A stretch of 64,000 nucleotides of DNA from an uncultured Pelagibacteraceae bacterium (GTDB lineage: Bacteria > Pseudomonadota > Alphaproteobacteria > Pelagibacterales > Pelagibacteraceae): positions 111,175-175,174 of the forward strand of contig CACJDW010000001.1 of assembly GCA_902592275.1 (NCBI GenBank), read 5' to 3'. Shown piece after piece: positions 1 through 64,000 of the stretch (position 1 is the first letter of the stretch; each line of letters opens with the position of its first letter). Made by a program: the position numbers and the translations under genes. The notes beneath the pieces were generated by a model that worked only from the letters and a program-made list of their open reading frames with translations, was not told the DNA's origin and did no database searches.

Positions 1-634
1 TAAAATAAAATTCATTATCAAAAAAAAAGATGGTTCAAGAGTAAAGAAAGGTTCTTTAGTTGCCTTAATTAAAGGACAAGCAAAAAATATTTTGATTGCA
101 GAAAGAGTTGCTTTAAATTTTTTATCTCACATTTCTGGAATAGCGACAAAAACAAATGAGTTTGTTAAATTAGTTGGAAAAAAAAGTAAAATTTGCTGTA
201 CAAGAAAAACAATCCCGAATTTAAGAGTTTTACAAAAATATGCTGTTAAATTAGGTGGAGGTACAAATCACAGATTTAATTTAAGTGATGAATATTTAAT
301 TAAAGATAACCATATCGCTAGCTCAGATTTAAAGAGTTTGGTTTTAAAAGCTATTAAATATAAAAAAGGAAAAAAAATTACTGTCGAAGTTGATACAATT
401 AAGCAGCTTAGATCAATTTTGGGTCTAAAATTTAATACAGTTCTCCTAGATAATATGAGCATTAAAAATTTGAGAGAAAGTGTGAAAATAGTTAAACAAC
501 TTTATGAAACTGAAGCTTCTGGTAATGTTAGTTTAAAAACTGTTAAAGCTATTGCGTCAACTGGGGTTAATAGAATTTCTGTTGGCAGTATTACGCATAG
601 CGCTCCTGCTGTTGACTTTAAGTTAGAAATCTAA
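1..634 (+). CDS. nadC: Nicotinate-nucleotide pyrophosphorylase (quinolinate phosphoribosyltransferase), 5'-truncated
   Basis: The frame is open from base 2, so the gene begins before the window; 210 C-terminal residues are visible. The enzyme converts quinolinate and PRPP to nicotinate mononucleotide in de novo NAD synthesis. Family signatures are the ERVALNFLSHISGIAT stretch, the LLDNM strand, and the C-terminal EASGNVS and RISVGSITHS segments that form the phosphate-binding end of the barrel. An internal TTG at 92 is not a plausible start because recognisable NadC sequence continues upstream of it. The 3' end overlaps the stop of the opposing MazG-like gene. nadA and nadB would be expected upstream but cannot be seen. 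Confidence 0.93.
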   Translation, partial: KIKFIIKKKDGSRVKKGSLVALIKGQAKNILIAERVALNFLSHISGIATKTNEFVKLVGKKSKICCTRKTIPNLRVLQKYAVKLGGGTNHRFNLSDEYLIKDNHIASSDLKSLVLKAIKYKKGKKITVEVDTIKQLRSILGLKFNTVLLDNMSIKNLRESVKIVKQLYETEASGNVSLKTVKAIASTGVNRISVGSITHSAPAVDFKLEI

Positions 635-1002
635 TTTACGAATTTAGATAGGTCAGGTTTAAAATAGTTTGGACCTTTCATGACTTTTCCAGATTCATTG
701 TAAATAGGTTTGCCATTTTCATCTAACTTGCTCATATTTGAATTTTGGACTTCATTAAAACATTTATCTAGATCAATTCCAAATGCGTGTCCTGCTCCGT
801 AAGTTACGTACAATATATCCGTAAGCGCATCAGCTACTTCCAATAAATCCCTATTATTCATGGCTTCTGTAAGTTCTTCTAATTCCTCTTTTATTAAATC
901 TATCCTTAATTTATTTATTTTATCACTACTAAATGATGGTTTTGTTTTGACTTCCTGACCAAAAGTTTTCATGAAAGTACCCACTTTGCTAAAATTCGAC
1001 AT
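631..1002 (-). CDS. MazG/HisE-like all-alpha NTP pyrophosphohydrolase
   Basis: A 123-residue protein of the all-alpha NTP-pyrophosphatase superfamily. The metal-binding pattern is visible: acidic residues E39, E40 and E43 on one helix, then E55, D58 and D62 (EVADALTD) on the next. Members hydrolyse nucleoside triphosphates or phosphoribosyl-ATP to monophosphates and pyrophosphate. The substrate cannot be told from sequence: it resembles the phosphoribosyl-ATP pyrophosphohydrolase-like group, but no other his gene is nearby, so a house-cleaning role on non-canonical dNTPs is equally possible. It starts with ATG and is divergent from fumC across 67 bp. Confidence 0.75.
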   Translation of the reverse strand: MSNFSKVGTFMKTFGQEVKTKPSFSSDKINKLRIDLIKEELEELTEAMNNRDLLEVADALTDILYVTYGAGHAFGIDLDKCFNEVQNSNMSKLDENGKPIYNESGKVMKGPNYFKPDLSKFVN

Positions 1003-1069
1003 AATGCTCCTGTATGTTTTTAAAAATTTATTGTATGTTAATAATTATTTGTTACTTAAAAATTAATCA

Positions 1070-2458
1070 ATGAAATTAAGAAAAGAATTTGACAGTATTG
1101 GAAGTATAAATGTACCAAATGATAAATATTGGGGTGCATCTACTCAAAGATCTAATAAATTTTTTAATATTGGAAAAATTTTAGTTAATATTTCAATCAT
1201 TAAATCAATTGCGATTATTAAGAGATCTGCAGCAATAGTGCATGCTAAAGACAAATCAATTGATGCAAAAATATCTAAAGCAATAATCAAGGCATCAGAT
1301 GAAGTTATCAGAGGTAAATTAGATGAAAATTTTCCTTTAAAGGTTTGGCAAACAGGATCTGGCACACAAACAAATATGAATGTAAATGAAGTTGTAGCAA
1401 ATAGGGCAATAGAAATTTTAGGTGGTAAAAAAGGTTCTAAGAGACCAGTTCATCCAAATGATCATGTAAATAAGTCACAATCTACAAATGATGTTTTTCC
1501 AACTGCAATGCATATTTCTATTGCTCAAGAGACTATTGGTAAAATGTTACCAAATTTAAAAATTTTAGAAAAAGAGTTAAGGAGAAAGTCTAAAGAATTT
1601 AAAAATATAGTTAAAATTGGTAGAACTCATCTCCAAGACGCAACCCCTCTTTCACTTGGACAAGAATTTTCTGGATATCATACTCAAGTTAAAAAAAGTA
1701 TTCAAAGAATACAATATGGGTTGAAAGAAATTTTATTTCTTGCACAAGGTGGTACAGCTGTAGGTACAGGAATTAATTCAAAAAAAAACTTTGATAAGAA
1801 AATTGTTAAAGAAATTGCTAAATTTACGAAAATTAATTTTAAACCTGCTCCAAATAAATTTGCTGAACTTGCTGCTCATGATGCAATAGTAAATTTTTCA
1901 GGCACTCTAAATACATGTGCAGTTGCCCTTATGAAAATTTCAAATGATATTAGATTTTTAGGCTCAGGTCCGAGAGCTGGTTATGGGGAATTAATTCTTC
2001 CCGAGAATGAACCAGGTTCGTCAATAATGCCAGGTAAAGTAAATCCAACACAATGCGAAGCTGTAACTATGGTTTGTGTTAAAGTAATCGGTAACCATAA
2101 CGGAATAACAATGGCAGGATCGCACGGACATTTTGAACTAAATGTTTTTAAACCTTTAATTGCACATAATATTTTACAATCAATCGATTTAATTGCCGAC
2201 AGCACAAAAAATTTTGCTTTGTATTGCGTTAAAGGAATAAAGGCTAATAAAAACAAAATTCAAGAACATTTAGATAATTCTCTGATGCTAGTAACTGCAC
2301 TAGCACCTCATATTGGATATGATAATGCTGCTAAAATTGCAAAAACTGCATTAAAAAATAATACTACTCTCAAATACGAAACTTTAAAAACAGGTTTAAT
2401 AAACGAGAAAGATTACCAAAAAATAGTAGATCCTAAAAAAATGATCTATCCAAAATAA
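1070..2458 (+). CDS. fumC: Fumarate hydratase class II
   Basis: A 462-residue, iron-independent fumarase that interconverts fumarate and L-malate in the TCA cycle; normally a cytosolic homotetramer. The fumarase/aspartase signature GSSIMPGKVNPTQ lies around residues 315-327. The conserved TGSGTQTNMN stretch (about 95-105) and the GRTHLQDATP segment (about 185-195) are also present, and the length is normal for the family. GSGTQTNMN and the HPNDHVN segment favour fumarase over aspartase or argininosuccinate lyase. There is no clear Shine-Dalgarno sequence before the ATG. The stop overlaps the convergent AsmA-like gene by 13 bp. Confidence 0.96.
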   Translation: MKLRKEFDSIGSINVPNDKYWGASTQRSNKFFNIGKILVNISIIKSIAIIKRSAAIVHAKDKSIDAKISKAIIKASDEVIRGKLDENFPLKVWQTGSGTQTNMNVNEVVANRAIEILGGKKGSKRPVHPNDHVNKSQSTNDVFPTAMHISIAQETIGKMLPNLKILEKELRRKSKEFKNIVKIGRTHLQDATPLSLGQEFSGYHTQVKKSIQRIQYGLKEILFLAQGGTAVGTGINSKKNFDKKIVKEIAKFTKINFKPAPNKFAELAAHDAIVNFSGTLNTCAVALMKISNDIRFLGSGPRAGYGELILPENEPGSSIMPGKVNPTQCEAVTMVCVKVIGNHNGITMAGSHGHFELNVFKPLIAHNILQSIDLIADSTKNFALYCVKGIKANKNKIQEHLDNSLMLVTALAPHIGYDNAAKIAKTALKNNTTLKYETLKTGLINEKDYQKIVDPKKMIYPK

Positions 2459-3936
2459 TTCTTAATTGCCTGATTCAATAAGTTCTTAAAATAGATTTTA
2501 TTTTGAAGATCATCTTTTTTTAAAATTACGTTGTTTAAAATTTTATTAACATTTAGATCAATTTTGTTGTCAACTTTAATATCTTTTAATTCTGCTGTTT
2601 TTTGATCAAAATTATAAGTAAAATTTAAATCAATTTGATTTATTTTATTTCTGTAATTTTTTGGTGTTAGTAGAAACTGATAAATTTTATTATAGTTGTT
2701 AATATTTATCTTTAGTTTTCCATCTAAAACTAATTCTCCATCTCTTACGAAAACTAAGCTTTCTAATAATTCAAAAGTTGCAAAATCCCTCCACTGAAAT
2801 TTTGTCGTATCTGCATCAATAAGACCATCTTGAATTTTAGATTTTAAATTAATGTTTCTGAAATTTGAATTATTATAAACACGATCTGCGTTTATATTTA
2901 ATTTAAAGTCTATATTTTTATTATTTAGCATTTCGGTCTTCAAAAGCTGAGAAATAATAGCATTAGTACCAAAAAGATAATTTAAGTTTATTTCAGCTGC
3001 ATCACCTTCTAAACTCGCATAAAATGGTTTAAAATTAAATTGTCCATCGTATCTTATATTTGGTTGATCTACTTTATCTAAGATTTGAAAATTAAAATAA
3101 TATTTTTCAATTTGATAATCTGCAAAACGTTTAATTTTATTTATGTTAAATTCAGATTTTCCTACTCTTAAATCCTTATCCAGGTTTAACTCATTTTTAA
3201 TTTTAAGTTTAATTAAATCAATATTTATTTCAGAAAAAATCTTGCTTTTATCCTCACTAAAAAAAGACTCCATTGATAACGGAATATTAAAAATTTCATT
3301 ATCTAAATAAAAAATATTTTTTAGCTCTTTAGGCTCATAAAAATATTTCATTTTTAAAATTTTGTTAATAAACAAAACTTCATCCTCTGTATTTCGAAAA
3401 AAAATAATGCTTTTTTTTATAATTAAATTTCCATCTTCGAAATTATGATTTAAAAGATTTAGAAAAAATTTATAATTATTTTTATTTAAGTTAAAATTTG
3501 CGTTTTCAATAATTAAGTCTTTAATTTTAATATTTTTAAATGAAAATAAATTATCTATGGATATAAAAATTTTAAAATTTTTAATATTTGAAATTTCAGT
3601 TTGTTCATCATTAATAATTGTATCGGTTATTATAAAATGAGGTTTAGGAAATAAATTATATTTTATATTTTTTGAAAATTTAAAATTAAGGTGTAATTTT
3701 TTCTGAAGCTCAGTATTTAAAACTTTTAAAATATCTGATTGCTTATAAAAAGTAGGTAAGAGCAGGTAAGATAAGAAAATAACAAAAAGTGCGACAAAAG
3801 TTAAAATTAGTTTATTGTTTTTAATTAAATAACTAAGATTTTTAAAATTTATCTTGTTTAAATTTTTTTCTAAAAGATTATTAATTAATTTACTTATGTT
3901 ATTTAAATATTTTACAAGAAAATTTGTTTTACGCAT
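2446..3936 (-). CDS. AsmA-like envelope protein with one N-terminal membrane segment
   Basis: About 496 residues from the ATG at 3936; a TTG nine bases further upstream is the alternative start. A single hydrophobic segment lies near residues 44-64, followed by a long Asn/Lys/Ile-rich, beta-rich periplasmic part. The pattern of repeated 'DGNLIIKKS', 'FNFKPFYASLEGDAAEINLNYL' type segments is typical of AsmA-family proteins, which are thought to help move or organise lipids between inner and outer membrane. No catalytic motif is visible. Recognition is by architecture and local similarity, so the family call is moderately certain and the exact role unknown. It is divergent from the helicase gene across only about 35 bp. 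Confidence 0.6.
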   Translation of the reverse strand: MRKTNFLVKYLNNISKLINNLLEKNLNKINFKNLSYLIKNNKLILTFVALFVIFLSYLLLPTFYKQSDILKVLNTELQKKLHLNFKFSKNIKYNLFPKPHFIITDTIINDEQTEISNIKNFKIFISIDNLFSFKNIKIKDLIIENANFNLNKNNYKFFLNLLNHNFEDGNLIIKKSIIFFRNTEDEVLFINKILKMKYFYEPKELKNIFYLDNEIFNIPLSMESFFSEDKSKIFSEINIDLIKLKIKNELNLDKDLRVGKSEFNINKIKRFADYQIEKYYFNFQILDKVDQPNIRYDGQFNFKPFYASLEGDAAEINLNYLFGTNAIISQLLKTEMLNNKNIDFKLNINADRVYNNSNFRNINLKSKIQDGLIDADTTKFQWRDFATFELLESLVFVRDGELVLDGKLKININNYNKIYQFLLTPKNYRNKINQIDLNFTYNFDQKTAELKDIKVDNKIDLNVNKILNNVILKKDDLQNKIYFKNLLNQAIKNYFG

Positions 3937-3970
3937 GGTAACCAATAAAGCTTATAAAGTATTATTTTAA

Positions 3971-6007
3971 ATGATAAACAAAGATTATCTAAATAATTTA
4001 AATGAAGCTCAAAAAGAAGCTGTATTGTACCTAGAGGGACCACTTTTAATAGTTGCAGGAGCTGGATCTGGTAAAACTAAAGTTTTGACTTCAAGAATTG
4101 TAAATATAATAGAAAAAAAGAAGGCTTTTCCCAATCAGATTTTAGCTGTCACATTTACAAACAAAGCTGCTAAAGAGATGCAAAATAGAGTCAGCAAAAT
4201 ACTTGGCTCTACCGCGGTCGGACTTTCATGGCTAGGCACATTTCATTCTATTTGTGCGAAATTATTGCGAAAACATGCATCTGCTGCAAATCTTAATTCC
4301 AATTTTACTATTATCGATTCAGATGATCAGATCAGACTTATTAAAAATATTTGTAAGGCTGAAAATATTGACATTAAACAATTGTCTCCAAGGTTTATAT
4401 TAGCAATAATCGATCGCTGGAAAAATAAAGGATTTTATCCAAATGAAGTAATAATAAATAAAAAAGATCTTTATGAAAAAACAATTCTTCCACTTTATAA
4501 AGTTTATCAACAAAAGTTAACCGACCTTAACTCTTGTGACTTTGGTGATCTTATATTACATGCTGTAAAAATTTTGGAATTCAATTCAGACATTAGAGAA
4601 ATATATTCAAAAAATTTTAAATATATTCTTGTCGATGAATATCAAGATACAAATTTTATTCAAAGCAAATGGCTTAATCTCCTTTCAGAAAAAAATAAAA
4701 ATATTTGCTGTGTGGGGGATGATGATCAATCAATTTATAGTTGGAGAGGTGCGGAAATAAAAAATTTTTTAGAATTTGATCAAGTTTATAAAAATACAAA
4801 AGTAATAAGATTAGAGCAAAATTATAGATCTTCTCAGAATATTTTATCTGTGGCTTCAGACCTTATTTCTAATAATCAAAATAGAGTTGGAAAAACATTG
4901 ATTACTACAATGGAAGAAGGTGATCCAGTGCAATTAAACTGTTTTAAAAATGGTAAAGATGAAGCAATTGGGATTTCTGATGAAATTGAAAAAAAAATAA
5001 AAAAAAAGTTTTCATATAATAATATTGCAATTTTAGTTAGAGCCATTTTTCAAACACGTGAATTTGAGGAAAGATTTCTAAAAATTGGTATGCCTTACAG
5101 AATATTGGGTGGTACAAAATTTTACGAAAGAGCTGAAATTAAAGATTGTGTTGCATACTTGAGATTAATTCATCAAGAGAAAGATGACTTGGCTTTTGAA
5201 AGAATAGTGAATAACCCTAAGAGATCGATAGGTGATAGTACTTTGAAAAATATTCATGAGTTTGCTAAGGAAAATAATTTAAATTTAGAAAGAGCATCAA
5301 TAAAAATGCTTGACCAAAATTTAATTAAACCGAAAGCTAAAATTGGTCTTAGTTTATTTATCAATTCTTTGATGAAGTGGAGAAACGATTTAATTGTAAA
5401 AAAATCAAGTCATATAAAATTATTACAAATTGTTTTAGATGAGTCAGGATATTCAGCAATGCTTAAAAATAAAAAAGACTTAGATAATGAAAATAGATTA
5501 GAAAATATTAAAGAGTTATTAAGCGCAATGAAAGAATTTGATAATCTAGAAAGTTTTTTGGAACATGTTTCTTTAGCAACCTCTGTAGATCAGGAATGGG
5601 ATGGTGAAAAAATTAACATGATGACTATGCACGCAGCAAAAGGTTTAGAGTTTGATGTTGTATTTTTACCTGGATGGGAGGAAGGGTTGTTTCCACACCA
5701 AAAATCTATCGAAGAAAAAGGTCAAAATGGCCTAGAGGAAGAAAGACGGTTAGCATATGTAGGAATTACAAGAGCAAAGAAAAAAGCTATAATTTCCTTT
5801 TCAATGAATAGATTTTATCAAGGAGATTGGATTGATAGTATGGCTTCAAGATTTGTTGATGAACTTCCAGAAAAACATTTAGAAAAAAACTCCTTCTTTG
5901 ATGAGGAAATTAATAATGATGATGATTTTGATTTTAATCAAGATTTTGAAATTGAGGAAGGTACAAAAAGTCCTGGCTGGATAAGATATCAAAAGAGAAT
6001 TAAATGA
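3971..6007 (+). CDS. uvrD: UvrD/PcrA-type superfamily 1 DNA helicase
   Basis: A 678-residue 3'-5' helicase. Motifs in order: Q-motif region NEAQKEAV (11-18), Walker A AGAGSGKT (29-36), Walker B VDEYQDTN near 220, GDDDQSIYSWRGA (motif III) near 250, QNYRSS (motif IV) and, late in the protein, TMHAAKGLEFD (motif V) and EERRLAYVGITRAK (motif VI). It unwinds DNA in nucleotide excision and mismatch repair and removes bound proteins. The C-terminal tail is acidic (runs of E and D) and shorter than in E. coli UvrD. UvrD, PcrA and Rep cannot be separated with certainty from sequence alone. Its stop overlaps the next start as ATGA. Confidence 0.93.
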   Translation: MINKDYLNNLNEAQKEAVLYLEGPLLIVAGAGSGKTKVLTSRIVNIIEKKKAFPNQILAVTFTNKAAKEMQNRVSKILGSTAVGLSWLGTFHSICAKLLRKHASAANLNSNFTIIDSDDQIRLIKNICKAENIDIKQLSPRFILAIIDRWKNKGFYPNEVIINKKDLYEKTILPLYKVYQQKLTDLNSCDFGDLILHAVKILEFNSDIREIYSKNFKYILVDEYQDTNFIQSKWLNLLSEKNKNICCVGDDDQSIYSWRGAEIKNFLEFDQVYKNTKVIRLEQNYRSSQNILSVASDLISNNQNRVGKTLITTMEEGDPVQLNCFKNGKDEAIGISDEIEKKIKKKFSYNNIAILVRAIFQTREFEERFLKIGMPYRILGGTKFYERAEIKDCVAYLRLIHQEKDDLAFERIVNNPKRSIGDSTLKNIHEFAKENNLNLERASIKMLDQNLIKPKAKIGLSLFINSLMKWRNDLIVKKSSHIKLLQIVLDESGYSAMLKNKKDLDNENRLENIKELLSAMKEFDNLESFLEHVSLATSVDQEWDGEKINMMTMHAAKGLEFDVVFLPGWEEGLFPHQKSIEEKGQNGLEEERRLAYVGITRAKKKAIISFSMNRFYQGDWIDSMASRFVDELPEKHLEKNSFFDEEINNDDDFDFNQDFEIEEGTKSPGWIRYQKRIK

Positions 6008-7698
6008 AAACTTACATAAACGAATTAAGAAGTAAATTTAAGAATTATGAAATTGACGGATATGTAATTCCAAAAAATGACGATTATTTTACAGAATATT
6101 CAAAATTAAATCGATTAGAGGTAATCTCAAACTTTAGCGGATCTGCTGGTTTAGCCATAATTCTTAAAAATAAAAATTATTTGTTTACTGATGGAAGATA
6201 TACAATTCAAAGTAAAATTGAGAGTGGGAAAAATTTTAAAATTTATGGATTTGAAAAATTAATAAATTGTAGTTTGTTTAAAAATCTTACACTTGGAATA
6301 GATCCTAAGTTATTTACCAATACTCAAATTAAAAATTATTTTTTAAAACACAATAGAATCAAATATGTTGAAAAAAATCTCATTGATGAAATCAAAAAAC
6401 AGAGAGAGCATACTTCGATCCCATTTTTTTCGTTAAATAAAAATATTGTTGGTGAAAGTATTAATTCTAAATTAAATAAAATAACTAAATACTTAAAAAA
6501 AAATAAATGCGATTATATTTTTATTAGTGCACCAGAAAATGTTGCATGGATTTTAAATATAAGAGGTGGAGATGGCCCAAATAGTCCTATTCCCAATTCA
6601 AGATTGATAGTAAGTAAATCAAAAAAAATATTACTTATAAGTAATCTTAAAAAGTGTAAACAATTATTAAAAAATAAAATTATTAAGAAAGAAGAATTTT
6701 TAGATGTACATACTTTACCAAGTAAATTACTACATCTTAAGGGAAAAAACTTTATTATAGATGATAAATCTTGTTCAATATTTTATGAAAATTTAATTAA
6801 ATCAAAATTCAAAATTATTAGTAGAGAAGATCCTACTTATCATTTAAAGGCAATTAAAAATAAAACTGAAATTAAGAATATGACTAATGCTCATATCTCT
6901 GATGGTGTGGCATTAACAAAATTTTTATTCTGGATAAAAAAAATCAATAAAAAAAAAATTACTGAAGTTGAGGCTGTTAAGAAATTAGAAAATTTTAGAA
7001 AATTAAATAAGAACTTTTTGTATCCTAGTTTTGATACAATTGCAGGTTCAGGTAAAAATGGTGCTATTGTACATTACCGTGCTAAAAAAGAAAATTGCAG
7101 AACTATTAATAAAAAGGATATTTTGCTTTGTGACTCTGGTGGACAATATAAATATGGCACGACCGACGTTACAAGAACAATTTGTTTTTCAAAACAAAAA
7201 CAAAAAATCAAAAATATTTTCACTAAAGTTTTAAAAGGTCATATTGCTGTGGCTACAACTAATATAAATAAAGAAGATACTGGCAAAAAAATTGATAAAA
7301 GAGCGAGAAAATTTTTAAATAAAAGTAACTTAGATTATGCACATGGTACAGGACATGGTGTAGGTTTTTTTCTTAATGTTCATGAAGGACCTCAATCAAT
7401 TACAAAAATAAACACATTAAAAATAAGAGAAGGCATGATATTAAGTAATGAGCCTGGTTATTATAAAACTAACGAATATGGAATTAGGATTGAAAATTTA
7501 GTTTATGTAAAAAAAGTAAATAAAAAATTATTATTCCAAAATCTTACTATGGCGCCCATAGAAAAAGATTTAATTAATTTTGATTTATTAACAGTTAATG
7601 AAAAAAACTATTTATTTAAATATCATCTAGAAGTTTATTCAAATATATCTAAATATTTAAGTCCAAATGAAAAAAAGTGGTTAGCTAGTTTTATTTAG
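6004..7698 (+). CDS. Xaa-Pro aminopeptidase (M24B metallopeptidase)
   Basis: A 564-residue pita-bread peptidase that removes N-terminal residues preceding proline. The dimetal ligands are all visible: Asp in LLCDSGGQY (about 375) and in GTTDVTRT (about 386), His in GTGHGVGFFLNVHEGP (about 450), Glu in LSNEPGYY (about 482) and Glu in GIRIENL (about 497). Creatinase-like N-terminal domains precede the catalytic one. The length matches the three-domain type found in alphaproteobacteria and eukaryotes rather than the shorter E. coli PepP. It is translationally coupled to the helicase (ATGA overlap), and its 3' end overlaps the convergent ligA by 18 bp. Confidence 0.92.
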   Translation: MKTYINELRSKFKNYEIDGYVIPKNDDYFTEYSKLNRLEVISNFSGSAGLAIILKNKNYLFTDGRYTIQSKIESGKNFKIYGFEKLINCSLFKNLTLGIDPKLFTNTQIKNYFLKHNRIKYVEKNLIDEIKKQREHTSIPFFSLNKNIVGESINSKLNKITKYLKKNKCDYIFISAPENVAWILNIRGGDGPNSPIPNSRLIVSKSKKILLISNLKKCKQLLKNKIIKKEEFLDVHTLPSKLLHLKGKNFIIDDKSCSIFYENLIKSKFKIISREDPTYHLKAIKNKTEIKNMTNAHISDGVALTKFLFWIKKINKKKITEVEAVKKLENFRKLNKNFLYPSFDTIAGSGKNGAIVHYRAKKENCRTINKKDILLCDSGGQYKYGTTDVTRTICFSKQKQKIKNIFTKVLKGHIAVATTNINKEDTGKKIDKRARKFLNKSNLDYAHGTGHGVGFFLNVHEGPQSITKINTLKIREGMILSNEPGYYKTNEYGIRIENLVYVKKVNKKLLFQNLTMAPIEKDLINFDLLTVNEKNYLFKYHLEVYSNISKYLSPNEKKWLASFI

Positions 7699-9711
7699 CA
7701 TTCTCATAAATTCAGCTTGATCTATAACATTTATTTTTAACTTTTTAGCATTGTCTATTTTCTTTTTGGTTGGCTTGTCTCCAATTATTAAATAATTTAA
7801 TTTCTTAGAGACACTGCTAACTGTTTTGCCCGAATTTTCTTCAATCAAAGACTTTAATTCTGCTCTACTAATACCATTTAATTTTCCAGTAACTAAAAAG
7901 GTTTTATTTTTTAATAAACCATCTTCAGAATTTTGAATAGCATTTTTAACTACTAAAACTTTTTCTAATTCATTCAAAACTTTTATGTTAGTTTTATTTG
8001 AAAAAAAACTTTTAATAGAATTTACTTGTGTTTCACCAATGCCATCAATGTTTAATAAATCTTCATAATCACTTTGAACAGATAAATTTTTAAATTTTGA
8101 AAATGATGTAAAATGTTTTGACAACAATTTTGCATTCTCTAATCCTATATGTCTAATTCCCAAAGAGTAAATTAATCTTTCTAAAGAAATATTTTTTTTT
8201 TGATTAATTGAATATATTAAATTTTTGACAGATAATTGACCCCAGCCATCTAGTTTTTCAATTTTTGAATAATCTAATTTAAATATATCTTGAGGATATT
8301 TTATAAATTGTAATTTCCAAAAATTTTCGACTATTTTTTTTCCAAAACCGTCTATATTAAAAGCCTCTTTTGAGACAAAATGTTTTAATTTTTCAATCGA
8401 TATTTTGTCACAATAATAACCTTCGCTAGAACATCTCCTAACTGCATCAACTTTTTTTGTTATCTTATTAAATTCTTTAATTGTTTTTGATCCACACGAT
8501 GGACAATTTTCTGGAAAAATAAATTTTTTAGAATTTTTTAATCTTTTTTTTATATCTATAGAAAGTATGTGCGGTATGACATCTCCCGCTCTCTCTATAA
8601 CAGCTGTATCACCTATTCTTATATCTTTTCGGTTGATTTCATCTTCATTATGCAATGTTGCATTCGAAACTACAACACCACCAATATTAATTGGCTTTAT
8701 CTTTGCAACTGGAGTTAAAGCTCCAGTTCTTCCAACTTGAATCTCTATGTCTAAAATTTGAGAAATAGCTTTATTAGATGAAAATTTATGAGCAATGGCC
8801 CATCTAGGAGCATTAGCAACATTTCCCAATCTTTTTTGCATTGCAAAATCATTAACTTTGTAAACTATTCCATCTATATCAAAATCTAAATCAGCTCTTT
8901 TTTTTTCAATTTCTTGATAATTTTTCATTAAATTTTTGACACCTGAATTTAAAGTATTTAATGGGTTTGTTTTAAATCCCCATTCATTTAATTTTTTTAA
9001 AAAATCGGATTGATTATTAACTATTAAACCCTTTTCATATCCAAATGTATAAGCAATAAATTTTAAAGGTATTTTTTTTGTTTGTTCTGGATCTTTTTGT
9101 CTTAGTGAACCTGAGGCCGCATTTCTTGGATTGGCAAATTTTTCACTAAGTTTTTCAAAATCACTATTTTGAATAAAAACTTCTCCTCTTATATCAATCT
9201 CCTTTGGAAAATCTTTTGATAAAATTATTTTTGGAATATCATTTATAGTTAAAAGATTTTCAGTAATGTCTTCCCCTTCTTTGCCATCTCCTCTTGAGAG
9301 ACCTTTAAACAATTTGCCTCTTCTATATATTAGTGAAGCAGATATACCGTCAATTTTAGGTTCAGCACTATATTGAATTTCAAACTTTTGATTAATTGAT
9401 AAAAAATTAGTTATTTTTTTCTCAAAATTTATCAAATCATCCTCAGAAAATGCATTACTTAAAGATAACATGGGAACTTTATGAGATACTTTTTTAAAAA
9501 TTTTTGAAGGTTTAAAACCAACCAGGTTAGATGGTGAGTCTTTAGATTTTAAAAAATTAAATTTTTTTTCTGAGTCAATAATATCTTTTTTTAAAATATC
9601 ATAGTCAGCATCCGTAACAACAGAAATATTATCGTTATAATATTTTCTATTATATTTTTTAAGTAGCTCTAATTTTTCATTATATTTTTTTTTGATTAAT
9701 TTTTTATCCAT
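7681..9711 (-). CDS. ligA: NAD-dependent DNA ligase LigA
   Basis: About 676 residues from the ATG at 9711, which forms TAGTATG with the bamD stop; a TTG at 9720 is an alternative. It seals nicks in replication and repair using NAD. Visible parts: N-terminal Ia domain; adenylation motif EPKIDG with the active lysine near 117; SRGDGKEGEDIT; OB fold; a zinc finger with all four cysteines (CPSC and a later C...C pair, about 400-430); helix-hairpin-helix repeats; and a BRCT domain in the last 75 residues. In this window it is the last gene of the dcw/lpxC/bamD run, an arrangement common in alphaproteobacteria. Confidence 0.97.
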   Translation of the reverse strand: MDKKLIKKKYNEKLELLKKYNRKYYNDNISVVTDADYDILKKDIIDSEKKFNFLKSKDSPSNLVGFKPSKIFKKVSHKVPMLSLSNAFSEDDLINFEKKITNFLSINQKFEIQYSAEPKIDGISASLIYRRGKLFKGLSRGDGKEGEDITENLLTINDIPKIILSKDFPKEIDIRGEVFIQNSDFEKLSEKFANPRNAASGSLRQKDPEQTKKIPLKFIAYTFGYEKGLIVNNQSDFLKKLNEWGFKTNPLNTLNSGVKNLMKNYQEIEKKRADLDFDIDGIVYKVNDFAMQKRLGNVANAPRWAIAHKFSSNKAISQILDIEIQVGRTGALTPVAKIKPINIGGVVVSNATLHNEDEINRKDIRIGDTAVIERAGDVIPHILSIDIKKRLKNSKKFIFPENCPSCGSKTIKEFNKITKKVDAVRRCSSEGYYCDKISIEKLKHFVSKEAFNIDGFGKKIVENFWKLQFIKYPQDIFKLDYSKIEKLDGWGQLSVKNLIYSINQKKNISLERLIYSLGIRHIGLENAKLLSKHFTSFSKFKNLSVQSDYEDLLNIDGIGETQVNSIKSFFSNKTNIKVLNELEKVLVVKNAIQNSEDGLLKNKTFLVTGKLNGISRAELKSLIEENSGKTVSSVSKKLNYLIIGDKPTKKKIDNAKKLKINVIDQAEFMRMLNKTS

Positions 9712-9712
9712 A

Positions 9713-10552
9713 CTAATCAAAAAGATTTTTAAATTTTTCTATAACACTCTTTTTATTATTACGATTTTGTTTAATTTTTATGTCTTTGTAATCTTTATTA
9801 AAAATTTTATATGATTTTTTATACCATTCACTTGAAAGATAATTATAGCCTAATAACTTTGCATATTTTTCTGACTCACTTATTAGCCCAATCTTGTAAT
9901 TTACTTCAACTAACCTATGTAATGCTTCTTCAACAAAGATTGTTTGATCATATTCCTCAATAACAATTTTATATCTATTAATTGCAGGTATCCATTTTTC
10001 TTTTTTTTGATAGTGTCTTCCCAAGTAAATTTCTTTTGAAGCCAAAATATCCTGAATTAAGTCTAATTTAAATTTTGAATCTAGTGCAAAATCTGTATTT
10101 GGGTAATTCTTTAAAATATAATTAAATTTTTTTTTTGCCATTATTAAAGGCTCTGAATCTCTTTTTTCATCTTCAATCATTTCATAATGGGAAATTGCAA
10201 TTAAATAGTGAGCATATGGAATATTTTTATGATTGGGATACGTTTTAATATATCGTTCAAGATTAGATATGGCTTCAAAATAAAAATTTTGCAAATAAAA
10301 AGAATAAGATGCCATCAATGCTGACTGTGGGGCCCATTCTGATTGTGGAAATAATAATTCAGCTTCTAAAAATTTGTTTGCTGCATTAAAATTTTCATTT
10401 CTACTCAACATATCGTATGCTTCTTGATACGCAGTTATCATTTCTTGTTCTTGATTCTTTTCTTTTATAATCGAAATTTTTTCAGTTTCTTTAGCACAGG
10501 AATAAAAAATAAAGCAAAATATTATAAGAAAAATAAATTTAAGTTTATACAT
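9713..10552 (-). CDS. bamD: Outer-membrane assembly lipoprotein BamD (YfiO)
   Basis: A 279-residue protein with a signal peptide ending in a lipobox (IFYS, then Cys19), so a predicted outer-membrane lipoprotein. The mature part is a chain of TPR-like helical hairpins (AYDMLSRNENFNAANKFLEAE; FYFEAISNLERYIKTYP; YAHYLIAISHYEM), the fold of BamD, which with BamA inserts beta-barrel proteins. It lies between lpxC and ligA, the classic alphaproteobacterial position; recN, often present between bamD and ligA, is absent. There are 48 bp between lpxC and bamD. Confidence 0.9.
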   Translation of the reverse strand: MYKLKFIFLIIFCFIFYSCAKETEKISIIKEKNQEQEMITAYQEAYDMLSRNENFNAANKFLEAELLFPQSEWAPQSALMASYSFYLQNFYFEAISNLERYIKTYPNHKNIPYAHYLIAISHYEMIEDEKRDSEPLIMAKKKFNYILKNYPNTDFALDSKFKLDLIQDILASKEIYLGRHYQKKEKWIPAINRYKIVIEEYDQTIFVEEALHRLVEVNYKIGLISESEKYAKLLGYNYLSSEWYKKSYKIFNKDYKDIKIKQNRNNKKSVIEKFKNLFD

Positions 10553-10600
10553 TCTCGATATAATATATTTTACGAAAAGAATTTTAAAGATTAATATTCT

Positions 10601-11521
10601 TTAAGCTATAGACTTTAAAAGACTTCGGTTTATTAAGGTGTGTGGAAGATTTCTTTCTTTTATCTCAATTATTGAAAAATTTTCTTTATTTTCAAAAACT
10701 TTTCTAAGTAACTTATTGGTTAGATAGTGGCCACCTTGAGAACATGTTACGCTGCCAATTATTCTGTATCCAGAAGTATATAAATCGCCTATGCAATCTA
10801 GTATTTTATGATTAACAAATTCTTTATCATTTCTCAAACCATCTTCATTTAATATATTATTATCTTTTACTACAATAGCATTTTCTAAACTTCCACCTTT
10901 TGCTAAACCTAGTTTTTTTATTGCTTCTATATCTTCAAACAAACAGAAAGTTCGTGAATTGAAAATTTCTTTCAAATCATCTTCGTAAACATTGATTTTA
11001 TTTCTTTGGTTTCCAATTAATTGATTATTATATTTTAATTCAAAATCTATATCTAAGCTCAATTTTGATGGTTTTATTTCAATACATCTTTCATTTTCTT
11101 TAAGAGTTACTTTTTGGTTTATCTTTATTATTTTAATTGGCGTATTGCTGATCTCTAATCCTGAAGGGATAATTTTTTCTATAAATTCTTTTGCCGAACC
11201 ATCTAAAATTGGCACTTCTTCATTATCAATTTCAACTATTGCATTATCTATACCTAGTCCAAACAAAGCACCCATTAAATGCTCAATTGTTGAAACTTTT
11301 ACTCCAAACTCATTGCAGATTGTTGTATTTAATGATGTGTTACAAACATTCATAAAATTTGGATAGAGAAGATTGTTTTGTTTCAAATCAACTCTTTTAA
11401 ATATTATGCCAGTATCAGGTTGTGCTGGTTTAACTGAAATTGTTACTTGCACCCCTGAATGCAAACCTACTCCAGAAAATTTTATTGGTTGTTTTACAGT
11501 TTTTTGGGTAAGATAATTCAT
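10601..11521 (-). CDS. lpxC: UDP-3-O-acyl-N-acetylglucosamine deacetylase
   Basis: A 306-residue zinc deacetylase and committed step of lipid A synthesis; the ATG at 11521 is preferred over a TTG one codon upstream. Zinc and catalytic residues are visible: His in STIEHLMGALFG (about 78), and His and Asp in NHKILDCIGDLY. The late GGHYLTNKLLR segment is also typical. Its presence implies that lipid A is made. It follows ftsQ and the ftsA-like gene, where ftsZ would normally come immediately before it; here ftsZ is missing from this spot. Confidence 0.96.
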   Translation of the reverse strand: MNYLTQKTVKQPIKFSGVGLHSGVQVTISVKPAQPDTGIIFKRVDLKQNNLLYPNFMNVCNTSLNTTICNEFGVKVSTIEHLMGALFGLGIDNAIVEIDNEEVPILDGSAKEFIEKIIPSGLEISNTPIKIIKINQKVTLKENERCIEIKPSKLSLDIDFELKYNNQLIGNQRNKINVYEDDLKEIFNSRTFCLFEDIEAIKKLGLAKGGSLENAIVVKDNNILNEDGLRNDKEFVNHKILDCIGDLYTSGYRIIGSVTCSQGGHYLTNKLLRKVFENKENFSIIEIKERNLPHTLINRSLLKSIA

Positions 11522-11587
11522 CAAGACTTTTTAAGTCAAATTAACAAATTTTTAAAAACAACAAATATTACAGGAAAAAACAAAAAG

Positions 11588-12289
11588 TTAATTAAATAGT
11601 TGAAAAAATCTCTCAAAAAAACCTTTTTTAGTTGTATTTTTTGGTACTATTTCAACTTCATTATAATTTTCACCGTTAATTATTCTACAAATTTTCTTTG
11701 AAAATTGAACCTCTTCACTGGTGAAAGTATTATTAATAAAACTTTGACTTAAAATTTTGTTTATCTTTATCTGATATTTTTCTAGGATCTTCTCAATTTT
11801 AGATGAAAAATTATTGGCAACAAATATAAACTCGACCTCTAAAGAAAAATTTTTAACTTTAATTTTTTCATTAAATGACGAATAATTTTGTCCATTAATT
11901 AAGTAATTTTTCACCTCTATATGCAGAATTTTTTGATCTTTGTAATTTTCAACAAATAAATCTTTAACTTCTCTAAGAGTATTTTCTAAATATTTAAGAT
12001 TCGTTTGCTCTTGATAATTCCTTTTTTTTGTTCCAAATCTTATTTTTTTTATTTCATTACTTTCAATGATTAAAAAAATATTATTTACAAATTTTCCAAT
12101 TAATTTTTCAATTTTAAAAATGTTTTTATCGAGAAATTTGTCTAATATTTCTAGGTCTAACTGCTCTTCATTATTAGATAAAATTTTATCCTCGTATATA
12201 TTGTTAGAATTACTTGTATCAAATAAATAGATTTCAAAACTTTCATTAGTTATATTTAAATAAGTGTGAAAATTTAATTCATCAGTCAT
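11588..12289 (-). CDS. Reduced FtsA-like protein (1A/1C region plus C-terminal amphipathic tail)
   Basis: A 233-residue protein at the ftsA position (ftsQ - this - lpxC). Residues about 121-208 can be laid on FtsA: ILHIEVKNYLINGQ resembles the FtsA VLHVIPQEY-ID-Q stretch. EVEFIFVANNFSSKIEKILE resembles the 1C end. Residues 188-208 (NTFTSEE...IINGEN) resemble the FtsA AVLTEDE...DIGGGT. The phosphate-1 loop DIGT is replaced by NITN (12-15), and the protein stops just after the phosphate-2 strand, so subdomains 2A/2B and ATP binding are gone. The last 13 residues (KKGFFERFFQLFN) resemble the FtsA membrane-targeting helix. Homology is my own alignment by eye; if wrong, this is an unknown division-cluster protein. 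It overlaps ftsQ by 8 bp. Confidence 0.55.
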   Translation of the reverse strand: MTDELNFHTYLNITNESFEIYLFDTSNSNNIYEDKILSNNEEQLDLEILDKFLDKNIFKIEKLIGKFVNNIFLIIESNEIKKIRFGTKKRNYQEQTNLKYLENTLREVKDLFVENYKDQKILHIEVKNYLINGQNYSSFNEKIKVKNFSLEVEFIFVANNFSSKIEKILEKYQIKINKILSQSFINNTFTSEEVQFSKKICRIINGENYNEVEIVPKNTTKKGFFERFFQLFN

Positions 12290-12953
12290 TTAATATTATT
12301 TTTTTTGGAATTCTTGCATCAATTATTTTTAAATTATTTAAATCAATATTATTTAAAAAAAGAAATGCATAATTTAAAGACTCTTTTATATTTTTTTGAG
12401 ACAATTTTATAATAATACCATTTTTTAATTGTAAATCCCATCGTTTAGATGGAAAAAAATAAAAATTTTGAATCTCGCTATATGAAAAATTTGAGTCATC
12501 TAAAATATTTTTAAAAGTTAAAAATTCTTTGACATTTGGATTACCGAAAATAAAGGGTAGATCATTTTTCAATAATTTATTTTCAGATAATTTACCGTTT
12601 GATCCGATAATTTGAATTTTTTCGTTTTTATTTATTTTAGCTAAAAATTCAGTTTTTTTTAATTCAATATTTAATGATGATGGATATTTCTTAAAAATTT
12701 CATATTCCTCTACTAATGCATTAGAATTAATTAGATTTGTAAGCCCAATTGAATCAAGAAAGAGTATATTTTCTAAAGATAATTTTTTTATATCATTAAA
12801 AATAATTTTGTTATCAACTTCCTCTAAACCAGAGACTTTAATATTTTTAATTTCACTTATACCAATTTTTTTTAATTCAATATTATTTATCGAGCCAACT
12901 AATAAGAGAACAAAGAAATAGGTTAAAATTTTTTTACCTTTTCTTTGATGCAT
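12282..12953 (-). CDS. ftsQ: Cell division protein FtsQ
   Basis: A 223-residue bitopic membrane protein: short basic cytoplasmic tail (MHQRKGKK), one membrane helix (about 9-25), then a POTRA domain (ISEIKNIKVSGLEEV...) and a beta domain ending near ARIPKKI. FtsQ links early and late divisome proteins by binding FtsL and FtsB. Sequence similarity is low but length, architecture and position after ddl are all as expected. Its start lies inside the end of ddl (20 bp overlap), and its end overlaps the ftsA-like gene, suggesting coupled translation. The N-terminal cytoplasmic part is very short. Confidence 0.85.
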   Translation of the reverse strand: MHQRKGKKILTYFFVLLLVGSINNIELKKIGISEIKNIKVSGLEEVDNKIIFNDIKKLSLENILFLDSIGLTNLINSNALVEEYEIFKKYPSSLNIELKKTEFLAKINKNEKIQIIGSNGKLSENKLLKNDLPFIFGNPNVKEFLTFKNILDDSNFSYSEIQNFYFFPSKRWDLQLKNGIIIKLSQKNIKESLNYAFLFLNNIDLNNLKIIDARIPKKIILND

Positions 12954-13848
12954 CTTTTAAAATCCATTCTATTAATTTAATAAAACTAATCCCTTTATGA
13001 AAAGCTATTTCGGGAACTAAGGAAAGTTTGGTCATACCAGGTTGTGTATTGATTTCTAATAAATAAAATTTTTTATTATAATATTTAAAATCTGATCTTG
13101 TAACTCCTTTGCAACCAATAACTTTATGAGCTTTGAATGCTATATTTAATACATTCTGTAATTCTTTTTTTGATAACTTTACTGGAATCAAGTGTTGAGT
13201 CTTTGCATTTGAATTATACTTTGCCTTGTAATCATAAAATTTTCTTTTTGGAACAAGTTCAATTGCGCCTAGCTTCTTATTACCCATAATTGCAACTTGA
13301 ATTTCTCTTCCTCCAATGAACTCTTCGATCATTATTTTTTTATAAATTTTAAGAGAATTGATTATTCTAATTATATTTTTTTTATTACAAATAAACACAT
13401 TAACACTTGAACCTTCATTAAGGGGTTTAACTACAACTGGAAATTTTAATTTTTGATCTATTTTTTTTATCAAATCTAATTTTTTTAATCCAAATTCGTA
13501 TGTAAAAAATTTTGGTGTATTTATTTTGTTATTAATAAATATTTTTTTTGAAATTTCTTTATCCATAGCTATAGAAGATGAAATTACACCTGAGTGAGTA
13601 TATGGAATATTAAATTTTTCTATTATGGTTTGAATATAACCGTCTTCCCCAAATTGCCCATGTAATGCATTAAAAATTACACCTGGTTTAAAATTTTGTA
13701 TATTTTTTTTTAAATTGTTATCTGGTTCAGATATTTTAACTTGATATCCATTTTTTTTTAATTCTTTAGCAACTTGTAAACCTGTGTCGAGACTAATTAA
13801 CCTCTCTTTAGAGATCCCACCAGATAATATAAGTACTTTTTTTTTCAA
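12934..13848 (-). CDS. ddl: D-alanine--D-alanine ligase
   Basis: A 304-residue ATP-grasp enzyme that joins two D-alanines for the peptidoglycan precursor. It has the N-terminal VLILSGGISKERLISLDTG segment, the ALHGQFGEDG motif, ATP-grasp strands PVVVKPLNEGSSVNV and MIEEFIGGREIQVAI, and the C-terminal LLEINTQPGMT metal-binding motif. The start is TTG at 13848, one base after the murB stop; no in-frame ATG fits the conserved N-terminus. It lies between murB and ftsQ as in most proteobacterial dcw clusters. Confidence 0.95.
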   Translation of the reverse strand: MKKKVLILSGGISKERLISLDTGLQVAKELKKNGYQVKISEPDNNLKKNIQNFKPGVIFNALHGQFGEDGYIQTIIEKFNIPYTHSGVISSSIAMDKEISKKIFINNKINTPKFFTYEFGLKKLDLIKKIDQKLKFPVVVKPLNEGSSVNVFICNKKNIIRIINSLKIYKKIMIEEFIGGREIQVAIMGNKKLGAIELVPKRKFYDYKAKYNSNAKTQHLIPVKLSKKELQNVLNIAFKAHKVIGCKGVTRSDFKYYNKKFYLLEINTQPGMTKLSLVPEIAFHKGISFIKLIEWILKDASKKR

Positions 13849-13849
13849 T

Positions 13850-14755
13850 TTATTCTAAAATTTTAATTTCTTTTTCTAATTTAATTCCTGTTTTTTTAAA
13901 TACACCCTCTGAAACATAATCTATTAATTTTTTCATGTCCTCAAACCTAGCATTACCTTTATTTACGAAAAAATTACAGTGTTTTTCAGAGATACACGCA
14001 TCTCCAAAAGATTTTTCAATTGAAACAGACTCTTTTATTAATTGCCAAACTTTTTTATTTGATTGATCTATAGGATTTTTAAATGTGCTACCACTAGTTT
14101 TAATTTTTGTTGGTTGTGCTTCTTCTTTTTTTTCTTTAAGAAGTTTTATTTCATTTTTGATAATATCTTTATCTTTTTTAAATCCTTTAAATGATGCACT
14201 CAAAAAAATAAGATCATCTGATAATCCACTATCTCTATATTTAAAATTTATGTCTTCGTTGGGTATTGTAATTACTTGTCCTAATTTATTCAGTGCCTGA
14301 ATAGAAATTAAAATATCTTTGAACTCTCTTTTAAAGCAACCAGCATTCATTTTGATTCCACCACCAATTGTTCCAGGAATACATGATAGAAACTCAAAGC
14401 CACCCAAACTATTTTCCATTGCAAATTCCGATAGAGATCTATCTGAAACTGCGCTACCTGCTATAATTATTTCTTTATTTAATAATGAAATATTATTAAA
14501 ATTATTGGTGAGTTTGATCACAACTCCATTAAATTGTTTGTCAGTAATTAACGTATTTGAACCAGCTCCTAATACAAATATTTTTTCTTTATTTTGAATT
14601 TTTTTAAGAAATTTAATTAATTCCTTTAAGTTATCCGCTTTAAAGAAAGCTTTTGTTTTTCCACCTATATTAAACCAATTTTTTTTTTTTAAATCATAAT
14701 CTAATTTTAAATTATTACTAAATTCTGGAATTAAATCTTTTAAATCAATTTTCAT
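13850..14755 (-). CDS. murB: UDP-N-acetylenolpyruvoylglucosamine reductase
   Basis: A 301-residue FAD enzyme that reduces UDP-GlcNAc-enolpyruvate to UDP-MurNAc. FAD-binding signatures FVLGAGSNTLIT (about 59-70) and SCIPGTIGGGIKMNAGC (about 122-138) are clear, as is the catalytic-serine segment TSGSTFKNP. The length fits the shorter MurB type that lacks the extra loop of the E. coli enzyme. Its ATG overlaps the murC stop as ATGA, pointing to translational coupling in the dcw operon. Confidence 0.96.
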   Translation of the reverse strand: MKIDLKDLIPEFSNNLKLDYDLKKKNWFNIGGKTKAFFKADNLKELIKFLKKIQNKEKIFVLGAGSNTLITDKQFNGVVIKLTNNFNNISLLNKEIIIAGSAVSDRSLSEFAMENSLGGFEFLSCIPGTIGGGIKMNAGCFKREFKDILISIQALNKLGQVITIPNEDINFKYRDSGLSDDLIFLSASFKGFKKDKDIIKNEIKLLKEKKEEAQPTKIKTSGSTFKNPIDQSNKKVWQLIKESVSIEKSFGDACISEKHCNFFVNKGNARFEDMKKLIDYVSEGVFKKTGIKLEKEIKILE

Positions 14756-16149
14756 GATAATAATTTAGGTAATTCTCGCATCCAACTTGAGATTGTGCCT
14801 GCACCCATTCCTATAACAATTTTTTTTCCGTATATATTTGATTTAATAAATTTAGCTAATTGAAATCTATCATCTACTAAAAATAGCTGAACTTTTGAGT
14901 TTTTAATTATTTCTTTTGCAAAATTTGTATAACTAAATCCAAGCTTTAATTTTTCTCCAGCAGTATAAATTGGAAACAAAATAACTTTATCTGCGTTTTT
15001 GAAAGCGTAGGTAAATTCTTTTTTTAAATCTTTTAATCTTGATATTCTATGTGGTTGGAAAATACATATTTTTTCATAATCTTTATAAACATTTTTTACA
15101 CCATCCAGCACCTCTTTTATTTCTGTAGGATGATGGGCATAATCATCGTAAAAATCTACATTATTAAAATTGAAAATTTTATTAAATCTTCTTTGAACTC
15201 CTTTAAAATTTTTAAGTCCTTTTTTTATATCATTTATTGGTAGACCGACAGTTAAAGATAATGCGGCTGCAGCTACAGAATTTTTAATATTATGAGTTCC
15301 TAATAAAGGAATTTTGAATTTTTTAATTAATTGATTTTTTTTATTAGGTAATTTTATAATTAAGTCAAACTCAGAGTGATCTTTTAATTGTTTTATATTT
15401 TTAATACAAAAATTTGATTTGTTATCCATACCATATGTATAGAAGTTTTTATTTTTGATATTTTTAATTAAATTTTTGTTATTTTTGTCATCTAAACAAA
15501 TAAATGATTTTCCAAATGAAGGAACCTTATTTACAAAATTTTCAAAATATTTATTTAATTTATCCATACTGCCATAATAATCCATGTGCTCTCGATCTAT
15601 ATTAGTGATGATTGAATATGTTGGGGGTATAAAAATAAAACTTCCATCTGACTCGTCTGCCTCTAATATAGACCAATCACTTTTTCCAAGCTTTGCAGAA
15701 TTATTAATTGAATTTATTACTCCACCATTGATTATTGTAGGATCAATTTTAGTTTCTTGAAATATAGAAGCTATCAAAGATGTTGTTGTGGTTTTACCGT
15801 GTGATCCAACTACTACAATATTTTTTGTTAAAGAAACAATATTGGCGAGCATCTCTCCTCTTTTATAAATAGGTAATTGTTTTTTTTTTGCCACGGCAAG
15901 TTCAGGATTATTTTTTTTTATAGCCGAAGATATAACTAGGATAGTTCCCTTATTTATATTTTGTTTCTTATGTCCAATAAAAACTTTTATTTTTTCTTTT
16001 CTCAATCTTTCAATATTTTTATTATTTGAAATATCGCTACCTTGAACTTTAAAACCTTTACCCTTCATTATTAATGCTAGGCCACTCATACCAATTCCAC
16101 CTATTCCAACGAAATGTATAAGTTCAGATTTTGCTAATTTAATTTTCAT
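14752..16149 (-). CDS. murC: UDP-N-acetylmuramate--L-alanine ligase
   Basis: A 465-residue cytosolic Mur ligase that adds L-alanine to UDP-MurNAc. It begins with the UDP-binding FVGIGGIGMSGLA motif, then the P-loop GSHGKTTTTSL (about 114-124). The EADESDGSF and DDYAHHPTEI motifs and the C-terminal domain with FQPHRISR follow; GSHGKTTT together with YAHHPTE is diagnostic of MurC. It overlaps murG by 11 bp and murB by 4 bp. Confidence 0.97.
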   Translation of the reverse strand: MKIKLAKSELIHFVGIGGIGMSGLALIMKGKGFKVQGSDISNNKNIERLRKEKIKVFIGHKKQNINKGTILVISSAIKKNNPELAVAKKKQLPIYKRGEMLANIVSLTKNIVVVGSHGKTTTTSLIASIFQETKIDPTIINGGVINSINNSAKLGKSDWSILEADESDGSFIFIPPTYSIITNIDREHMDYYGSMDKLNKYFENFVNKVPSFGKSFICLDDKNNKNLIKNIKNKNFYTYGMDNKSNFCIKNIKQLKDHSEFDLIIKLPNKKNQLIKKFKIPLLGTHNIKNSVAAAALSLTVGLPINDIKKGLKNFKGVQRRFNKIFNFNNVDFYDDYAHHPTEIKEVLDGVKNVYKDYEKICIFQPHRISRLKDLKKEFTYAFKNADKVILFPIYTAGEKLKLGFSYTNFAKEIIKNSKVQLFLVDDRFQLAKFIKSNIYGKKIVIGMGAGTISSWMRELPKLLS

Positions 16150-17203
16150 TAATAATTTTTAGTATTTTTTGATTAACATTATTCCATGTATTTTGATAAT
16201 TTAATTTCTGTAAATTATTTTTTTTTGCTATGTAATCCTGACTTTTATTTGTCAATTCTAATAAAAATTTCTCAAATTTTTGGTCGTCAAAATTTTTTTG
16301 ATCAATTATCCAACAACAACCCTGTTCCTCATAATATTTTGCATTTTCATACTGGTGATTATCTTTTGATGACGGAAGTGGTATTGTTATAAATGGAATA
16401 TTTAAAAAAGATAGTTCAGCTAAACTTGAGGCACCTGCTCTCGTTATGCATAAATCTCCCTGTTTTAAAACTTCATTGAGATTGTGATCAAAACTGAAAA
16501 CTCTACTTTCAATATTATTTTGAGAATAAAAATTTTTTAAAAAGTTAATATTTTTCTCACTTGTTTGATGAATAATTTTTATAGAAACCTGTTTTGCTAT
16601 ACTCACGAAAGATTTATTTAGAAGCTCATCAAAGATTTTTGCACCCTGGCTACCTCCTATAATTATAATTGTAAATAAATTATCAGTTTTTTGATACTCG
16701 CTGGTTTCGTAATATTCTTTTCGTATCAAAGGTTTGATGGTGGTTAATTTATGGTTAATTCCAGAGGGCAAATTAATTAAATTCTTTGAATAACATATTA
16801 ATTTTCTTGAAAAATTTAAAAAAAATTTATTAGCTCTTCCAAGAACCATATTCGGTTCGATTAAAAAAATTTTAATTCTCAATATTTTTGCTGCTAAACA
16901 TAGCGGCAAAGACATATAGCCACCTGTAGAAATTAAAATTGAAATATTATTTTTTTTTATGATTAAAATAGATTTAATGGTTAGAAATAAAATTTTAATA
17001 AATGAAAAAGGAAGTAGAAAGTAATTATTTAATTTTGGGGTGTTGATTACAAATACTTTGTAATCCTTTTCTAAATATGCAAGGCCTCTGATATCAGTAG
17101 TAATCAAGGTTTCATGTGTATGCTTTATATGATTATAAATTGTAATTGCTGGTATGACATGACCTCCAGATCCACCTGTAGAAATTAAAACTTTTTTTGT
17201 CAT
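16139..17203 (-). CDS. murG: Lipid I to lipid II N-acetylglucosaminyltransferase MurG
   Basis: A 354-residue GT28 enzyme on the inner face of the membrane that adds GlcNAc to lipid I. The N-terminal STGGSGGHVIPAI glycine loop (about 8-20) and the C-terminal donor-binding part (IIIGGSQGAKIFDELL, TRAGASSLAEL, PLPSSKDNHQYENA) are all conserved. It sits between ftsW and murC, three bases after the ftsW stop. Confidence 0.97.
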   Translation of the reverse strand: MTKKVLISTGGSGGHVIPAITIYNHIKHTHETLITTDIRGLAYLEKDYKVFVINTPKLNNYFLLPFSFIKILFLTIKSILIIKKNNISILISTGGYMSLPLCLAAKILRIKIFLIEPNMVLGRANKFFLNFSRKLICYSKNLINLPSGINHKLTTIKPLIRKEYYETSEYQKTDNLFTIIIIGGSQGAKIFDELLNKSFVSIAKQVSIKIIHQTSEKNINFLKNFYSQNNIESRVFSFDHNLNEVLKQGDLCITRAGASSLAELSFLNIPFITIPLPSSKDNHQYENAKYYEEQGCCWIIDQKNFDDQKFEKFLLELTNKSQDYIAKKNNLQKLNYQNTWNNVNQKILKIINEN

Positions 17204-17206
17204 TTA

Positions 17207-18328
17207 TTAAGTTATTTTTCTTTTTGTTAAATTTAAAATTATCCCACCTAATATTGATGTGCTTATTATCGATGAACCACCATAACTTAAAAAAGGTAAT
17301 GTCATTCCAGTCGTTGGAAATAATCTTATATTAACACCCACATGAATTGTGGCCTGCATTAATATTAAACTAATTGATCCAATTAAAATAAGTTTAACTT
17401 TATCATTTGTCTCAAAACTTATTTTTTTAAAAACCATATAAATTAATATCAAAAACAATAATAATATTAACATTATGGCAACAACACCAAACTCCTCGGA
17501 AATTACTGAAATAATGTAGTCAGTATGAGCTTCGGGAACTCTATTTTTAAGAACTCCTTCGCCTATGCCTTTTCCAAAAAAACCTCCGCTTGTAATTGAC
17601 TCTATTGCTTTATCAGATTGGAAATTATGAGTACCTGTTTCTCTATTAAAAAATGAAAAAATACGTCCTTGGATATAATCAAACCTTGGAACATAAATAA
17701 TAAGATAAGTAAGCAAAGACGCACAAGCAATAAATATTGCTAAAAGAATATATATATTAATTCCTGATGTGAAGATTAGAACTGCCCAACAAAATATCAC
17801 TAATAAAGTTTGGCCGATATCTGGTTGAGCTATTAACAGTAAAGAAATCAAAGATATTAAAAAAATAGATATCAAATACTTAAATAAAATATTTGATTTA
17901 ATATCACATAGAATAGTTGCTAAAATTATTATCAAAAATGGTTTTAGAACTTCTATTGGCTGAAATCTTGGTAAAAAAAATAAGTCTATCCATCTTTTAG
18001 AACCTTTAACTTCAATACCAATGAATGGAACTAAAAATAAAGAAATAAGTGAAATAAAAAAAAGAATAATAGAGTATTTATATAATTGATCTGAATTTAA
18101 TGATGAAAATATAAAAATAAGAGATATTCCAATTAGCACATAAATCAAATGTTTAAAAAAAAAGAAATAACTGTTAGTATCTAACTTGTCAGAAGCTATT
18201 AAAGAAGTCGAAACTAAAGAAAAAAATAATCCAATAATAAATAATAAACTTATTAATAAAAAAATAGATTTATCTATGTTTTTCCACCATTGATAATAAA
18301 ATTTGTAAAAAATACTATCGCTTTGCAT
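17207..18328 (-). CDS. ftsW: SEDS peptidoglycan glycosyltransferase FtsW
   Basis: A 373-residue polytopic membrane protein of the SEDS family with about ten predicted helices. It polymerises septal glycan together with FtsI. Family motifs include GSKRWIDLFFLPRFQPIEVLKP, LIAQPDIGQTLL, VPEAHTDYIISVISEEFG and the C-terminal TTGMTLPFLSYGGSS. FtsW rather than RodA is favoured by the position between murD and murG. It overlaps the end of murD's coding region by 14 bp. A charged cytoplasmic N-terminus of about 20 residues precedes the first helix. Confidence 0.95.
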   Translation of the reverse strand: MQSDSIFYKFYYQWWKNIDKSIFLLISLLFIIGLFFSLVSTSLIASDKLDTNSYFFFFKHLIYVLIGISLIFIFSSLNSDQLYKYSIILFFISLISLFLVPFIGIEVKGSKRWIDLFFLPRFQPIEVLKPFLIIILATILCDIKSNILFKYLISIFLISLISLLLIAQPDIGQTLLVIFCWAVLIFTSGINIYILLAIFIACASLLTYLIIYVPRFDYIQGRIFSFFNRETGTHNFQSDKAIESITSGGFFGKGIGEGVLKNRVPEAHTDYIISVISEEFGVVAIMLILLLFLILIYMVFKKISFETNDKVKLILIGSISLILMQATIHVGVNIRLFPTTGMTLPFLSYGGSSIISTSILGGIILNLTKRKIT

Positions 18329-19613
18329 TTATATGTTTTTTAATTATCTGATTGAAATAATACCCTCTATCTTCAAAATTTTTGAAACTATCGAATGAAG
18401 CTCCAGCTGGACTGAAAAAAATAATATTTTTTTTTGATTGTTGAATATTAATTTCTGAAAAAATAACTTTAAGAGTTTCTTTTAAATTTTTAAAATTTTT
18501 AATTTTTAATCTATTTTTTAAAATTTTTATAAATTTTCTATGATGTGATCCAAAAATATAAGCTTTGATATTTTCACACTTTATTTTTGATAGTTTAAAT
18601 TTATCTCCTTTTTTGGGAATTCCTCCTAAGATCCAATATGTGTGATTTAAATTTTTTAATATATTTTCCGAGGAAGCAAAACTTGTAGATTTAGAGTCGT
18701 TAATTATTGTGAGATTTTTTTTATTAAATATAATTTGTTGTCTGAAATCTAGGCCTTTAAATTTATTAATAGTTTTAATTAATTTTTTGTAATTAAGTTT
18801 TAATCTTGGAGCAATTTTTAATATAAATGATAAATTTTCTTTATTTCCATCAGATGAAAAATATTTATTAGTAATTTTATTAAACTTTTTATTTATACTT
18901 GAAGTCTGTACTCTGTAGATTTTTGAATTATATTTATTTTTATTTAATTTTTTAGTTATTAGTTCATCCTCTTTTTTTACATATGCAAAAGATCCTCTTG
19001 TTTGAGATTTTAATAATTTAAATTTTGCATTTACATAATTTTTTAAACTTTTATGTCTTTCAATGTGGTCTGCAGTTATATTTAAAATTACCGCATATTT
19101 TGATCTAAATATGCTACTGTAATCTAGCTGATAGGAAGAAGCCTCTATTACAAAGATTGTTTTTTTTGTAATATTTTTTTCTGATAATGCTGGATTACCA
19201 ATATTCCCAATAAGTCTTGAGTCTCTTTTTTGATCAATTAAAGCTTCATGTAAAATTTTAGCAGTTGTAGATTTACCGTTAGTTCCAGTAATCGTAATAC
19301 TTTCATTGTTATAAAATGAAAACAAAACATCAAGGTCGGTATGAATTTTTTTTAAATTTTTCTTTAAAAATTTTGATAATTTACAATTCGAGATATCAAT
19401 TCCAGGACTAATAATAATTCTATCAAAATTTATTTTTTGAATTTGCTCTAGTTTAATAACTTTTTTTTTAAGTTTTAATTTAATTTTTTGATTGTCATCA
19501 AACAAATATACATCAGACTTGTTTTTTAAAAACTTATAAGATGAAATGCCACTCTTTCCTAAACCATAAATTAATATTTTTTTTCCTAAAAAAATATTGT
19601 TAAATATTTTCAT
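18315..19613 (-). CDS. murD: UDP-N-acetylmuramoyl-L-alanine--D-glutamate ligase
   Basis: Mur ligase adding D-glutamate, about 432 residues. The start at 19613 (MKIFNNIFLGKK) is preferred over an in-frame codon 57 bases upstream, because it forms a TAATG junction with the mraY stop and leaves the expected N-terminus ILIYGLGKSG. The P-loop is ITGTNGKSTTAKIL; EASSYQLD and INDSKSTSFAS are further signature parts. Lysine-rich and shorter in its C-terminal domain than E. coli MurD, but all main motifs are there. Confidence 0.95.
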   Translation of the reverse strand: MKIFNNIFLGKKILIYGLGKSGISSYKFLKNKSDVYLFDDNQKIKLKLKKKVIKLEQIQKINFDRIIISPGIDISNCKLSKFLKKNLKKIHTDLDVLFSFYNNESITITGTNGKSTTAKILHEALIDQKRDSRLIGNIGNPALSEKNITKKTIFVIEASSYQLDYSSIFRSKYAVILNITADHIERHKSLKNYVNAKFKLLKSQTRGSFAYVKKEDELITKKLNKNKYNSKIYRVQTSSINKKFNKITNKYFSSDGNKENLSFILKIAPRLKLNYKKLIKTINKFKGLDFRQQIIFNKKNLTIINDSKSTSFASSENILKNLNHTYWILGGIPKKGDKFKLSKIKCENIKAYIFGSHHRKFIKILKNRLKIKNFKNLKETLKVIFSEINIQQSKKNIIFFSPAGASFDSFKNFEDRGYYFNQIIKKHINAKR

Positions 19614-20698
19614 TATCTTAATTTTAAAGTAGCTAAACCAATCATTGCTAGGATGATAGAGATGATCCAAAACCTAATTACAACTGTAGACTCTGGCCAT
19701 CCCTTTTTCTCAAAATGATGATGGATAGGCGCCATTCTAAAAATTCTCTTTCCAGTAAGTTTAAAAGAAATTACTTGAACCATTACTGAAACTGCCTCTA
19801 GTACAAAAAGTCCACCAGTAATAGCTAAAACTATTTCATGCTTTGTGATAATTCCTACTGCGCCTAAAGATCCTCCAAGAGATAATGAGCCTGTATCACC
19901 CATAAAAATTTTAGCAGGCGGAGCATTAAACCATAAGAAACCTAAACAAGAGCCAATAATTGCACCACAAAAAATGGATACTTCACCAGTGCCTTCTATG
20001 TAGGGTATTTGTAAATAATTTGAAAATACGATGTTTCCAGTAACATAACTTATAAAAGCAAAACATGCTGCAACTAATATTACTGGCACTGTTGCTAGAC
20101 CATCTAATCCATCCGTAAGATTAACAGCATTAGATGAACCTATGATTACAAATATTGCAAATGGTATAAAAAACCATCCAAGGTTTATGATTAAATTTTT
20201 AAAGAATGGAAAATATAAATTATTTAAATCTTGATAATCGTTTAAATAAACAAAAAAACTTACACCAATAATTGCTAACGTTATTTGTGAAGTAATTTTA
20301 AACTTCGAAGAAATTCCTGATGAGTTGCTATATTTAATTTTCTTAAAGTCATCATATGCTCCTAATACACCAAAAGTAATTGCTATATAGATACAAAATA
20401 AAATATTAATATTTGATAAATCTGCCCAAAATATTACTGATACCAATAAGCCGAATAAAATTATTAACCCTCCCATTGTTGGTGTACCAATTTTTTTAAC
20501 TATATGATCTTCAGGTCCATCGTCCCGAATTGGATTTAAAATTTTTTGTTTTGAAAAAAATTGAATAAAAGGACCTCCAATAATCAGTACAATAACCAAT
20601 GAGGTGAAAAAAGATAAACCTGTTCTAAAAGTTAAATATTTAAATACATTCAAAAAACTAAAAGTATCTACAAAATTTAATAAAAATTGATAAAGCAT
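19613..20698 (-). CDS. mraY: Phospho-N-acetylmuramoyl-pentapeptide transferase
   Basis: A 361-residue integral membrane enzyme (about ten helices) that makes lipid I from UDP-MurNAc-pentapeptide and undecaprenyl phosphate. Catalytic and metal sites are visible: GAYDDFKK (Asp pair), NLTDGLDGLA, FMGDTGSLSLGG, and MAPIHHHFEKKGW with the triple histidine near the C-terminus. The PTMGGL motif near residue 72 is also kept. It starts immediately after the murE-murF stop and joins murD by TAATG. Confidence 0.97.
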   Translation of the reverse strand: MLYQFLLNFVDTFSFLNVFKYLTFRTGLSFFTSLVIVLIIGGPFIQFFSKQKILNPIRDDGPEDHIVKKIGTPTMGGLIILFGLLVSVIFWADLSNINILFCIYIAITFGVLGAYDDFKKIKYSNSSGISSKFKITSQITLAIIGVSFFVYLNDYQDLNNLYFPFFKNLIINLGWFFIPFAIFVIIGSSNAVNLTDGLDGLATVPVILVAACFAFISYVTGNIVFSNYLQIPYIEGTGEVSIFCGAIIGSCLGFLWFNAPPAKIFMGDTGSLSLGGSLGAVGIITKHEIVLAITGGLFVLEAVSVMVQVISFKLTGKRIFRMAPIHHHFEKKGWPESTVVIRFWIISIILAMIGLATLKLR

Positions 20699-23542
20699 TT
20701 AATTCAATCCTTTCAGATCTTTTACTATGTTGTTGAATCCTGTCGCAAGTGAGGCCTTAATCATTAAATAATCATTATTATTTAAATCTTTTCTAATCAA
20801 TTCAATAATTTGAGATTTGTTTAATAAAATCCTGCCTTTTTTAGCTTTTGAGACACCCGCAAATATTATAGATGCCATTTTACCTTTGACAAATACCTTG
20901 TCTATCTTGGTCTTATTAATTATTGGAGCAATAGATTTATGAAGTTTTTTAGAATGACTACCGAGCTCTAACATGTCGCCAATTAATAAATATTTATTCG
21001 ATTTTTTAGAGTTTATTTTGTCAAAATTTTTAATTGCTGATTTTAATGATAGAGGATTCGAATTATAACTCTGATCAATTAAATTAATTTTTTTATTATT
21101 AAATTTTACTACAGAATGATCCCCTCTTCCCCCAGGAATTTTGAAATTAAGAAAAATATTTTCATTTAGTTTAAATATATTTTTATAAATACTAATAACT
21201 GCTAAAGCAGCAAGTGTATTATATATATTGTTTTGAAAATCGTTTGATAACGTGAAATACTTTTTTTTATTATTTAACTGAATGTTAATTTTAAATTTTT
21301 TTCCAAAAGTCTTTGTATTAATTAATTTAATGTCTGCTTTCTGACTTTTGATACCAAAGGAAACAACTTTAATTTTATTTTCTTTGGCAATATTTTTATG
21401 TAATTGAAAATAACTATCATCTGCATTCAATACGACATAACCATTAGGTTTTACGTTGTTAATAATTTCAGATTTTGCCAAAGCAATTTGTTTAATATTT
21501 TTAAAATTTTTAGCATGTGCATAATTTATATTTGTTATTACTCCAACATCTGGTTTTATTATTTTTGACAAATAATCAATTTCACCTTTTTTATCCATTC
21601 CAACTTCTAAAATTCCAAATTCATCATTTTGTTTTAGATTGAAAAGACTCAAGGGAACTCCAAATTTATTGTTATAAGATTTTGGAGAAATACTAACTTT
21701 TGAAATTTTACTTAATGCATTGCCCAGCAATTCTTTAAGTGTAGTTTTGCCACAACTACCTGTAATAGCTATAATATTTGTATCTATACTTTTTCTAAAA
21801 ATTTTCGAAATATCTGTTAAGAATTTTAAAGTATTTTTAACTTTAATCTGACGATTTTTATTTAATTTATTTTGAATTTTGTTTACTACAGCTAATGATG
21901 CTTTTCTCTTGAATGATTGTGCAACATATTTATTACCGTCATTTTTTTTTCCTCTAATAGCAAAAAAAATATCGTTTTTAGTAACTTCTTGAGAATTAAT
22001 TCTTGCTGTTTTAAAAGATACGGAGGGAGACAATTTTTTAATTTTAGCTGCCTCTTTAACAACATTTAATTTTAAATTATCTGATAAATTTTTATTTTTA
22101 TGCTTAATAGCATTTAAAATTACCTTTCTATCTGAAAAGAAAATTTTCTTATTTCCAATATCTTGCGTTTTCTCATGGCCTTTTCCGGCTACTAATAAAA
22201 TATCACCTGAATTCAAATTATTAATGGCTTGAGTTATTGCTATTGCCCTATTAGATATTTCAATAATTCTTTTTTTTTTAATTCCCTTTTTTATATCTCT
22301 TCTTATTTTTTGAGGATTTTCAAATCTAGGATTATCATTTGTAAGAATGATACTGTCTGCAAAATCACTAGCTATTTTACCCATTTTTGATCTTTTATTT
22401 TGATCCCTATTTCCTCCACAACCGAATAGCACTGTGATTGTTTTATTAGGAAATTGTTCTCTAAGATTTAAAAGACACGTTTTTAAAGCATCAGGCGTAT
22501 GAGCATAATCGAGAATTACTTTTGATTGATTTTTAATTTTACCTATTTTTTCAAATCTTCCTTCAACTGGTTTCAATTTTGGAATTGTATTTAAAATTTT
22601 ATTAAAACTTACACCGCTATATTTTGCAGCAATTATTGCCATTAAAACATTTTTTAATTGTACTTTTCCTATTAAATTTAAATTTAGATCCTGTATTGAA
22701 CTATTTAATTTAATTCTTAGAACTTGCCCCTCTCCTTTAAAGTTATGAGATAAAAGCTCTAGATTATTTTTCTTATCATTTAGTGTATGTAATTTTAATT
22801 TCTTATTAATTGTAATTTTTTTTATATTTTTAAACTCTGGAATTAATTGATCTGTAATTACATTGCCTCTTTTTTGAATTAGTTTTTCAAATAAATAAAG
22901 TTTTGCTTTTAAATAATTTCTTAAATTTTTATGATAATCAAGATGATCCTGGGATAAATTGGTAAATATACCTGAATTAAACTTCAAACCATCTAATCTA
23001 TTTTGTTTCAAACCATGACTTGAGGCTTCCATGATTACATTTTCTATTTTTTGAGTTTTTAACTGAGTCAAAATTTTAGCTAATTTAATTGGATCTATTG
23101 TGGTATTAGATAAATTCAAATTAATTCTTTTTGATTTAACACCTAATGTACCAATTGAAGCAACTTTTTTATTATTTAATTTTAATAATTGATAGTAAAA
23201 ATCAGCAACTGACGATTTTCCATTTGTACCTGTAACTGCAATCAAATTTTTTGGTTTTTTATGATAAATTTTGAAAGCAGTTTCAGCTAATAATTTTCTT
23301 ATATTAGTTGTATAAATATATAAAATTCCATTTTGAAAATCATTTCCTTTTTTTTCAGTTACAATAATTTTAGATCCTTTTTTAACTGCTTCTGGAATAA
23401 ATTTATTACCGTCAAAACTATTGCCTTTGATTGCAAAAAAAACATTATTTTTTTTTATGCTATTTGTGTCAAATGAAATTCCTGAAAAATAAAAATTTTT
23501 ATAATTTTTGTTTATGTTGTGAAAATAATTTCCTAAGAGCAT
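20699..23542 (-). CDS. murE-murF: MurE-MurF fusion: bifunctional mDAP-adding and D-Ala-D-Ala-adding Mur ligase
   Basis: A single 947-residue open frame holding two complete Mur ligases. Residues about 1-480 are MurE: SFDTNSIKKNNVFFAI, P-loop VTGTNGKSSVADFY near 104, EASSHGL, LDYAHTPDAL, and DNPRFENP near 402. That DNPR motif is the one that selects meso-diaminopimelate. Residues about 490-947 are MurF: NSQEVTKNDIFFAIRG, P-loop ITGSCGKTTLKELLG near 594, LEVGMDKKGEI, and IDQSYNSNPLSLKSA. The region between is a short Lys/Asn-rich linker with no internal stop. The two steps are consecutive in the pathway, so fusion may channel the tripeptide. It lies between ftsI and mraY where the separate genes normally sit. 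Confidence 0.93.
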   Translation of the reverse strand: MLLGNYFHNINKNYKNFYFSGISFDTNSIKKNNVFFAIKGNSFDGNKFIPEAVKKGSKIIVTEKKGNDFQNGILYIYTTNIRKLLAETAFKIYHKKPKNLIAVTGTNGKSSVADFYYQLLKLNNKKVASIGTLGVKSKRINLNLSNTTIDPIKLAKILTQLKTQKIENVIMEASSHGLKQNRLDGLKFNSGIFTNLSQDHLDYHKNLRNYLKAKLYLFEKLIQKRGNVITDQLIPEFKNIKKITINKKLKLHTLNDKKNNLELLSHNFKGEGQVLRIKLNSSIQDLNLNLIGKVQLKNVLMAIIAAKYSGVSFNKILNTIPKLKPVEGRFEKIGKIKNQSKVILDYAHTPDALKTCLLNLREQFPNKTITVLFGCGGNRDQNKRSKMGKIASDFADSIILTNDNPRFENPQKIRRDIKKGIKKKRIIEISNRAIAITQAINNLNSGDILLVAGKGHEKTQDIGNKKIFFSDRKVILNAIKHKNKNLSDNLKLNVVKEAAKIKKLSPSVSFKTARINSQEVTKNDIFFAIRGKKNDGNKYVAQSFKRKASLAVVNKIQNKLNKNRQIKVKNTLKFLTDISKIFRKSIDTNIIAITGSCGKTTLKELLGNALSKISKVSISPKSYNNKFGVPLSLFNLKQNDEFGILEVGMDKKGEIDYLSKIIKPDVGVITNINYAHAKNFKNIKQIALAKSEIINNVKPNGYVVLNADDSYFQLHKNIAKENKIKVVSFGIKSQKADIKLINTKTFGKKFKINIQLNNKKKYFTLSNDFQNNIYNTLAALAVISIYKNIFKLNENIFLNFKIPGGRGDHSVVKFNNKKINLIDQSYNSNPLSLKSAIKNFDKINSKKSNKYLLIGDMLELGSHSKKLHKSIAPIINKTKIDKVFVKGKMASIIFAGVSKAKKGRILLNKSQIIELIRKDLNNNDYLMIKASLATGFNNIVKDLKGLN

Positions 23543-23544
23543 TA

Positions 23545-25236
23545 TTAATTAACCTCTATATATTTTGTGGCTAAAATAGGCCCAATTTTGTCTATCACCT
23601 TTCCAGCTACTTCTACTGAAGTCCATCCAGCAGTATTAAAAAGTGTGCCCTTCCAACCTCCGTCTCTATGTCTATATTTATAATAATAATCTTTAGATTT
23701 TTGTGGACCATCTAACATTACAACAAAAACAAACTTTGGATTTGAAGTTGGGAAAATTGAAGCGAAAGTATTCACTTTCCCTTCTGAATATACTCCATCT
23801 AGAACTTTATCTGCTGTTCCTGTTTTGCCTCCAATTTCATAATTAGGAACGTTTGCTAATTTTGCCGTTCCCTCTTCAGTGCTAACTATTTTTCTTAAAG
23901 CCGAAACTACTTGCTCAGAAACACCTTTGTTTAATAACCTTGTTCCTTTTGCATGTTTTTCTAAATTTTTATTAATAAGGGTTGGGTTAATTTCGAAACC
24001 ACCGTTAGATAAAATTGCATATCCTTTTGCCAACTGAAGGATTGTAGTTGCTATTCCATGTCCATAAGATGCTGTAGCTAATTTACATTTGCTAAATTCG
24101 TAGTTTTTTTGTGGTGCAACTTCCTCTATATCAAATGTTATTTGACTAAGGACTCCTACCTTTTCTAAAAATGTTTTAAATTTTTCAGCACCAATTTTTT
24201 GTGCAATTCTTACAGACCCTATATTACCTGACCTAATTAAAATTTGCTCTGCAGTTAAATTAGATGGAATTTTATTGTCATATTCTCTTATTGGGAAACC
24301 ATAACAACTTAATGATTTTGGTAAATTTAAAAATTCTGTTTCGGGCTCTATTAATTTTTCATTAAGAGCATTTGCAAATGTAAAAGCTTTGAATACAGAC
24401 CCAAGTTCATATGTTCCTTTAGTTACCCTATTAATATAATTTACATCTGTAATATTTTGTCTTTCATTTGGATTAAAATCTGGCAAAGAAACTAATGATA
24501 AAATATTGCCATTGTTAACATCCATTAAAATGGCTGCACTGCCTTTGCTTTTAAAAATTTCCTGATATTTAATTAACTCTTTTCTTATTAAAAATTGAAT
24601 ATCTTTATCTAAGGTAAGTTTAATTGACTCTGTTGATTTTCTAAGTTCATCATTTAACGATTTTTCTAATCCAGAAATACCATTGTTGTCGTCATCTATC
24701 TGACCTAACACATGACTAAAAAGATTTTTTTGTGGATACATTCTTAAAACTCTTTCTTCTGGGACCAAAGATTTGTCCCCTAATTTCATTATTTTTTCAT
24801 AATTTTCCTCTGAAATTTTCTTCTCTAAATAAAAAAATTTCTTAGTTTTTATTTTTTTTTTAATTTCATCAAAATTTTTATCAGGAAAAATAATATTTAA
24901 ACTTAGAAGTAATTTTTTTTCATTGATTATATCTGAAGTTTTTAAACCAATATCAATCGATTTGACCGTCTTAGCTAAATAATTTCCATTAATATCTATG
25001 ATGTCTGCTCGATAAAGCTTATTTTTAGATCCAGGAAGATTATTGATGTTTTCTAATTTACTCTTTCGTGAACCTAAATGAATTAGGTGTATTGTGTAAA
25101 TTAAATATATAATAAAAAAAACAAAGAAAATAAAAGCTACACGATTAAATTGAATATTTAATCCATTCTCTTTTTTCTTAAATATAAAATCACTTTTGTA
25201 GTCTTCTATGATTAATTTCGATTTATTATCAGCCAT
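23545..25236 (-). CDS. ftsI: Septal peptidoglycan transpeptidase (PBP3)
   Basis: A 563-residue class B penicillin-binding protein: basic cytoplasmic tail, one membrane helix (about 28-48), pedestal domain, then transpeptidase domain. Active-site motifs: SVFKAF (SxxK, about 281), SGN (SxN, about 336) and KTGTAD (KTG, about 470). It cross-links septal peptidoglycan with FtsW. It follows ftsL with a TAATG junction and precedes the murE-murF fusion, as in standard dcw order. Confidence 0.96.
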   Translation of the reverse strand: MADNKSKLIIEDYKSDFIFKKKENGLNIQFNRVAFIFFVFFIIYLIYTIHLIHLGSRKSKLENINNLPGSKNKLYRADIIDINGNYLAKTVKSIDIGLKTSDIINEKKLLLSLNIIFPDKNFDEIKKKIKTKKFFYLEKKISEENYEKIMKLGDKSLVPEERVLRMYPQKNLFSHVLGQIDDDNNGISGLEKSLNDELRKSTESIKLTLDKDIQFLIRKELIKYQEIFKSKGSAAILMDVNNGNILSLVSLPDFNPNERQNITDVNYINRVTKGTYELGSVFKAFTFANALNEKLIEPETEFLNLPKSLSCYGFPIREYDNKIPSNLTAEQILIRSGNIGSVRIAQKIGAEKFKTFLEKVGVLSQITFDIEEVAPQKNYEFSKCKLATASYGHGIATTILQLAKGYAILSNGGFEINPTLINKNLEKHAKGTRLLNKGVSEQVVSALRKIVSTEEGTAKLANVPNYEIGGKTGTADKVLDGVYSEGKVNTFASIFPTSNPKFVFVVMLDGPQKSKDYYYKYRHRDGGWKGTLFNTAGWTSVEVAGKVIDKIGPILATKYIEVN

Positions 25237-25541
25237 TACTCTTTAATAATTTTAAAATTTTGGATTTTATTTAAATCATCTGAAATATTGTAGATTTTTA
25301 TGTCGTTTATATTTTTTTGAATTAACTCATCCTCAAAATACTGTGATTGATATTCAAGTAATCTTTCTGCGGAACTTAAATAATCATGCTCCAAAGATAC
25401 ATTTTCCAATTCAGAATTTAAAACTCTAATATTCTCTTTTGCTGTAAATATTTCATCTTCAATTTGTTTAGTCGTATTTTTTATTATTGCAGTTGATAGG
25501 ACTAATAAAAAAATCACTAGAACCAAAGCAAACTTTTTCAC
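25236..25541 (-). CDS. ftsL: Cell division protein FtsL
   Basis: A 101-residue bitopic protein: membrane helix at about 3-20 preceded by only two lysines, then a predicted coiled coil ([20 protein letters not shown]..., about 25-65). This matches FtsL, which pairs with FtsB and FtsQ and activates FtsW/FtsI. Identification rests on size, topology and its place between rsmH and ftsI, since FtsL sequences are poorly conserved. ATGA overlap with rsmH; TAATG junction with ftsI. Confidence 0.85.
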
Positions 25542-26548
25542 AGTTTGTCTCCATAATTTTCAATTTCTATATAATTTCTGAATTGCTCCTCTATATCGGT
25601 TTCAAAATCATAAAAATCAGTTTTTTTTATTACATATCTAAATTTAGCAGATCTAGATGGTGGATTTTCGCTTACCTCTTCTTCTGAAGGAGTTATTGGT
25701 TTTTTGTGAATTAAATTAAATAATGTATCTGCTTGTTTTACAACAGGGCTATATCGTGAAATACTTTTATTTTTAGATAGACTTTTAAAAAAATATTTTA
25801 CTATTTTATCCTCTAAAGAATGAAATGTAACTACACCTAAAACACCTCCTTTTTTTAAAACTTTAGTGGCATTAATAAGCCCATAAATTAATTCACTTAT
25901 TTCTTTATTTACAAATATTCTAAGTGCCTGAAAAACTTTGGTCGCATTATGAACTTTAAAATTTTTTCTTTTTTTTGATTTATCAATAATTTCAACTAAA
26001 GATTTAGTATCAATTTGATTTTTAGATCTTTCTTTTATGATATTTCGTGCAATAAATTTTGCCTCCGTTTCATCTCCAAAAAATTTAAAAATTTTTTCTA
26101 ATTCCTTTTCATCAAGTTTATTGATCACATCTTCTGCAGAATAACTATTTAATCCTAGCTGCATATTTAATTTACCAGTATTATCGAATGACAATCCTTT
26201 TTGTGGGTCTTTTATTTGAGCGTAGGAATAACCAAGATCAAAAATTACTCCTCTTATGTTTTCGTTTTTAAGTTTTAAATTACTTAATTGACTAAATTTA
26301 ATATTTTTAAATATAAATCTATCCTCAAAATTTTCTTTTAATTGATTGGCAATTTTTTCACTCTCTTTATCTCTATCAAGAGCAATTACATTTGTATTTT
26401 CAAAATCTAGAATCTTTTTGGAATACCCGCCTTGACCGAAAGTACAATCTATAAATGTGCCACCATGTTGAGGGGAAATAACGCTAATAATTTCTTTTAG
26501 CAGTACCGGATAATGCTTTTGCATTTTCGGTACAATGGTGGCGTCCAT
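25538..26548 (-). CDS. rsmH: 16S rRNA (cytosine1402-N4)-methyltransferase RsmH (MraW)
   Basis: A 336-residue SAM-dependent methyltransferase acting on C1402 of 16S rRNA in the P-site. Signatures: HYPVLLKEI at the N-terminus, the SAM loop [51 protein letters not shown] and the late [10 protein letters not shown]. The second Met (residue 9) is an alternative start, but the first has an AAGAGA Shine-Dalgarno-like sequence close upstream. In most dcw clusters rsmH follows mraZ directly; here ftsZ separates them. Confidence 0.96.
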
Positions 26549-26566
26549 TTATCTCTTGGAAGACCA

Positions 26567-28048
26567 TTAATTTTTTTGTCTTCTTAAGAATGCTGGTATC
26601 TCAAGATCATCTTCTTCCTCTTGCTCTGAAGTCAATAAATCTTCAGGGCTTGAATTATCAGATTCTGAACTAAATAAATCTGGTGCGTCTGAGTCAACTC
26701 CGAATTCTTTTAAATCATTAGAAGTTTCTTCTTCGCTGTTAATATCTTGATGATCTTCATGAGTAGTTTCCATAGCTTCTTGAGCAAAAGATTTCTCCAT
26801 TTCATTAACTGAATTATCCTGAACTATACTCTCGCTTTCCATATTAGTGTTTTGGACAACTTCTTCACTCATCATCTGATTATGAGAACTCTCAGTTTGT
26901 TGTTCTTGTATAATCTCATTTTCAAGCTTTAAAGCATTCGCACCATGTGTAATTGGATTTGATGCTGTTGTATTTGAAAAATTAAATGATTGAGATGATC
27001 CCATATTTGAAAAATCAGAGTAACCTGGATTACGGTTTTGAATTCTATGAACCATATTTACAACAGATTTTGATTCTGGCTGTTGCCCATCTAAAGAGGT
27101 AGCAACAATTGAAACTCTCATTTTTCCATCTAGCTCCGTATCAGTGATTGCACCAATAATTAACTCTGCTTCAGGGTCAACTTCTGCTCTTACTTTATTT
27201 ACAGCTTCATCAACTTCAAAAAGTTTTAAATCTTTACCTCCAGTAATATTTACTAGTAATCCTTTTGCACCTTTTAAAGTATAGTCATCTATTAGTGGGT
27301 TGCTGATCGCCATCTCTGCAGCTTTTAGAGCTCTACCTTCTCCTTCAGCTTCTCCAGTTCCCATCATAGCTTTACCCATCGCTGCCATAACAGTTTCAAC
27401 GTCAGCAAAATCTAAATTGATTAAGCCGGGTCTGACCATCAAATCGGTTATACTTTGAACACCATGCATTAAAACATTATTTGAAAGATTAAAAGATTCT
27501 TCAAATGTTGTTTGTTCATTGGCTATTTTAAATAAATTTTGATTTGGAATAACAATTATTGTATCAACATGTTTTCTTAATTCTTCCAAACCTTGTTGTG
27601 CTCTTCTCATTCTTGATGGGCCTTCATATAAAAATGGAAGAGTCACAACACCTACCGTTAAGATATTTAATTCTTTAGCAGCCCTAGCGATGACATGAGC
27701 AGCACCAGTGCCCGTTCCACCACCCATACCAGCTGCAATAAAAACCATGTTTGCACCTTGAAGTGTATTTACAATTTCATTCAAAGATTCATCTGCTGCA
27801 GCTTGACCAATATCAAGTTTTGCACCTGCTCCTAAACCTTTTGTTAAATTTAATCCAATTTGAATTCTTGTTTTTGCTTTACTAAGCTTCAAATCTTGAG
27901 CATCAGTATTTACTGCAATAAACTCTACTCCCTGTAGATTATTTTCTATCATTTCATTAATTGCATTTCCTCCAGCTCCACCAACTCCTAAAACTAGTAG
28001 TCGTGGCTGTAGCTCTTTTATCTCTGGTGCTTTAAAATTAATTGTCAT
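26567..28048 (-). CDS. ftsZ: Cell division GTPase FtsZ, in an unusual dcw position
   Basis: A 493-residue tubulin-like GTPase that forms the Z ring. GTP-binding signature [13 protein letters not shown] lies near 105-117; [14 protein letters not shown] (20-33), NTDAQDL and the T7-loop region NLDFADV are also present. A long acidic, Ser/Gln/Asn-rich linker (about 325-478) leads to the C-terminal peptide [14 protein letters not shown], the docking site for partners such as FtsA. It lies 10 bp after mraZ and 18 bp before rsmH, so it should be transcribed first from the MraZ-controlled promoter, whereas ftsZ usually follows ftsA near lpxC. Confidence 0.97.
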
Positions 28049-28058
28049 CTTTTATCCC

Positions 28059-28517
28059 CTATTGTTTGTTATGTTGAAGCTCCCATTTAAGATTACCACG
28101 ATTAATATTTGCTTTTTTCCTCGCTGTTATCTTAAATTTTTCAAATGCTGTTGGTTCCCATATTTGAAATGTTTGGCCTTGACCAACAAACAACATGCTG
28201 TTTTTTATTTTTGCATGTTTTAGTAATTTTGATGAAAGTGAAATTCTTCCCTCGCTATCAAATTGTAAATTTATACTTTCTGCTAATATTGATGTTGCAA
28301 AGTAATCTCTTTTTTCCTCGAAGGGATTTAAGGAGTCAATTGCTGAAGAAATTTTTTCAATCCTATCTTGGGAGCATGCTTCTATAGATGAGTTATTAAA
28401 TGATGGATAACATATAACACCATTGTAACCTAAGTTGGATAAATGTGACCTAAAACTAGCAGGCACAGATACTCTCCCTTTTTTGTCTAATTTGTTTTCG
28501 TATGTTGATAAAAACAT
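28059..28517 (-). CDS. mraZ: Transcriptional regulator MraZ
   Basis: A 152-residue protein with two SpoVT/AbrB-type half domains, each with its conserved core: DKKGRVSVPASFR (about 11-23) and DSEGRISLSSKLL (about 88-100). MraZ is a ring-forming DNA-binding protein that represses its own operon by binding repeated TGGGN boxes. Three such boxes lie 31-55 bp upstream of this gene, so autoregulation is likely. First gene of the dcw cluster. Confidence 0.95.
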   Translation of the reverse strand: MFLSTYENKLDKKGRVSVPASFRSHLSNLGYNGVICYPSFNNSSIEACSQDRIEKISSAIDSLNPFEEKRDYFATSILAESINLQFDSEGRISLSSKLLKHAKIKNSMLFVGQGQTFQIWEPTAFEKFKITARKKANINRGNLKWELQHNKQ

Positions 28518-28547
28518 AAAACATAATTTCCTTTATTCCCACATAAA

Positions 28548-28572
28548 TGGGAATATATGGGATATTATGGGT
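28548..28572. promoter_or_regulatory. MraZ operator: three TGGGN boxes at 10-bp spacing
   Basis: On the plus strand TGGGA, TGGGA and TGGGT begin at 28548, 28558 and 28568, each separated by exactly five bases. This is the box size and spacing known for MraZ sites. A reverse-oriented copy (TCCCA, 28537-28541) makes an inverted pair with the first box (ATTCCCA-N6-TGGGAAT). The boxes sit at the predicted start of transcription and touch the -10 element, as expected for a repressor site. Confidence 0.75.
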
Positions 28573-28590
28573 TTTACAACTAGACGTCAA
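28562..28590 (-). promoter_or_regulatory. Predicted promoter of the mraZ-ftsZ dcw operon
   Basis: Read on the minus strand: TTGACG (28590-28585) as -35, a 17-bp spacer, and TAATAT (28567-28562) as -10. Transcription would begin near 28555, leaving a leader of about 38 bases with an AAAGGAA Shine-Dalgarno-like sequence before mraZ. Overlap with the TGGGN boxes supports function. It may drive all genes from mraZ to lpxC or beyond, since no later gap in that run exceeds about 66 bp. Confidence 0.6.
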
Positions 28591-28698
28591 CACCTAATAT
28601 TTTAGTACTTTTATTGTTTTAGTAATAAATAAAATAGAGACTTATACTTTTAAATGAGAACAAACTAAGAAACTTTAAGTGATTTTTTTATTTGATAT

Positions 28699-29053
28699 GC
28701 CAGATAAACTATAAGCCGGGTTCTGTCATTTAAACCTATCATTTGTCTAGGCTTAAGATCACTCTTAAGCTCAAGCAACTAACCCTGATGACTAGCCAAG
28801 GACGGCTTTTAGTTTTTCAACAATGTCATCTCTACTTAGTCTTGCTCCCAGTGGGGTTTTCCAGCGTTCATTGTTACCAATAGAACCGGTGCGCTCTTAC
28901 CACACCTTTTCACCCTTGCCATGTTATGGCGGTTTATTTTCTGTGGCACTATCCCTAGGGTTTCCCCCGCCAGGTATTACCTGGCACTGTGTCCTTGTAG
29001 AGCCCGGACTTTCCTCTTTAAAATAAATTAAAGCGATAAGTCATTTATCTGGC
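28699..29053 (-). ncRNA. rnpB: RNase P RNA, bacterial type A
   Basis: About 355 nt read on the minus strand. The ends pair as helix P1 (GCCAGATAAA at the 5' end, TTTATCTGGC at the 3' end). Universal core pieces are present: AGAGGAAAGTCCGGGCTC near the 5' end, GGTAAGAGCGCACCGG, the GGGAGCAAG region after L15, and ACAGAACCCGGCTTAT near the 3' end, forming P4. At the L15 position that contacts the tRNA CCA end the sequence is GGAAA rather than the E. coli GGTAA; variation at the third base is, as I recall, seen in other alphaproteobacteria. An open frame on the opposite strand (28823-29026) is a by-product. Confidence 0.95.
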
Positions 29054-29059
29054 AAACCC

Positions 29060-29087
29060 AATTTAGTACTAATCTTGAAAATTTCAA
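29060..29087 (-). promoter_or_regulatory. Predicted rnpB promoter
   Basis: On the minus strand TTGAAA (29087-29082), a 16-bp spacer and TAAATT (29065-29060) stand six bases before the predicted RNase P RNA 5' end at 29053. The fit to the sigma-70 consensus is moderate; the distance to the RNA start is right. The -35 lies in a small palindrome (CTTGAAAATTTCAAG). Confidence 0.4.
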
Positions 29088-29093
29088 GAAATT

Positions 29094-29837
29094 TTATGAA
29101 AACTTTTTTGCTAGATTATTACTAATAATCAAACATTCTTTATCAAGCTCGCCATTAACCAATTCTTGTCTAAATCTTCTTTGAAAAGCTTTGATAATAT
29201 AATTATTAAATTTTCTATTTTTCGAGTTTTCAGTTTTTTTAATTACATACCCAATTTTTGATAGATTGTTATAAAACATTTTTTTACTAACTTTATCTAA
29301 TTCAATTTTTCTATTTTTTTTAAGTGATTGCGTAGACAATGAATGCCATAAGCCAATATCTTGCTTTGCAAGCTCTTTCCATGGAAATTTTTCTCCTGGA
29401 TCCTTCTTTCTTTCTGGAGCAATATCCGAATGTCCTAAAATATTTTTAGACTTAATTTTATATTTTTTTATTAATATTTTGCTTAACTTTATTAAAGATT
29501 GAATTTGTTTTTTAGAAAATTTTTTATAATTATATTCATGTCCGGGATTATTGATTTCTATACCTATTGAATACCGATTTATATAATTTAAATGTTTCCA
29601 TCTAGATTTGCCGGCATGCCAAGCCACATATAAATCTGGTACCATAACAAAAGTTTCCCCATTTTTTTTAATAAAATAATGGCAGCTTACATCTGATTTG
29701 AAACTTGTTAATTTTTTGATAGCATCACTCTCTTTCTTGATTCCTGTATAATGAAAAATTAAAAATTTTATTTGAGATGTTTTTCTTTTGATTGGGTTAA
29801 AATTTGGTGAGTAATTATAAAAAATTTTTAATCTCAT
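29094..29837 (-). CDS. N-acetylmuramoyl-L-alanine amidase, AmpD/AmiD type
   Basis: A 247-residue zinc amidase (amidase_2 fold) that cuts between MurNAc and the stem peptide. Likely zinc ligands: His in FHYTG (about 29), His in LGHSD (about 130) and Asp in KKDPG. SCHYFIKKNGE, AWHAGKS and IGIEINNPGHE are further family motifs. A C-terminal extension of some 80 residues may be a peptidoglycan-binding module (as in AmiD), but there is no signal peptide or lipobox, so the protein appears cytosolic and may act in wall recycling like AmpD. Confidence 0.85.
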   Translation of the reverse strand: MRLKIFYNYSPNFNPIKRKTSQIKFLIFHYTGIKKESDAIKKLTSFKSDVSCHYFIKKNGETFVMVPDLYVAWHAGKSRWKHLNYINRYSIGIEINNPGHEYNYKKFSKKQIQSLIKLSKILIKKYKIKSKNILGHSDIAPERKKDPGEKFPWKELAKQDIGLWHSLSTQSLKKNRKIELDKVSKKMFYNNLSKIGYVIKKTENSKNRKFNNYIIKAFQRRFRQELVNGELDKECLIISNNLAKKFS

Positions 29838-29899
29838 ATTAGTTGTATTATTAGATAATTTTAGGCCATATTTAAGTCATTTTTAGCACTAAATCTTGA

Positions 29900-29929
29900 T
29901 TTACTTTAGATGCATATACACTATATAAT
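29900..29929 (+). promoter_or_regulatory. Predicted mlaA promoter, possibly giving a leaderless transcript
   Basis: TTTACT (29900-29905), an 18-bp spacer and a perfect TATAAT (29924-29929). Transcription should begin around 29936, only about three bases before the mlaA ATG at 29939, so the message would have almost no 5' leader; there is no Shine-Dalgarno sequence. The rest of the 101-bp divergent gap shows no other clear element. Confidence 0.4.
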
Positions 29930-29938
29930 TCTTAACAA

Positions 29939-30730
29939 ATGATAAAATTTTTAAAAATAACTTTTTTATTTTTTTTTCTTATATCCAGTGCTTTAGCTGG
30001 ATCAGACGGAAAATTAGAATTATCAAAAAAAAATGATTCCACTAAAGATTGCTTTGAAACTTTAAACAGAGCAACTTTTAAACTCAATCAAGGTTTAGAT
30101 AAAGCCATTTTAAAACCAGTCGCAAAAGGATATAGATCTTTGCCAGCTCCTGTAAAAAAGGGAACCAGTAATGTTTTAAACAATTTATCTACTTTAATAA
30201 CTATTCCGAACAATTTACTACAGGGTGACATTAAACTAGCTGGGATTAACACAGGAAGACTAATTGTGAATACAACAATTGGAATACTTGGTATATTTGA
30301 TCCTGCATCTGAAATGGGTTTTCCAAAATATATTAAAGAAGATTATGGACAAACACTTGGAACTTGGGGAGTCGGCCCAGGTTGTTATTTGGTTTTACCA
30401 GTTTTAGGACCATCTACAATCAGAGATACAGGAGGAATGTTCATAAATGTATTAGGTGGTGATCCTTATTACAATATTTCAGTAAATGGAAATAATGAAT
30501 ACCTAGATGGTGAATTGTTTGCTGTTACCAAAATATTATCAGGTGTAGAATTTAGGGCAAACAATGTTGAGTCATTAGATAATTTGGAAAAGAATTCTGT
30601 AGATTTTTATGCTTCAGTAAGAAGTCTGTATACACAAGATAGAGAAAATAAAATCAAAAATATTCAAAGGGGAAGTATAGAAGTAATCTATAAAGAAGAC
30701 AGTGATTGGGAAGAAATAGATACAAGATAA
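29939..30730 (+). CDS. mlaA: Outer-membrane lipid-asymmetry protein MlaA (VacJ)
   Basis: A 263-residue MlaA-family protein. Signal peptide at about 1-20 (ISSALA, then GSDG), then the MlaA domain: FETLNRATFKLNQGLD, IPNNLLQGD, LGTWGVGPGCYLVLPVLGPSTIRDTGG and DPYYNI. In E. coli MlaA sits in the outer membrane as a lipoprotein and removes misplaced phospholipids from the outer leaflet. Here no lipobox cysteine follows the signal sequence (the first Cys is residue 38), so lipid anchoring is doubtful. mlaC is 12 bp downstream; mlaFED are not in the window. Confidence 0.92.
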   Translation: MIKFLKITFLFFFLISSALAGSDGKLELSKKNDSTKDCFETLNRATFKLNQGLDKAILKPVAKGYRSLPAPVKKGTSNVLNNLSTLITIPNNLLQGDIKLAGINTGRLIVNTTIGILGIFDPASEMGFPKYIKEDYGQTLGTWGVGPGCYLVLPVLGPSTIRDTGGMFINVLGGDPYYNISVNGNNEYLDGELFAVTKILSGVEFRANNVESLDNLEKNSVDFYASVRSLYTQDRENKIKNIQRGSIEVIYKEDSDWEEIDTR

Positions 30731-30742
30731 TTAAAAAATAAG

Positions 30743-31336
30743 ATGAAAAAAAAACTTATTTTAACTCTATTTTTCATAACTTTTCTAACAAACTCTAATC
30801 TTGCATACTCTATTTCACCAGATGTCTTTATTCAATCCACAGTAAATAGGGCGTCTCAAGTATTATCAGAAAATATCTCTAGAGAGGAAAAAATAAATAA
30901 ACTTAAATTAATAGCAAAAGAGACTGTAGATATAAGAGGCGTTGGGTTCTACTCTTTGGGATCTGCTAGAAAAAATTTAAGCAATGAACAAATAAATATT
31001 TATTCAGATTTGTTTGAGCAATATTTTCTCAAAAGTTTTTCAAGTAGATTGGCAGAATACACAAATCCTGAAATTGAGGTTAAAGATAAAGAGGTATTAA
31101 ATGAAAACTATACAATTGTAAAAAGTATTTTAGTTAGTACGTCCGAAAGACCTGAAATCAAAATTGACTGGAGAGTTTATACAAAAAATAAAAATAATCC
31201 TTTAATTAGAGATTTAATTATTGAGGGTCTAAGTCTTGCGAGAACACAAAAAGAAGAGTTTTCATCTATATTAAATTCTAATGATGGGAATATAAACTCA
31301 TTGTTTAAAAAATTAGAGGAATTTTCAAACAATTAA
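30743..31336 (+). CDS. mlaC: Periplasmic phospholipid-binding protein MlaC (Ttg2D)
   Basis: A 197-residue protein with a cleavable signal peptide (about 1-23, SNLAYS). The MlaC domain follows: TVDIRGVGFYSLGSARKNLS, LFEQYFLKSFSSRLAEY and the WRVYTKNKNNPLIRDLIIEGLSLARTQ segment. MlaC carries phospholipid between outer-membrane MlaA and the inner-membrane MlaFEDB transporter. Pairing with mlaA supports the call. It ends 17 bp before a convergent tRNA gene. Confidence 0.92.
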   Translation: MKKKLILTLFFITFLTNSNLAYSISPDVFIQSTVNRASQVLSENISREEKINKLKLIAKETVDIRGVGFYSLGSARKNLSNEQINIYSDLFEQYFLKSFSSRLAEYTNPEIEVKDKEVLNENYTIVKSILVSTSERPEIKIDWRVYTKNKNNPLIRDLIIEGLSLARTQKEEFSSILNSNDGNINSLFKKLEEFSNN

Positions 31337-31353
31337 ACATAAAATTAATTTGT

Positions 31354-31430
31354 TGGTGGGCCCGCCAGGACTCGAACCTGGGACCAATACATTATGAGTG
31401 TACTGCTCTAACCAACTGAGCTACAGGCCC
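31354..31430 (-). tRNA. tRNA with anticodon CAU, probably tRNA-Ile2 (lysidine type)
   Basis: A 77-nt cloverleaf with encoded CCA. Minus-strand landmarks: acceptor GGGCCTG, D-arm GCTCAGTTGGTTAGAGC, anticodon loop CTCATAA, T-arm CCAGGTTCGAGTCCTGG, discriminator A73. CAU can be elongator Met, initiator Met or Ile read after lysidine modification. The acceptor has C4-G69 and C5-G68, pairs used by TilS on E. coli tRNA-Ile2, and the TTGGTC after the anticodon stem resembles E. coli ileX. Not initiator, since G1-C72 is paired. Elongator Met remains possible. Confidence 0.9.
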
Positions 31431-31506
31431 AAATATTTTCAAGTTGATATACAATGTTTAAATAGCACATTCCACAAAAATTTGAATATGTTTGTTATAT
31501 AAATAG

Positions 31507-31536
31507 TTGTATTTTCTAATCTACAAAAGTTATAAT
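31507..31536 (+). promoter_or_regulatory. Predicted promoter of the glycosyltransferase pair
   Basis: TTGTAT (31507-31512), 18-bp spacer and a perfect TATAAT (31531-31536), 22 bases before the ATG of the GT2 gene. The -35 matches poorly; the -10 is strong. In such A/T-rich DNA chance matches are common. Confidence 0.3.
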
Positions 31537-31558
31537 TTAAACTAATCTAAATATTTTA

Positions 31559-32260
31559 ATGATAAGAAAAAAACTAAGTATAATTATTCCAGTATTTAAT
31601 GAAGAAAAAACAATTTCCCAAGTATTGGAAAAAGTTCTTGAATTTAATTTGCAAGATAAAGAGGTGATAGTAGTTAATGATGGCTCAACAGACTCAACTA
31701 AAAAAATTTTAGATGATAGTTTCTCAAATAAGAAAGATTTAATAATTATAAGTAAAGATAAAAACAGAGGTAAAGGTTTTGCTGTAAGAGAAGGAATAAA
31801 TGCATCAACAGGTGACATTATATTAATACAAGATGCCGATACTGAGTATGATCCTAATGACTTTAAAATTTTGTTAGATCCGATAAATAAAGGTTATGCT
31901 GAAGTAGTTTATGGATCTAGATTTATTGGATCTAACCCTCATAGAGTGATGTACTTCGCAAATAGAATTGCAAACTCTTTTTTAACTTTTTTTTCTAATC
32001 TACTAACTAATTTAAATCTTACTGATATGGAAACTGGATATAAGGTATTTAATAAAGAATTACTTAACAACTTTGAACTCAAAGAAAATGATTTTGGCTT
32101 TGAGCCAGAATTAACAATGAAATTGGCAAAAACGAAATGTAGATTTTATGAAGTTGGAATTTCTTACAAGGGAAGAACTTATGAAGAAGGAAAAAAAATT
32201 AGGGCAATAGATTTTTTCAAAGCTTTAATAGTATTAATTCGATACAAGTTTTTTAGATGA
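31559..32260 (+). CDS. Family 2 glycosyltransferase (polyprenyl-phosphate sugar synthase-like)
   Basis: A 233-residue GT-A fold enzyme: IIPVFNEEKTISQVL (about 6-20), VVNDGSTDSTKKIL (about 39-52), KNRGKGFAVREG, and the metal-binding IQDADTEYDP (about 90-99). The late TDMETGYKVF and EPELTMKLAK segments resemble the dolichol/undecaprenyl-phosphate mannose or glucose synthase group. No membrane helix follows the catalytic part. It is coupled by ATGA to a multi-helix protein that could use its lipid-linked sugar; that pairing is my inference. The sugar is unknown. Confidence 0.85.
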   Translation: MIRKKLSIIIPVFNEEKTISQVLEKVLEFNLQDKEVIVVNDGSTDSTKKILDDSFSNKKDLIIISKDKNRGKGFAVREGINASTGDIILIQDADTEYDPNDFKILLDPINKGYAEVVYGSRFIGSNPHRVMYFANRIANSFLTFFSNLLTNLNLTDMETGYKVFNKELLNNFELKENDFGFEPELTMKLAKTKCRFYEVGISYKGRTYEEGKKIRAIDFFKALIVLIRYKFFR

Positions 32261-33624
32261 TCTCAAATAAAAAAATTTTTTGGGTAATTTTTTTTGGCCT
32301 AATAGTTTCAGTTTCATTATCATTATTCAATATCTCAAAATTTGATAAAAATATCATTTTGAAAGATGGATCATTGGGCCATAAAATGATTAAAAGTGAT
32401 ATTTTATATCACTACAAAATTGCTGAAGACATTAAAAATGATTTGGAAAACAAGAATTATTTTGAAACGGGAGGTTTTTTTGAAAGAAACTATTTGCCTT
32501 CAAAAATTTTTTTGATTTTTTCACTGATTTCTGGTGAAGAGCTATTTGATGATAAGGAAAATAAAACAATAGTTTCAACTAACAATAAAAAAATAAATTT
32601 ACTAATATTTCAATCTTTATTCTATTTCTTATGTCTATATTTCTTTTGTACGGAGCTATCAAAAAAAACAAATAATCAAATTGGTTTATATGTTTGTATA
32701 TTTTTAAGCTTTGAACCAACTATTTTGCAATGGCATTCTTCTTTTTGGACTGAAAGTATTTTTCTATCTCTTCAGATTTTATTCCTTTCAATATTAATTA
32801 TTGATAGAAAAAATAGTATTTCCTTTTTACTGCTTGGTTTAATTTTAGGTTTTATGTTTTTACAAAGGTCAGCAGCAATATTTTATGTTGTTCCAGTTTT
32901 GTTATATATGGTTATTTTTTTTAAAAATCATACTTTTAAAATAGTTTATTTTTTATTTGGTTATTTATTAATTTGTAGCGTTGTGGGTTACAATAATTTT
33001 CAAAGATCTGGTGTTATATATTTTTCTCCAGGAGATCAAAAATTCGCATTTGCTGAATATATGTTACCGACAATAATATCTAAGAATGAAAAAATATCAT
33101 TAATTGAAGCTTACAAAAAAATTACTAATAAAGAAAAGGAAATAATTGACTCAAATAATTTAAATTTAGATATTGAGAAGGATTACGTATTATATTCTCA
33201 AAAGCTAAGAAATTATTCTTTTTTATATTTTATTCAAAATCCAATAATTACATTTAATCATGTAATAAAAAAAAGTTTACATTTTGGGGTTTTGGATCCT
33301 GTATGGGGATATTATACTCATGTTTATGATAGGGATGGAAAAGATTATATTAACAGCAAAGATCATTCATTTTGGATAAAATATAGAATTATATATTCAC
33401 TTTTAATTTATATAGTTGTAGCAGTTGGCTTATTAGATAGTTTAAGGAAAATAGAGATAAAAACTAATTTTCTTTTGATTTTATCATTATTATATTTTTT
33501 CTTTATATTAAGCTGGATGGGTAAAACACGATACTTTACACCGTGTTTAATATATTTATCTATATATTTTAGTATTGGATTAAATAAAATTTTAGCTTTT
33601 AAGAATAAAAAAAAAATTAATTAA
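32257..33624 (+). CDS. Polytopic membrane protein, GT-C glycosyltransferase-like
   Basis: A 455-residue protein with about nine to eleven predicted membrane helices, starting with one at 9-27, then an extracytoplasmic loop rich in charged residues (about 28-110). FWTESIFLSLQ and LQRSAAIFYVVP recall the ESLF and RP-x-G segments of the PMT/ArnT-type (GT39-like) transferases that take sugars from polyprenyl phosphates. A second soluble segment (about 255-330) separates the helix groups. The clear acidic motif of the first loop is not certain, so the family call is tentative. The ATGA overlap with the GT2 gene implies joint function. Confidence 0.5.
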   Translation: MISNKKIFWVIFFGLIVSVSLSLFNISKFDKNIILKDGSLGHKMIKSDILYHYKIAEDIKNDLENKNYFETGGFFERNYLPSKIFLIFSLISGEELFDDKENKTIVSTNNKKINLLIFQSLFYFLCLYFFCTELSKKTNNQIGLYVCIFLSFEPTILQWHSSFWTESIFLSLQILFLSILIIDRKNSISFLLLGLILGFMFLQRSAAIFYVVPVLLYMVIFFKNHTFKIVYFLFGYLLICSVVGYNNFQRSGVIYFSPGDQKFAFAEYMLPTIISKNEKISLIEAYKKITNKEKEIIDSNNLNLDIEKDYVLYSQKLRNYSFLYFIQNPIITFNHVIKKSLHFGVLDPVWGYYTHVYDRDGKDYINSKDHSFWIKYRIIYSLLIYIVVAVGLLDSLRKIEIKTNFLLILSLLYFFFILSWMGKTRYFTPCLIYLSIYFSIGLNKILAFKNKKKIN

Positions 33625-33635
33625 TTTAAAAATTT

Positions 33636-33711
33636 TGGTGGGCCGTGTTGGTTACGCTCCAACTACCCCTGCAATGTCAATGCAGTACTCTGACTATTGA
33701 GCTAACGGCCC
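33636..33711 (-). tRNA. tRNA-Val, anticodon GAC
   Basis: A 76-nt cloverleaf with encoded CCA. Minus-strand acceptor GGGCCGT pairs with ACGGCCC; the D-arm is GCTCAATAGTCAGAGT; the anticodon stem CTGCA/TGCAG encloses loop TTGACAT, giving anticodon GAC (valine codons GUC and GUU). The T-arm holds GTTGGAGCGTAACCAAC. Its 3' end is 11 bp from the convergent membrane-protein gene. Confidence 0.93.
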
Positions 33712-33727
33712 TTATATTATTGATTAT

Positions 33728-34987
33728 TTATTTTTTATAAATTTTATATTTAAATAGATTTGTTTTCAAATCAGAAGCGTAAAAAATACCAAGATTTATT
33801 AAAAATAATGTTATTGTAAAATCTCCAAAAAATGCACCTGAGGGTATAACTGGCAAAAAAGTTAACAGCATATAAATCAAAGATCCCATCTGAAGATAAT
33901 TAGAGCCAGACATAACCTCTCTAATCCTTGAAAATATAAGCTTATATAAAATATAAAATATTAATATGAATCCAGCCAGTCCGTGTTCAGATAATAATTC
34001 AAAATAAATTTGATGTGGGTGAGTTTGGCAAACATACTGGGCTTTATTTTTTTGTTCCTTTATATTTTCTTTACAAGTTTCAATTCTGTAATTTTTATTT
34101 CCAACACCTAAAATAGGGTTATTCCTAAATACCTGATACCCTGACTTATACAAATTAACATAGATATTATCTGTGTTGAGATAAGTTTTGAATTGACTTG
34201 TATATCTCATTTTTAAAAAGTTTGAATTAGATACAAAAAAAACGATAATAATTATAAATGAAATAAAAAAAGTGATTTTATATTTAAGATTTATTTTTTT
34301 ATAAAATAAGATAAATAAAAGAAAACCTAAAATAGCTTTGATACTATTAGATCTTTCACCTGTAGTAATTATTGCTAATAAAAAAAATATTCCAAATAAT
34401 AAAACTACATAATTATATTTGGTATCCACTTTATCTAACAAATAACCTAAAAATATCATATAAAAACCAAAAAGAAATCCACCAACAATCGGCTCGTTTT
34501 TGAAAAAACTTACTATTCTTGATCCTCCTGCACCACCATATAACCCTCCATATCCAAGTATATTTTTTCCAAATGTTCCTTCAATGAAGACGTCAAAAAC
34601 AACTACAATCAATGTTATTAACCAAACTATTAAAACTTTATTTAGAAATTTTTTTTCAATCAAAAAATAATTAATTGCTACGAAAAATATTATAATTCTC
34701 AAAAAACCTAAATTCCTATAAATTCCGATACTCGAGTCTATTGAGACAAATAAATTTATTATTAAATAAGCATATAATATTAAAAAATATTTGAAAGTTT
34801 CACTTTTTAAAAAAAAAAAGTCTTTTTGAAAAAAAAGATATATTAAAAACGATAGGTCAATTATTATAATTGTTGATAGTGAAAAAGCAGGTCCAATTAA
34901 AAAAGATAAAGGTATAATTGAAAATAAAAAAAAGAAATAGTTATAAATTAATTTATTTTCCATAACTAAGTTTTTCAAAGAAGACAT
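33728..34987 (-). CDS. O-antigen ligase/polymerase-like membrane protein (WaaL/Wzy family)
   Basis: A 419-residue protein with around ten to twelve membrane helices. A large extracytoplasmic loop near residues 255-330 ends in HPHQIYFELLSEHGLAGFIL, the Wzy_C-type motif with the catalytic-region histidine. Such proteins join O-polysaccharide to lipid A-core or polymerise repeat units. YRNLGFLRI and ERSNSIKAILGF are other typical segments. WaaL and Wzy cannot be separated by sequence. It is 16 bp past tRNA-Val, near the GT2 and GT-C-like genes, which favours a role in surface glycan. Confidence 0.78.
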   Translation of the reverse strand: MSSLKNLVMENKLIYNYFFFLFSIIPLSFLIGPAFSLSTIIIIDLSFLIYLFFQKDFFFLKSETFKYFLILYAYLIINLFVSIDSSIGIYRNLGFLRIIIFFVAINYFLIEKKFLNKVLIVWLITLIVVVFDVFIEGTFGKNILGYGGLYGGAGGSRIVSFFKNEPIVGGFLFGFYMIFLGYLLDKVDTKYNYVVLLFGIFFLLAIITTGERSNSIKAILGFLLFILFYKKINLKYKITFFISFIIIIVFFVSNSNFLKMRYTSQFKTYLNTDNIYVNLYKSGYQVFRNNPILGVGNKNYRIETCKENIKEQKNKAQYVCQTHPHQIYFELLSEHGLAGFILIFYILYKLIFSRIREVMSGSNYLQMGSLIYMLLTFLPVIPSGAFFGDFTITLFLINLGIFYASDLKTNLFKYKIYKK

Positions 34988-35014
34988 CTTTAGTGAAAGA
35001 TATCATTAGAAAAT

Positions 35015-36838
35015 TTAACTTTCTAGAAAGCTTTTTAATTGTTTAGATCTACTTGGATGTTTTAATTTTCTAAGTGCTTTTGCTTCAATTTGTCTAATTC
35101 TTTCTCTAGTAACTGAAAATTGTAGTCCCACTTCTTCGAGAGTATGATCAGTATTCATGCCAACTCCAAATCTCATTCTCAATACTCTTTCTTCTCTGGG
35201 TGTTAAAGTAGACAAAATTTTTGTTGTCGCCTCTCCTAAATTTGATTTTATTGCTTGTTCTAAAGGAGCCAAAGCTTTGGTATCTTCTATAAAATCTCCT
35301 AAACTACTATCTTCCTCATCTCCAACAGGTTTTTCGAGAGAAACAGGCTCTTTAGAAATTTTTAAAACTTTTCTTACTTTATCAAGAGGCATTCTTAACT
35401 TATTTGCTAATTCTTCTGGAGTTGCTTCTCTTCCAAATTCACTTAAGATCAATCTTTGTGTTCTAACAATTTTGTTGATTGTTTCAATCATGTGCACTGG
35501 AATTCTAATAGTTCTTGCCTGGTCAGCAATTGACCTTGTGATTGCTTGTCTGATCCACCAAGTTGCATAAGTAGAAAATTTGTATCCTCTTCTGTATTCA
35601 AATTTGTCAACTGCTTTCATTAAACCAATATTTCCCTCTTGAATTAAATCTAAAAATTGAAGACCCCTATTAGTGTATTTTTTTGCAATCGAGATGACCA
35701 ATCTTAAATTAGCCTCTACCATTTCTTTTTTTGCTATCCTTGACTCTTTTTCACCTTTTTGAACTCTACTAACTAATTTTTTAAAATCTGTTACAGAAAT
35801 TCCAAGTTTATGACTTATTTCTATCAATCTTTCTTTTATATTCTTAAATTCATCTTTATTTTTAGAAAAGAATTGTTTCCAAATTGAGTTGGTATCCAAA
35901 AACTTTTTAAGATTAGGATTTATTTCATTTCCAACATAGAATTTAATGAATTCACCTCTTGAAATTTTATGATCCATTGCAAGTCTCAATAAATTACCTT
36001 CTAAAGATATTATTTTTTTATTTTCTATGTAATGTTTTTGAACTAGTTCTTCTAGAACTGGTGGCGATAATTGTAATGATTTTATATTTTCTAATATATC
36101 ATTTACAATTTTTTCATAACCTTTCTCTTTTGCGGGTGAAAAATTTTGTGAATTTAAAACACAGTCTAATTTTTCTTTTTGGTATTTTATTAATTTTGTA
36201 TACTCTTTTGTAAGATTATTAATTGTTTTTAAAACTTTTGGTTTTATTTCAGACTCCATTGCTGCGAGAGTAGGATTAAAGTCATCATCTTCTTCGCTTG
36301 CTCCCTCATCTTTATCTGCTTCTCCTGAATTTTTCTGTTTTGCGCTCGGACCTGTAGACTCATCTTCCATATAATTTGTATCAATATCAATAATTTCTCT
36401 AACAAGAATTTCGTCTTTTTGTAGTTTTTCATTCCATTCAAAAAACTGCTGAGCTGTTATAGGACTTTGAGAAAGTGCAATTAGCATAACATCTTTTCCA
36501 GCCTCTATTCTTTTGGCAATTGCTATTTCACCCTCTCTAGAAAGTAATTCTACACCTCCCATTTCACGTAAGTACATTCTTATGGGATCATCACTTTTTT
36601 CAATTGTCTTACCTTCATCTTTTGAAGTATTTTCTTTTTTTCTTAATACTTTAAAATCAGATTTTTTTTCTACTAATACAATGCTTTCATCTAAAATATG
36701 AATGAAAGCTTGTCCTAAATTTTCATCAGATAAATTTCTTTTTCCTAAAGATTTAGCAAGTTCCTCATATGTTATAAACCCTCTATGGGTTCCTCGACCC
36801 ATTAATCTAGCAAATGATTTTGTAATAATTCTTTCCAC
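35015..36838 (-). CDS. rpoD: Primary sigma factor RpoD (sigma-70)
   Basis: A 607-residue housekeeping sigma factor beginning with GTG; no better ATG precedes it. Region 1.1 ([14 protein letters not shown]) and 1.2 ([22 protein letters not shown]) are followed by a non-conserved acidic insert (about 150-200). Region 2 ([48 protein letters not shown]), region 3 and region 4.2 ([24 protein letters not shown]) complete it. It lies after yqeY and dnaG, the macromolecular-synthesis operon, although 67 bp separate it from dnaG, enough for its own promoter. Confidence 0.98.
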
Positions 36839-36905
36839 AGTAATAAAAGTTAGGAGATCTTATATAATGTCAATTATATAAAAATCCATTACTAATTTAG
36901 TCAGT

Positions 36906-38681
36906 TTAATTAAGATTCTGCTTTTTTTTCAGCTCTTTTAGCTCATTAAATGTGGACTCGCTCATATCAACTGAAAACTTCGATTCTAATTCTTGGATTC
37001 TGAACTCAAGATCATAATTCATCAAATCTCTAGAGATATCCTCTAAAAATTCAATTACTTTTTGATCATCATTTAATTGATTTTTAAGTATGTGTTTAAT
37101 GGGTGCAAATTTATTAATTTTTTCCATCAACTGATTGTCTAGATTTAAATCTTGAATTGAAAATTGTTCTCCAGATCTTAATTTTTCAATTATTAAATCA
37201 AAAATCTTTTTATTAATTTCGGTAAATAATTTAATATTTTCTATTAGGTGAATATTTGCTTGTATCAAATTCAGATTATTCAAAACTAAATAGATTAATG
37301 AAAACTCTTTTAATTCAACTCCAGTCAAAGATTGGCTTTCTTTGAAATATTTCTTTGTACTTTCTAATGATTTTGTTTTTTTTGAATAAAATTTTTTATT
37401 ATTTTTATTAGAATGTGGTGTTAGCTCAGCAATTTTTTCTAAAAAATATTCTAAAACATACTTTTTTATAAAATCATCTTTTATTGTATTTGCAATTTCT
37501 CTAAGTTTTTTCTCAAAAATAGCCATCGATGAAGGATTGTTATTAGTTTGTTTTTTATAATGACTAAAAATAAATTGATGAATTGATAATTTAGTCTGCT
37601 TTGTAAAATCTATAAAATTAGCTTTACCATTTTTATTCACATAGCTATCTGGATCTTCATTATCCGGTAGAAATAAAAATGAAATTTGTTTCTCAGGTTT
37701 TAATTCCTTAATTGAGTTTTCTGCTGCTCTAACAGCAGCTTTATATCCACTTTCATCGCCATCAAAACAAATTATGATGTCATCAAAAAATTGGTTTAAA
37801 GATAAAATTTGCTTGTCGGTTAAAGACGTACCAAGATTTGCTACTGCATTATCTATTCCATTTTTACTTAGACCTACTACATCCATGTATCCTTCAACTA
37901 GATAAATATGATCAATTTTATTAGAAAGCTTTCTTGCTAGATCCAAATTATATAAATTTGATCCTTTTTTAAAAAAATTTGTTTCAGGTGAATTTATATA
38001 TTTGGCTAAATAATCTAAATTTTCAATTATTCTTCCACCTAAAGCTATTGGTTGGCCTGAAATATTATTAATTGGAAATATTAATCGACCTCTAAATCTT
38101 TCTACATATATTTTTTTTTTATCGTCTAAATAAAATAAACCAGTTTCCACTAAAGTTTGTTCGCTATAGTCTTTTTTTAATTTTTCGAAAAAATTTGGAT
38201 TTTTTTCTACGTATCCTATTTTAAATTTTTTAACCTCATCTTTGTTTAGTGATCTATTTTTTAAATAATCCCTAGCAATCGAACAATTTTCATTTTTTAA
38301 AAGTTCATTGTTATAAAAATCTACATAATTACTAAAAATAGATTTATACTCGTTCCACTTCTTTTCTCTTTCTTCATCTTGTTTTGAAAACATATATGGC
38401 TGCATACCTGCTAATTGAGCCAAGTATTTAACTGCCTCTCCAAATTTTAAATTTTGAGTTTTCATTACAAAATCAAAGATATTGCCATGTTCAGAAGTTG
38501 CAAAACAATGATAAAATTCTTTTTCGTCATTCACAGTAAAGGAAGGTGTTTTTTCATTTTTAAATGGTGATAAACCCACAAATTCTTTACCTCTTTTTTT
38601 TAAGGAAACAGTTTTTGATACTACTGTTGAAACTTTCAACCTATTTTTAATTTCATCAAGATACTCTTTTGGGTATTTCAT
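36906..38681 (-). CDS. dnaG: DNA primase DnaG with a degenerate zinc-ribbon
   Basis: A 591-residue primase that makes RNA primers at the replication fork. The N-terminal ribbon aligns well (SPFKNEKTPSFTV, EFYHCFATSEHGN) but three of the four zinc ligands of E. coli DnaG are replaced: S38, K41 and T62, leaving only C59. The catalytic core is intact: the RLIFPI region, TOPRIM motif LVEGYMDVVGLSKNG and FDGDESGYKAA. A C-terminal helicase-binding-like domain is poorly conserved. TAATG junction with yqeY. Loss of zinc ligands may be shared with other alphaproteobacteria. Confidence 0.95.
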   Translation of the reverse strand: MKYPKEYLDEIKNRLKVSTVVSKTVSLKKRGKEFVGLSPFKNEKTPSFTVNDEKEFYHCFATSEHGNIFDFVMKTQNLKFGEAVKYLAQLAGMQPYMFSKQDEEREKKWNEYKSIFSNYVDFYNNELLKNENCSIARDYLKNRSLNKDEVKKFKIGYVEKNPNFFEKLKKDYSEQTLVETGLFYLDDKKKIYVERFRGRLIFPINNISGQPIALGGRIIENLDYLAKYINSPETNFFKKGSNLYNLDLARKLSNKIDHIYLVEGYMDVVGLSKNGIDNAVANLGTSLTDKQILSLNQFFDDIIICFDGDESGYKAAVRAAENSIKELKPEKQISFLFLPDNEDPDSYVNKNGKANFIDFTKQTKLSIHQFIFSHYKKQTNNNPSSMAIFEKKLREIANTIKDDFIKKYVLEYFLEKIAELTPHSNKNNKKFYSKKTKSLESTKKYFKESQSLTGVELKEFSLIYLVLNNLNLIQANIHLIENIKLFTEINKKIFDLIIEKLRSGEQFSIQDLNLDNQLMEKINKFAPIKHILKNQLNDDQKVIEFLEDISRDLMNYDLEFRIQELESKFSVDMSESTFNELKELKKKQNLN

Positions 38682-39142
38682 TATTTGTTCAATAATTCTT
38701 TGATTAAAGATCCTGCTTTTGAAAAATCAATTTCATCTGCATATTTTTTCTTTAGTTCACCCATAACTTTCCCCATATCTTTTAATGAATTTGCTCCAAT
38801 TTTTGCAATAACCTCTGCACAGATTTTCTTAGTTTCCTCCTCACTAAGTTGCTTAGGTAAAAAACTTGTTAAAATATCATACTCATTTTGCTCAACCTCT
38901 AAAAGATCGGTTCTATTATTTTTTTTATAAATATCTATCGATTCGGCACGCTGTTTAACCATTTTTTTTAAAAGTTTCTTAATATCATCATCGTCAGTTT
39001 CCTTTTTGTTGGGGCCTGATCTGTTAACAATGTCCAAATCTTTAATAGAAGATAATATTAACCTATAGGTTGATATTTTATTTTTATCTTTAGATTTTAG
39101 AGCATTTTTATATTCGTTTTCTATGGTCTGTTTTAATGACAT
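38681..39142 (-). CDS. yqeY: GatB/YqeY-domain protein
   Basis: A 153-residue helical protein with the YqeY fold related to the tail domain of GatB: ALKSKDKNKISTYRLILSSIKDLDI, DDIKKLLKKMVKQRAESI, FLPKQLSEEE and DMGKVMGELKKKYA. The family may bind tRNA or assist amidotransferases; the precise role is not known. Its position before dnaG and rpoD, divergent from carA, is a recurrent alphaproteobacterial arrangement. Confidence 0.88.
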   Translation of the reverse strand: MSLKQTIENEYKNALKSKDKNKISTYRLILSSIKDLDIVNRSGPNKKETDDDDIKKLLKKMVKQRAESIDIYKKNNRTDLLEVEQNEYDILTSFLPKQLSEEETKKICAEVIAKIGANSLKDMGKVMGELKKKYADEIDFSKAGSLIKELLNK

Positions 39143-39202
39143 AAATTTTAATCTACTTTAAAGAAAAAATTCTTCAAAAGAAAAATTGTTTTTTTACAAT
39201 TT

Positions 39203-39246
39203 TATAATACATCTCTGTTGCGATAATAAAGCAATTATTGTATTAA
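39203..39246 (+). promoter_or_regulatory. Candidate promoter elements in the yqeY-carA divergent gap
   Basis: The 125-bp gap holds two plausible plus-strand sites: a perfect TATAAT at 39203-39208, preceded by a U-rich inverted repeat (AAAATTGT/ACAATTTT), and a better spaced pair TTGCGA (39218-39223), 17-bp spacer, TATTAA (39241-39246). Either could drive carAB. A four-residue frame (ATG at 39257, stop overlapping the TTG start of carA) lies just downstream. No pyrimidine-specific operator could be recognised. Confidence 0.3.
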
Positions 39247-39267
39247 CCTTTAACTCATGAGTTGTAA

Positions 39268-40464
39268 TTGATCAAAAAAGCAAAAAAAACTAACTCAAAA
39301 ATAAAATCTCAAGTCAACACAGGCGTTTTAGTTCTCGAAAATAAAAAGGTATTCAAAGGAATTGGAATTGGATACCAAGGAGAAGCCACGGGCGAAGTTT
39401 GCTTTAATACATCGTTGACAGGTTATCAAGAAATCATCTCCGATCCATCATACGCAGGTCAAATTATTAACTTTACCTTTCCTCATATTGGAAATGTTGG
39501 AACTAATAAAGAAGATCACGAGTCTGATAAAATATGGGCTAGAGGAGTTATTTTTAACTCTGAAATAACTTCACCCTCGAACTATAGATCATTCCAACAT
39601 TTAGATGCTTGGCTTAAAAAAAATAAAATTGTAGGAATTACTGGCTTAGACACTAGAAGCCTAACAAACTTTATAAGGGACAAAGGTGCCCCAAAAGGCA
39701 CGATTAGTTACTCAAAAAAAGGAAAATTTAATATTAATAAATTGACTAATAACACCATCAAATGGAGTGGATTAAAAAATCTTGATCTTGCAGAAGTAGT
39801 TTCAACTCAGAAAAATTATATTTGGAAAGGTCTTAAAACCTGGAAAAAAGAATTTGGATATATAAAAAATAATAAGAACTCATTTCATGTTGTTGCAATT
39901 GATTATGGAATAAAAAAAAACATCTTAAGATATTTCTCTGACTTTAATTGTAAGGTTACTGTCGTTTCTTGTAAAACTAATGCGCAAAACATTTTAGCTT
40001 TAAAACCAAATGGAATATTTTTATCAAATGGTCCTGGTGATCCAGCTGCAACAGGCAAATATGCTATAGAAATTATTAAAGATCTAATTAAAAAAAATTT
40101 ACCAATATTTGGTATTTGTTTGGGTCATCAAATTTTAGCATTGGCATTAGGTGGCAAAACAAAGAAAATGAAACTTGGTCATAGAGGAGCAAATCACCCA
40201 GTTAAAAATTTAATTCATGATAATGTTGAGATAACGAGTCAAAACCATGGTTTTGAAGTAGTAAAAGAAACATTACCAAAAAATATTGAGGTCACACATA
40301 AATCTTTATTTGATAATAGTATTGAAGGTATCAAACTAAAAAATAAACCAGTCTTTTCAGTTCAATATCATCCAGAGTCTAATCCAGGACCTCAAGATAG
40401 TGTTTATTTGTTTCAAGAATTTATTAACAACATGAAAAAAAATGCCAAAAAGAAAAGATATTAA
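39268..40464 (+). CDS. carA: Carbamoyl-phosphate synthase small subunit
   Basis: A 398-residue glutaminase subunit that hydrolyses glutamine and passes ammonia to CarB for arginine and pyrimidine synthesis. The start is TTG; the true family N-terminus ([12 protein letters not shown]) begins about 18 Lys-rich residues later, with no ATG between. Class I glutamine-amidotransferase residues: Cys in FGICLGHQ (about 284), and His and Glu in YHPES (about 368-370). GVITGLDTR-like VGITGLDTR and LSNGPGDP are also kept. It overlaps carB by 23 bp. Confidence 0.96.
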
Positions 40465-43400
40465 AAAAATATTAGTTGTAGGAGCTGGTCCAATAATTAT
40501 AGGACAAGCATGTGAATTTGATTATTCAGGGACACAAGCATGTAAAGCTCTTAAAGATGAGGGTTATAATGTAGTCTTAATAAATTCAAATCCTGCAACA
40601 ATTATGACTGATCCAGATGTTGCGGATAAAACTTATATTGAACCAATTACACTAGATGTATTAGAAAAAATTCTAAAGAAAGAAAAACCCGATGCAATTC
40701 TTCCAACAATGGGAGGGCAAACTGCGCTTAACCTTGCAATGGAAGCAGAGAAAAAAGGAATTCTAAAAAAATACAAAATTGAGTTGATAGGAGCAAATTC
40801 TAAAGCAATTTCTAATGCCGAGGATAGAAAGAAATTTAGAAAAAATATGATAGATATTGGTTTAGATTTACCAAAATCAGAAATCGTAAATAATAATAAT
40901 CAAGCATCAAAAGTATTAAAAAAAATTGGTTTACCTGCAATTATAAGACCTGCTTTTACACTTGGTGGGCTTGGTGGAGGAATAGCCAAAAATAGAAAAG
41001 ATTATTTTAAGATTGTTAAAAATGGATTGCATGAATCTCCAGTAAGCCAAGTTCTTGTAGAGGAATGTTTAGAGGGCTGGAAAGAATTTGAGATGGAGGT
41101 TGTAAGAGATAAGAAAGATAACTGTATCATCATTTGCTCGATTGAAAATATAGATCCAATGGGAATTCATACGGGTGACTCAGTAACAATTGCACCAGCA
41201 CTTACACTTACAGATAAAGAATACCAAGTAATGAGAAATGCATCTATTGCATGTTTGAGAAAAATTGGAGTTGAAACTGGAGGATCAAATGTTCAGTTTG
41301 CTATCAATCCTAAAAATGGTCGAATGGTTGTCATTGAAATGAATCCACGTGTATCAAGATCATCAGCACTTGCATCAAAAGCAACTGGATTTCCAATTGC
41401 GAAAGTAGCTGCAAAATTAGCGGTTGGTTATACTCTGGATGAATTAAAAAATGAAATAACTAAAGTTACACCCGCATCATTTGAACCAAGTATAGATTAT
41501 GTTGTAACTAAAATTCCAAGATTTACATTTGAAAAATTTTCAACTTCTCCCACAATTTTAGGTACATCTATGAAATCAGTAGGTGAAGCAATGGCAATAG
41601 GAAGAAACTTTAAGGAATCTCTTCAAAAGGCATTGGTATCTCTTGAAACTGGTTTTTCAGGTTTAGACAGAATTTTTGATTTAAATAAAAAACAAATTGA
41701 GAAGAAGCTTAAAGAAACTATTCCAAATAAGATATTACTTGTCGCCGAAGCAATTAGAAAAAAAATAAACTTAAAGAAAATATATAATTTATCTAAAATT
41801 GATCCTTGGTTTTTAGAACAAATTAAGGAAATAGTTGATTGTGAAACAAAAATCAAAAGCAAAGGACTTCCAAAAGATTTTGCAGAATTTAATAGAATAA
41901 AATCAATAGGATTTTCAGATAAAAAACTTTCGGAATTAACTAAAACTTCTGAAGACGTTGTTAGAAGAAAAAGGTCAGCGCTTAAAATACTTCCAGTTTA
42001 TAAAAAAGTAGATACTTGTGCAGCTGAATTCAAATCGTTTACGCCTTATATGTATTCAACTTATCAAAGAAATTTTTCAATCAACTCAGAATGTGAAGCT
42101 GACCCATCAAATAAGAAAAAAATAATTATTCTTGGAGGAGGACCAAATAGAATTGGTCAAGGAATTGAGTTTGATTATTGCTGTTGTCAGGCAAGTTTTT
42201 CATTAAAAGAAGCAGGTTTTGAGACTATCATGGTTAATTGTAATCCTGAAACAGTATCAACAGACTATGATACGAGTGATCGATTATACTTTGAGCCTTT
42301 AAAAGAAGAATACGTTTTTAATATAATTAAAAAAGAACAACATAAAGGAAATCTGATAGGAGTAATAGCTCAGTTTGGAGGTCAAACACCAATCAAACTT
42401 GCTAAATTTTTACATAACAACAAGCTTCCAATTTTAGGAACTCAATATACCTCTATAGATTTAGCAGAGGATAGAGATCGATTTAGAAATTTATTAAATA
42501 AATTAAAACTAAAACAAGCAGAGAGTGGAATTGCAAAGACATTTAATCAGGCAATAAAAATTGCAGATAAAATAGGGTTACCATTAATGGTAAGACCTTC
42601 GTATGTTTTAGGTGGAAGAGCAATGGAAATTGTTCATGAAAAAAATCAACTTAAAAAATTTGTTGAAGAAGCATTTAAAGCTGCAGAAGAAAATCCAATT
42701 TTAATTGATAAATTTATCGATCATGCAATGGAAGTAGATGTGGATGCCATATCAGATGGAAAACAGGTTCATGTTGCAGGCATTATGCAACATATCGAAG
42801 AAGCTGGAATTCATTCAGGAGACTCGGCGTGTAGCCTACCCCCTGTATCAATTAAACCGTACCTTCTTAAAGAAATAGAAAATCAAACTAAAAAATTAGC
42901 GATAGCTTTAAATGTAAAAGGTTTCATGAATATACAGTTTGCAATTAAAAAAGATGAAATTTATGTAATTGAAGTAAATCCTAGAGCAAGTCGAACAGTA
43001 CCTTTTGTGTCAAAAGCAAAAGGATTGCCCCTAGCTAAAATTGCATCAAGAGTAATGGCTGGTGAAAAATTATCTAAGTTTAATTTAAAAGATAAATCTA
43101 AAGGTATGTACGCAGTTAAAGAAGCTGTATTTCCATTTAATAAATTTCCAAACAGTGATTTGTTATTAGGACCCGAAATGAAGTCCACTGGAGAAGTTAT
43201 GGGATTTGATAAAAACTTTGGAATGGCTTTTGCAAAAAGTCAGATCGCAGCAGCTAACTCATTACCAAAACAAGGATTAGCTTTTATATCTCTCAAAGAT
43301 AGTCACAAAGATGAAGGAATAGATTTAGCTAAAGAACTTCTTGAACTTAAGTTTACATTATGTGCAACTAGAGGAACTGCAGAATATATTCGAAAGCATG

Positions 43401-43666
43401 GGATGAAATGTAAAATTATAAATAAAGTAAGCACTGGATCACCTCACATAGTTGATGTTTTAGACTCTAAAAAAATTGCATTAGTAATAAATACTGGAGG
43501 TGGAAATAGTGAACATCGATTAAGTGACGCAATAGCTTTAAGAAGAGCAACGCTTAAGAATAAAGTTCCTTATTGCACTAATATGTCCACTGCTCAGGCA
43601 TGTTTAGAGGCGATTAGATCGCTAAAAACAAAAAAATTAGAAGTGACTTCTCTTCAGGACGTTTAA
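40442..43666 (+). CDS. carB: Carbamoyl-phosphate synthase large subunit
   Basis: A 1074-residue subunit made of two homologous ATP-grasp halves. The first, carboxyphosphate half starts with [15 protein letters not shown] and has [12 protein letters not shown]. The second, carbamate half repeats this with [15 protein letters not shown] and [11 protein letters not shown], and a C-terminal MGS-like allosteric domain follows (about 940-1074). The length is standard. The stop overlaps the convergent oxygenase gene by four bases. Confidence 0.98.
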
Positions 43667-44328
43667 GAATTTACTTTCCAATCAGTTTCAAAGGTAACAT
43701 AATTTACTTGAATACATCGTCTTTCTTTAACGATCTTTTTCTTCTCCATCCCATGCCAAGTGTTTGGTCCGCTGGTAAAAAGATAACCATAATTATGTTT
43801 GTAAGGAAGTGTCTTAACCTTTTCTAATTTTTCATTATAAAAATCAGTTCCTAAATCTTCAGATTCATTTGTTTTATTAACAAATATTAAGCCTGACATA
43901 AGTTTTTCTTTTATATCGCAATGAGGTTTCAACCAAAAACCTTCTCGATCACATATAACCTCAACCCTGACATAGGAATTAGATAAATCTTTATTTATCA
44001 TTTTAGAAATTGTTTCATACGTTTCTTTAGACTGAAGTTCATTTATAAATTTTACTAAATTTGGAAATTCAGATGAGTTTTCTTTATTAATAAAACATCT
44101 AAACTTCATCGCTTGTCCGCCTGAAGCTATACCCTTTCTAAATTCTGCGGCTCCACCATCTATTGCTCTTGTTCCATCATAATTAAGATTATGTTTACTT
44201 ACATCAGGAATGTCAGCTTTAACTATTTCATCAATTGCTCCTTCTGACAAAGCATCACTATACTCCCAGTGATTAAAAGGGAAACTATGTTCTTTTGAAT
44301 TATTTTTAATTGAATTTAAAAATGACAT
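43663..44328 (-). CDS. 2-oxoglutarate/Fe(II)-dependent oxygenase-like protein, substrate unknown
   Basis: A 221-residue single-domain protein. The iron triad is visible: H136-x-D138 in KPHCDIK and H192 in WHGM, with R203/R204 as the likely 2-oxoglutarate-binding arginine, followed by a beta strand (CIQVNYV). The N-terminal half ([20 protein letters not shown]) resembles the entry helix of surface-glycan or small-molecule 2OG oxygenases. There is no signal peptide. It starts by TAATG directly from the stop of the ELM1-like gene, so the two are probably co-expressed. What it hydroxylates cannot be said. Confidence 0.7.
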
Positions 44329-45272
44329 TATGATTGTATTTTTTCTTTAATAATTTTTGCTACTCTATTCGTTTCATCTAATTTTTGATAGTTCCAATTT
44401 TCAATTTCTTCACCTAAGTTTCTAGTAATATTTAATTCTCTAAATAAATTTCTAAAATTCTGAAATCTTACGTCTTTCCTTTTTGGTAAAATATTAGCAA
44501 CATAAATTGGTTTTCCAGTCAAAGCAGCCTCAGATATCATTGAGCTAGAGTCGCATGTTACGACTATATTTTCTGAAATAGCTAAAGCAGAAAGATAAGC
44601 TTTTTTATCAACATTCATAATCACAGTGTGATTTTCTCCAAAAAACTCTTTTGCATAATGTATAGTATTTAAAGGTGTTCTCATCGAAGGTATCACCACA
44701 AGTTGAAAATCATGTTTTTTCAATAATTTGTAGAAAATTGAAAAGATGTGCTTCATATTTTTTGTTGAGTAATCGTAATATTTTGTAGGACCACCCATTA
44801 TTAAACACCAAACTTTTCTATTATCCTGTTTGATATATGAATTTAAATAACTTCTATTTTCTTCAATTTCATTTTCCGTTAAATAGTGAATTGCACCTTT
44901 TGTTTTAATTACATTTGTGCCACTTATCCCATCATGTTCAGGAGCAACAATAAAATCAAAATGATTAAAATCCACCTTTGGATCTTGAATATGAATGTTT
45001 AAAACTTTTTTTTTTGAAATACTTTTTAAGTGAATTGAGGGAATCACGCTTTTTCTTCCACATGAAATAATTACATCAAAATCAGACTCGTTTATTTTTT
45101 TATAAACGTTTTGTGATACTGGTGTTAATTTTGGTGGAATAATTTTCCAAAAATTATTTAGTTCAACCTTATGGTGTGTAAAATCAATATCTAAGGCTTT
45201 TGCTAAACCTTCTACCTGGCTTATCATGCCATGCATTCCTTGAGTTAATAATAAACCTTTTAATTTAGACAT
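44328..45272 (-). CDS. ELM1/GtrOC1-family protein (putative nucleoside-diphosphate-sugar glycosyltransferase)
   Basis: A 314-residue protein resembling the mitochondrial-fission ELM1/DUF1022 family, with a GT-B-like two-lobe layout. Family features: GLLLTQGMHGMISQVEGLA at the start, IISCGRKSVIPSI, the HIQDPKVDFNHFDFIVAPEHD stretch, VWCLIMGGPTKYYDY and VVTCDSSSMISEAA. Bacterial members are common in alphaproteobacteria and are suspected to act on cell-envelope glycans; the plant homologue affects mitochondrial division. The start lies only 21 bp from the divergent trxB start. Confidence 0.78.
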   Translation of the reverse strand: MSKLKGLLLTQGMHGMISQVEGLAKALDIDFTHHKVELNNFWKIIPPKLTPVSQNVYKKINESDFDVIISCGRKSVIPSIHLKSISKKKVLNIHIQDPKVDFNHFDFIVAPEHDGISGTNVIKTKGAIHYLTENEIEENRSYLNSYIKQDNRKVWCLIMGGPTKYYDYSTKNMKHIFSIFYKLLKKHDFQLVVIPSMRTPLNTIHYAKEFFGENHTVIMNVDKKAYLSALAISENIVVTCDSSSMISEAALTGKPIYVANILPKRKDVRFQNFRNLFRELNITRNLGEEIENWNYQKLDETNRVAKIIKEKIQS

Positions 45273-45293
45273 TAATCACTATATAGCTTCCAT

Positions 45294-46238
45294 ATGAGTC
45301 AAAATCCAACTAAACACACAAAAGTGTTAATAATTGGATCTGGTCCTGCCGGATACACAGCAGCAGTTTATGCGGCTCGAGCGATGTTAAATCCAATTTT
45401 AGTTTATGGTTCTGAACCTGGTGGTCAATTAACAACAACTACTGATGTTGAAAATTATCCAGGATTTTCTGAAGTTATTCAAGGTCCGTGGTTGATGGAT
45501 CAAATGAAAGAACAAGCAAAAGCAGTTGGAACTGAAATGATTGAAGATCATATTGGTTCAGTAGATTTAAAATCTACTCCGTTTGAAGCTATAGGCGATA
45601 GTGGGCAAAAATATACTGCTGATAGCATAATTATTTCTACAGGGGCTCAGGCCAGATGGTTAAATCTGAAATCCGAACAAGAATTTAGAGGATTTGGTGT
45701 TTCTGCGTGCGCTACGTGTGATGGTTTTTTCTTTAAAGATAAAGAGGTAGCAGTTGTCGGAGGAGGAAATGCAGCTGTTGAAGAAGCAATGTTCCTCACA
45801 AAGTTTGCATCCAAAGTTAAATTAATTCATAGAAGAGATAGTTTGAGAGCTGAAAAAATGCTTCAAAAAAAATTAATGGAAAATAAAAAAATAGAAATTA
45901 TTTGGGACTCTGTTGTTGAAGACGTATTGGGAGATCAAGAGCCTAAAAATGTTAAAGGTATTAAAATTAAAAATTTAAAAACAGAAAAAACTGAAGAATT
46001 AAAACTAGATGGACTATTTATCGCCATTGGTCACGATCCAGCAACTTCACTATTCAAAGATCAACTTAAGATGGATAATGAGGGCTATTTAATTACTAAA
46101 CCAGATTCTACTGAAACAAATATTCCTGGAGTTTATGCTGCTGGAGATGTTAAAGACAAAACTTTTAGACAAGCCGTTACAGCTGCAGGAATGGGTTGTA
46201 TGGCAGCATTAGAAGCTGAAAAATTCCTATCTCACTAA
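45294..46238 (+). CDS. trxB: Thioredoxin reductase
   Basis: A 314-residue FAD/NADPH enzyme that reduces thioredoxin. FAD-binding IIGSGPAGYTAAVYAARA at the N-terminus, the redox-active CATC (about 138-141, SACATCDGFF), the NADPH loop VVGGGNAAVEEAMFL and the C-terminal GVYAAGDVKDKTFRQAVTAAGMG are all present. The upstream gap is too small for a promoter outside the neighbouring coding region. Its 3' end overlaps the convergent Rossmann protein by 12 bp. Confidence 0.97.
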   Translation: MSQNPTKHTKVLIIGSGPAGYTAAVYAARAMLNPILVYGSEPGGQLTTTTDVENYPGFSEVIQGPWLMDQMKEQAKAVGTEMIEDHIGSVDLKSTPFEAIGDSGQKYTADSIIISTGAQARWLNLKSEQEFRGFGVSACATCDGFFFKDKEVAVVGGGNAAVEEAMFLTKFASKVKLIHRRDSLRAEKMLQKKLMENKKIEIIWDSVVEDVLGDQEPKNVKGIKIKNLKTEKTEELKLDGLFIAIGHDPATSLFKDQLKMDNEGYLITKPDSTETNIPGVYAAGDVKDKTFRQAVTAAGMGCMAALEAEKFLSH

Positions 46239-46879
46239 TTCAGCAATCTCATTTGATTCAAATATACTTTGATTAATATTTTCATTTGCCGACTTTACCA
46301 TTGCTTTGGCGACTATTTCTGCCTTAATTGGTCTCATTTTTCTTAAAGGCCCAACTAATATTGGAGTTAACAATTTAAATAATATTATACCAAATTTTTC
46401 ACCTATTCTTTTTTCTTTTCTATTTCCCAATAAAAAAGATGGTCTCATGATCCCAATTTTATCAAAATTTTGATTTTTAATTTCTTGTTCAACTAATCCT
46501 TTGAATTTTAAATAATCACCAGAACTTTTTGGATCTGCATAACCAGATGAAACGAAAAAAAACGATTTAATTGAATTTGATTTAGCGATTTGGGCAATTT
46601 GTCTAGGAATATTGAGTTCAACTCTTTCATATTCATTTTTATTGGGTGAATTTTTTCTTGTTGTACCAATACAAAAAAAACAGTCATCACCTGTAATATC
46701 ATTTCTATACTTTTCTAAATCGTTAAAATCAGTTTCAATAATTTCGATTTTTGGATTAATAAGTTCTATTTTTGAACGAACAAAAATCTTTATTTTTGAA
46801 TAATTTGAATTGAGGATAAGTTGATTAACGAGATGCCCACCAACTAAACCTGATGCACCAAACACTAGGGCTGTTTTCA

Positions 46880-46880
<1 letters not shown>
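46227..46880 (-). CDS. NAD(P)-binding Rossmann protein (atypical SDR, HTATIP2-like)
   Basis: A 217-residue atypical short-chain dehydrogenase. The dinucleotide loop VFGASGLVGGHLV is at residues 6-18. CFFCIGTTRKNSPN, FFFVSSGYADPKSSGDYLKFKGLVE and IMRPSFLLGNRKEKRIGE are typical of the TIP30/HTATIP2-like group. The usual YxxxK is represented by Y(LKF)K. The substrate is unknown. TAATG junction with the aspartate aminotransferase suggests one transcript. Confidence 0.78.
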
Positions 46881-50271
<3,391 letters not shown>

Positions 50272-50290
<19 letters not shown>

Positions 50291-51024
50291 TTATTACTGG
50301 TGGAGCAACTCGAATGGGTGCTGCAATTGCAAGAAAATTATCTGGTCCAAATAAAGAAATCTTAATCCATTATAATAAATCAAAATTAAAAGCAGAAAAA
50401 TTAAAAAAAGAATTATCTAGCAAAGGTACAAAAGTATACCTAGTCAAAGGCGATTTAAGTAAAGAAACTCATATAAAAAAAATAATTAAATTTGCAAAAT
50501 CTAAATTAAAATTTTTTGACTGTCTTGTTAATAACGCCTCTTTATTTGAAAATGATAAATTAGAAAATTTTTCATTAGATAGTTGGAGTAAACATTTAAG
50601 AACTAATTTAAGAGCACCTGCACTATTAACGAAAGAATTTGCTAAAAATGTTAAAGGCAAGAATAATAATATTATAAATATTATTGATCAAAGAGTGTTC
50701 AAATTAACCCCTTACTTTTTTTCCTATACTCTTAGCAAAACTGGTTTGTATACTTTAACAAAAACTAGTGCTATGAGTTTAGCTCCAAATATAAGAGTAA
50801 ATGCAATTGCACCTGGACCCACTATAAAAAATCAAAGACAATCCGAAAAACATTTCAAAAAGCAATATTTAGCAACACCCCTGAAAAGACAAGTGGATGT
50901 GCAGCAAATTTGTAATGCTGTTGACTTTTTTATTAAAAATATATCTATTACTGGTCAAGTTTTGGCTATTGATAGTGGTCAAAATCTTAACTGGCAAACA
51001 CCAGATGTAATGGGCAAAGAATGA
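50272..51024 (+). CDS. SDR-family pteridine reductase-like protein (FolM-like)
   Basis: A 250-residue classical short-chain dehydrogenase: [16 protein letters not shown] cofactor loop (about 8-23), [13 protein letters not shown] catalytic Tyr/Lys (about 157-161) and [10 protein letters not shown]. An Asp in the IIDQRV stretch stands where pteridine reductases carry their catalytic Asp/Ser, as in PTR1/FolM. The direct ATGA link to folB strongly suggests a dihydrofolate or dihydromonapterin reductase in folate metabolism. No folA is seen in the window. It overlaps uvrB by 19 bp. Confidence 0.8.
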
Positions 51025-51446
51025 AAAAAAATAATTTAAAAATTGTCAAAATAGACAAAAATAAAAGCCTATTTAATTATGAGAAAAAAATCTTAATTAA
51101 TGAATTAATCTTAGATTTAAAACTTGGTTATTACGATTTTGAAAAAGAAAAACCACAGAAAGTTAAATTTAGTCTTGAAATAGACTATGAAGACAAAAAA
51201 CCTTCAAGCGACAAAGACATAAAATCCATTGTTAATTATGGAACTATAGTAAAATTAATTACAAAACTTGTAAAAAAGAAACATTACAATTTCTTAGAAA
51301 CTTTAGCAGAAGCTGTTTTTGACGAACTATTTAAAGACAAAAGGATTGCTAAAATAATGTTGAAAATTGAAAAATTAGAAATCTTAAAACAGTGTTCATC
51401 TGTTGGTATTCAAATTACCAAAAAAAGAAGCCATGATAAGCTCTGA
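51021..51446 (+). CDS. folB: Dihydroneopterin aldolase
   Basis: A 141-residue tunnelling-fold enzyme that cleaves dihydroneopterin to 6-hydroxymethyl-dihydropterin in folate synthesis. The [20 protein letters not shown] start of the domain (about 34-54), [24 protein letters not shown] and the catalytic-lysine region [10 protein letters not shown] are visible. About 25 basic residues precede the domain. It is coupled to the FolM-like gene in front and overlaps uvrC by 14 bp behind. Confidence 0.9.
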
Positions 51447-53268
51447 AATAGGAAAAGAAGTAATTAAAAAAGAGCTACCTCTAGTACCAAAACTTCCAGG
51501 CGTATACAGGATGCTTAATGAAAAAAATGAAATTCTTTATGTAGGTAAAGCCAAAAATTTACCAAATAGATTAAAGAGCTATGTTGCAGAAAAAAATCAC
51601 ATAATTAGAACTGAAAGAATGTTATCACAAACAAGAAAATTAGAGATAACAACAACATCAAATGAAAGCGAAGCTTTGCTGCTAGAAGCAAATTTAATTA
51701 AAAAACATAAACCAAAGTTTAATATCCTATTACGTGATGATAAGTCATTTCCATTTATATTTATTGGTAATAAAGATAAATGGCCTCAAATAAAAAGACA
51801 TAGAGGAAAAAAAACAAAAGAAGGTTTTTACTTTGGACCTTTTGCCTCCGCTGGTTCAGCTAATTGGACAATCAAAATGATCCAAAAAATTTTTCATTTA
51901 AGAGTTTGTGATGACACCGTTTTCAAAAACAGAGAAAGACCTTGTATTTTATATCAAATAAAAAGATGTTCTGGACCTTGTGTAGGATATGTAAAAAAAG
52001 AGGAATACAATCAAACAGTGGAAGATGCTATTGAATTTGTTTCAGGCAAATCTAGAAAAATTCAAAAAAATCTTTCTAACCAAATGGAAAAGGCAAGTGA
52101 GGATCTTGATTTTGAAAAAGCTGTAATTTTAAGAGATAGAATTAAAGCATTAAACATAATTCAATCTTCACAGAGAATTAATGAAGCAAACTTAGTTGAG
52201 GCAGATGTTATTGCTGGATATAAAGAATCTGGAAAAACTTGTATTCAAGTATTTTTTTATAGATCAAAGCAAAATTGGGGAAATCAAGCTTTTTTTCCAA
52301 AACACGACCCTGATGAAAAGTTTAGTGAAATCCTTAATTCATTTGTTTCTCAATTTTATGAAAATAAAAGTGTTCCTTCATCGGTTATCCTTTCAGAAGA
52401 AATAAAGGAAAAAGCACTAATTGAAAAAACACTAACACAAAAAGAAGGTAAACAGATAAATATTTCAGTTGCGAAAAAAGGATCAAAACTAAAAGTAATT
52501 AATCAAGCAATTAAAAACGCAAAGGATAGTCTTAATAGAAAGCTTTATGAAAGTCAGAATAATAAAGAATTGTTCGATGCAGTAGCTAAAAAATTTAATT
52601 TAGAAACCAATATAAATTTAATCGAGGTTTATGATAACAGTCATATTCAAGGCACAAATAGTGTTGGCGCTTTAATAGCCTACGGCGATGAAGGATTTAT
52701 CAAAAAAAGATATAGAAAATTTAATATTAAACATAAAAAAAATGAGCAAGACGACTATGGAATGATGAGAGAGGTATTAAATAGAAGGTTCAAAAGAGCA
52801 GTTCAAGAAAAAGATAATTACCTTGCTTTTCCTGATTTGGTTCTAGTAGATGGGGGGAAAGGTCAATATTCGGTCGCTAGAGAGAGCCTTAATGAATTAG
52901 GACTTCATGACATTCCAATTATTGCAATAGCAAAAGGTAAATTTAGAAATAGTGGAAACGAAACCTTTTTTCACAATGGCAAAGAATATAAATTCACTAG
53001 AAATGACCCTACCCTATTTTTTCTTCAAAGAATAAGAGATGAATCGCATAGATTTGCAATAAGCGCTCACAGAGCAAAGAGAAAAAAAGGTATAAGTAAA
53101 TCTCTGTTAGATCAAATAGAGGGGATTGGGGCTATAAGAAAAAGAGCTTTATTGAACCATTTTGGATCTGCAAGATCTGTTGAGTCTGCTAGCTTAGATG
53201 AAATAAAATCTGTAGAAGGTGTTGAAGAAAAAGTAGCAAAAAAGATATATAACTTTTTTCACGAATAA
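51433..53268 (+). CDS. uvrC: Excinuclease ABC subunit C
   Basis: A nuclease of about 611 residues making both cuts in excision repair. The ATG at 51433 is favoured over a TTG at 51403 because an AGAAG sequence stands just before it and less of folB is overlapped. Order: GIY-YIG domain (PGVYRM...[10 protein letters not shown], about 20-100), UVR motif (about 195-230), RNase H-like endonuclease domain ([26 protein letters not shown]), and paired helix-hairpin-helix at the C-terminus ([18 protein letters not shown]). Confidence 0.96.
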
Positions 53269-53270
53269 TT

Positions 53271-53855
53271 ATGCTAAAAAAAATTCCAAACATATTAACG
53301 ATAGGGCGAATAATAATTGTTCCTTTTTTTGTTTTAGCTTTTTATCTTCCTGGATTTTATGGTGATCTTACTGCTTTAATATTATTTATTATTGCATCAT
53401 TTACAGACTTCTTGGATGGTATGTTGGCTAGAATGTTTGGAGTAGAGTCAAAACTGGGTGAATTATTAGATCCTATAGCTGATAAAATCATTGTTGCTAC
53501 AGCATTGATACTTCTGGTTATGGATGGAACAATCAGAAATTATGAGGTAATTGCAGCAATAATAATTCTTACAAGAGAAATTTTGATTTCAGGTTTGAGA
53601 GAATTTTTAGCAAAAGGGAGGATCAAACTTCCTGTTTCAAACCTTGCTAAACTTAAAACAGTATTACAAATGGTATCAATTGCTCTTTTATTATCTGGAG
53701 ATACTGGAAATAAAATAATTAATTTCCAAGACTATAATGCTCAAACTATAGGTATAATTCTTTTATGGTTATCGGCTGCTTTAACACTTTTTACTGCATA
53801 CGATTATATGCGAAAAGGTATTGATCACGCAATGTCTGAGGATAGTAAAGACTAG
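53271..53855 (+). CDS. pgsA: CDP-diacylglycerol--glycerol-3-phosphate 3-phosphatidyltransferase
   Basis: A 194-residue integral membrane enzyme that makes phosphatidylglycerol phosphate. The CDP-alcohol phosphotransferase signature is complete: D-x2-DG-x2-AR-x8-G-x3-D-x3-D, reading DFLDGMLARMF...GELLDPIAD (about 47-70). Five to six membrane helices are predicted. Its place directly after uvrC (two bases apart) is common in proteobacteria. Confidence 0.95.
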   Translation: MLKKIPNILTIGRIIIVPFFVLAFYLPGFYGDLTALILFIIASFTDFLDGMLARMFGVESKLGELLDPIADKIIVATALILLVMDGTIRNYEVIAAIIILTREILISGLREFLAKGRIKLPVSNLAKLKTVLQMVSIALLLSGDTGNKIINFQDYNAQTIGIILLWLSAALTLFTAYDYMRKGIDHAMSEDSKD

Positions 53856-54733
53856 GCTGCTTTTTTCTTCCTAACTAATGCCTGATAACTTTCATTCAAA
53901 TCAATAATAGTATCACAAACTTTAAATTGATTTTCAGCAATACAAGATACTGGTGTTACCTCTGCTGCTGTTCCTGTTAAAAAACATCCAACAAAATTAG
54001 GTAATTCAGTAGGACTAATTTTTCTTTCATGCACTTTTATATTTTTTGATTTTGCAATTCCAATTACGGTTCTTCTTGTAATACCATCTAAAAAAGAATC
54101 TGGTATTGGAGTATGAATTTCTCCATTTTTATCTTTGAAAAAAATATTTGCACCAGTTGCTTCGGCAATATTTCCTTCATGATCAAGCATTAAAGAATCT
54201 GTATATCCTTGCTTTTCTGCCTCATGTTTTGAAAGTGTACAAATCATGTAAAGACCTGATGCTTTTGTATCCCAAGGTATTGTATTAGGTGCTGGTCTTC
54301 TCCAATTTGAAATATTTAATCTTATTCCTTCTACTTTAAGTTTAGGATCAAAATATGATCCCCATTCCCATGTTGCAATTGCAACATGTATTTTTGTTTG
54401 TTGCGCAGAAATAGCCATCATCTCACTACCTCTCCAAGCAACAGGTCTTACATATCCATTTTCTACTTTTTGGGTTGCAATAATTTTATTTGATGCATTA
54501 TTGATTTCTTCTTCTGTATATGGAATTTCAAAACCCATTCTTCTAGCAGAATGAAAAAATCTTGCTGTGTGCTCTTCTAATTTGAAAATAGAACCATCAT
54601 AAACTCTCTCACCTTCAAACACACAACTGGCATAATGCATGCCATGGCTTAAAACATGCAGTTTAACGTCAGCCCAATCAACTAATTCGTTGTTGTACCA
54701 TATTTTTCCAGATCTCTTGTCGTAAGGTATCAT
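53852..54733 (-). CDS. ilvE: Branched-chain amino acid aminotransferase
   Basis: A 293-residue class IV (PLP fold IV) aminotransferase, last step of Leu, Ile and Val synthesis. KIWYNNELVDWADVKLHVLSHGMHY at the N-terminus fits IlvE better than Dat or PabC. The PLP lysine is in WDTKASGLYM (about 160), followed by HEGNIAEATGANIFF and the GITRRTVIGIAK motif. It ends overlapping pgsA by four bases and is divergent from the MarR gene by 72 bp. Confidence 0.92.
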   Translation of the reverse strand: MIPYDKRSGKIWYNNELVDWADVKLHVLSHGMHYASCVFEGERVYDGSIFKLEEHTARFFHSARRMGFEIPYTEEEINNASNKIIATQKVENGYVRPVAWRGSEMMAISAQQTKIHVAIATWEWGSYFDPKLKVEGIRLNISNWRRPAPNTIPWDTKASGLYMICTLSKHEAEKQGYTDSLMLDHEGNIAEATGANIFFKDKNGEIHTPIPDSFLDGITRRTVIGIAKSKNIKVHERKISPTELPNFVGCFLTGTAAEVTPVSCIAENQFKVCDTIIDLNESYQALVRKKKAA

Positions 54734-54805
54734 GTGTGAAAATTTTTAAATTTATAACTGAAAAATATCTTTGTATCTTTAATATGTCAATATAACTTAC
54801 CTATT

Positions 54806-55243
54806 ATGAAAGAACTTTTATATTTAAAAGATGACCAGCTTAAAGATCTTATTGAAAAACTATTTGTAAGCTACAGAGAAACCTTTTCTGACTCTAAAAA
54901 AATATTAGATAGATATTCAATTGGTTTAGCACACCATAAAGTAATTCATTTACTGTCAATGTATGAGGGGATCTCAATTTCTGAGCTGCTTAAGAGATTA
55001 AAAGTAACAAAACAAAGCTTAAATCGTGTTCTCAAAGATTTGATTAAACTTGAAATCGTCATTTTTAAAAAAGATGACCAAGATACTAGAGTAAAGCATG
55101 TTTTTCTTAATGATAAAGGTAAAAAAATTTTTAATGAAATTTTCAATTTACAAAAAAAGAGAATTTATAATGCTTTGCTAAATTCAAGTTCTGAAGAAGT
55201 TATTAATTTTGATAATGTACTAAGTAAAATAATTAATGGATAA
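54806..55243 (+). CDS. MarR-family transcriptional regulator
   Basis: A 145-residue winged-helix protein. The DNA-binding part reads SISELLKRLKVTKQSLNRVLKDLIKLEIVIFKKDDQDTRVKHVFLNDKGKKI (about 53-108), with the MarR wing DxRxK. The effector is unknown. It overlaps the following response regulator by eight bases. A MarR gene next to an OmpR-type regulator recalls PetP/PetR of Rhodobacter capsulatus; that parallel is from memory and needs a homology check. Confidence 0.88.
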   Translation: MKELLYLKDDQLKDLIEKLFVSYRETFSDSKKILDRYSIGLAHHKVIHLLSMYEGISISELLKRLKVTKQSLNRVLKDLIKLEIVIFKKDDQDTRVKHVFLNDKGKKIFNEIFNLQKKRIYNALLNSSSEEVINFDNVLSKIING

Positions 55244-55913
55244 GTTTATTGCACATATACTAGTGGTTGATGATGATTATGGAATTAGATCTCTTGTAAA
55301 AAAGTATTTAAATGAAAATAAATTTTTAGTCACTACTGCTGAAAATGCAGAAAATGCATCAGAGAAAATAAAAATAATTAAGTTTGATTTAATAGTTTTG
55401 GATATCATGATGCCTGGTAAAAGTGGACTTGAATTTTTAAAAGAAAATAAAAAAAAATTAGATACACCAATAATACTTCTTACTGCCAAAGGTGAAGCAA
55501 GTGAAAGAGTTGAGGGGTTAGAGATTGGTGCTGATGATTATTTACCGAAACCATTTGAACCAAAAGAATTAATTCTAAGAATACAGAACATATTAAATAA
55601 AACTATCAAAACAGATCAGAAAAGGGTTATAGAATTTTCAAATGTGAAAATTGATTTGAATAAACTTTTAATATTTAAAAGTGATAAAGAATTTAAGATT
55701 AATGCAACGGAAAAAACGATTTTAGAAAAAATGATTAATAACCCAGGCAAAACATTTTCTAGGGAAGATATTGGTCAATTAATCAATTTAGATAAGGAGA
55801 GATCAATAGATGTTATTATTACTCGGCTTAGAAAGAAAATTGAAATTGATCCAAAAAATCCAAAATTTTTGCAAACAATAAGAGGTGCAGGATATGTTCT
55901 CTGGATTGAGTGA
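55236..55913 (+). CDS. OmpR-family response regulator
   Basis: A 225-residue regulator. Receiver domain (about 8-120): acidic pair in VVDDDYG, phospho-acceptor Asp in LIVLDIMMPGKSG (about 57), Thr in LLTAKGEA and Lys in LPKPFEP. The winged-helix output domain (about 130-225) ends in RSIDVIITRLRKKIE and TIRGAGYVL. Probably phosphorylated by the kinase encoded just downstream, whose ATG lies inside this gene's end. Confidence 0.95.
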   Translation: MDKFIAHILVVDDDYGIRSLVKKYLNENKFLVTTAENAENASEKIKIIKFDLIVLDIMMPGKSGLEFLKENKKKLDTPIILLTAKGEASERVEGLEIGADDYLPKPFEPKELILRIQNILNKTIKTDQKRVIEFSNVKIDLNKLLIFKSDKEFKINATEKTILEKMINNPGKTFSREDIGQLINLDKERSIDVIITRLRKKIEIDPKNPKFLQTIRGAGYVLWIE

Positions 55914-57213
55914 TTACTTAAAAAAAATATTACCAAAAAGATTATTTTATAGAGCACTTCTTATAGTTGCTATTCCAGTTTTGGTTTTGCAACTAGTAAT
56001 TACAATTGTTTTTTTTGATAGCCTTTGGATCAAAACAAACAAAGGTATGACAAGAACCTTGGTAAATGAAATTAGTACATTTATTGAAGCCTATGGAAGT
56101 GAGCAAGAAAATAAACAAGAGTTGCTAGATCTTTTTTCCATATTTTTAGATTTAAATATTGAGTTCACCAATAACGAAAAATTACAAAGTACAGATACTG
56201 AAAGATGGTTTAGTCCGATAGATAGAACTTTAAGAAGAGAACTAAAATCTAAATTTGGATTAGATGAATACTGGTTTGATACAACAAGTTATAAAGAATT
56301 AATTGATTTAAGAATTAAATACGAAAATGGTTATTTTAAATTTTTAGTGCCTAAAGATAGGGTTGCAAGTTCTTCAGCAAGAATATTTGCACTTTGGATT
56401 ACAGTACCTGCAATTATAATGGTGATAATTTCTCTAATATTTTTAAAAAACCAAACTAGACCAATCACCAACCTAGCTCGTGCGGCTGAAAGGTTTGGTA
56501 AGGGAGAAAATATTGAGGAGTTCAAACCTTCTGGGGCCCTTGAAATAAGACAAGCAGGACATGAATTTGATAAAATGAGAAAGAGAATTGAAAGACACTT
56601 AAATCAAAGAACAGAAATGTTATCTGGAATAAGTCATGATTTAAGGACACCCTTAACAAGGATGAAACTACAATTAGCTTTTATAAAAGATGAAGAAACT
56701 GTTAACAAATTGACTGAAGACATCAACGAAATGGAGAAAATGCTAAATGAATATTTACAATTCACCAGTTCATCATATGTTGAAAAAGATGAAATGTTTA
56801 ATCTATCTGAATTAATTTCAGAAGTTATTGAAAAATATAATAACGAAAATATTTCACAAAACTTAACACCAAGAATTTACTTTAATGGTAGGAAAAATTT
56901 AATTAACAGATGTCTAAATAATCTAATTGATAATTCATTGAAATATGCAAACAAAGTTGAAATAAGTTTAAGTAAAAAAAATACAAACTTATTCATTATT
57001 ATTGATGATGATGGTCCTGGGATACCAAAAGATGAGTATGAAAATGTATTTAAACCTTTCTATAAAATAGATAAGGGTCGAGCAGACTCTAAATCAAGTG
57101 TTGGTCTTGGCTTATCGATTTCATCAGACATTATCAAATCTCATGGAGGAAATATAATGTTAGAAAAATCAAAAATGGATGGTTTGAGAGTTAAGGTTTT
57201 CTTGCCTGTTTAA
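55894..57213 (+). CDS. Sensor histidine kinase, EnvZ-like
   Basis: About 439 residues from the ATG at 55894 (a GTG nine bases earlier is possible). Membrane helices at about 20-45 and 165-185 enclose a periplasmic sensor domain of about 120 residues; then HAMP, dimerisation and phosphotransfer box GISHDLRTPLTRMKLQ (His about 245), N-box NRCLNNLIDNSLKYA, DDDGPGIP and GLGLSISS. Orthodox kinase partner of the preceding regulator. The signal sensed is unknown. The gene overlaps the convergent ubiK by 23 bp. Confidence 0.93.
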   Translation: MFSGLSDYLKKILPKRLFYRALLIVAIPVLVLQLVITIVFFDSLWIKTNKGMTRTLVNEISTFIEAYGSEQENKQELLDLFSIFLDLNIEFTNNEKLQSTDTERWFSPIDRTLRRELKSKFGLDEYWFDTTSYKELIDLRIKYENGYFKFLVPKDRVASSSARIFALWITVPAIIMVIISLIFLKNQTRPITNLARAAERFGKGENIEEFKPSGALEIRQAGHEFDKMRKRIERHLNQRTEMLSGISHDLRTPLTRMKLQLAFIKDEETVNKLTEDINEMEKMLNEYLQFTSSSYVEKDEMFNLSELISEVIEKYNNENISQNLTPRIYFNGRKNLINRCLNNLIDNSLKYANKVEISLSKKNTNLFIIIDDDGPGIPKDEYENVFKPFYKIDKGRADSKSSVGLGLSISSDIIKSHGGNIMLEKSKMDGLRVKVFLPV

Positions 57214-57442
57214 CTTTTTTATTTTTTTTTTTCTCAAGTTTATTTATTTTGTTTTCGAGATTCTCAACACGTTTTGAGAGTACTTCAAACTCATCTTTAC
57301 TGGTAAGTTTCATTTTAAAAACAAACTCATCTCTTTTGGATTTTAAGATATTAAATAATTCAGTAGTTAAGTCTTTTGAAGATACCAGTCCCTGCTCTAT
57401 TAATTTAGCAAACTTATCAATTATAAATTTAGAATTTTTCAT
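57191..57442 (-). CDS. ubiK: UbiK/BMFP-family accessory protein
   Basis: A small protein of about 83 residues from the ATG at 57442 (an upstream in-frame codon would add five). An N-terminal helix (FIIDKFAKLIEQGLVSSKDL) is followed by a coiled coil (about 45-75, VLSKRVENLENKINKLEKK) and a very basic tail. This is the layout of YqiC/UbiK, which binds lipid and helps late ubiquinone synthesis. Short and compositionally simple, so the call is by pattern. Divergent from lgt by 32 bp. Confidence 0.78.
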   Translation of the reverse strand: MKNSKFIIDKFAKLIEQGLVSSKDLTTELFNILKSKRDEFVFKMKLTSKDEFEVLSKRVENLENKINKLEKKKNKKVKQARKP

Positions 57443-57474
57443 ATTTAAGATATACATTATAAGTATTATTAAAA

Positions 57475-58245
57475 ATGTTCATTAATAATTTTGACCCAGT
57501 CGCCTTAGAAATATTTTCTTTAGAAATCAGATGGTATTCTTTAGCTTATATATTTGGAATTATATTAGGTTGGATTCTCGCAAAAAAATTATTCATCCAA
57601 GACATAGAAGTTAAAAATAAATTTGATGATTATTTAACTTATTTAATTATAGGTATAATTTTAGGAGGAAGACTTGGTTATATTATTATTTATAATTTAA
57701 GTTTTTATATAAATAATCCATTAGATATATTTAAAATTTGGCAAGGAGGAATGTCCTTCCATGGTGGTTTAATTGGAGTTATTTTCGCATCTATATTTTT
57801 CGCTAAAAAAAATAATCAAAACCCATTCTTATATTTAGATATTGTCGCTTTAGTAGCTCCAGTCGGGTTGTTTTTTGGAAGAATAGCAAACTTTATAAAT
57901 TCAGAGTTGTATGGAACTATAACTAACGTACCCTGGGCAGTAATATTTGTTCAAGTAGATAATCTTCCTAGGCATCCCTCGCAATTATATGAAGCGCTAT
58001 TAGAGGGTTTATTTTTATTTTTATTATTAATTTATTTTAAAAATAAACTTTCAAACAAACCTGGTGTGATTTCAGGATTATTTTTAATAATTTACTCAAT
58101 TTTCAGATTTATTATTGAATTTTACAGAGTGCCAGATGAACAGCTTGGTTACATACTTTTAAACTTAACGATGGGGCAAGTAGTAAGTTTAATATTTATA
58201 ATATCAGGAGTAATTTTATTTTATTTAAAATATGAAACTCGCTAA
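57475..58245 (+). CDS. lgt: Prolipoprotein diacylglyceryl transferase
   Basis: A 256-residue inner-membrane enzyme (seven helices) that attaches diacylglycerol to lipobox cysteines. EIRWYSLAYIFGI, LGGRLGYIIIYN, WQGGMSFHGGLIG (with the essential His), FGRIANFINSELYG (the Lgt signature) and RHPSQLYEA are all conserved. Its substrates here would include BamD. It overlaps the following midA gene by 14 bp. Confidence 0.97.
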   Translation: MFINNFDPVALEIFSLEIRWYSLAYIFGIILGWILAKKLFIQDIEVKNKFDDYLTYLIIGIILGGRLGYIIIYNLSFYINNPLDIFKIWQGGMSFHGGLIGVIFASIFFAKKNNQNPFLYLDIVALVAPVGLFFGRIANFINSELYGTITNVPWAVIFVQVDNLPRHPSQLYEALLEGLFLFLLLIYFKNKLSNKPGVISGLFLIIYSIFRFIIEFYRVPDEQLGYILLNLTMGQVVSLIFIISGVILFYLKYETR

Positions 58246-59284
58246 AACAAATAATTTACCATTAGATCAATTTATAAATTTTGCTCTTTACGATAAGTAC
58301 AAAGGTTTTTATATGAAAAAAAATCCTTTTGGTGAAGATGGAGACTTTATTACTGCTCCCAATGTCACAAGATTATTTTCGGAGATTATTGCAATTTGGA
58401 CGATTACTTTTTGGAAAAGCATTGGCTCTCCAAAAAAATTTAATTTGCTAGAACTGGGAGCTGGAAATGGTGAAATGATGAAAGTCATAGATGAGACACT
58501 TATAAATTTTCCTGAGTGTTACAATGCCTGCAGTTTTGTAATTCATGAAAAAAGTGATTTTTTATTAATTGAACAAAAAAAAAATTTAAATTCTAAAAAA
58601 TTTTCATGGTTAGAAAACATTGAAAAAATAAACTCAAACCCAACAATTTTTTTAGCTAATGAATTTTTTGACGCCATACCGATCAAACAATTTTTTAAAA
58701 AAAAAGATAGTTGGTTTGAAAGATTTGTGAATTTGAGTGATCCAAACAAAGCTGAATTTGAAGAGGAAAAAATTGATATAAAAACAATTGAAAAACATCT
58801 TAATTTCGAAATATCAAAAGATCAGAGCGTTATAGAATATTCGCCAGATACATTTAAATATTTAAGAACAATTTGTAACCTAATACAAAAAAATGATGGA
58901 GGAATGTTAGTTATTGATTATGGCTATGCAGATAGCAAAATGCATGAAACTCTTCAGGCAGTAAATAATCACAAATATTCTAACGTTTTAGAAAATATTG
59001 GAGACTCTGACATTACTTACAATATAAACTTTCATTCCTTTGAAAAATTTATAAATCAGTTTAAAGATGTTAATTCAATTTTTACAAATCAAAAAAAATT
59101 TTTGACAAATATGGGTATTCTTCAAAGAGCAGAAATAATCAGTAAAAATATAGCATTTTCTAAAAAAGCAGATTTATTTTATCGAGTAAGACGTTTAATA
59201 GATGAAAATCAAATGGGTGAATTGTTCAAAGTCATGCTTGTAAAAAATAAGAAAAACAATTTTAAGACAGGTTTTCAAAATTGA
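58232..59284 (+). CDS. SAM-dependent methyltransferase, MidA/NDUFAF7 family
   Basis: A 350-residue class I methyltransferase: LPLDQFINFALYDKYKGFYMKK, the NPFGEDGDFITAPNVTRLF block, SAM loop LLELGAGNGEMMKVI (about 70-84) and LANEFFDAIPIKQF. The mitochondrial homologue NDUFAF7 methylates an arginine of complex I subunit NDUFS2, so assembly of respiratory complex I is a reasonable guess here. lgt-midA-pgeF is a conserved alphaproteobacterial run. Confidence 0.9.
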   Translation: MKLAKTNNLPLDQFINFALYDKYKGFYMKKNPFGEDGDFITAPNVTRLFSEIIAIWTITFWKSIGSPKKFNLLELGAGNGEMMKVIDETLINFPECYNACSFVIHEKSDFLLIEQKKNLNSKKFSWLENIEKINSNPTIFLANEFFDAIPIKQFFKKKDSWFERFVNLSDPNKAEFEEEKIDIKTIEKHLNFEISKDQSVIEYSPDTFKYLRTICNLIQKNDGGMLVIDYGYADSKMHETLQAVNNHKYSNVLENIGDSDITYNINFHSFEKFINQFKDVNSIFTNQKKFLTNMGILQRAEIISKNIAFSKKADLFYRVRRLIDENQMGELFKVMLVKNKKNNFKTGFQN

Positions 59285-60039
59285 TAAAATCAAAAAAACT
59301 TTCGAAAATAAAAATAATTAAACATGGTTTTTTTAATAAAACTGGCGGTAAATCAAAAAAAATTTATAAAAGTTTAAACTGTGGTCCTGGTTCTAAAGAT
59401 AATCCATCAGATGTTAAAAAAAATTTACAAATAGTTAAAAAAAAAATAAAAAGCACTGCTAAAAGTATTTTTTTACTTCATCAAATACATAGTAATAAGT
59501 TTGTTTATATTAATAAAAAAAATAAATTTAGATCAAAACCAAAAGCAGACGCAGTAATTACAAACCAAAAAAATATACCAATTGGTGTTTTAACTGCTGA
59601 CTGTGTACCGATTTTAATTTGTGATGAAAGAACAAGATTAGTTGCTGCAATTCATGCGGGTTGGAAAGGTGCATACAAAGATATAATTAACAAAGTAATC
59701 CAATTTATGATCAAAAAAGGATCTAATCCTAAAAATATTACTGCAGCTATCGGACCTGCTATCTCAGCTAAAAATTATGAAGTCAAACAAGATTTAAAAA
59801 GAAAATTTATAAAAAAGGATAAAAAAAATAATAAATTTTTTAAAATTAAGTACAAAAAGCTTTATTTTGATTTACCTAAATATGTAAAATCTTGTCTTTT
59901 AAACAATAAAATAAAAAATATTGAGTCTTTAAATATTGATACATTTGATATTAATAATAATTTTTTTAGTGCAAGAAGAGCGTTAAGACTAAATCATGAT
60001 GATTATGGTAGAAATATTTCAATAATTATGCTTTATTAG
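59281..60039 (+). CDS. pgeF: Peptidoglycan editing factor PgeF (YfiH/laccase-domain protein)
   Basis: A 252-residue Cu-oxidase_4 family protein. Metal-binding His and Cys are visible in LLHQIHSNKFV (about 62-72), TADCVPILI (about 105) and AAIHAGWKG (about 122). E. coli YfiH corrects wrongly incorporated serine in muropeptides; human FAMIN has purine phosphorylase activity. The start is a TTG that overlaps the midA stop (TTGA). Rich in lysine even for this genome. Confidence 0.9.
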   Translation: MIKSKKLSKIKIIKHGFFNKTGGKSKKIYKSLNCGPGSKDNPSDVKKNLQIVKKKIKSTAKSIFLLHQIHSNKFVYINKKNKFRSKPKADAVITNQKNIPIGVLTADCVPILICDERTRLVAAIHAGWKGAYKDIINKVIQFMIKKGSNPKNITAAIGPAISAKNYEVKQDLKRKFIKKDKKNNKFFKIKYKKLYFDLPKYVKSCLLNNKIKNIESLNIDTFDINNNFFSARRALRLNHDDYGRNISIIMLY

Positions 60040-60048
60040 GCTTTTTTA

Positions 60049-60981
60049 ATGAAATTATTATCCGGAAATAGCAACAAACCATTAAGCAAGAATATTGCTA
60101 AATATCTAAAATCTAAATTAGTAAACTCTAGTATTAGAAATTTTTCTGATGGAGAAATTTATGTTGAAATAAATGAGAATATCAGAGGAAACAGTATTTT
60201 TATTATTCAATCTGTATCTTCGCCTGCTAATGATAATTTGATGGAGCTTTTGTTGTGTATTGATGCACTAAAAAGATCTTCTGCAAAAAATATAACTGCC
60301 GTAATTCCATATTTTGGTTATGCTCGACAAGACAGAAAGGTAGTACCTAGAACTTCAATTTCTGCAAAATTAGTATCAAACTTAATTACAAAAGCAGGTG
60401 CTGACAGAGTAGTTACTGTTGATTTACATGCAGGTCAAATTCAGGGTTTCTTTGATATTCCAGTCGACAACTTGTTTGCAACACCTATTTTTGCAAGACA
60501 TGCAAAAAAAAAGATAAAAAGTAAAAACCTTATTTGCGTTGCTCCAGATGTGGGTGGAACTGAGCGAGCAAGAGCACTAGGTAAGCTCTTAAATGTTGGC
60601 TTAGCCATTGTAGATAAAAGACGACCTAAACCAGGTCAATCTCAAGTCATGAATGTCATAGGAGACGTAAAAGGTAAAACTTGTATAATTGTAGATGATA
60701 TAATCGATTCTGGTGGAACAATAGTAAATGCAGCTAAAGCTCTTAAAGATAGAGGGGCTAAAGAAGTTTATGTCTATATAACTCATGGTGTACTCAGCGG
60801 TGAAGCTGTAAAAAAAATTAAAAATTCAGTAATTAAGAATTTAGTAATAACTGATACAATCGATAACATGAGCAGAACTAAAGGTGTTAAAAACATTGAG
60901 GTTCTGTCAATTTCAGGGCTTATGGGAGAAGCAATTAAAAGAATATCTAATTCAACCTCAGTATCAGATTTATTCAAATAA
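60049..60981 (+). CDS. prs: Ribose-phosphate pyrophosphokinase
   Basis: A 310-residue PRPP synthase supplying purine, pyrimidine, His, Trp and NAD synthesis. [27 protein letters not shown], the [19 protein letters not shown] divalent-cation and phosphate region, and the PRPP loop [14 protein letters not shown] (about 210-223) are all present. Normal length. It starts nine bases after pgeF; 45 bp to rplY contain a weak five-pair hairpin without a clear U-tract. Confidence 0.98.
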
Positions 60982-61026
60982 ATACCTTGAGTTATTAAGT
61001 AACTTGAGCTAAAAACCGTTGTTTTT

Positions 61027-61740
61027 ATGAATTCATTAGACGCCAATATCAGAAAAACCAAAACTAAAGGTGAATTAAATTCATTAAGAGATAATGGTAA
61101 TGTGCCTGCTATAATTTATGGCGGAGAAGCTCAAAACGAGAAAATATCAATATCTAAAAAAATACTCAAGTCACTAATTGATAAAGAAAACTTTTTATCA
61201 AGCATCATAACTTTAAATGTTGATGGTAAACCTCAAAAAGTTCTACCAAGAGAAATAAAATATGACATTATTTCAGATGAACCAATTCATGTAGACTTTC
61301 TAAGAATAGTTTCAGGCATAAAAGTTAGAATTGAAGTTCCAGTAAAATTTTTAAATCATGAAAAATCTCCTGGTTTGAAAAGAGGTGGGGTTTTAAACAT
61401 TGTAAGAAGAAAAGTTGAGCTTAAATGTCCAAGCGAAAAAATTCCTGAAAATCTAATTATAGATCTTGATGGAGTTGATATTGGAGAGAGTTTTAAGATC
61501 TCTTCTATAAATCTTGACAGTGACGTTACTCCTACAATTCAAGGAAGAGATTTCGTAATTGCAACTCTAGCAGCTCCGACTGTTATGAAAGAACCTGAAA
61601 AACCTGCAGAAGCTGAAGCGGCTGAGGGAGAAGGTGCTGAAGGAGCAGAAGCGGCAGCAGCTGAAGGTGGAGATAAGCCAGCAGCTGAAGGTGATAAAAA
61701 AGAAGGTGAAGATAAAAAACCTGCTGAAGAAAAAAAATAA
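61027..61740 (+). CDS. rplY: 50S ribosomal protein L25/Ctc
   Basis: A 237-residue two-domain L25 (TL5/Ctc type): N-terminal 5S-rRNA-binding domain (SLRDNGNVPAIIYGGE), then the beta domain (HVDFLRIVSGIKVRIEVPVKF, GVLNIVRRKVELKCP). The last 45 residues are a low-complexity Ala/Glu/Gly/Lys tail whose codons make the DNA locally much richer in G than its surroundings. prs-rplY-pth-ychF is a conserved gene order. Confidence 0.95.
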   Translation: MNSLDANIRKTKTKGELNSLRDNGNVPAIIYGGEAQNEKISISKKILKSLIDKENFLSSIITLNVDGKPQKVLPREIKYDIISDEPIHVDFLRIVSGIKVRIEVPVKFLNHEKSPGLKRGGVLNIVRRKVELKCPSEKIPENLIIDLDGVDIGESFKISSINLDSDVTPTIQGRDFVIATLAAPTVMKEPEKPAEAEAAEGEGAEGAEAAAAEGGDKPAAEGDKKEGEDKKPAEEKK

Positions 61741-61781
61741 GTTAATTAAAATTGAATTCTATCCTCCAATATTAATATTTT

Positions 61782-62342
61782 ATGCTACTACTTGTAGGAT
61801 TAGGCAATCCAACCCCAGACAGTGAAAACAATAGACACAATATTGGTTTCAAGATTATAGATGCAATAAATAAAAAATTTGGACTTTCAAAACAAAAACC
61901 AAAATTCAAAGGACTTCTTACAACTGGTAATGTGGGAGAACAAAAAGTTTATGCAATTAAACCTTTAACATTTATGAATAATTCTGGAATTTGTATTAGA
62001 GAATTAATTGAATATTTCAAAATAGATGCTGAGGATGTTATCGTTTTTCATGACGATCTAGATGTAGAATTTGGAAAAATAAAAGCAAAATTTGGTGGCT
62101 CTGATGCAGGACATAACGGAATTGCATCAATAGACAAATTTATTGGTAAAGATTATTCAAGAGTACGAATAGGAATTGGTAAACCAAAAGATAAAATGGA
62201 AGTAAGTGATTTTGTTCTTCAAAATTTTGATGAGGATGAAATGCTTGGATTGGAAAAAATTACAAATAATATCACAGACTCTATATCAATACTTATAGAC
62301 AAAAAATTAGATTTATTCTCTAGCACTGTAAATAATAAATAA
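61782..62342 (+). CDS. pth: Peptidyl-tRNA hydrolase
   Basis: A 186-residue esterase that frees tRNA from stalled peptidyl-tRNA. Signatures: LLVGLGNPTP at the start, NRHNIGFKIID with the catalytic His (about 22), KPLTFMNNSG with the binding Asn, FHDDLDVEFGKIKAKFGGSDAGHNG. The start at 61782 gives the standard N-terminus. Its stop and the ychF start share a base (TAATG). Confidence 0.97.
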   Translation: MLLLVGLGNPTPDSENNRHNIGFKIIDAINKKFGLSKQKPKFKGLLTTGNVGEQKVYAIKPLTFMNNSGICIRELIEYFKIDAEDVIVFHDDLDVEFGKIKAKFGGSDAGHNGIASIDKFIGKDYSRVRIGIGKPKDKMEVSDFVLQNFDEDEMLGLEKITNNITDSISILIDKKLDLFSSTVNNK

Positions 62343-63415
62343 TGAGTTTTAAATGTGGAATTGTTGGTTTGCCTAATGTGGGTAAATCTACACTCTTCAA
62401 CGCACTTACGAACTCAAGCAAAGCTCAAGCTGCAAATTTTCCATTTTGTACGATAGATCCTAATGTGGGAGTAGTCCCTGTTCCAGATAAAAGATTGAAC
62501 AAATTATCAGAAGTTTCAAAATCAAAAAAAACAATAAATACAACTATTTCATTTGTAGATATAGCTGGTCTTGTGAAAGGTGCATCTAAAGGTGAAGGAT
62601 TAGGCAATAAATTTCTGTCCCACATAAGAGAAGTTGATGCAGTTATTCATATGATTAGATGCTTTGACTCGGACGATATTCAAAATGTTAATCCTAATGT
62701 TGACCCAATAAGAGATCTTGAGATCATTGAAACTGAAATGATGTTGGCTGACCTAGAATCTATCCAAAAAAGACTTGAAAAAAATAATAAGAAAAATGTA
62801 GATGAAGATCAGCTTAAAATTTTAGAGATTGCATTAGACTGTATTAATAATGATAAAGATATATCAACATTAAATTCTCAATTTGATACAAAACAACTTA
62901 ATCAAAGTGGTCTTTTATCAATAAAACCAAAGATTTTTGTTTGCAATGTGGATGAGCAAAGCGTACGGGATGGCAATAAATATACTAAAAACTTTATTGA
63001 AAAATTTGGAAAATATAACACACTTATTGTTTCTGCAGACATAGAAAACCAAATAAATGAATTGGCAGAAGATGAAAAAAAAAATTATATGGATATGATT
63101 GGTTTAAAAGATACAGGTCTGAGTATGTTAATTCAAAAGGGCTATAAAATATTAGAACTTGATACATATTTTACATCTGGACCTGAAGAAACAAGGGCTT
63201 GGACTATACAAAAAAACTGTACTGCTCCTAAAGCCGCAGGAGAAATTCATACAGATTTTGAAAAAGGTTTCATTAGAGCCGAAACTATATCTTATGAGGA
63301 TTTTGTAGCCAATGATGGATGGGTAAATTCTAAAGCTAACGGAAAAATGAGATTAGAGGGTAAAGACTATATTGTGAAAGATGGAGATGTATTAAACTTC
63401 AGATTCAACACGTGA
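62342..63415 (+). CDS. ychF: Redox-regulated ribosome-binding ATPase YchF (OLA1 family)
   Basis: A 357-residue Obg-like P-loop protein: G1 GLPNVGKSTLFNAL (about 9-22), ANFPFCTIDPNVGVVPVPD (switch), DIAGLVKGASKGEGLGNKFL (G3), and a C-terminal TGS domain (TWTIQ-like AWTIQ, HTDFEKGFIRAE). As in other YchF proteins the canonical NKxD is altered (CNVDE), fitting ATP preference. It overlaps the convergent cytochrome c1 gene by 24 bp. Confidence 0.97.
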   Translation: MSFKCGIVGLPNVGKSTLFNALTNSSKAQAANFPFCTIDPNVGVVPVPDKRLNKLSEVSKSKKTINTTISFVDIAGLVKGASKGEGLGNKFLSHIREVDAVIHMIRCFDSDDIQNVNPNVDPIRDLEIIETEMMLADLESIQKRLEKNNKKNVDEDQLKILEIALDCINNDKDISTLNSQFDTKQLNQSGLLSIKPKIFVCNVDEQSVRDGNKYTKNFIEKFGKYNTLIVSADIENQINELAEDEKKNYMDMIGLKDTGLSMLIQKGYKILELDTYFTSGPEETRAWTIQKNCTAPKAAGEIHTDFEKGFIRAETISYEDFVANDGWVNSKANGKMRLEGKDYIVKDGDVLNFRFNT

Positions 63416-64000
63416 CCAGATTTTTTTCATACTAAAATAAACTAAAACAGTTAGAATAATTAAATAAACAATCGCTTTAAAGCCCATCTGATGTCGAGAC
63501 TCTAAATGAGGTTCAGCAGACCACATTAAGAAAGTTGTTACATCTTTTGACATCTGTTCTACTGTTGCATTTGTTCCGTCACCATACTCTACTAATCCAT
63601 CTGACAATGGAGCAGCCATTCTAATTTTATTACCATACATATATTTATTGTAATAAACTCCATCATCTAAAGTCACGTTGCTAGGAGCTTCTTCATATCC
63701 TTGTAATAAGGAATAGATATAATCAACACCACCTCCTCTAGCTTTAACCAAAACAGACATATCTGGAGGGTATGCACCACCATTTGCCGCTTGGGCAGCT
63801 TTTATATTGTCATATGGCATTACAAATTTATCAGATAATTTACCTGGTCTTGTAAACATTTCACCATCAGAATTTGGACCATCAGTTACTTCAAATGAAG
63901 CTGCTATAGCTTTAGCTTGAGCCTCGGAGAATTCTGGCCCTCCTGGTTCTGCCAAATTTCTATAACTTAAATACTTCATCGAATGACATGAGGCACATAC
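63392..64000 (-). CDS. petC: Cytochrome c1 of the bc1 complex, N-terminus outside the window
   Basis: The frame stays open to the window edge; reading back from 64000 gives VCASCHS, so the haem-binding CASCH motif is just inside. About 202 residues are visible. RPGKLSDKFVMPYDN holds the region before the axial ligand, MAAPLSDGLVEYGDG carries the likely sixth-ligand Met, and one C-terminal membrane anchor (AIVYLIILTVLVYFSMKKIW) ends the protein. It carries electrons from the Rieske protein to cytochrome c. petA and petB would be expected upstream, outside the window. Confidence 0.95.
   Translation of the reverse strand, partial: VCASCHSMKYLSYRNLAEPGGPEFSEAQAKAIAASFEVTDGPNSDGEMFTRPGKLSDKFVMPYDNIKAAQAANGGAYPPDMSVLVKARGGGVDYIYSLLQGYEEAPSNVTLDDGVYYNKYMYGNKIRMAAPLSDGLVEYGDGTNATVEQMSKDVTTFLMWSAEPHLESRHQMGFKAIVYLIILTVLVYFSMKKIWSRVESEV

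Follow-up and report, generated by a model that had tools for sequence, protein, structure and literature searches.

A conserved, domain-precise reduction of FtsA in Pelagibacter

FtsA is regarded as an actin that binds ATP, forms filaments and attaches FtsZ to the membrane. A precedent for a membrane scaffold that does not form filaments is the cytoplasmic domain of EpsL/GspL, a component of type II secretion that differs from the protein described here by its transmembrane segment and its other partners. Both have a shortened actin-like fold, and the EpsL/GspL domain (PDB 1yf5, 1w97, 4pht) is the next family after FtsA in structural alignment. PilM (PDB 5eou, 2ych) is likewise a 1C-type actin-like protein, and according to PMC7613929 the PilN tail occupies the same IA–IC cleft in which FtsA binds the tail of FtsN. 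Unlike the protein described here, PilM keeps its nucleotide-binding half (the PDB titles give ATP and ADP forms), and it belongs to type IV pili. The same paper assigns the longitudinal contacts of the FtsA filament to IIA–IIB and the lateral contacts to IC. Earlier work, as cited in PMC4281207, reports that deletion of 2B abolishes FtsZ binding and that 1C is required for the recruitment of FtsQ and FtsN, and PMC8998562 describes an interaction of FtsA with FtsW or FtsI. Among the titles and abstract openings found in the open-access literature on FtsA, SAR11 and Pelagibacter, there was no mention of an FtsA devoid of domain II, nor was there any in passages of PMC2877005; such a protein may still be published.

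Here, a window of 64,000 nucleotides from an uncultured Pelagibacteraceae bacterium was analysed (the window is this whole stretch, positions 111,175 to 175,174 of contig CACJDW010000001.1, assembly GCA_902592275.1). In the place of ftsA, between ftsQ and lpxC, it holds a gene of only 233 codons, referred to as the stub. The bacterium belongs to a group within SAR11, whose members are very abundant in the ocean. With FtsA (TIGR01174; PDB 7q6d, 7q6f/7q6i, 1e4f/1e4g, 4a2a, 3wqt) the stub shares the position after ftsQ, the predicted 1A and 1C folds, the last 1A helix and a probable C-terminal amphipathic helix; in contrast, it has about 60% of the length and is without 2A, 2B and the ATP motifs. 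The full-length FtsA proteins of the same genus (G066, 369 aa; G030, 371 aa) occupy the same slot and can be aligned with the stub over residues 1–190 and at the C-terminus. They differ from it by a D or E at phosphate 1 and by a block of 141–161 residues with a mostly DIG-type phosphate 2. The stub is a real, conserved and domain-precise reduction of FtsA.

The gene in the ftsA slot and its relationship to FtsA

The plus strand of 11588–12289 is full of stops, and the 233-codon open reading frame lies on the minus strand. The first 8 bases of the gene, from its ATG on, are shared with the end of ftsQ, and a gap of 63 bases separates it from lpxC, which follows. The genes and parts of the stub are as follows (window coordinates, strand, description).

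10601..11524, minus: lpxC (Pfam, 4.9e-93)
11588..12289, minus: FtsA stub, 233 aa (open reading frame, profile, AlphaFold model, fold search)
11591..11629, minus: residues 221–233, KKGFFERFFQLFN, amphipathic, probable membrane-targeting helix (hydrophobic moment, invariant F)
11678..11704, minus: residues 196–204, taken as the last 1A helix (helix in the model, structural alignment ranges)
11708..11713, minus: junction at residues 193/194, where 141–172 residues of full-length FtsA (2A and 2B, with the phosphate-2 motif) are gone
11726..12289, minus: residues 1–188, first part of 1A, 1C and return to 1A (PDB FtsA profile alignment, model, fold search, full-length relatives)
12239..12256, minus: phosphate-1 position, residues 12–17, NITNES, acid replaced
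12282..12953, minus: ftsQ (Pfam FtsQ_DivIB_C, 8.7e-06; POTRA_1, 1.5e-05)
26567..28048, minus: ftsZ, 493 aa, ending in the conserved C-terminal peptide

The same-strand cluster runs mraZ, ftsZ, mraW, ftsL, ftsI, a 947-aa open reading frame, mraY, murD, ftsW, murG, murC, murB, ddl, ftsQ, stub, lpxC, the names being given by eye except for ftsQ, lpxC and ftsZ, which were searched. The stub thus sits next to ftsQ in the division and cell-wall cluster, in the slot of ftsA, as the initial annotation had it. This synteny extends to relatives: in 80 regions chosen to hold both stub and full-length classes, and hence not a random sample, the order ftsQ – X – lpxC was found in the 77 where both flanks were detected (ftsQ was missed in L250 and L251, lpxC in L262). 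At the head of the cluster (window 26567–28517), about 14 kb from the ftsA slot, ftsZ is flanked by genes that look by eye like mraZ and mraW; it is found within the region (up to 20 kb) in 72 of the 80 genomes, in the stub and full-length classes alike. The 947-aa open reading frame (window 20699–23542) stands in the place of murE and murF and looks, again by eye, like a MurE–MurF fusion.

The window protein is matched by the NCBIfam profile TIGR01174 (ftsA) with E = 0.00024, residues 45–184 falling on positions 45–182 of the 371 in the profile. Its score of 20.3 bits misses the curated cut-off of 175.85 by far, a cut-off passed by just 9 of the 147 genomes of the order. Across 51 homologues, i.e. 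the window protein and 50 of the 51 stub-length frames from 80 named loci (omitting L154 for its longer start), the same profile reaches E <= 1 in 40 cases, at best 9.5e-08. The Pfam family SHS2_FTSA (1C) gives weak matches in 15 of the 51 (best 0.016), and a Pfam scan of the window protein alone returned no FtsA match, its sole row being RNA_pol_Rpb1_5 at 4.8. When a stub-only profile was run against PDB sequences, three rows appeared at E <= 10, all of them FtsA and all weak (best 0.016), and a profile that combined 12 stubs with 10 full-length relatives found five FtsA sequences at 1.4e-14 to 8.3e-09. Profile–profile comparison by hhalign of the 12-stub profile with a full-length relative of the genus yielded 99.7% over residues 1–188. 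The protein is therefore related in sequence to the FtsA profiles, while the curated TIGR01174 score is not reached.

Structure prediction points in the same direction. AlphaFold2 models of the window stub (51 sequences; pLDDT 85.5, pTM 0.80) and of a second stub of 32% identity (37 sequences; pLDDT 85.4, pTM 0.81) were searched with Foldseek. For both, FtsA filled the top 19 rows, at best E values of 6.1e-12 and 5.1e-12, and PilM followed. Structural realignment of the first model gave VIA Z of 12.0–14.5 for 11 FtsA rows, followed by cyto-EpsL (10.9) and PilM (10.7). Residues 6–207 of the model were placed onto residues 8–389 of V. maritimus FtsA (200 aligned) and residues 4–206 onto residues 6–388 of E. 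coli FtsA (201 aligned). From these ranges and the sequence alignment, we read the model as skipping domain II and reaching the final 1A helix of FtsA. A fold of 1A plus 1C is thus predicted by the models. The resemblance to FtsA proposed in the initial annotation is above chance by the TIGR01174 match, the 40 of 51 homologues, the PDB rows and the fold searches, and a fold unrelated to actin-like proteins is not what the two models suggest.

That an unrelated protein has come to occupy the ftsA slot is improbable in the extreme. The low sequence identity and the lack of a Pfam FtsA match for the window protein would agree with such an origin, but profile, fold and intermediate sequences all point to FtsA. 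As far as its identity alone is concerned, the window gene is almost certainly an ftsA orthologue.

Extent of the excision

Alignment of 39 stubs with 39 full-length proteins locates the missing part precisely. At a junction common to all 39 stubs, 38 have no residue and one has a single residue, where the full-length proteins have 141–172. Sequence and predicted structure support the removal of the whole of domain II (2A and 2B) from an ftsA gene in its ancestral slot, and they likewise support what is left: domain I, which comprises 1C and 1A together with the C-terminal helix of 1A, carried on an amphipathic tail. The proposal that 1A and 1C were kept and the ATPase half was lost is hence borne out by the alignment with full-length relatives and by the predicted fold. 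Subdomains 2A and 2B, the latter with the site for the FtsZ tail, are absent. The ATP-binding motifs are missing as well: the acid of phosphate 1 is replaced, and phosphate 2 and the adenosine motif went with the deleted block. The NITN noticed earlier at the phosphate-1 loop fits this pattern, as an acid at that position occurs in none of the 39 stubs and in all 39 full-length proteins (D in 33, E in 6).

The C-terminal part required a different assignment from the one first given. In the initial annotation IINGEN was set at the position of DIGGGT (phosphate 2), and a MAFFT alignment, with the PDB alignment built on it, placed it there as well; both were overruled by a local-pair alignment and a C-terminal profile, in which the stretch is the C-terminus of FtsA. 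Specifically, IINGENYNEVEIVPKN of the stub aligns with the C-terminal LGEGLNKQEVVVVPKK of full-length FtsA of the genus, i.e. downstream of the deletion. Since IINGENYNEV thus corresponds to the C-terminal end of the full-length proteins, the gene represents an internal excision with the tail kept. A profile of the stub C-terminus matches the C-termini of 33 of the 39 full-length proteins at E < 0.01, versus 2 of 780 shuffled decoys (36 of 39 versus 89 of 780 at E <= 10), many of these matches covering the membrane tail alone. Once the tail is excluded and stub L229 dropped, the match is significant for 3 of the 39 (3.4e-4 to 1.1e-3) and for none of the 780 decoys (best 0.052); the C-terminal assignment accordingly rests on the L184/L263 group, the spacing and the structural alignment. 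Over the final 12 residues, amphipathicity exceeds that of 95% of shuffled versions of the same stretch in 38 of the 39 stubs and in 35 of the 39 full-length proteins, and F225, F228, F229 and F232 are invariant in 51 sequences. Confidence of the AlphaFold model is low at residues 221–233. Based on these sequence properties, the membrane-targeting helix suggested from the outset has probably been kept.

Neither a full FtsA nor a free domain II was found elsewhere in the window's own genome (84% complete). A PF14450 match there was considered as a full FtsA and rejected, the 344-aa frame reading as MreB by eye, with the apparent usual MreB neighbours next to it; the domain-II profile likewise gave a single hit in this genome, read as MreB. 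Seven stub-type relatives of 97–100% completeness (one of them, G012, with a broken frame) agree: a domain-II profile detected no domain II beyond MreB-size frames, of which each genome has one (345–366 aa, judged by length alone), and a weak match to a frame of 642–652 aa in two. In five full-length genomes, the same profile gave an additional match at the ftsA locus.

Occurrence in the genus and history of the locus

With the window protein alone as query, a homologue was found in 22 of 61 genomes (its own counted), all within its genus. A profile of stubs and full-length proteins was then used to survey 115 genomes of the genus, 114 of at least 90% completeness plus the window's own at 84%, and matched 106 of them: 65 with a stub (220–245 aa), 30 with a full-length protein (370–401 aa), two with broken frames and nine cut by contig ends. 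Full-length FtsA thus persists in about a third of the intact loci (30/95), which limits the initial description of the protein as unlike any known, even though the stub itself is borne out. An apparent graded series of shorter FtsA, from 179 down to 27 aa, was discarded, as it consists of the nine contig-cut genomes (G175, G209, G213, G101, G162, G186, G074, G150 and G157). No match to the profile was obtained in 9 of the 115 genomes, seven of which also gave none for lpxC; the other two, G071 and G082, have lpxC close to the end of a contig. A candidate domain-II-only protein in G071 (TIGR01174 202–314) extends up to base 9085, where the contig stops next to lpxC, and was reassigned as a cut full-length type. 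Among the 80 named loci, which are the best 80 of 513 by LpxC and hence kin of the window, the interval was readable in 52, giving 51 stubs of 220–244 aa and one frame of 121 aa (L134).

In the region set, the full-length relatives in the ftsA slot measure 368–391 aa within the genus and 396–410 aa in other genera of the family. A frame of 378–420 aa was found in 16 of 18 genomes of these other genera, and the remaining two frames begin at a contig end. The 1C profile PF02491, applied across the class, matched 133 of 144 genomes, every frame being at least 340 aa long; the 11 genomes without a match include the window's own, so that diverged stubs elsewhere in the class would escape and the comparison is a weak control.

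Nine neighbouring cell-wall genes were combined in a tree of 79 rows, from which L204 and L213 were omitted because their data were short. It requires three changes of the stub/full-length label and puts the stubs in four places, with a full-length clade (L184, L185, L187, L193, L263) nested among them. Repeated excision or allele exchange is implied by this tree: domain II was cut out more than once at the same boundary, or it was cut out once and alleles were then exchanged. A single excision, after which the allele spread or was re-imported between lineages by recombination at the ftsA locus, has in our estimate an even chance. Its junction is identical in all 39 stubs, and the gene tree calculated without the deleted block unites these 39 in one clade (support 81/86). 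Against it, a 32-row subset of the gene tree needs two changes and rejects neither topology (p 0.41 for the stub clade, p 0.093 for the species-tree crown), and stub L229 is nearest by path to the full-length L184/L263 group. Conversely, domain II may have been excised independently three or four times within one genus at the same domain boundary, to which we assign slightly under an even chance. The nine linked genes split the stubs into separate clades and reject a single stub clade (AU p 3.4e-68, 32 rows), and by our own reading of this tree four losses are needed if loss is irreversible. Repetition of one junction is demanding, however, unless it is dictated by structure; single-gene trees vary between two and five changes, and the nine genes are neighbours rather than a genome-wide sample.

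The locus is also a hot spot of assembly breaks. Of the contigs of the 80 named loci (L084–L163), 27 stop inside the stub gene span, 66–648 bases upstream of lpxC, as compared to one in ftsQ and five further upstream within 6 kb. Low GC content or homopolymers as the cause is unsupported, the stub gene being no more extreme than ftsQ.

Division partners and function of the stub

Division components, the alternative tethers ZipA and SepF among them, were searched in ten genomes, six of them stub-type or with a broken frame. At E <= 0.001, ZipA_C was found in none of the ten and in the E. coli control, and SepF in none of the ten and in 7 of 14 controls, including B. subtilis. Of the components named in the initial annotation, ZipA and SepF were not found in this set, whereas ZapA was found in all ten. 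No FtsN was recognised in the ten genomes. SPOR proteins were found in five, all stub-type or with a broken frame; as FtsN they were rejected, measuring about 250–280 aa with, by eye, a lipoprotein-like start, no bitopic layout and an RlpA-like appearance. The only SPOR match of the window's own genome is a lipoprotein-like protein of 253 aa (L272, G000:C8:18943–19125). In the 72 of 80 genomes with FtsZ inside the region, the FtsZ tail peptide reads EIPAFLRRQ in 35/35 stub genomes and EIPAFLR[RK]Q in 35/35 full-length and 2/2 broken-frame genomes.

The reading we consider best, and on the whole probable, is that of a membrane adaptor without ATPase function that serves later divisome proteins, while FtsZ is held in some other way; this estimate includes the identity as ftsA, and we infer the functional half of it. 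An adaptor is suggested because, of the known working parts of FtsA, the cleft and the lateral face alone survive in the stub. With the phosphate-1 acid, phosphate 2 and the adenosine loop all gone, it would not bind ATP as FtsA does. The absence of the IIA–IIB contacts would preclude actin-type protofilaments, and with the 2B pocket missing the FtsZ tail could hardly be taken up in the known way. Most likely, the stub would be a constitutive, membrane-bound adaptor whose 1A–1C cleft holds the cytoplasmic tails of downstream divisome proteins, be it FtsQ, the FtsW/FtsI side or an unrecognised FtsN. It may perhaps dimerise through 1C, and the membrane attachment of FtsZ would fall to another protein or to a new contact. 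Counting against an adaptor, no FtsN was recognised that could be the classical partner of the cleft, and retention of the FtsZ tail peptide in stub genomes is also what a stub still binding FtsZ would lead one to expect. Such binding is the main rival, in which the stub remains a Z-ring anchor that takes the FtsZ tail through a new site, either on 1A/1C or on a surface bared by the loss of domain II, with the amphipathic tail as tether. The retained tail, the peptide kept in all 35 stub genomes and the fact that neither ZipA nor SepF was seen in the ten genomes speak for an anchor. Still, the stub is without 2B, where FtsA is known to bind FtsZ, and published 2B deletions abolish FtsZ binding (PMC4281207); moreover, the peptide is equally kept in full-length genomes, so no adaptation to the stub is apparent. 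We thus consider an anchor unlikely, and the "minimal Z-ring anchor" initially proposed is unproven, as what is missing is the very part that binds FtsZ in other species.

In the wider perspective, a deletion of 2B, reported to stop FtsZ binding, has been made by nature in the majority of the species sampled from one dominant genus of the ocean (65/95 intact loci). Stub species beside sister species with a whole FtsA offer a ready comparison of which half division needs, and the stub hints that an FtsZ tether is still to be found in cells that rank among the smallest free-living ones. Tentatively, and with some doubt on our part, the division ring of most Pelagibacter may operate without an actin-type FtsA, the nucleotide-binding, polymerising and FtsZ-holding half having been cleanly excised, possibly several times, and 1A–1C with a membrane tail sufficing for the essential job. 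If so, FtsA would at its core be a membrane hub serving the septal synthase. Its ATP binding, its filaments and its hold on FtsZ would be replaceable, and a so far unseen FtsZ tether would exist in these cells.

A decaying remnant, i.e. a stub without function left while ftsA is being lost from streamlined genomes, is highly unlikely. Broken frames in G012 and G204, the 121-aa frame in L134 and fast evolution (the best identity of the window protein to other rows of a 78-row set is 53%) would fit decay. In contrast, 65 intact stubs face two broken ones in the genus survey, residues of the tail and core are invariant in 51 sequences, and the frame breaks, at or near A-runs, may be sequencing errors. 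By a simple counting method on hand-picked pairs, dN/dS of the stub is 0.11–0.32 in 11 close pairs, close to the 0.08–0.29 that ftsQ shows in these pairs, which argues against a pseudogene and largely refutes decay. For lpxC, ftsZ and murC, the same comparison gave 0.03–0.11, and for full-length ftsA 0.14–0.17 (3 pairs). Each broken locus (L248:17807–18567 in G012 and L247:1434–2190 in G204) has one frame break, located by eye at or near an A-run and attributable to sequencing error or early decay.
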